A stretch of 21,176 nt of DNA from a virus. Where the stretch lies: IMG/VR virus record IMGVR_UViG_3300034101_002656, positions 1 through 21,176 of that record; one strand, given 5' to 3'. The notes under the pieces are model-generated. The model ran no database searches and had not been told where the DNA came from. It saw nothing but the letters and a program-made list of their open reading frames with translations. The position numbers and the translations under genes were made by a program. Position 1 is the stretch's first letter. The number at the start of each line of letters is the position of its first letter. Below, piece by piece: positions 1 through 21,176 of the stretch.

Positions 1-1
1 C

Positions 2-298
2 AACACGGATCCGTCCGCCGAAGACACCATTGACGTGTCGCACCTGGGCCTCACCACCGGCAATGCCATCCGCACCATCCAGCGCCCGCTCCAAGGCTCG
101 GCGACCGACACGGGCCGAGAGGTTGTCGTGGACTACCTCGGCACGAGCATCATCGCTGATGCCAGCACCGGCACGCTGGTGCTGACGGTAGGCGGCAGTG
201 CCTTGATTAGCAAGGCGGCCACCGTGTCGTCCTCGACGCTGACGCTTGCGACGAATGATGCCGTCCGTGGTCAGGTCACGTTCCGGGTTGCCCGCTAG
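2..298 (+). CDS. Tail-tube-like protein, 5' partial
   Basis: The frame is open from the first bases of the window to TAG at 296-298, so the gene begins upstream; GTG at 35 is only an internal candidate start. About 98 residues are visible. Thr/Ser/Val-rich beta pattern with a TIDVSHLG segment near the visible start, then GREVVVDYLG, GTLVLTVGG and the ending VRGQVTFRVAR, typical of the beta-sandwich of phage major tail (tube) proteins. It lies just upstream of a second tube-like gene, the tail chaperones and the tape measure, the usual place for the tube gene. The family call rests on pattern plus synteny, not on a catalytic motif. It could instead be the C-terminal domain of a larger tail protein. 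Confidence 0.6.
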   Translation, partial: NTDPSAEDTIDVSHLGLTTGNAIRTIQRPLQGSATDTGREVVVDYLGTSIIADASTGTLVLTVGGSALISKAATVSSSTLTLATNDAVRGQVTFRVAR

Positions 299-317
299 TC
301 CGTGACGGAGGCCCGTC

Positions 318-638
318 ATGGCAAACGTATGCACGGGCGTCACGGCTTCGTGGAACTCCACGGACTTCGGCGAGGTCGTGGAGATCAAGGTCAACGCGGG
401 CGGCAGTCTGCCGCTCGCGCGGGCGAGCACCTGGGCATTTGACGTTGGCACTATAGATATCTCGTGCCTGAGCACTGCCAACGTCTCGCTGGCCCAGTAC
501 GGCAAGAAGGCCACGCTCGCCATCTCCGGTGGTGGGCTGACCTTCTCCACGAAAGCCGTCTGCGAGCGGGTGCAACTCTCGGGCAAAGTCAACGACATCG
601 CACGGTATGCGGTGACGTTCAAAATCACGCCCGAATGA
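318..638 (+). CDS. Second tail-tube-like structural protein
   Basis: 106 residues, ATG start preceded by GGAGG at 307-311 with six bases of spacing. The protein is Ser/Thr/Val-rich and beta-patterned, with GTIDISCLS, YGKKATLAI and the ending ARYAVTFKITPE. These resemble TIDVSHLG, the DYLG stretch and GQVTFRVAR of the preceding partial gene in the same order, so the two look like divergent paralogs of a tube fold. It probably contributes to the tail tube or tube terminator. The next gene's ribosome site overlaps its stop codon, which suggests one tail operon. The function is inferred from position; no enzymatic motif is visible. Confidence 0.6.
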   Translation: MANVCTGVTASWNSTDFGEVVEIKVNAGGSLPLARASTWAFDVGTIDISCLSTANVSLAQYGKKATLAISGGGLTFSTKAVCERVQLSGKVNDIARYAVTFKITPE

Positions 639-648
639 GGACACACGC

Positions 649-993
649 ATGGCACTGACGGCAGACCAGATCCTGGCAGCAAACGACGCATCGCTCCTCG
701 AAGTGAAGGTCAAGGAGTGGGGCGGCAGCGTTTTCGTTCGCGTGATGAGCGTCTCGGAACGCGACGCCTACGAGCGCATGTGGATCGGCAAGAAGGAAAC
801 GGGCATCGAAAACTTCCGCACGGAGTATCTCCAGCGGGTGCTCTGCGACGAGAAGGGCAACCTTCTCTTCACGCGGGAGCAGATCGAGAAGCTCGGGCAG
901 AAGTCGGCGGCCGTGATGACGCGGCTGTTTGATCGAGCCATGAAGCACAACGCGATGAGCGAAGCGGACGTGGAGGAGTTGGCAAAAAACTAA
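649..993 (+). CDS. Tail assembly chaperone, G-like (zero frame)
   Basis: 114 residues. GAGGA overlapping the upstream stop (637-641) serves as ribosome site. Contains EVKVKEWGGSVFVRVMSV followed by ERDAYERMW, the pattern of phage tail assembly chaperones that act with the tape measure before tube polymerisation. The gene ends with codons GCA AAA AAC TAA, i.e. the heptamer A_AAA_AAC directly before the stop, which allows a -1 shift into the next reading frame. This matches lambda gene G, made in excess over the frameshift product GT. Location directly upstream of the tape measure supports the call. Confidence 0.8.
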   Translation: MALTADQILAANDASLLEVKVKEWGGSVFVRVMSVSERDAYERMWIGKKETGIENFRTEYLQRVLCDEKGNLLFTREQIEKLGQKSAAVMTRLFDRAMKHNAMSEADVEELAKN

Positions 994-1298
994 ACGCCCG
1001 CCCGCTGCGACGGCTGCTGTTTCGGCTGGCGGGTCACTTAGGCATGACGGTCGGCGAGTTGTCCATGCGGATGGACAGCCGAGAACTCACGGAGTGGATT
1101 GCTTACACGAGGTATTTTGAGGCTATCCCTGACTCATGGGCGGAAACGGGGTTGCTCGCCAGTGCGATCCTTGCCCCCTACGCCCAGAAGGGGAAGGCAC
1201 CGCAGGCCAGCGATTTCATTCCGATTGAGAAGCCGCCGCAGCACACGGACCAGATGAAGGCGGAACTGCAAAAACTGTTAGGAACCCTTGGGCAATAG
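649..1298 (+). CDS. Tail assembly chaperone GT-like fusion by -1 frameshift
   Basis: A slip of one base back at A_AAA_AAC (984-990) skips the TAA at 991-993 and continues with CTA AAC GCC (990-998), reading LNARPLRRLLFRLAGHLG and then the T-like domain beginning MTVGELSMRMDSRELTEW. The predicted fusion is 216 residues (114 + 102). The T part carries the SRELTEWIAYTRYFE signature of the lambda gpT/DUF4035-type tail assembly family. The ATG at 1044 has no clear ribosome site, and the -1 frame stays open across the gap, so the T part is probably made only as the fusion. In lambda-type tails the GT fusion bridges the tape measure and tube subunits. Confidence 0.8.
984..1034 (+). promoter_or_regulatory. 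Programmed -1 ribosomal frameshift signal
   Basis: Heptamer AAAAAAC at 984-990 is in the correct phase (gcA AAA AAC) to be an X_XXY_YYZ slippery site. The zero-frame stop follows at once at 991-993. A GC-rich stem can form 5 to 6 bases downstream: GCCCGCC (996-1002) with GGCGGGT (1028-1034), six Watson-Crick pairs plus one G-T wobble, loop of 25 bases. The distance suits a stimulatory structure. Confidence 0.8.
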
Positions 1299-1300
1299 CA

Positions 1301-4300
1301 ATGGCGACGATCCTCGGACTTGCGATGAAGGTGACGGCGGACGCTTCAAGCGTCCCGAAGTCGCTCACGCAGGCCGAGCGTGCGCTGAACAGTTTGCAGG
1401 CGCAGGTGGACCGGGCCACGAAGGTATTCGCCCCGTTCACGGAAAGCTCTGCCGCAGCGGCTCGCGCCCAGGAGCAGTTTGCCGAGCGGTTCGCCAGGCT
1501 GGCGGATCAGTTGCAGGCGGACACAATCAAGCCGCAGGAATACGCGGCGGCGTTTGCCCAGCTGACTGAAGAAGCCAAGAGGTCGGCCGAGGCGTTTGCG
1601 GAAGGCGTTCGCATCCAGAAGCAGTACGGCGACCAGACGAAGGTGGTGGCCGACGAGATCGAGCGGCTCGTGGAACTTGAGCGGCTCGGGGCGATTGACC
1701 AGACGGCGCTGAATAACGCCGCCATCGCAAGGCTTGGCCTCGACAAGCAGACGGCAGACTCAGCGCGGGCCAGAGCCGACGCTGTTGCAGCCGCCGAACG
1801 CAAGCAGTCCGAGGCGTTTGCGGAAGCCCGCAGGACTGAGGAGCAGGCGGCCGCCCAAGCGAACCGCCAGCGGGCATTGCTGGAAGCCGAGGCGGATGCG
1901 ATTCGCCAGCGGAACCTGACGGCCCAGGAGCGATTCGATCAAGAGGTCGGCCGCGCCAGAGTCTTGGAAGAGGCCAACCTGCTCACAAAGCAGGAGTTCA
2001 ACCGCGAACTGCAACGCCAGGCCGACCTGTTCGCCGAGGCCACGATTGCCGCCAACAGGTCAGGCAAGGCGATCGAAGATGCTGGCAAGCAGGGGGTGCT
2101 GAAGTTCAACGAACTGACCGGCATCCTGTCGGCCCTGCCCGGCCCGATTGGCAATGTGGCCGGTCGGCTCTCGGGCCTCGCGTCGGCTGGCGAAGGGCTC
2201 GCTCGGGTGTTCTCGGGCGGCCTCCAGAACGGTCTCGCCAGCATCGGGGCGAGCGTGGCAGGGCTCGTCAATCCGTTCACCGCCGGGGCGGCTGCGTTCG
2301 CGGCGCTTGGTGCTGGGGCCGTGGCGGCTGGCCGGAACCTCGTGCAACTCGAAGGCGAGGTCGAGCGGCTGGGGCAGTTGGCGGATCGCGTCGGCGTTTC
2401 CTTCTCGTTCATCCAAGTGCTTGAAGCGGCGGCCCTGCAAACCGGCACCAGCGTCGAGCAGTTGGGCGGCGGGTTCACAAGGTTCCTGCGTGCGGTGAAC
2501 GAGGCCCGCGACGGCACGAAGTCGGCCGTTGAGGCGTTCAAGAACCTGCGGATCAGTACCGACGCCGTTCGCGACGGCAACCCGGAGACGCTCTTCCAGC
2601 AGGCGGCGCAGGCGTTGGCGCAGATGCCAGACCCGGCCCAGCGGACAGCCACGGCCATGGCGCTCTTCGGGAAGAGCGGGGCCGAACTTCTGCCGGTCAT
2701 CAAGCAACTCGGGACGGCCGCAAGCGATCTGGAACGGCTCGGCGGTGCCCTCACGGAACAGCAGCGGGCCGACATCGACTCCTTCGGCGACGCGATGGAC
2801 CGCGTGGGTGTCGCATCGCAGGGGCTCTACCGTCAGATCACGGCCAACTTCGCCGGGATCGGCACAGCCATTGCCAACTCCACGGCCGAGTCGATTGGCG
2901 GCATCAACCGGCTCATCAGAGCGCTCGACGATACGGCGAGCGACCGGACCTTCCTCGGCTTCCAGAAGACGCAGGCGAGGCTCCAGGCCGACGCCGAACT
3001 ACTCAAGCAACGCAACGATGCCATCCAGGAATCGCAGCGGCTGGCCTCGAATGAAGCCCTTGCGGAGTTCATCGGCAAGCTCGACCAATCGCTCGACGGA
3101 GCCATCAATCTTTCCGGCGAGATCGCCAAGGCCCAGGAGCAGGCGGCTGCGTTTGGCAATGACGGCTCCAAGGCCGTGCAGGCTCTCGTGAAGTCGCTTG
3201 AGGACGTGGCGGCTGCCGCCGAGGACGCTGGCCTGTCGCAGGAGCAGTTGACGGCGGCACAGAACAACGCGCTGACCGACTTCGGCAAGCGGATCGAGGC
3301 GCTTCGCGAGGAGGCCGACATTCGCACGAAGGCCGCCGAGGAGTCTCGCAAGGCGACCGAGCAGGAGAACGCCGCCGCCGCCAAGGCCGTCGAGGCCGTG
3401 CGGGCTCAACTCGCCATTGCCATCGAAGACTCGGCCCGGTTCGGCCAGGCCGGATTCGACGCGGCCCTGAAGTACCAGAACGCGATCGGCGAACTTGAAC
3501 AGCAGTTCGGCAAGCGGATCATCAACGAAGCCACGCTCAAGCAAAACGCCGCAGCGGCCGCCGCCGAGTACCAGAAGCAAGTCGATGCGTTCACCAAGAT
3601 CGAGCAGTTGCAGCGGAACATCGCCGCCGCCGACGAGCAGCGACTTGCCCAACTGGTGGCCGCGCAGCGGGAGACGAAGCAGGTCGAGACCGATCTGGAG
3701 TTTGTCCTGCGGCAGCAGAAGCAACTCGTCGAAGAGATCGCCGATGCCCGCGAGCGCGGTGCCGTCATGGCCGCCGACGCCGCGACGGCCCGGCTGGCCC
3801 AACTCGACCAGATCCAGGCCAAGCTCGAAGAGCAAGAGCAGGCTCTTGAGCAGGGCTTCGGCGACGGGTTCGCCAGGGCGTTTGAAGCCACAGACAAGAC
3901 CATCGGCGGCCTTATTGAAAAGGCCACGCAGTTCGGCAACGTCGGGGCACTCGCGGCGCAGGCTCTTGAGCAGGGCGTGGCCCGAGCTCAGCAGCAGGCC
4001 AGCGCGGGAATTCTGACCGCCGAGACGTACCAGCGCGAGGTGAACCAGCAGCAGGAGTTGTTCAATCAGCGGCTGGCCGCTGCCCAGCGGGTTGAAGACT
4101 TCCTCGCCTCCAAGATCGACGAACGGCAGAAAGCCGAACTGGAAGCCGTCAAGCAACTTGAGGAACGGAAGAAACAGGCGGCGGTCAATATCCAAGCACT
4201 TGAGGCTCGGATTCAGACCGAGCAGAAGGCGATTGAGGAAGCCCGCGACAAGGGGAGGCTCAAGGACGCTCGCGCCGGGGTGGAGCGCGTCAAGCAGCTA

Positions 4301-4753
4301 GAGCAAGCCCGCCGCCTCGAACAGGGCATCGTGGACGGCCGCGTTGAGGCCAACCGCCAGCAGGCCCAGCAGTTGCAACAGGGCCAGACGGCCGCACAGC
4401 AGTTCCAGAGCTTGGTCGCCCGCCAGAACGACGCCTTCCTGTCGGGCTTCCAGAACGCTTACGCCGGTGCCAACGCCGCCTTGGCCCAGAGCGCCCGCGT
4501 CGCGGAGGAGCAGGCCCGCCGGATGGAGGCGCTGACGCGGCCCACGACCTCCCTCGCGCAGACCGCCGACGTGCGCACGGCCGAAGGCCAGGCGCTCGTC
4601 TTGGAAACGGCGGCCCAGGCCCAAGACCCGGCGCTGATCGAGGCCCGGCTCCAGACGCGGTTGCTGAACTCTATCGCGGCGGGCATCACGGGTGCCTCGG
4701 CCAACTACTTCAACCAGCCGGTGGCGATTGTCGGCGCGGCGAGAATGGGGTGA
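1301..4753 (+). CDS. Tail tape measure protein
   Basis: 1150 residues, the largest gene here, starting two bases after the chaperone stop (TAG ATG-type spacing). The first 260 or so residues and most of 560-1100 are Ala/Gln/Glu/Arg-rich with few helix breakers, as in long coiled coils. A hydrophobic Gly/Ala segment lies near residues 305-346 (GLVNPFTAGAAAFAALGAGA), the usual membrane-interacting part. ALFGKSGAELLPVI near residue 450 matches tape-measure proteins of siphophages. The length of such a protein sets tail length. The C-terminus (residues about 1135-1150) is compact and hydrophobic. An 18-bp exact repeat inside the gene is noted separately. Confidence 0.93.
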   Translation: MATILGLAMKVTADASSVPKSLTQAERALNSLQAQVDRATKVFAPFTESSAAAARAQEQFAERFARLADQLQADTIKPQEYAAAFAQLTEEAKRSAEAFAEGVRIQKQYGDQTKVVADEIERLVELERLGAIDQTALNNAAIARLGLDKQTADSARARADAVAAAERKQSEAFAEARRTEEQAAAQANRQRALLEAEADAIRQRNLTAQERFDQEVGRARVLEEANLLTKQEFNRELQRQADLFAEATIAANRSGKAIEDAGKQGVLKFNELTGILSALPGPIGNVAGRLSGLASAGEGLARVFSGGLQNGLASIGASVAGLVNPFTAGAAAFAALGAGAVAAGRNLVQLEGEVERLGQLADRVGVSFSFIQVLEAAALQTGTSVEQLGGGFTRFLRAVNEARDGTKSAVEAFKNLRISTDAVRDGNPETLFQQAAQALAQMPDPAQRTATAMALFGKSGAELLPVIKQLGTAASDLERLGGALTEQQRADIDSFGDAMDRVGVASQGLYRQITANFAGIGTAIANSTAESIGGINRLIRALDDTASDRTFLGFQKTQARLQADAELLKQRNDAIQESQRLASNEALAEFIGKLDQSLDGAINLSGEIAKAQEQAAAFGNDGSKAVQALVKSLEDVAAAAEDAGLSQEQLTAAQNNALTDFGKRIEALREEADIRTKAAEESRKATEQENAAAAKAVEAVRAQLAIAIEDSARFGQAGFDAALKYQNAIGELEQQFGKRIINEATLKQNAAAAAAEYQKQVDAFTKIEQLQRNIAAADEQRLAQLVAAQRETKQVETDLEFVLRQQKQLVEEIADARERGAVMAADAATARLAQLDQIQAKLEEQEQALEQGFGDGFARAFEATDKTIGGLIEKATQFGNVGALAAQALEQGVARAQQQASAGILTAETYQREVNQQQELFNQRLAAAQRVEDFLASKIDERQKAELEAVKQLEERKKQAAVNIQALEARIQTEQKAIEEARDKGRLKDARAGVERVKQLEQARRLEQGIVDGRVEANRQQAQQLQQGQTAAQQFQSLVARQNDAFLSGFQNAYAGANAALAQSARVAEEQARRMEALTRPTTSLAQTADVRTAEGQALVLETAAQAQDPALIEARLQTRLLNSIAAGITGASANYFNQPVAIVGAARMG

Positions 4754-4756
4754 CGC

Positions 4757-5668
4757 ATGGGTGTTGTTTCGACCAAAGAACTGGCGCAGACGTTTGAGCG
4801 CGAGGTGGGCAGGCCCGCCATCGTCAAGCGTCGCTTCGTCTGCGTTCTCGCCGACGGCACGCTGCAAAACGACCCGGCGACGGAACTGGAAATCCTGGCC
4901 GCCGTCTTTAACACGACCACGGGGGTGATCGCGTCCTCTGCGATTTTCGGCGAGCCGCACCCGCGACTTGCGGCGTGGAAGCTGCGGAAGTTTTGGATCA
5001 ACGAAGGATTCGAGGGTTCGCCCTATCACGTCGAGGTAGTGCTGGAATACGGCGTCGTGCGTGACGAGGAGTTCGTGACGCCGACCTCGCGCCCCACCGT
5101 GTGGAGTTTTGAGGGCAGTAGCGGCGAGTTCCCGGCCCTGCGTTATTTCGACGGCAGCGGCAACGGCACGACCTACCCGCTGACCAACTCGGCCTTCGAC
5201 TTCTATCCCGGCTTGATGACCACCGAGAGCGTGGTGCTGATGAAGGTCACGCAGAACTTCTCTACGTTCCCGTCCTCGTGGTACGCCGCGAACAACAGCG
5301 TGAACGACGCCACCTACTTCGGCTGCGCCGCCCACACGATCCGCGTGGCTGGCATCGACACCACCTACGAGTACGAAGAATTTGGCGGCAGTGTCGTGAA
5401 GTTCTGGCAGGCGACGGCCACGCTGGCCTACCGCCAGAGCGGGCACAACCTCCTGCTGCCAGATGTGGGTTTCAATTTCATTGACGGCGGGCAGAAGCAG
5501 CGGGCAATGGTGTTTGATTTTCAAAACTCCGAGTGGGTGCCGTCGCCGAATCCCGTGGGGCTTAATGGCACTGGCGGCATAAACATGACGGGAAATGCCG
5601 TTGTGTTAAATCGCCGCGTGAATCCCGAGACGAGTTTCGCCACGCTCTTCGGGACTCCGCCAACATGA
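4757..5668 (+). CDS. Unrecognised post-tape-measure tail protein
   Basis: 303 residues. ATG is three bases after the tape-measure stop and is preceded by GGGGTGACGC. Rich in aromatic residues and Gly/Ser/Thr, with no signal peptide or membrane segment; N-terminal part mixed charged (STKELAQTFEREVGRPAIVKR), remainder beta-patterned. I do not recognise the family. Position directly after the tape measure is where distal tail and baseplate hub proteins are coded, so a distal-tail role is likely but inferred. It overlaps the next gene by four bases (ATGA at 5665), so the two are translationally coupled. Confidence 0.75.
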   Translation: MGVVSTKELAQTFEREVGRPAIVKRRFVCVLADGTLQNDPATELEILAAVFNTTTGVIASSAIFGEPHPRLAAWKLRKFWINEGFEGSPYHVEVVLEYGVVRDEEFVTPTSRPTVWSFEGSSGEFPALRYFDGSGNGTTYPLTNSAFDFYPGLMTTESVVLMKVTQNFSTFPSSWYAANNSVNDATYFGCAAHTIRVAGIDTTYEYEEFGGSVVKFWQATATLAYRQSGHNLLLPDVGFNFIDGGQKQRAMVFDFQNSEWVPSPNPVGLNGTGGINMTGNAVVLNRRVNPETSFATLFGTPPT

Positions 5669-5997
5669 CGCCTTCCGGCCGCGACGCCGTTCAGTTTACG
5701 CGCGAATCCGCCGAGCGCATCGCGAACGTGGTGCGCGCAACGGAACTGACGCCGACACGCGGGCGGCCTCTGTCGTTCGAGGCGATGCCGCCGAGTGCGA
5801 GCCGCAAGACCTTCCGCATCGCCACCTTCACCGGCGCGTGGTCGATCAATGGCACCAAGACGGTGACGTTGCGCGGCTCGACGGCGACGCTGTCGGCGGT
5901 GAATCTGTTCGCCGAGATCACTGCACCGTCTGGTGCAAAAAACTGCGCCGTCGCCAAGGATGGCACCGCTTGGTATCTCATCGCGGCCCAGTGCTAG
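5665..5997 (+). CDS. Small tail-module protein, unknown
   Basis: 110 residues, ATG at 5665 overlapping the upstream TGA. The N-terminal half is charged (TRESAERIANVVRATELTP); the C-terminal half is beta-patterned (TFRIATFTGAW, NGTKTVTLRG, LFAEITAPSGAKNCAVAKDG) and ends in a Cys. No known motif is visible. Being sandwiched between a post-tape-measure protein and a fibre-like protein suggests a minor tail or fibre-attachment protein; that is inference from position only. Confidence 0.65.
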   Translation: MTPSGRDAVQFTRESAERIANVVRATELTPTRGRPLSFEAMPPSASRKTFRIATFTGAWSINGTKTVTLRGSTATLSAVNLFAEITAPSGAKNCAVAKDGTAWYLIAAQC

Positions 5998-6007
5998 GAG
6001 TGATGAA

Positions 6008-8746
6008 ATGTCAATGCTTGGCGCTGCTTGTTCGCCGTGTTGCTCGCCGCCATCATCACCCTGCAATAAATGCACTGACGGGGCGGTGCAGTTGGTCATC
6101 GAGGTCGATTACCCAGGCGGCAGCGGCGTAGTCACGGGGGCCGGGAACAATGCCTGCCTGGGATTTCCAAACGCGAACTGCGGAGACTACTCCTCTTATC
6201 CTGGTTTTGATTTCGGAGAGGTGTCTCAGTCATGCGAGCCGTCAGCCGAAGGCAAGAAAATTAGACGTGTAGTCGTCACCAGTGGCGGCGAGGGCTACAC
6301 GTCAGCCCCATCCGCAAGCAGCACATGCGGGGCGACCCTTTCTACAACGATCACGTCTCCCGTTGCCTCGGTGGACCTCGTGAGTTCTGGCAGTGGCTAC
6401 ACCTCGCCACCGGTAGTTTCCATGCCGGGAACAAGCGGAATATTTGCGACACAGCAAGCGTCGCTGTCGTGCGAGTTGTCGGCTTCCGTAACGTCTCTTG
6501 TGCGCGGACTTCGTGGCTCTGGGTACACGTCGCCACCGAGTGTTACGCTGACTGGTGGCGGTGGATCGGGCGCTACGGCAGTGGCGACAATTACGGCAGG
6601 CGGCCGCATAAATACGCTCGTGGTGACAAACGGGGGAAGCGGATACAAGACGCCGCCAGCCGTGTCTTTTTCTGGCGGCGGTGGCTCTGGTGCTACGGCA
6701 ACGTCTCAAATAACTGGCGTTGTCGCTCGGGTAATCGTGGACGCCCCAGGGCTCTACGAAATCCGATCTGGGCACGGCTTGCAGACAGTCGCATTCACGG
6801 GCGGCAATGGCTCTGGCGCTGCGGCGCAATTGAACTGGAGCGGCACGGTAACGCATGTCGCAGTTTCATCACTTGGAAGTCAGGCTGGCACTAACTGCGA
6901 GTCATCGCAGATTACCTTTTCCGGTGGCGGCGGCTCAGGCGCGGAGGCGTTCGCAGTCTTATCAACAGACGAGACGATCGTAATTGATATAAGCGGGTGC
7001 AGACCTGGCGATTCGTCGGATTTTGATTATCCAGCAGATTCAACGAATGGAAAGTTTCCGCGTAATTATTCCCAATCTACGACCACGCCGATCGGAGAGT
7101 CTGTTCGCTGGGACGTTAGCGTCGATCTCAGTCTTAGTGGCGGCACTACCAGTTCGTCCGCGCCGCTGCTGTGGTTTTCTGGCGAGGCATTTGTCGCCTT
7201 GATTGACAGGTGGTGGGGTGGATCGCGCATTGCATTCGATAGACTCTTAATTGAGAGAAAATATTTAGTGCGTCGCAACCTGACAAGGACTCAGCCAGTC
7301 GTAAGAGTGGTATTGGGTGGGCAGCCTTCATCAAGCGTGGCCGCTGAGTTTGGATTGACTTGGCAGCAGTTGACAGATGAAAAAGGCGACCCGTACTGGC
7401 AGGCGACGGCAGTTTCAGTTGTCAGCGGTGGCGAGAACCTGGCCGTTGACATCAACGAACCTGCCCCAGTTGCTGTTCAAGTTCAGCCCGTTGAATCAAA
7501 CGCGCTTGGCTTCTCGTCAGTCGGCCAGGTCAACGCCTCTTTTAGCTGGAGCGCGCCGACCGTTGCGTTCGCAACGATAGTGGACCTATTTTTTGGGCAA
7601 AGCGGCCAGTTTGCCGATCAGCCTTTGTTTCAGGTCACGTTTCGGCAGGTTTCGGCTGGCAATATGTATGAGATAGACACTATTGCGATTGTGAGCGGCG
7701 GGCAGGTTGAGCCATACACTTCTGCCAGCGGGCTCAGGGCGGTTCAGTTGACGCTCGCGACCGGCCGCGTTGTTCAACTGCCTGATATACGAGTTTCCGT
7801 ATCTGGCGGGACAGTCACCTCCGTGACTCTGAATACCAGAGGGCTCTTTCGTGGCCCGGCGACAGTCTTATCTGCGCAGATCACTCCGTCAGGACGTGCG
7901 GCCGGAAGTGAAACAGTGCTTCTTGAGACGCACTACTCACAGCCAACCGTTGCGGTGCTGCCGCCGCTTTCCGGCCGCACGTTTCGGCCAGGATCTGGTG
8001 CTTCATTTGAGGCCGTTCTGTCGCAGTTGCAAGATTCCGCAGGAAATCCGTGCTGGACGATTTCTGCGATCAACATTGTCTCTGCGGGAGACTGGTACGC
8101 GGACGGAGAGAGGCTGCGGCTCTCGCTTCTAGACGGTTCGACAGAGCAATCTCCCGCGCTCGCCACGGTAAGCATCCCTCCAAGGAGGGTGCCGATCGTC
8201 ACGTCTGCTTATGTAAATACAAGCGCTGGCACCGGCGCGCAATTTTCCGTCACGCTTCGCCCCGCAGGCGAAGGACTCTGGGAGGTCGATCAAGTCACGG
8301 TTGTGGCCCCAGGAGTCAACTACAATGACCGCGAGTATTTAGTGGTTTTGTTTGATGAAAAAACAGAACGGGTTCCCGGTTTTTACGAAGACCTCTATGT
8401 GCGCACGAACCCTGAGACTGGGGCTGTGATCGGGGTAGACATTGACGCGCGCGGACGCATGTACGCTCAGGACAGGCATGTGGTCGGCGTCACAATTCAC
8501 CGCGGAGGGCGCTTTTACAAGACCACGACGATCACCCGAGACGTGCCAGTGACCGTAAATTGCATGGGCAGCCTCGGCAGTTGGGAGCTGGTCGGCCCGC
8601 TTTCTTCGCCAACCGCAGAAGGCCAGTCCTCCAATGGGCCTCCATCTGTTGGCGGATTCTACAGCGCAATAATAAACCCAGGCCCGGAATACATCCGCTA
8701 TACGCGGCGGTGTGGCACCCCAACAGTGTCGGCATCGATCCAATGA
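6008..8746 (+). CDS. Repeat-rich tail fibre / receptor-binding-like protein
   Basis: 912 residues from ATG 6008, chosen because AGGAG at 5996-6000 lies seven bases upstream; the frame is open further up to 5933 but that part overlaps the previous gene. Residues 8-22 hold five Cys. Residues 85-318 carry Gly-rich repeats of roughly 40 residues with GYTSAP (96), GYTSPP (131, 173) and GYKTPP (213), each with a GGGGSGATA-type turn. A second degenerate repeat occurs near 447-476, 541-566, 667-697 and 746-771 (for example WQATAVSVVSGG, YEIDTIAIVSGG, WTISAINIVSAG, WEVDQVTVVAPG). Such Gly-rich beta repeats are common in phage fibre and adhesin shafts. The gene is visibly more A+T-rich than its neighbours, suggesting acquisition. 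The receptor-binding role is inferred. Confidence 0.7.
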   Translation: MSMLGAACSPCCSPPSSPCNKCTDGAVQLVIEVDYPGGSGVVTGAGNNACLGFPNANCGDYSSYPGFDFGEVSQSCEPSAEGKKIRRVVVTSGGEGYTSAPSASSTCGATLSTTITSPVASVDLVSSGSGYTSPPVVSMPGTSGIFATQQASLSCELSASVTSLVRGLRGSGYTSPPSVTLTGGGGSGATAVATITAGGRINTLVVTNGGSGYKTPPAVSFSGGGGSGATATSQITGVVARVIVDAPGLYEIRSGHGLQTVAFTGGNGSGAAAQLNWSGTVTHVAVSSLGSQAGTNCESSQITFSGGGGSGAEAFAVLSTDETIVIDISGCRPGDSSDFDYPADSTNGKFPRNYSQSTTTPIGESVRWDVSVDLSLSGGTTSSSAPLLWFSGEAFVALIDRWWGGSRIAFDRLLIERKYLVRRNLTRTQPVVRVVLGGQPSSSVAAEFGLTWQQLTDEKGDPYWQATAVSVVSGGENLAVDINEPAPVAVQVQPVESNALGFSSVGQVNASFSWSAPTVAFATIVDLFFGQSGQFADQPLFQVTFRQVSAGNMYEIDTIAIVSGGQVEPYTSASGLRAVQLTLATGRVVQLPDIRVSVSGGTVTSVTLNTRGLFRGPATVLSAQITPSGRAAGSETVLLETHYSQPTVAVLPPLSGRTFRPGSGASFEAVLSQLQDSAGNPCWTISAINIVSAGDWYADGERLRLSLLDGSTEQSPALATVSIPPRRVPIVTSAYVNTSAGTGAQFSVTLRPAGEGLWEVDQVTVVAPGVNYNDREYLVVLFDEKTERVPGFYEDLYVRTNPETGAVIGVDIDARGRMYAQDRHVVGVTIHRGGRFYKTTTITRDVPVTVNCMGSLGSWELVGPLSSPTAEGQSSNGPPSVGGFYSAIINPGPEYIRYTRRCGTPTVSASIQ

Positions 8747-9189
8747 GCCGCTGCGATTTTCAATACTCGGACGGCGTAGCGACCTGCGTCAGGTGCGGGA
8801 GAGTGGTGCGCACGAAGAGCACCAACGTCAAGGCGGCTTGCCGTGCATTTGCTGGCTATGAGGCAGAAAACATAGCCCTCGGCCACGCCCTTCACGGAAG
8901 CGGCCCCGGCACAGAACTAAAAAAACTCCTTGCCGGGGTAGGCATCACGGCCACGCCCAACTGCTCCTGCAACGCCCGTGCTCGCACGATGGACGCGAAC
9001 GGCTGCGAGTGGTGCGAAGCCCACCTAGACGAGATCGTGGGCTGGCTCCGCGAGGAAGCGACGAAGCGCGGCCTCCCGTTCGTTGACATGGCCGGTAGGG
9101 TGCTGGTGAAGCGGGCGATTAGCAACGCCCGCAAAGCGGAGGCCCGCCGTGCCAAGGAAGCCCAGCCAGCCGAAAGCGGCCCGGCCTAA
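8743..9189 (+). CDS. Cys-rich, probably zinc-binding protein
   Basis: 148 residues from ATG 8743, which overlaps the fibre stop (ATGA); the frame extends upstream but inside the fibre gene. The N-terminus has C-x10-C-x2-C (CDFQYSDGVATCVRCG), then CSCNARARTMDANGCEWC near residues 75-92, followed by a helical segment DEIVGWLREEATKRGL and an Ala/Arg-rich tail. The paired CxC and CxxC clusters suggest structural metal binding. No enzyme motif is seen. It follows a fibre gene and precedes two small charged proteins, so it may be a late accessory protein; the function is unknown. Confidence 0.7.
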   Translation: MSRCDFQYSDGVATCVRCGRVVRTKSTNVKAACRAFAGYEAENIALGHALHGSGPGTELKKLLAGVGITATPNCSCNARARTMDANGCEWCEAHLDEIVGWLREEATKRGLPFVDMAGRVLVKRAISNARKAEARRAKEAQPAESGPA

Positions 9190-9334
9190 CCTCGCCGAGC
9201 TCGACTACGAGGACGACGACGCCTCGCCGCCCTTCACGCTGGACGACGACGGGAATATGGTCCTGCGGCGTTCTGCGAAGCCCAAGCCGAAAGGGAAGCC
9301 CCGTGGCAAAAAAGCCGACAAGCCTGCTCGATGA
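9149..9334 (+). CDS. Small highly charged protein, unknown
   Basis: 61 residues starting at GTG 9149, with CGGAGG at 9137-9142 as ribosome site. The middle is acidic (ELDYEDDDASPPFTLDDDG) and the end basic (KPKPKGKPRGKKADKPAR), giving a bipolar, probably disordered protein. It overlaps the upstream Cys-rich gene by 41 bases and the next gene by 32 bases, both in different frames. Start strength and continuity of the gene string support it; overlap and low complexity keep confidence moderate. Confidence 0.5.
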   Translation: MPRKPSQPKAARPNLAELDYEDDDASPPFTLDDDGNMVLRRSAKPKPKGKPRGKKADKPAR

Positions 9335-9557
9335 CGTGCTGGCTCGGACGCGGAACCGCAGCCCTGGATTCGGGACGTGGTTTGAGAGGCTGCCAGCCGA
9401 GGCCCAGGCGGAACTGGAGGCGGTGCGGGCTTCGTTCGATCACGCGACACACCAGAAGACGGCCTTCGCTCGTGCGATCATCGAAGCCGCACGAGAGCGG
9501 GGCTGGAAAACAAGCGGCTTGCAAGGAGTGATCCAGTGGCTAAACGGAAAACGCTAG
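9303..9557 (+). CDS. Small helical protein, unknown
   Basis: 84 residues from GTG 9303, with AAGGGAA a few bases upstream. Mostly helical: WFERLPAEAQAELEAVRA, then KTAFARAIIEAARERGW and a C-terminal LQGVIQWLNGKR, which could be a compact DNA-binding fold, though I cannot assign a family. It overlaps the metallophosphoesterase gene by 22 bases, and that gene's ribosome site lies inside its 3' end, so the two are coupled. Confidence 0.6.
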   Translation: MAKKPTSLLDDVLARTRNRSPGFGTWFERLPAEAQAELEAVRASFDHATHQKTAFARAIIEAARERGWKTSGLQGVIQWLNGKR

Positions 9558-10711
9558 CGGCTTCCGTGGCGTCGAAGCTCCCGCCCGCGAAGCCTGCTGC
9601 CGATGCCGAGCAGGTGACGCAGCGGCAGGACGGCGATTCGCTGGAGGCCCGCTCGACGAGCCGCCGCATCAAGACGGTGGAGGATCTGCTTCGCCACATT
9701 GAAGCCGACATGACCCGCTTCGAGGTCGCAGCCAGCGAGGCGACCAAGTGGGAGTGCGGCGACGGCGACGGCGGCACCATTGAACTGCACCGCGTCTTCG
9801 TGCGACTCAAGCCCAAGGGCGGGCCGACCACCATCGAAGTGGTCGAGGCGATGATCGACGCCGCGAAGAAGACGCTCCGCAAGCCCTTGACCAAGACCGT
9901 CAAGGCACCCAAGGCAGACGGTCTTTGGCAGGTTCTCGTCATCAGCGACACGCACTTCGGGGCATACTCGTGGAGCAAGACCACGGGCGGCAGCGACTAC
10001 GACCTCGACCTGGCCGAGCAGCTCGTGGGCAAAGCCGGGGCCGAACTGGTGGCGGTGGGAGATGCCCACAAGCCCACCCGCCGCACGATCGCTTTCCTTG
10101 GCGACCTGTTTCACTACGACACTCCGAGTGGAACGACAACCGGCGGCACGCCGCTAGAGCGTGACGGCCGATTGCAGAAGATGATTCAGGTGGGTTGCGA
10201 CTCGCTGCTCGGCATCGTCGAGCGGTCGGCGGCCTCGGCCCCCACCGACGTGGTGATCGTGAACGGCAACCACGACGAAGTGCTGACGTGGGCCTTTCAG
10301 CGGATTCTCGTGGAGCGGTTCCGTGGCTCGAAGGCGGTGACGATCAAGCCCGACTTCCTCTCGCGGCAATACCTCACGCACGGGCGCAACCTGCTCGGGT
10401 TCACGCACGGGCACAAGGCAAAACGCAAACTCCCGCAGATCATGGCCCTTGAGCAACGCGAGGCGTGGAGCCGCAGCACCTATCGCGAGTGGCACACGGG
10501 CCACTTGCACCACCAGGCGGCCGAGCACAACAAGCCGCTGGACACGCTCGACGGCGTGATCGTGCGGACGGCCCCGACGATCTGCCCGCCTGACGATTGG
10601 CACTCAGCCAACGGATTCCTCGGCGCTAGACAGGCATGCGAAACATTTCTCTACAGCCCCGATGGCGGGCTGCGATCAATGCACGTCAGCGAAGGGAACA
10701 GAAAGGGATGA
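9536..10711 (+). CDS. Calcineurin-like metallophosphoesterase
   Basis: 391 residues, GTG start at 9536 with AAGGAG at 9523-9528. Residues 133-350 show the metallophosphoesterase motifs in order: SDTHFG (D138, H140), LGDLFHYD (G189-D190), NGNHDE (N245-H246), THGH (H291, H293) and WHTGHLHH (H323, H325). These ligate two metal ions in phosphoesterases acting on nucleotides, nucleic-acid ends or phosphoproteins. A charged extension of about 130 residues precedes the domain, longer than usual, and may bind a partner or DNA. It lies just before a MazG/Nmad1-like gene, which favours a nucleotide or DNA-end role; the substrate cannot be read from the sequence. Confidence 0.88.
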   Translation: MAKRKTLAASVASKLPPAKPAADAEQVTQRQDGDSLEARSTSRRIKTVEDLLRHIEADMTRFEVAASEATKWECGDGDGGTIELHRVFVRLKPKGGPTTIEVVEAMIDAAKKTLRKPLTKTVKAPKADGLWQVLVISDTHFGAYSWSKTTGGSDYDLDLAEQLVGKAGAELVAVGDAHKPTRRTIAFLGDLFHYDTPSGTTTGGTPLERDGRLQKMIQVGCDSLLGIVERSAASAPTDVVIVNGNHDEVLTWAFQRILVERFRGSKAVTIKPDFLSRQYLTHGRNLLGFTHGHKAKRKLPQIMALEQREAWSRSTYREWHTGHLHHQAAEHNKPLDTLDGVIVRTAPTICPPDDWHSANGFLGARQACETFLYSPDGGLRSMHVSEGNRKG

Positions 10712-11064
10712 TTACTGTGGCCGACCGACTCAATGGTGATGGCGTGATGCGCGAGGGCCTGCATCCCACGAGCCAGAAGTATTTCGACCTGCTCGACACG
10801 CTGCGAAAGCTCCACTTGTCCAAGTCAGCGGGGTACGGCTGCCCAGATGGCACCGACCCGCTGCTCAACATCCGGCGCGGTGCGGAGTTCGTCGGCATCC
10901 CGGCGTGGCAGGGAGCGATGGTGCGGCTCTCGGACAAGGTGACGCGGCTGGCGGTCTTCAACAAGACGGGCAACCTTCCGCACGAGTCGGTTGAGGACAA
11001 CCTGCTCGATCTGGCCAGTTACAGCCTGTTGGCCCTTTTGCTCTTCCAAGAGGAGCACGAGTGA
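10708..11064 (+). CDS. MazG/Nmad1 (DUF1599)-like protein
   Basis: 118 residues from ATG 10708, overlapping the phosphoesterase stop (ATGA); an upstream in-frame start exists within that gene but is less likely. Helical pattern with HPTSQKYFDLLDTL, MVRLSDKVTRL and ESVEDNLLDLASYSLLALLL, resembling the DUF1599/Nmad1 group of small all-alpha proteins related to MazG-type nucleotide hydrolases, common in phages. The ExxD-like stretch in ESVEDNLLD could bind Mg2+. A role in nucleotide pool control or DNA modification is likely by family; whether this copy is catalytic is not known. Confidence 0.65.
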   Translation: MITVADRLNGDGVMREGLHPTSQKYFDLLDTLRKLHLSKSAGYGCPDGTDPLLNIRRGAEFVGIPAWQGAMVRLSDKVTRLAVFNKTGNLPHESVEDNLLDLASYSLLALLLFQEEHE

Positions 11065-11261
11065 CTGACCGCCGCGTGCCCTACTCCGAGGACGAGGCCC
11101 AAGAGGCGTGGCTGTGGGTGGGCCGCCACGGGCCGAGCAACTCGTGGACGGCCACCAACGGCACGGCGGCCAGGATGATCGGGCGGCTGCTTGAGGAACG
11201 CGAGCGGCTGCTGGCGATGCTGGCGAGCCGAGAGAACATCCAGCGGCCAGCGGAACAATGA
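11061..11261 (+). CDS. Small helical protein, unknown
   Basis: 66 residues from GTG 11061 overlapping the previous stop (GTGA), with AGAGGAG a few bases upstream. The N-terminus is acidic (PYSEDEAQEAWLWVGRHGP) and the rest one long charged helix (MIGRLLEERERLLAMLAS). No family recognised. It is the last gene of the rightward tail/accessory string before the integrase region. Confidence 0.65.
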   Translation: MTDRRVPYSEDEAQEAWLWVGRHGPSNSWTATNGTAARMIGRLLEERERLLAMLASRENIQRPAEQ

Positions 11262-11262
11262 G

Positions 11263-11327
11263 CCGGGCCGGAAGGTTGCAGGCTATGCACGTCTCCTTTC
11301 CGTGCCTAGCCTCCCTTCCGCGCCCGG
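11263..11327. other. Long imperfect inverted repeat: two-way terminator or attP candidate
   Basis: Nested arms fill the gap between two convergent genes: CCGGGC (11263-11268) with GCCCGG (11322-11327); GGAAGG (11270-11275) with CCTTCC (11314-11319); AGGCTA (11280-11285) with TAGCCT (11307-11312); GCACG (11287-11291) with CGTGC (11301-11305); loop TCTCCTTTC. That is 23 base pairs with small internal loops. There is no clear T tract on either side. As RNA it would be a strong hairpin in both directions; as DNA the inner 12-base arms with a 9-base spacer resemble a tyrosine-recombinase core site beside int. Confidence 0.7.
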
Positions 11328-11328
11328 T

Positions 11329-12219
11329 TCATTCGCTTAGGTCGAGCGGCGGCAGGAAGTCGAGTGCCGTGTGCTTCGGCTTCGCGATCGTCTCGTCGAT
11401 GTAGTGATCGATGGTGACTTTGGAATCCTTGTGACCGCAGACGCTGGCGGCTTCCCCGACCCCGGCGGCGGCCGTCACATAACTGGCGTTACTCTTGCGG
11501 AGCGCGTGGAATCCCCTCGGCTGCACCCCCGCCACCCGGCAGATCTTCTTGAACTCGTACCACAGGCTCGTCGGGTCGCGATCCCAAGGAAAAACGAGGT
11601 CATTCGGCTTCCGCTCGATCTGCTTCAGCCACCCGGCCAACTCGGGCGAGATCGCCCGCCGCAGATCCCGGTCGCCGGTCTTCGTGGTTTCGGCCAGGAA
11701 GATGACCGCCCGCCCTTCGAGGTCCACTTCGCCCCACCGCAGCTGCCTCACGGCCCCGATGCGGGATGCCGTCTCCCAGCACATGCGGATCATGCTGGCG
11801 TAGTACAAGCCCCCAGGAAGCCCGCAGACGGGCGATGGGTAGCCGAGGGCCGTGCGGACCAAGGCCGAGACATCAGCCACCCGGTAGGCCCGTGGAAGCC
11901 TCGTAGGGGCTCGCACCGGGGCGACGGTGGGAAACTCCAGCAGTTGGCCGTCAGACCGGGTGCGGCGAACCTTGGCACAGTAGGACCAGAGGCAGCAGAC
12001 GTGGGTGCGATCCTTCCGAACCGAGGCGGCGGACACCTTGGTGCGGCGGGCCGAGAGGAACGCCTGGACGACGAGCGGCTGGAGGTCGTCCATCGTCGGC
12101 TCGCGGCCCAGCGTCTCGCTCCATCTGGTGAGCGTGAGCTGGTATTGGCGGCGCGCCTGTGGTTTCAGCGACCGCAAAGGACCGTACTCGTTCTCAAGAA
12201 CATCTCGAAGTAACATCAT
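11329..12219 (-). CDS. int: Tyrosine integrase
   Basis: 296 residues using ATG at 12219-12217, preceded on the minus strand by AGGAGGAG (12230-12223); an upstream in-frame ATG at 12279 lacks such a site. The N-terminal half has a SAM-like core-binding pattern (residues 1-110). The catalytic half shows R153 in ASRIGA, K180 in TTKTG, H238-x-x-R241 in FHALRKS, H263 in CGHKDS and the nucleophile Y273 in IDHYID, a complete set. It would catalyse integration and, with an excisionase, excision. It is the only leftward gene in the window, with its 3' end facing the inverted repeat, as lambda int faces attP. Confidence 0.95.
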   Translation of the reverse strand: MMLLRDVLENEYGPLRSLKPQARRQYQLTLTRWSETLGREPTMDDLQPLVVQAFLSARRTKVSAASVRKDRTHVCCLWSYCAKVRRTRSDGQLLEFPTVAPVRAPTRLPRAYRVADVSALVRTALGYPSPVCGLPGGLYYASMIRMCWETASRIGAVRQLRWGEVDLEGRAVIFLAETTKTGDRDLRRAISPELAGWLKQIERKPNDLVFPWDRDPTSLWYEFKKICRVAGVQPRGFHALRKSNASYVTAAAGVGEAASVCGHKDSKVTIDHYIDETIAKPKHTALDFLPPLDLSE

Positions 12220-12242
12220 TGGCTCCTCCTGCGGGTAACGAC

Positions 12243-12250
12243 CACTAGTG
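12243..12250. promoter_or_regulatory. Palindrome CACTAGTG upstream of int
   Basis: A perfect 8-base palindrome about 24 bases upstream of the integrase start codon. It could be part of an int operator or promoter region. Eight bases can occur by chance and I find no second copy, so support is weak. Confidence 0.25.
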
Positions 12251-12306
12251 TACATCAGTTTCGTTCCCCTATCCTCCACTTGAATCCGTGACGCAGGGAA
12301 GCCTAC

Positions 12307-12337
12307 GGGGGCGGAGCCCCCGGCGGCAACTGCCGGG
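12307..12337. other. Two mutually exclusive GC-rich hairpins between int and the excisionase-like gene
   Basis: GGGGGC (12307-12312) pairs with GCCCCC (12316-12321) around GGA. CCCGGC (12319-12324) pairs with GCCGGG (12332-12337) around GGCAACT. The two stems share 12319-12321, so only one can form fully at a time. The site is upstream of the rightward promoter at 12346, so it would be transcribed only leftward toward int or from an upstream rightward transcript. Terminator or attenuator-like; the direction is unknown. Confidence 0.45.
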
Positions 12338-12345
12338 CGGGCGAT

Positions 12346-12373
12346 TTGACACCGCCACCGCTAGCGGTAGTAT
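12346..12373 (+). promoter_or_regulatory. Promoter P1 (sigma70-like)
   Basis: TTGACA at 12346-12351 and TAGTAT at 12368-12373 with 16 bases between. The spacer is filled by the perfect 12-base palindrome ACCGCTAGCGGT (12357-12368), a good operator position. A start point about seven bases after the -10 would fall next to ATG 12381, so the message could be leaderless. Confidence 0.6.
12357..12371. promoter_or_regulatory. Operator-like site O1 within P1
   Basis: ACCGCTAGCGGT (12357-12368) is a perfect palindrome. Its right half, read on the minus strand from 12371 to 12362, is ACTACCGCTA, identical to the word at 12879-12888 and one base different from that at 12683-12692. Its position between -35 and -10 suggests repressor control. 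Confidence 0.55.
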
Positions 12374-12380
12374 CGGAGGC

Positions 12381-12629
12381 ATGGTTGGAATGGCCCACAA
12401 AGTCGATGGCGGCGAATACCTCACGGTCGCGGAGGCCGTGGAATTCATGGGCTGCACGGACGGCTGGGTGCGGATGCTCCTGCGATCCGGCCGCCTCGAA
12501 GGCAAGCGATTTGGCGAGCGGGTCTGGCTGATCCCCCTGGCTGCGGCCAAGGAAGCCAAGGCCAACCTCACCGCCCGGTCGATCGGGAAGCGGGCCACCA
12601 AGAAGGCCAGCCCGCGAAAGAAGCCCTGA
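12381..12629 (+). CDS. Excisionase-like / MerR-type helix-turn-helix protein
   Basis: 82 residues from ATG 12381; ATG 12390 (79 residues) is an alternative placed ten bases after GGAGG (12375-12379). The core EYLTVAEAVEFMGCTDGWV followed by RMLLRSGRLEGKRFGERVW and LIPLAAA is the winged helix of the excisionase/MerR-like DNA-binding family, where the first helices read DNA and the VWLIP strand closes the wing. The basic tail (KRATKKASPRKKP) may add DNA affinity. Divergent placement next to int fits an excisionase or recombination directionality factor, but a transcriptional regulator acting on the nearby operators is also possible. Confidence 0.8.
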   Translation: MVGMAHKVDGGEYLTVAEAVEFMGCTDGWVRMLLRSGRLEGKRFGERVWLIPLAAAKEAKANLTARSIGKRATKKASPRKKP

Positions 12630-12672
12630 ATCTCGGGATTTCTCGGCCCCAAAAAATCTTTTTGTGTTGGGC

Positions 12673-12701
12673 TGGACAGGGAACTACCGATACCGTACAG
12701 T
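12673..12701 (+). promoter_or_regulatory. Promoter P2 (sigma70-like) with operator O2
   Basis: TGGACA (12673-12678) and TACAGT (12696-12701) with 17 bases between. The spacer contains GGAACTACCGATACCG (12680-12695), which matches 15 of 16 bases of the site at 12875-12890. It lies directly upstream of the ribosome site of the 47-residue gene. Confidence 0.55.
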
Positions 12702-12729
12702 ACCCCCACGCACGCAAAGGAGTGCTGCC

Positions 12730-12873
12730 ATGAAGATCGATTGGGATGAAATGATTCGCTGCCTCGTGCTGGTTCGCCTTGGTCAAGAACTTGGATGTGA
12801 CTCCAAGCTGGCCCGTGCGGTCCACGACAGCATCGAACTCCTGGCGACGTTCGCCAGTGTTTTTCTTGGTTGA
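12730..12873 (+). CDS. Very small early protein, unknown
   Basis: 47 residues from ATG 12730, with the strong site AAAGGAG (12716-12722) seven bases upstream and promoter P2 just before it. Sequence is mostly helical and slightly hydrophobic (MIRCLVLVRLGQEL, SIELLATFASVFLG), without a clear membrane span. Good promoter, operator and ribosome site argue for a real gene despite its size. It may be a small regulator of the lysis-lysogeny region; no family recognised. Confidence 0.6.
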   Translation: MKIDWDEMIRCLVLVRLGQELGCDSKLARAVHDSIELLATFASVFLG

Positions 12874-12874
12874 T

Positions 12875-12890
12875 GGAACTACCGCTACCG
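12875..12890 (+). promoter_or_regulatory. Operator-like site O3
   Basis: GGAACTACCGCTACCG matches the P2 spacer (12680-12695) at 15 of 16 positions and contains CTACCG twice in tandem. It is 27 bases upstream of the -35 of promoter P3. Confidence 0.5.
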
Positions 12891-12917
12891 GAAGCAAAAG
12901 ATTTTTCAGGCGGCCGG

Positions 12918-12945
12918 TTGACAGTTGTTCACTCGTCGATACATT
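12918..12945 (+). promoter_or_regulatory. Promoter P3 (sigma70-like)
   Basis: TTGACA (12918-12923), 16 bases, then TACATT (12940-12945). It would drive the 73-residue gene at 12979 and probably the recombination and replication genes after it, which follow without another obvious promoter. Confidence 0.55.
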
Positions 12946-12978
12946 CACGCCCCACCCCCAAACGGAGCCACTATTCAA

Positions 12979-13200
12979 ATGTTCAGTACCGACCCCCATC
13001 ACAACGAGTATTTGGCCGCCGTCGCTGGGATGGCTGACCACACCGCTGCCCCTGTCGAGCCCGCCGTGGGCGACTTCATCAGCGGCACCACGAGCGGCAA
13101 AGCGTGGAGTGGGCGCGTCGAGTGGATCGACGGCCACTTGGTTGCCATCGACGTGGGCGGCGGCTGGCTTCGCGTGCCGCTCAAAGACATCACGCACTGA
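12979..13200 (+). CDS. Small beta-rich protein, unknown
   Basis: 73 residues from ATG 12979, with GGAG at 12964-12967. An upstream in-frame TTG at 12925 lies inside promoter P3 and is rejected. The C-terminal half reads VGDFISGTTSGKAWSG, then VEWIDGHLVAIDVGGGWLRV, a pattern of short strands like a small SH3/KOW-type barrel. Probably an early accessory protein at the head of the recombination operon; the fold guess is from pattern only. Confidence 0.6.
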   Translation: MFSTDPHHNEYLAAVAGMADHTAAPVEPAVGDFISGTTSGKAWSGRVEWIDGHLVAIDVGGGWLRVPLKDITH

Positions 13201-13209
13201 ACCACGGAG

Positions 13210-13224
13210 CCCGGCGGAGCCGGG
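13210..13224 (+). other. GGA-loop hairpin in the recT leader
   Basis: CCCGGC (13210-13215), GGA, GCCGGG (13219-13224). The core GGCGGAGCC is shared with the hairpin at 12307-12321, while the outer pairs differ but still pair. There is no T tract after it. It sits in the 103-base gap before the RecT-type gene, where it could act as an RNA structure limiting read-through or translation. Confidence 0.35.
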
Positions 13225-13303
13225 TAAGCCACGGAAGGGATCGTGCCGCCGAGCCAGGACGGGGAAGCGGCTTTCACACATCGCAACGAAAGGGACGCGA
13301 GAA

Positions 13304-14164
13304 ATGGGAACGACAGGACTAGCACTGACCGCAGACAACACGCAGGCCCGAGGATTGGCTCTTCAATCATTCGACGACGCCTTCCGCTTCTCGAAGATGG
13401 TGGCGGCGTCTGAGTTCGCCCCCAAGGATTTCCGGGGCAAGCCCGAGTCCTGCATGCTGGCGATCCAGCACGGGAGCGAAGTCGGCCTGAGCCCGATGCA
13501 ATCGCTCCAGAGCATCGCCGTCATCAACGGCAGGCCGACGATCTGGGGCGACGCTGCCCTGGCCTTGGTGCAGAGCAGCCCCGTCTGCGAATACGTCAAG
13601 GAATACACCGAGGGCCAGGGCGACAACCTGACCGCCGTGTGCGAGGCCAAGCGTCGTGGCTATCCGGCCCCGACGATCAGCCGGTTTTCGATGGCCGACG
13701 CCAAGCGGGCCGGGCTGGCTGGCAAGAGCGGCCCGTGGAGCCAGTACCCCGAGCGGATGCTGGCCCTGCGTGCTCGTGGCTTTGCACTTCGCAACGCCTT
13801 CGCTGACGCCCTGCGTGGCCTCATCACGGCAGAGGAGGCCCAAGACTACCCCGAAGCACCGGCGGCTGTGGCTCGTGCGCAGGAGCCTGCAAAAGCCACC
13901 GCCCAAGTGGCACAGCCGCTGGCTGCTTCGGCACCGGAAGCGAGCGTCTACGAAAAGGCCGAGCGTTCGATCGCCAGGGCGACGACCGTGGACCGACTCG
14001 ACGACATCCGCCGCAAGGTCGAGGAGCGATTTGGCGAAGGGGCTCTGACCAAGTTCGAGCGTGACGAGCTCGCCAAGTCGATCCTCGACAAGGCGAACGC
14101 GATCGACAACGGCACCGAGCACTTCGACGGGCAAGAGGTCGAAGCGGAGGCCAACGCCCGATGA
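13304..14164 (+). CDS. recT: RecT-type single-strand annealing protein
   Basis: 286 residues from ATG 13304, with AAAGGGA upstream; the frame is open far upstream but overlaps the previous gene. Residues 30-180 carry the RecT-family block: APKDFRGKPESCMLAIQHG, EVGLSPMQSLQSIAVINGRP, IWGDAALALV and later KSGPWSQYPERMLALRARGF. Such proteins coat single strands and anneal them to homologous DNA during phage recombination and concatemer formation. Residues 185-215 are an Ala/Pro-rich linker and 216-286 a charged helical tail, perhaps a partner-binding part. No RecE or YqaJ-type exonuclease lies beside it here. It overlaps the next gene by four bases. Confidence 0.9.
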   Translation: MGTTGLALTADNTQARGLALQSFDDAFRFSKMVAASEFAPKDFRGKPESCMLAIQHGSEVGLSPMQSLQSIAVINGRPTIWGDAALALVQSSPVCEYVKEYTEGQGDNLTAVCEAKRRGYPAPTISRFSMADAKRAGLAGKSGPWSQYPERMLALRARGFALRNAFADALRGLITAEEAQDYPEAPAAVARAQEPAKATAQVAQPLAASAPEASVYEKAERSIARATTVDRLDDIRRKVEERFGEGALTKFERDELAKSILDKANAIDNGTEHFDGQEVEAEANAR

Positions 14165-14586
14165 GCGAACGTGGCATCAACGAGGGCCACCCGCCGAGCA
14201 CTGGCGAGTGGAACGAGTTCGAGGCCCGGCAGCCCGAGGTCTTCGAGCGGCGGCGACGTGCCGCCCCGAAGCCTACGGGCCGTCGAGGCCCGGACCCGCT
14301 GCCCATGCTGACCGACGCGCAGATCGCCAGGAAAGCGAAGTGGATACACGCCCGCCTCGTGCTGTTGATCGACGCCTTGGATGGCGAGGAGTGGGACGGC
14401 AGATGGACCAACAGGCTGATGAGCGCGTGGCTCGCAGCCAGGAACACAGTGGAAGACGCAGCAACTTGGAAGGAAGACGCCGATGCCGTGGCACGACAGC
14501 TGGACGCAGATGCGAAAGAAGAAACAGCCCCAGCCGCAGGGGGAAGCCCGGCAGACGGGAGCGGCAGCCAAGCGGGAGAGGCGTAA
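14161..14586 (+). CDS. Unknown protein coupled to recT
   Basis: 141 residues, ATG 14161 overlapping the recT stop. N-terminal 55 residues are Arg/Pro-rich and likely disordered; residues 55-115 are helical (DAQIARKAKWIHARLVLLID, TNRLMSAWLAARNTV); the end is Ala/Gly/Ser-rich. I do not recognise it. Coupling to recT suggests a recombination accessory role, possibly in place of the usual exonuclease or SSB partner, but no nuclease motif is visible. Confidence 0.65.
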   Translation: MSERGINEGHPPSTGEWNEFEARQPEVFERRRRAAPKPTGRRGPDPLPMLTDAQIARKAKWIHARLVLLIDALDGEEWDGRWTNRLMSAWLAARNTVEDAATWKEDADAVARQLDADAKEETAPAAGGSPADGSGSQAGEA

Positions 14587-14692
14587 ATCCACCGCAGCCG
14601 AGGCTGGCCCAAACAAAAAAACTCCCGGCCAGTGACTCGACCGGATGCCGCACGTCACGCGGCCAAATCAAGGAAACGGAGGGCTCAAGGAA

Positions 14693-15058
14693 ATGGGCGT
14701 GTTCATTGACGACAACTGCGACCTGCCGCTGTTCGCGGCGCGGCCCGAGCCGAGGATCGAACTGCCCATACGCTGCGCCGTCTCGAAGGAACTGCGCGTG
14801 CGGGCTGGCTCGCAGCGATGGGAACTCCTTCGCCAGTACGTCGAGCACGGCCCGCTCACCAACGAGCAGGCGGGCGATCTCTCGGGCCTGAGCGACCGCA
14901 AGGGCTGCTGCTACTGGAAGCGGTGCGGCGAGCTCCTCGAGCACGGCTACATCGCAGACACGGGCGAGCAGCGCCGCAGCCAGGCTGGCGAGATGCAGCG
15001 GATTTGCCGCGTGACGGATAAGGGGTTGGAGGCGATTCAGCAAGGAGGCGCGGCATGA
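14693..15058 (+). CDS. Winged-helix-like DNA-binding protein
   Basis: 121 residues from ATG 14693, with GGAGGG (14678-14683) nine bases upstream; ATG 14645 is in frame but lacks a site. Residues 40-115 follow a winged-helix pattern: QRWELLRQYVEHGPLTNEQA, GDLSGLSD, CYWKRCGELLEHGYI, then a wing with ICRVTDKGLEAIQQ. It probably binds DNA as a regulator or replication accessory. The 106-base gap before it holds an A-rich stretch (14611-14621) flanked by CTGGCC and GGCCAG but no convincing promoter. Overlaps the HNH gene by four bases. Confidence 0.65.
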   Translation: MGVFIDDNCDLPLFAARPEPRIELPIRCAVSKELRVRAGSQRWELLRQYVEHGPLTNEQAGDLSGLSDRKGCCYWKRCGELLEHGYIADTGEQRRSQAGEMQRICRVTDKGLEAIQQGGAA

Positions 15059-15528
15059 AGACGGCATGGCGACAGGACAGGGCCGAGCGGTTCCGCATCC
15101 TGCACCGCGACAGGTTCACTTGCAGGTATTGCGCTGCAATGCCCGGCTCTGAGTTTTTGGAAGTCGATCATCTCGTTCCACGGTCGCGCGGAGGAAGTGA
15201 CCACGCGGAGAACTTTGTAACGGCTTGCAAGACGTGCAATGGCCGCAAGTCTGACTCAATCGTTTTCCCGCACGACCTAATTGAGCGTCAAGAAGATGAC
15301 GGGTGGTTCGTGCATAAAACTTTTGGCGAATGGCGAATCTGCTTTTCTGCTCAGTGCATTGGGATAGACAACGATTTTGGCTACGGGTTTATCGAACCCG
15401 ATTGCTGGCCAGATAAGTACTGGTGGGCTGGCCTTTTTGAAAAGGCATGGCCGGATGTTCGCGTGCATGACTTGCACGCAGCAGCAGAGTATTTCAGGCG
15501 ATTAGTGAATGTGCGGCCCTTGAGGTAG
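15055..15528 (+). CDS. HNH endonuclease
   Basis: 157 residues from ATG 15055 (overlap with upstream stop TGA). The N-terminal half is a full HNH nuclease: CRYC (residues 23-26), VDHLVPRSRGGSDHAENFV (about 38-56) and CKTCNGRK, giving the two zinc CxxC knuckles, the catalytic His of DH and the later H and N. The C-terminal half is aromatic-rich (WWAGLFEKAWPDVRVHD) and unassigned. The gene is visibly more A+T-rich than its neighbours, as is the start of the next gene. Possibly a homing-type or phage-competition nuclease; a role in packaging is less likely because no terminase is near. Confidence 0.85.
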   Translation: MKTAWRQDRAERFRILHRDRFTCRYCAAMPGSEFLEVDHLVPRSRGGSDHAENFVTACKTCNGRKSDSIVFPHDLIERQEDDGWFVHKTFGEWRICFSAQCIGIDNDFGYGFIEPDCWPDKYWWAGLFEKAWPDVRVHDLHAAAEYFRRLVNVRPLR

Positions 15529-15576
15529 GCACGAAGCCGCTTCGACGCGGCGGGGCGGAATGGAAAGGAATCCACT

Positions 15577-16353
15577 ATGGCTAAGTCACCCGGCTTCTGG
15601 TTCTTCACTGGCGACTGGATGAAAGATCCAGAGCTCAGGTTTTGCTCGCTTTTTGCTAGAGGTTTGCTTGTCGATTTGCTTTGCATCTTGTTTGAAGCAA
15701 ACGAGCAGGGATACGCAAGCAACCCTGACGGCTCGGCCCGAACCGACGAGCAGATCGTGGATGCCGTTTCTGGCGGCGGGCGCGATGAAAAACTCGCCGC
15801 GCTGGCCGAATTGGAGAAAAGTGGCGTTCTTTCCCGCGATTCTCGCGGTGTTTTGTTCAGTCGCCGCATTTCCCGGCTGGCCGAACTGAGCGAAACCCGC
15901 AAGCAAAACGGAAGCAAAGGGGGTAGCAAAACTCAAGCAAAGCCCAAGCAAACCGACAAGCAAAACAGGGGGGTTTCGGTTTCGGTTTCGGATTCTGTTT
16001 CGGATTCGTTCTTAAAAGAAACACACACACACACAGGCCCAGGCGGCTCTCGCGAGGACGGCTGGGCAGAAGACGAGTGGCAACGCTTCCTCGCCAAGTG
16101 GAACGCCACCGAGAGGGCCGCCCGCTGGCCCGGCTTCATGGCACCGGATGGCTGGGTTCAGAACGCCAGTTACCCGTCGTGGCTGGAGAAGGCCCATCAC
16201 GCGATGGATCGCCTGCCCCGCTGCGAGTTCTTCGACCAGCCGCTCGCCGTCACTCGGTTCTTTGAGTACGTCGATCGCATCTTGGCCGGTGAGTTTGACA
16301 ACGCGAAGAAAGATCGAGTCAGGACACGTCAACCAGTAGGAGGGAACCTGTGA
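15577..16353 (+). CDS. Replication initiator, lambda O-like organisation
   Basis: 258 residues, ATG 15577 after AAAGGA (15564-15569). Residues 1-107 are a compact domain (FWFFTGDWMKDPELRF, LFARGLLVDLLCILFEANE, IVDAVSGGG, LAALAELEKSGVLSRD, GVLFSRRISR) resembling the winged-helix N-terminal domain of phage replication initiators. Residues 108-153 are a Lys/Gln/Ser-rich linker whose DNA carries repeated words (candidate origin). Residues 155-258 form a helical C-terminal domain (WQRFLAKWNATERAARWPGF) probably for helicase-loader contact. Composition changes from A+T-richer to G+C-rich at about 16036. The next gene overlaps by four bases and could be the loader. Confidence 0.75.
   Translation: MAKSPGFWFFTGDWMKDPELRFCSLFARGLLVDLLCILFEANEQGYASNPDGSARTDEQIVDAVSGGGRDEKLAALAELEKSGVLSRDSRGVLFSRRISRLAELSETRKQNGSKGGSKTQAKPKQTDKQNRGVSVSVSDSVSDSFLKETHTHTGPGGSREDGWAEDEWQRFLAKWNATERAARWPGFMAPDGWVQNASYPSWLEKAHHAMDRLPRCEFFDQPLAVTRFFEYVDRILAGEFDNAKKDRVRTRQPVGGNL
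15901..16035. other. Candidate replication origin inside the initiator gene
   Basis: Six copies of (A/T)AGCAAA start at 15901, 15912, 15924, 15935, 15946 and 15958, spaced 11-12-11-11-12 bases, about one helical turn. They fall in all three codon phases, so the repeat is kept at DNA level. Six tandem hexamers follow (15974-16009: TTTCGG three times, ATTCTG, TTTCGG, ATTCGT), then TTCTTAAAAGAA (16009-16020) and (AC)7 (16021-16034), a likely easily melted tract. Layout equals lambda ori within O: iterons then A+T-rich DNA. Confidence 0.75.
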
Positions 16354-16859
16354 GAACCTGGGAAGACAACAAGACCGCCATCAACCAACTCTGGCCGATG
16401 GTGCAGTTCACGGAGGAGGAGAAGCGTCTCTGGCGCGAAGACCTCAGCAACCTCGACCAGGACGTGCTCTACGACGCGATCCGCAACGTGAAGCGCGGGC
16501 ACGACACGCTTTACCCGCAGTTGAAGTGGATGCTCGACGGCTACCGCGAGTTGTTCTCGCTTAAGCGTCGGGCGCTCCGGCAGACCGGCGAGAAGCACAA
16601 GAAGCTCGACCTAAACATCTCGGCCGACGAGGACAAGAGGCTGGCCAGCGACTTCATCGCCGTGATCGACGCCGCATCGCCCGACCAATACGAGTCCATC
16701 GAAAACATGGTGCTCGACAAGCTGCCCCGCATGCACGCTGCCACGGCCCTACGGGTCTTGATGTACGCGAAGAAGCGACTGCTCGGACAAGAAGCCCTCT
16801 TCGGGCGAGTGACCGCAGACGGAGACATCTCACCCATTTCTTTTGGAGCCATCAAATGA
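16350..16859 (+). CDS. Putative helicase loader / replication accessory protein
   Basis: 169 residues, GTG 16350 overlapping the initiator stop (GTGA), with AGGAGGGAA just upstream. N-terminal 70 residues read WEDNKTAINQLWPMVQFT, EEKRLWREDLSNLDQDVLYD and LYPQLKWMLDGYREL, like the small helical N-terminal domain of G39P-type phage helicase loaders, which place a short helical bundle ahead of a flexible tail. Residues 90-150 are another helical stretch ending RVLMYAKKRLLGQEAL. Position after an O-like initiator is that of lambda P. Assignment is by synteny and pattern. Confidence 0.55.
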   Translation: MRTWEDNKTAINQLWPMVQFTEEEKRLWREDLSNLDQDVLYDAIRNVKRGHDTLYPQLKWMLDGYRELFSLKRRALRQTGEKHKKLDLNISADEDKRLASDFIAVIDAASPDQYESIENMVLDKLPRMHAATALRVLMYAKKRLLGQEALFGRVTADGDISPISFGAIK

Positions 16860-17110
16860 CCGAAACAGCAACCGCCACCGCCACCGAACGCCCCCAGCTG
16901 ACCGACCGCCAGCGTGAAGTCTTTGAGTACATCACCGACTTCCGCGACCGCAACGGCTACTGCGTGGCCATTGACGACATCGCCAACCACTTCGGGATTC
17001 ACAAGAACGCCGTGGTGAATCACGTCTGGTCTCTGCGCCGCAAGGGCTGGGTGCAGTGGCAGCCCGGCCAGGCCCGCACCCTTCGCCCGGTGGAGGTGGC
17101 CAATGGCTGA
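16856..17110 (+). CDS. Stand-alone LexA-type DNA-binding domain
   Basis: 84 residues, ATG 16856 overlapping the upstream stop. After a Thr/Ala-rich leader, residues 15-78 align by eye to the LexA N-terminal winged helix: LTDRQREVFEYITDFRDRNG, then IANHFGIHKNAVVNHVWSLR, RKGWVQ and GQARTLRPVE, with conserved LT-RQ-EVF, IA, RKG and R-R positions. The protein stops where LexA would continue into the cleavage site and Ser/Lys protease domain, so it cannot self-cleave. It may regulate early genes or compete at host SOS boxes; the target is not known. Confidence 0.8.
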   Translation: MTETATATATERPQLTDRQREVFEYITDFRDRNGYCVAIDDIANHFGIHKNAVVNHVWSLRRKGWVQWQPGQARTLRPVEVANG

Positions 17111-17297
17111 CAACCCGTACTTGCCCCCGGCTCCCGTCGTGCTCGTGCAGATGCTCCGAATCCAGATGTGGAAAGACGACATCGACGACGACAGCAGGAA
17201 GTTTCACGAGTGGAGCGCCGACACCATTGAAGATCTTTGCAATCGTTTGGTGCGGGTAGCCAAGAAGCTCGAAGCCCTGGAGGCCGCCCACTCATGA
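17103..17297 (+). CDS. Small helical protein, unknown
   Basis: 64 residues, ATG 17103 with GGTGGAGGTGG just upstream, overlapping the previous gene by eight bases. Helical and charged: VLVQMLRIQMWKDDID, FHEWSADTIEDLCNRLVRVA, KKLEALEAAHS. No family recognised; it lies within the replication operon between a LexA-like protein and the clamp. Confidence 0.6.
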   Translation: MADNPYLPPAPVVLVQMLRIQMWKDDIDDDSRKFHEWSADTIEDLCNRLVRVAKKLEALEAAHS

Positions 17298-17575
17298 CGC
17301 TCTCCGATCTTGTCCTTGTCTCGGCAGGAATCGCGGCCAACGCGGCCACGTTCTGCTTGGGCATTTTGGTTGGTTGCTCTTTAACTCGAAAGGATTCCCA
17401 TGACCGCAACAGCAACGAAGCCACGGAAGGCTCAGTCTCGCGCCAGTGGCATCTCCCTCCCCATAGCAACGCTCCGTGCCGCCCTGGCTGCGGTTCGGGC
17501 CGCTGTTCCAAGCCGAAGCCCGAAGCCGATCCTGTTGAACGTTTTGCTGGCCAACGGCGGGATCACGGCGAGTGA
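17294..17575 (+). CDS. Small predicted membrane protein overlapping the clamp gene
   Basis: 93 residues from ATG 17294, which overlaps the preceding stop (ATGA). Residues 5-28 form one clear hydrophobic span (LVLVSAGIAANAATFCLGIL). The first 35 codons lie in otherwise free sequence before the clamp start at 17400; the last 58 codons run through the clamp gene in another frame and look like low-complexity shadow (Cys, Pro, Arg). The start context and hydrophobic span suggest a real small membrane protein, but the C-terminal part is doubtful. Confidence 0.4.
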   Translation: MTLSDLVLVSAGIAANAATFCLGILVGCSLTRKDSHDRNSNEATEGSVSRQWHLPPHSNAPCRPGCGSGRCSKPKPEADPVERFAGQRRDHGE

Positions 17576-18515
17576 TCTGGAACTCCAGGTGTCGGCCGAG
17601 GTGCCGTACACCGACGCTCCGCTGTTGCTCCCGTTCGCCCGCTTGCAGGCGATCCTCGGGGCCGCCTCGGGCGACGAGGTGACGCTGGCCCCAGGCGACA
17701 CGTCTTGCATCGTGAGCGTGGGCGGCGGCACTTGGACGCTGCCCACGGAGGATGCGGCGGAGTTCCCCCGGTGGGAAACTCCCACCGTGAAGCCGATCTG
17801 CCGCATCCCGGCCGACCAGTTCGTGCGGGCCGTGAAGGCGGTGGCCTACGCCACGGACACCGATTCGAGCCGGTTCGCCCTCGGGGCGGTGCTCGTCGAG
17901 GTGAAGGATGGCACGGTGACGCTGGTGGGCACGGACGGGCGGCGGCTCTCGTCCTACGGGATCGAGGTGGACCAGGCCGTGGACGACTCCACGACGCTGA
18001 TCCCGGCGCGGGCGATCCTGACCATCAGCAGCATCGCCTCGCACAGCGAGGGGGCGGTGCAGTTGGAGGCCACCGACCGCGAGGTGGTGGCGACCATCGA
18101 CGGCACGGTGGTGACGGCCCGGCTCGTCGAGGGACGCTTCCCCAGGTGGCGTGACGTGATCCCCGAGCGGGACGCGAAGGCCACGCTCGTGAACGGGGCC
18201 GAGCTGCTGGCGGCGACGCGGCAGGCGGCCATCGTGACGAGTGAGCAGTCGAAGGGTGTGACGTTCGCGTTCGTCGAGAACGGCATCCACCTGACCGCTC
18301 AGAGCGCCGAGGCGGGGCAGTCGAGCGTGACGTGCGGTCTGCTGGAAGCGGGCCAGACGGCGAGCGTGGCGCTCGACCCCGGCTTCGTGGTCGAGTTCCT
18401 GCGGGGCGTGGACGAGGCCGAGCCCGTCGAGGTCGAGGCGGTGGACGCCCAGAGTGCCGTGGTCTTCCGGTGCGGCGACTGCACCGGCGTTGTCATGCCG
18501 TTGGCGAAGGACTGA
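17400..18515 (+). CDS. dnaN: DNA polymerase III beta subunit (sliding clamp)
   Basis: 371 residues, ATG 17400 with AAAGGA a few bases upstream; close to the bacterial clamp length of about 366. Three repeated clamp domains can be traced. Domain 1 contains KPILLNVLLANGGITASDLE, YTDAPLLLPFARLQAIL and TEDAAEFPRWE; domain 2 VAYATDTDSSRFALGAVLVE, VGTDGRRLS and LIPARAILTI; domain 3 ATLVNGAELLAATRQAAIVT and the end GVVMPLAKD, close to the MPMRL-type clamp terminus. It forms a dimeric ring that tethers polymerase to DNA. Its place in a phage replication operon after initiator and loader means the phage brings its own processivity factor for the host polymerase or for a phage one outside the window. 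Confidence 0.93.
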   Translation: MTATATKPRKAQSRASGISLPIATLRAALAAVRAAVPSRSPKPILLNVLLANGGITASDLELQVSAEVPYTDAPLLLPFARLQAILGAASGDEVTLAPGDTSCIVSVGGGTWTLPTEDAAEFPRWETPTVKPICRIPADQFVRAVKAVAYATDTDSSRFALGAVLVEVKDGTVTLVGTDGRRLSSYGIEVDQAVDDSTTLIPARAILTISSIASHSEGAVQLEATDREVVATIDGTVVTARLVEGRFPRWRDVIPERDAKATLVNGAELLAATRQAAIVTSEQSKGVTFAFVENGIHLTAQSAEAGQSSVTCGLLEAGQTASVALDPGFVVEFLRGVDEAEPVEVEAVDAQSAVVFRCGDCTGVVMPLAKD

Positions 18516-18751
18516 TGCTCGACACCCTTCGCGAACTTTGGGATGCCGGGGTGCCTGCTGACGTGATCGCAGCGCACCTCGGCATCCGGCGGCAACGGCT
18601 GCACGAACTTCGCCGCGAGCACGGTATACCGGATCGGGTATGCAAGTACCGCAAGCGGATCGTGGACCCGACGCCCGACGAGATCGCAGAGCGGGCGCGG
18701 GAGTGCCGTGAGCGGCACTTCGCCCAGCGACGGGCCGAGCCTGACGCTTGA
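18515..18751 (+). CDS. Small helix-turn-helix protein
   Basis: 78 residues, ATG 18515 sharing its A with the clamp stop (TGATG). Residues 1-40 are a helix-turn-helix: LRELWDAGVPADVIAAHLGI, then RRQRLHELRREHGIPDR, as in sigma region-4-like and resolvase-type recognition helices. Residues 50-78 (DPTPDEIAERARECRERHFA) are a charged helix. It most likely binds DNA; a regulator of later genes is an inference. Confidence 0.7.
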   Translation: MLDTLRELWDAGVPADVIAAHLGIRRQRLHELRREHGIPDRVCKYRKRIVDPTPDEIAERARECRERHFAQRRAEPDA

Positions 18752-18797
18752 CACGGTTGCCATCCTGCGGGGGTTCACTCACTCCAGGAGCAACGCC

Positions 18798-19091
18798 ATG
18801 CGTTTTGCTTTCGTCGTGTTTCTCGCTCTCGCCGCTTCGTGTGCCTACGGACAGACCATCGTGGTGCGCGGCCCGGCTGTGATCTCTGCCCAGGATCACG
18901 CCACGATCATCGCCCGGCGTGGGGCGCTGGTGCATTCCCAGTGCAGCCAGACCGAGGGCATCGGCATGGGCAGCACGCCCGAGGCCGCGAGAAGGAACTG
19001 CTGCTACTTCGGCAAACGGGTCATCGTCGAGGAAGGCGTGGCCTACTCGCCGGTTACGCGCCGCTGGTACGCCGTCATCCGCTACAGGTGA
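18798..19091 (+). CDS. Small secreted or periplasmic protein
   Basis: 97 residues from ATG 18798, with AGGAG (18786-18790) seven bases upstream; the longer frame from 18708 overlaps the previous gene. Residues 1-19 are a signal peptide (MRFAFVVFLALAASCAYG) with a likely cut after AYG. The mature part (TIVVRGPAVISAQDHATIIA) is beta-patterned and has three Cys (CSQ, NCCYF). Export in a phage early region may point to superinfection exclusion or host envelope change, but no family is recognised. Confidence 0.7.
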   Translation: MRFAFVVFLALAASCAYGQTIVVRGPAVISAQDHATIIARRGALVHSQCSQTEGIGMGSTPEAARRNCCYFGKRVIVEEGVAYSPVTRRWYAVIRYR

Positions 19092-19094
19092 CCA

Positions 19095-19244
19095 ATGGCC
19101 CCCTGGCTCATCGCCCTGACGGGCGGCATCTATCTCGTGGTGGCGGCCGACCTGGCCCTGCACAACAAGCCGGGCCTCGCGCTCGCCTACCTCGGGTACA
19201 GTTTTGCAAACGTGGGTTTGTACCTCGCTGCGAGGTCACCTTGA
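19095..19244 (+). CDS. Very small two-span membrane protein
   Basis: 49 residues, ATG 19095 three bases after the previous stop, stop TGA 19242-19244. It reads MAPWLIALTGGIYLVVAADL, then a short ALHNKPG loop, then ALAYLGYSFANVGLYLAARS: two hydrophobic spans. The downstream RusA gene starts inside its stop (TTGA), which couples the two and supports reality. Function unknown; small phage membrane proteins of this shape occur beside replication genes. Confidence 0.7.
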   Translation: MAPWLIALTGGIYLVVAADLALHNKPGLALAYLGYSFANVGLYLAARSP

Positions 19245-19648
19245 ACCCGCTGACGTTCTCAGTACCGGGCGATCCCGTCCCGCAGCCGAGGCCGCGCGTC
19301 TCGACTCGTGGCGGGTTCGCACGGGCGTATGTGCCGGGCAAGCACCCAGTGCATGCGTACCGGGCATCCATCGCAGCGGCGGCCGTCGAGGCCGGGGCAA
19401 CGCCGACAACCACGGAGCCGCTGACCGTGATACTGGATCTGGTGTTTGCCCGCCCGGCCTCGCACCTGACCAAGAAGGGACTGCGGAAGGGGGCACCGGC
19501 CCTGCCCCGCTGCGACGTGGACAACGCCGCGAAGGCGTGCCTCGACGCCTTGAACGGCGTGGCGTTCGAGGACGACTCGCAAGTGGCGAAGCTCGTGGTG
19601 GAGAAGTCTTACGGCCAGGAGGCGCGGACGACCGTGCGAATCCAATGA
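19241..19648 (+). CDS. rusA: RusA-type Holliday junction resolvase
   Basis: 135 residues from TTG 19241, overlapping the stop of the small membrane gene, with GAGG at 19232-19235; no ATG lies near in frame. N-terminus LTFSVPGDPVPQPRPRVS is the RusA opening strand with the QxRPR motif. The catalytic region CDVDNAAKACLDALNGVAFE is followed by DDSQVAKLVVEKSYG, giving the conserved acidic D-x-D and later D needed for Mg2+-dependent cleavage. It would resolve junctions made by RecT annealing and branched replication before packaging. It overlaps the methyltransferase gene by four bases. Confidence 0.93.
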   Translation: MNPLTFSVPGDPVPQPRPRVSTRGGFARAYVPGKHPVHAYRASIAAAAVEAGATPTTTEPLTVILDLVFARPASHLTKKGLRKGAPALPRCDVDNAAKACLDALNGVAFEDDSQVAKLVVEKSYGQEARTTVRIQ

Positions 19649-20172
19649 GCAACCAAAGCCTTTACGATTTTCTGTCGGGCCACTGCCACGAGAACACGGT
19701 GCGGTCTTACCTTGAGATCGGCACCCGTGACGGCGGCAGCCTGCGGGTGGTTGTGGAGAACGCCCCGGCCTTGGAGTCGATCGTTTGCGCCGACACATGG
19801 GGCGGCGAGTGGGGCGGCTCCTCGCGCGGCTCGCACGAACACATCGACCGGCTGCTGGCCGGGATGCTCTACACGGGCGAGGTGCGATACCTCGACGGCG
19901 ACTCGAAAGAGACGATCCCGACGCTGGCCCAGCAGTTCGATCTGATCCTCGTGGACGGCGACCACTCCTACGAGGGCGGCCTGGCCGATCTGCGAAACGT
20001 GTGGCCGCTTTGCCGACCCGGCGGCTGCGTTGCGTTTCACGATATCACGCATCCGGCGCATCCCTACCTGCTGACTGCGTTCGACGAGTGGGTGGAAGAG
20101 AGGCGGCCCGAGATTGCCGTCTGGCGACAGGTGCTCGAACCATACGGCGTGGCCGTGGCGGTGAAGCGATGA
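19645..20172 (+). CDS. Class I SAM-dependent methyltransferase
   Basis: 175 residues, ATG 19645 overlapping the rusA stop. Motif I YLEIGTRDGGSL (residues 27-38) binds SAM; ESIVCADTWGG follows as the acidic loop; DLILVDGDHSYEGGLADL and CRPGGCVAFHDITHP match the Methyltransf_24 group, which acts on small molecules, sugars or glycans rather than DNA. No DPPY/NPPY motif is seen, so this is not a typical adenine methylase. The next gene is a glycosyltransferase overlapping by four bases, so the pair may build or decorate a methylated sugar. Confidence 0.85.
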   Translation: MSNQSLYDFLSGHCHENTVRSYLEIGTRDGGSLRVVVENAPALESIVCADTWGGEWGGSSRGSHEHIDRLLAGMLYTGEVRYLDGDSKETIPTLAQQFDLILVDGDHSYEGGLADLRNVWPLCRPGGCVAFHDITHPAHPYLLTAFDEWVEERRPEIAVWRQVLEPYGVAVAVKR

Positions 20173-21068
20173 AGATCCCCGAGCACTTGGTCTATCCGCT
20201 GGAGCCGTTCGCGGCCGACTACCTGCGGCTTGCCGAGGCGGGCGAGTCGATCCTGAAAGACTCGTCGGTGGTCTTCGTGGGCCTGGCTCGCAACTGCGGG
20301 CCGCACCTGCGGAACAACCTCCTGCGGCTAGAGCAGCTGGTTGAGTCGTGCGGCTCGTGGGCCTTGCACGTTGAAAGCAACGACAACACCGACGACACGG
20401 TGGAGGTGCTCGAGACGTTTTGCGCTGCTCACCGGCAGGCGTCTTTCCGAGATCGCACGCTGGGCCGCGAGCACTACGGGGCCGAGTTCGCGGGACGCCG
20501 CACGATCGCGCTGGCTGAGTACCGGACCGCTTGCCAAGAGTGGGTCCGCAAGCACCACGCCAACGCCGACTTCGTGGTGGTCGTGGATTGGGATGCGTGG
20601 GGCGGATGGTCACACTCGGGCTTCCTGCATGGCGTGGGGGCGCTGGCCGACACGCCCGACGCCTACGGCATGGCGAGCGTGTCGCTCATCGAATACCCAG
20701 TGATGTCGATGGGCGAAGACAAGCAGCCGAAGCTCGTGCGCGGTTTTGTTCACTACGATGCATGGTGCCTAAGACTTAATTCCGCGTTCGACGACTACAC
20801 GGCCGGGCTCGGCGGCTGGAAGCACCAGTGGCTTCCGCCCGTGGGATCGCCGCCGGTGCCCGTCGTGAGCGCCTTCGGCGGCATGGCGATCTACGACACG
20901 TTCGCGTACCTGCGGGGGCACTACGACGGCGAAAAGGACTGCGAGCATGTGCCCTTTCATCGCAGCATCACGGAGCGGACGGGGCAGAAGTTGTATCTCG
21001 ACCCGTCGATGAGAACGGTCATGCACTGGATGGAGCCGACCGATGGCGGGCGTGACGGCGACCATTGA
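20169..21068 (+). CDS. GT-A-type glycosyltransferase
   Basis: 299 residues, ATG 20169 overlapping the methyltransferase stop. VVFVGLARNCGPHLRNNLLR followed by LHVESNDNTDDTVEVLETF resembles the first strand and ExxSxDxT site of GT-A transferases of the Anp1/CAP59 kind. DFVVVVDWDAWGGW (near residues 136-149) supplies the DxD metal and nucleotide-sugar site. There is no signal peptide or membrane span, so the enzyme is cytosolic. The acceptor is unknown: phage DNA, virion protein or host surface sugar. Ends within a 26-base overlap with the next gene. Confidence 0.85.
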   Translation: MKIPEHLVYPLEPFAADYLRLAEAGESILKDSSVVFVGLARNCGPHLRNNLLRLEQLVESCGSWALHVESNDNTDDTVEVLETFCAAHRQASFRDRTLGREHYGAEFAGRRTIALAEYRTACQEWVRKHHANADFVVVVDWDAWGGWSHSGFLHGVGALADTPDAYGMASVSLIEYPVMSMGEDKQPKLVRGFVHYDAWCLRLNSAFDDYTAGLGGWKHQWLPPVGSPPVPVVSAFGGMAIYDTFAYLRGHYDGEKDCEHVPFHRSITERTGQKLYLDPSMRTVMHWMEPTDGGRDGDH

Positions 21069-21176
21069 TTTCCAGACGCTGCGGATTCAGTGGGCATCGC
21101 ACTCGTCGATGTACGCCATCTGCACGCATTGGACGATCACGAAGGACCAGTTAATCCGCCTTAAAGCGGTGGCCCA
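21043..21176 (+). CDS. Small helix-turn-helix-like protein, 3' partial
   Basis: ATG 21043, open to the window end (44 codons), overlapping the glycosyltransferase gene by 26 bases in another frame. It reads ATIDFQTLRIQWASHSSMYA, then ICTHWTITKDQLIRLKAVA, a W-x-SHS-x-x-IC-x-x-W-x-ITKDQ pattern like GcrA-type or small-terminase-type helix-turn-helix domains. Only the N-terminus is seen, so the family is open. Confidence 0.5.
   Translation, partial: MAGVTATIDFQTLRIQWASHSSMYAICTHWTITKDQLIRLKAVA

Follow-up and report, generated by a model that had tools for sequence, protein, structure and literature searches.

A candidate tailed-phage replication origin within the gene for its own initiator

Can one stretch of DNA carry both the recipe for a replication protein and the place where replication starts? 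We know of no mapped origin for most phages known only from metagenomes, and the question was raised here by a gene in a 21,176-nt stretch of viral DNA (IMG/VR record IMGVR_UViG_3300034101_002656, positions 1 to 21,176; the whole stretch is called the window below). A first-pass annotation had proposed that this gene encodes an initiator which binds iterons in its own linker-coding DNA, and that the site is a candidate phage origin. This proposal is well supported by the sequence comparisons described here. We consider it likely that the locus is a tailed-phage replication origin contained in the gene for its own initiator, one piece of DNA apparently encoding a protein and marking the start point of replication. 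The coordinates of the features are collected in Table 1.

The gene product is probably a replication initiator. In profile searches the one named family matched was PHROG 13246 (replisome organizer), with a weak score (E 6.8e-4, residues 29-124), and no family was found in NCBIfam or, at E up to 1, in Pfam, where the Phage_rep_O (lambda O family), RepA_N and DUF1376 profiles were among those giving no match. The AlphaFold2 model, built with 27 sequences, consisted of a winged-helix N-domain, a probably disordered linker (residues 113-160) and a helical C-domain. In structure comparison of the N-domain, the initiator entries 4pql, 4pt7, 5kbj and 4pta, which we take to be RepA of pSK1/pSK41, reached Z 5.6-6.6, tied with FIC, LexA and CRP rows; since the initiator entries tie with other winged helices and a FIC protein, the comparison supports the fold only. 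The initiator role assumed in the first-pass annotation is supported by the weak PHROG match, the winged-helix model, the low-confidence linker and a DnaB gene adjoining the initiator gene in a related clade.

Table 1. Features of the initiator-like gene and its surroundings (window coordinates, except for the last row)
Feature	Position	Strand	Basis or remark
Initiator-like gene, 258 aa	15577..16353	+	ORF; PHROG 13246; 21 IMG/VR relatives
Winged-helix N-domain (residues 8-110)	15598..15906	+	AlphaFold2 model, mostly pLDDT 80-97
Array 1, four AGCAAA words, inverted relative to array 2	15641..15680	-	starts 15641, 15652, 15663, 15675
Array 2, six (A/T)AGCAAA iterons	15901..15964	+	steps 11, 12, 11, 11, 12
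Linker (residues 113-160)	15913..16056	+	AlphaFold2 pLDDT under 50
G-run between iterons and hexamers	15968..15973	+	also in inspected relatives down to 62% N-domain identity
Six GWTTCK hexamers	15973..16008	+	sequence; recoding null; codon bias
Candidate unwinding tract	15986..16035		lowest stability of any 50 bp in gene, z 3.05; fifth in window
Helical C-domain (residues 161-243)	16057..16305	+	AlphaFold2 model
169-aa helical protein, possible partner	16350..16859	+	ORF; no Pfam, PHROG or NCBIfam family
DnaB-type replicative helicase gene	L038 3811-5094; L039 1409-2746; L045 3588-4886; L050 3852-5168		after initiator gene

The iterons of array 2 were found exactly as first described, as six (A/T)AGCAAA heptamers starting at 15901, 15912, 15924, 15935, 15946 and 15958 on the plus strand (AGCAAA cores at 15902, 15913, 15925, 15936, 15947 and 15959), and their codon phases, counted from 15577, were 0, 2, 2, 1, 0 and 0, which covers all three phases. 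When the gene was recoded synonymously (protein kept, codon usage of the window, 100,000 draws), the longest phased AGCAAA chain had four words, compared with six observed. The window holds 18 AGCAAA sites, ten of them in the two phased clusters of the initiator-like gene; the pair of words WAGCAAANNNNWAGCAAA occurs four times in the window, once within array 1 (15652-15669, minus strand), and was absent from 100 shuffles. In 21 genes of the clade with AGCAAA words, the 135 array-2 words were distributed over the codon phases as 64, 44 and 27, and neighbouring words were 11 bp apart in 60 cases and 12 bp apart in 54. The two free positions of the core were A and G in all 135 words (CAAA being fixed by the search pattern), the preceding base was A or T in 125, and the positions flanking the core carried 0.9 bit or less. 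The iteron, first described as a 7-base word, is thus better described as a conserved six-base core, AGCAAA, with the preference for A or T ahead of it retained. The iterons of lambda are 18 bp long, and none of that kind was seen in the initiator-like gene.

The earlier description was incomplete in one respect, as it missed a second, inverted array in the codons of the DNA-binding domain itself. Its four words follow one another at steps of 11, 11 and 12 bp, beginning 64 bp into the gene, within the codons for the conserved stretch FCSLFARGLLVDLL of the winged-helix domain; being inverted, it points away from array 2. At most three phased TTTGCT words were obtained in 100,000 synonymous recodings, compared with the four observed. 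Between the arrays, at 15834-15848, we also noticed an inverted repeat, CCGCGA-TTC-TCGCGG, which is mostly retained in near relatives and absent farther out.

Downstream of the iterons, six GWTTCK hexamers were counted where 0.62 were expected from synonymous recoding, and in the window they are followed by TTCTTAAAAGAA and (AC)7. The first-pass annotation had listed the hexamers, an A+T-rich inverted repeat (TTCTT-AA-AAGAA, at about 16010-16021) and the (AC)7 run (at about 16021-16034), and all three are present; however, unlike the iterons and hexamers, the inverted repeat and the (AC) run are not conserved in more distant relatives, and a C-run/G-run inverted repeat stands in their place in L021, L043, L053, L054 and the L038 group. 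We define the window family by N-domain identity of 62% or more, which includes 29 of the 33 genes compared. In this family the least stable 30 bp begins 16-39 bp past the last iteron in 24 of 29 genes (the exceptions being L014, L018, L019, L038 and L043) and the least stable 50 bp begins 8-22 bp past it in 22 of 29. At a length of 80 bp, the array-1 region of the window (15617-15696) is less stable than the tract after the iterons. The hexamers were also considered as DnaD 5'-TnnT-3' elements (PMC10201434); few TnnT were seen by eye and this assignment was set aside.

Protein searches of IMG/VR gave 21 relatives, and a query with the N-domain gave 42 loci, many on the same contigs, down to 31% identity. 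Array 2 is retained in all 29 window-family genes as a phased chain of 4 to 9 words, while spacers, copy number and codon phase vary; the expectation that a spacing of 11-12 bp would be kept while the codons vary was therefore borne out in the relatives. Array 1 is likewise retained in 29 of 29, with four words in 27 genes, five in L004 and three in L020, and it is absent from the four distant genes L056-L059. Homologues without linker repeats, named in the first-pass annotation as one observation that would count against it, were encountered only far out: L058 and L059 (31-32% N-domain identity) have no phased words, and chains of three and two words remain in L056 (39%) and L057 (33%). The array-2 chain was matched in at most one of 2,000 recodings for 27 of the 29 genes tested, the values for L056 and L057 being 0.005 and 0.017. 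The recoding statistics comprised 29 genes and the chain table 33; duplicates or near duplicates (L002, L003, L008, L044, L047-L049, L051, L052, L055 and the L025-L037 copies) and the 5'-truncated L022 were left out of both. Pam1 and Versailles, the closest phage relatives that bear a name (27-33% identity), showed no phased AGCAAA in the linker stretches inspected. The Pseudanabaena phage Pam1 relative, L023, has three CCTAATA words 12 bp apart in its linker (2870-2900), in frame.

A scan of synonymous diversity, carried out with no preset word, showed its clearest troughs over array 1 and over array 2 plus hexamers, with means of 0.115 for the array-1 codons, 0.151 for array 2 and 0.167 for the hexamers, compared with 0.331 over the remaining N-domain codons. 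When the linker (codons 106-145) was examined in 15 near relatives, Val was encoded by GTT in 50 of 51 cases, Asp by GAT in 39 of 43 and Gln by CAA in 63 of 67, whereas elsewhere in the gene (minus array 1) the same codons made up 38 of 131, 59 of 211 and 34 of 110 (Fisher p 8e-15 to 2e-19, with related sequences treated as independent). Three phased RRCAAA words were found only at arrays 1 and 2 in 14 of the 15 records searched at full length, and nowhere in the fifteenth (L057). On these comparisons, both arrays are to be regarded as DNA-level signals.

A natural change of the word was seen in the L038 clade. In the eight genes of this clade that were compared, array 2 has AACAAA in 32 of 42 words and AGCAAA in the others, with all steps of 11 bp. 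In array 1, all eight genes have TTTGTT, which is complementary to AACAAA, at copies 1 and 3, and copies 2 and 4 are still TTTGCT. The change is synonymous at copies 1 and 3, and at copy 2 it would alter Ala27; at copy 4 it could have been made synonymously with two base changes and was not. The joint shift is one evolutionary event, yet it is as would be expected if a single protein, itself changing, read both sets of sites. The clades (21 vs 4 genes) are separated by seven of the first 115 alignment columns, and these columns, among them 37, 70, 74 and 98, are candidates for the source of a change in specificity.

Genes near the initiator-like gene encode RecT, an exonuclease, HNH, a LexA-like DNA-binding domain and a DNA polymerase sliding clamp (Pfam, PHROG), the LexA-like protein being encoded at 16856-17110 (Pfam). 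The clamp, at 17400-18515, is a phage-encoded DNA polymerase III beta-type protein (Pfam DNA_pol3_beta domains, PHROG 947). In all four L038-clade loci that were read (L038, L039, L045 and L050), the gene directly downstream of the initiator gene encodes a helicase of the DnaB type (DnaB_C, with E values of 1e-48 or better to within a factor of three). In the window this place is taken by the 169-aa protein, the fold of which gave nothing informative. L019/L020 and L021/L022 have other C-domains, with N-domain and array 2 retained, and where the next gene was readable (L019, L021, L022) it was also different. Since L011 and L015 retain the window-type C-domain and lack the 169-aa neighbour, the putative partner and the C-domain do not always travel together. 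The downstream ORFs L007 4707-5774 and L011 4282-5421 start with a resemblance to a DNA cytosine methyltransferase and contain THTHTHT runs, so that these phages have another (AC)n-like stretch. A search of genome contigs gave no confirmed relative, so no host was found.

Phased words were then sought in IMG/VR by DNA alone, as three AGCAAA at 11-12 bp (set A), AGCAAA at 14-15 bp, and the reversed word AAACGA three times at 11-12 bp (set C). Each of the three scans returned at least 120 loci, and the fractions below describe the matches listed, not exhaustive rates. An initiator component was defined as a phmmer single-linkage cluster; of ten of its members taken at random (five per set), eight match a PHROG with a replication name, one matches only unnamed PHROGs common to others and one was unclear. 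The PHROG scans covered 97 of 109, 90 of 107 and 83 of 96 ORFs in the three sets, as ORFs over 600 aa, some short ones and those of the window family were left out. Among the matches listed for AGCAAA at 11-12 bp, 59 of 109 distinct ORFs fell into the initiator component; DUF1376 and DUF6291 were each found in 15 of the 97 ORFs scanned, and primosomal protein, replisome organizer and replication initiation were among the commonest PHROGs. At the control spacing of 14-15 bp, 3 of the 107 listed ORFs fell into the component, all three low-complexity by sequence with no initiator among them, and they were counted as 0 in the Fisher test; no replication name occurred among the commonest 25 of 65 PHROGs, and a single protein family with 15-bp repeats inflates the set, accounting for 30 of the 107 listed. 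The 59 listed component genes with AGCAAA have 122 steps of 11 and 35 of 12 bp, and since 11 is no multiple of three, their phasing is at the DNA level. The words lie on the strand of the gene in 58 of these 59; the remaining gene belongs to the window family, and its words are those of array 1. None of the 110 listed initiator-component genes outside the window family had a chain of its own word in inverted orientation.

The AAACGA scan was intended as a negative control and failed as such, as 53 of the 96 listed ORFs belonged to the initiator component and 48 of the 83 scanned matched one DnaD-like loader PHROG. Its words, too, are mostly 11 bp apart (108 of 142 listed steps) and on the strand of the gene (53 of 53 listed). 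Because AAACGA retrieves initiators too, the AGCAAA word itself is not what singles them out. These matches hint either that AAACGA is the iteron of another initiator family or that A-rich initiator linkers give such matches easily. AAACGA words at 11-12 bp were seen within many DnaD-like loader/initiator genes of set C and in L309, for which a protein search returned two loci only. Not every initiator has such an array: among the protein-selected relatives of L174, AGCAAA pairs at lag 11/12 were present in L428 and L429 and missing from the best listed words of L432 and L434-L439, L431 and L440 being short. A further locus, L130 (729-1499, minus strand), is an initiator-like gene that holds six phased AGCAAA words. 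The N-domain of its product matches DUF1376 weakly and its C-domain is, by eye, that of the window protein, suggesting modular exchange.

A second element was recognised outside the window family. A 6-bp-periodic tract lies within 110 bp past the last iteron, at a median distance of 9 bp, in 35 of the 57 listed AGCAAA-type genes, compared with 4 of 53 AAACGA-type genes and with 7 of 495 control pieces taken from other parts of the genes in the two sets (57 of the 59 set-A genes, the two window-family ones being removed, and 53 of 53 set-C genes were counted). Sequence identity was analysed by lag in 53 AGCAAA-type and 46 AAACGA-type genes, those with pieces under 60 bp being dropped. In the former it was 0.51, 0.50 and 0.43 at lags 6, 12 and 18, compared with 0.32-0.34 at lags 3, 9 and 15, and the tract had 63% A+T, compared with 54% upstream and 56% farther down. 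In the latter, lag 6 gave 0.43 and lags 3 and 9 were equally raised (0.45 and 0.48), so that no 6-bp unit stands out. The repeated word varies by gene (AATGTA, TCTGTA, CCATCA and GAAAAT are examples). Since 6 bp equal two codons, a dipeptide explanation may be an alternative for these tracts outside the window family; the hexamers of the window family are argued to be DNA-level because of their codon bias.

The cumulative GC skew, which had been suggested as a check, gave no support, as it did not mark the arrays in the window or in three longer relatives (G001, G002 and G003). Raw minima lay at the very start of all four sequences, which are linear records and may be fragments, and detrended minima were located 2.0 kb from the arrays in the window and 3.3, 11.0 and 22.5 kb from them in G002, G003 and G001, respectively.

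We weighed four other explanations of the arrays. The first takes them as operators, at which the protein itself or another phage repressor binds and shuts off or blocks transcription of the gene, with no origin function. Array 1, starting 64 bp into the gene, and the LexA-like protein encoded nearby (16856-17110) would suit such a role, but array 2 lies mid-gene, far from the start, and an origin accounts better for a weak tract that comes after iterons where initiator and helicase genes adjoin. We regard operators alone as unlikely; operator and origin functions may coexist. We think it very unlikely that the repeats arose at the protein level, as mere amino-acid or slippage repeats in a low-complexity K/Q/S/V linker. 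The linker is indeed predicted to be unstructured and the hexamers are read in frame as VS/DS dipeptides; however, the iteron words occur in three phases at 11-bp steps, their core is constant while the spacers vary, the recoding null and the biased codons speak against it, and array 1 is located within a structured domain. For the iterons, this explanation is largely refuted.

It is also conceivable that the two arrays, whose words are complementary by construction, pair within the mRNA, giving a long-range helix with a regulatory role. The mRNA segment 15636-15970 folds better than its shuffles (z -2.70; 1 of 100 shuffles was as good), but spacer pairing amounted to 42% over all registers, compared with 37% predicted by composition (51% when the best register was chosen for each gene), and in the L038 clade two of the four array-1 words no longer match AACAAA, which makes such a helix exceedingly improbable. 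Finally, partition, packaging or host-protein sites, which as a matter of general knowledge also use direct repeats of short words, can be given hardly any weight, as the arrays lie in an initiator-like gene in 29 of 29 window-family genes and phased words retrieved by DNA alone were mostly in initiator-like genes among the matches listed.

Returning to the reading as an origin within the initiator gene, we infer binding, melting, helicase loading, origin activity and a role of the inverted array along the following lines. The N-terminal winged-helix domain would bind AGCAAA iterons, about one per helical turn, at six sites on the plus strand in the linker DNA and at four inverted sites in the DNA coding for the domain itself. 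Assembly on the linker array, which adjoins the hexamers and the A+T tract, would open that tract, and the C-domain would bring the replicative helicase, either the DnaB encoded next door (in one clade) or the host DnaB through a partner. The inverted array may serve a second assembly for bidirectional loading, or looping. As the linker DNA is the origin in this scheme, the linker must tolerate many sequences.

A much wider proposal joins these observations, and we offer it tentatively, as a possibility that is rather doubtful as a whole. Phage initiators of many families may share a two-part origin code in their linkers, consisting of AGCAAA-type iterons once per turn, read as double-stranded DNA, and then a tract of 6-base period and free word, which would be read in steps of six bases once melted; in addition, the window family may have doubled its origin through the inverted array in the DNA-binding-domain codons, giving two divergent assembly sites, bidirectional helicase loading and sites that co-evolve with the domain they encode. 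Such a code could be likened to the logic of the DnaA-trio or DnaD elements. In B. subtilis, a single-strand motif beside the initiator sites has been proposed to steer helicase loading (PMC10201434).

If phased words in initiator linkers mark origins, these could be located from sequence, with no cultured phage. The odd low-complexity linkers of such initiators (KQ-rich, then SVSVSD, PSPSPS or NVNVND) would, if this is true, be translated origin DNA. The window family would be an unusual case of dual coding, with a DNA-binding domain encoded by DNA that it probably binds, and the natural change from AGCAAA to AACAAA in both arrays provides a ready-made test of recognition.

How does this locus compare with known systems? 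Our literature search (titles and abstract openings, with most subscription papers outside its scope) returned no paper on phage initiators that deals with AGCAAA or with short iterons in helical phase. Prior work reportedly includes lactococcal phage TP901-1 and a review by Weigel and Seitz. As far as the searches reach, the kind is known and the variant is new within the literature searched; we do not claim priority. The lambda precedent named in the first-pass annotation holds, but it is one of several, as SPP1 gene 38 and pSK41 rep are laid out in the same way. In lambdoid phages the origin lies in the middle of O, with iterons (4 or 6 in lambda-type origins) and an A+T tract, and extra iterons in Stx phages add 13 residues to the protein (PMC7466680). 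The window gene is similar in having iterons and an A+T tract mid-gene and in that extra words lengthen the protein; it differs from lambda in its 6-bp core per 11-12 bp, its hexamer tract and the inverted array in the N-domain codons.

In pSK41, the N-domain of Rep binds four boxes located centrally in rep, the segment encoded by the origin is a deletable linker, the C-domain contacts host replication proteins, and N-domain and origin have been swapped as a module in pPR9 (PMC5703833). The likeness to these RepA_N proteins lies in the predicted winged-helix N-domain and in iterons that are central in the gene and code for the linker, whereas the window protein has no RepA_N Pfam match and an inverted second array is not mentioned for pSK41 in section 14 of PMC5703833. 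The other initiators retrieved by the DNA scans (DUF1376, DUF6291, Lin1244-like and unnamed) likewise have words (AGCAAA or AAACGA) spaced by 11-12 bp, located mid-gene and on the strand of the gene, but have other N-domains and, among the matches listed, no inverted chain of the same word. In SPP1, oriL is part of gene 38 and comprises direct repeats and an unwinding element, gp38 being the replisome organizer; the phage also encodes a helicase loader and a helicase, and oriR lies about 13 kb from oriL (PMC6316719). The gene in the window resembles SPP1 gene 38 in that the repeats lie inside the gene of the putative initiator, beside a candidate A+T-rich unwinding element; it differs in that its second array is inverted and only about 220 bp from the first, both being in one gene.
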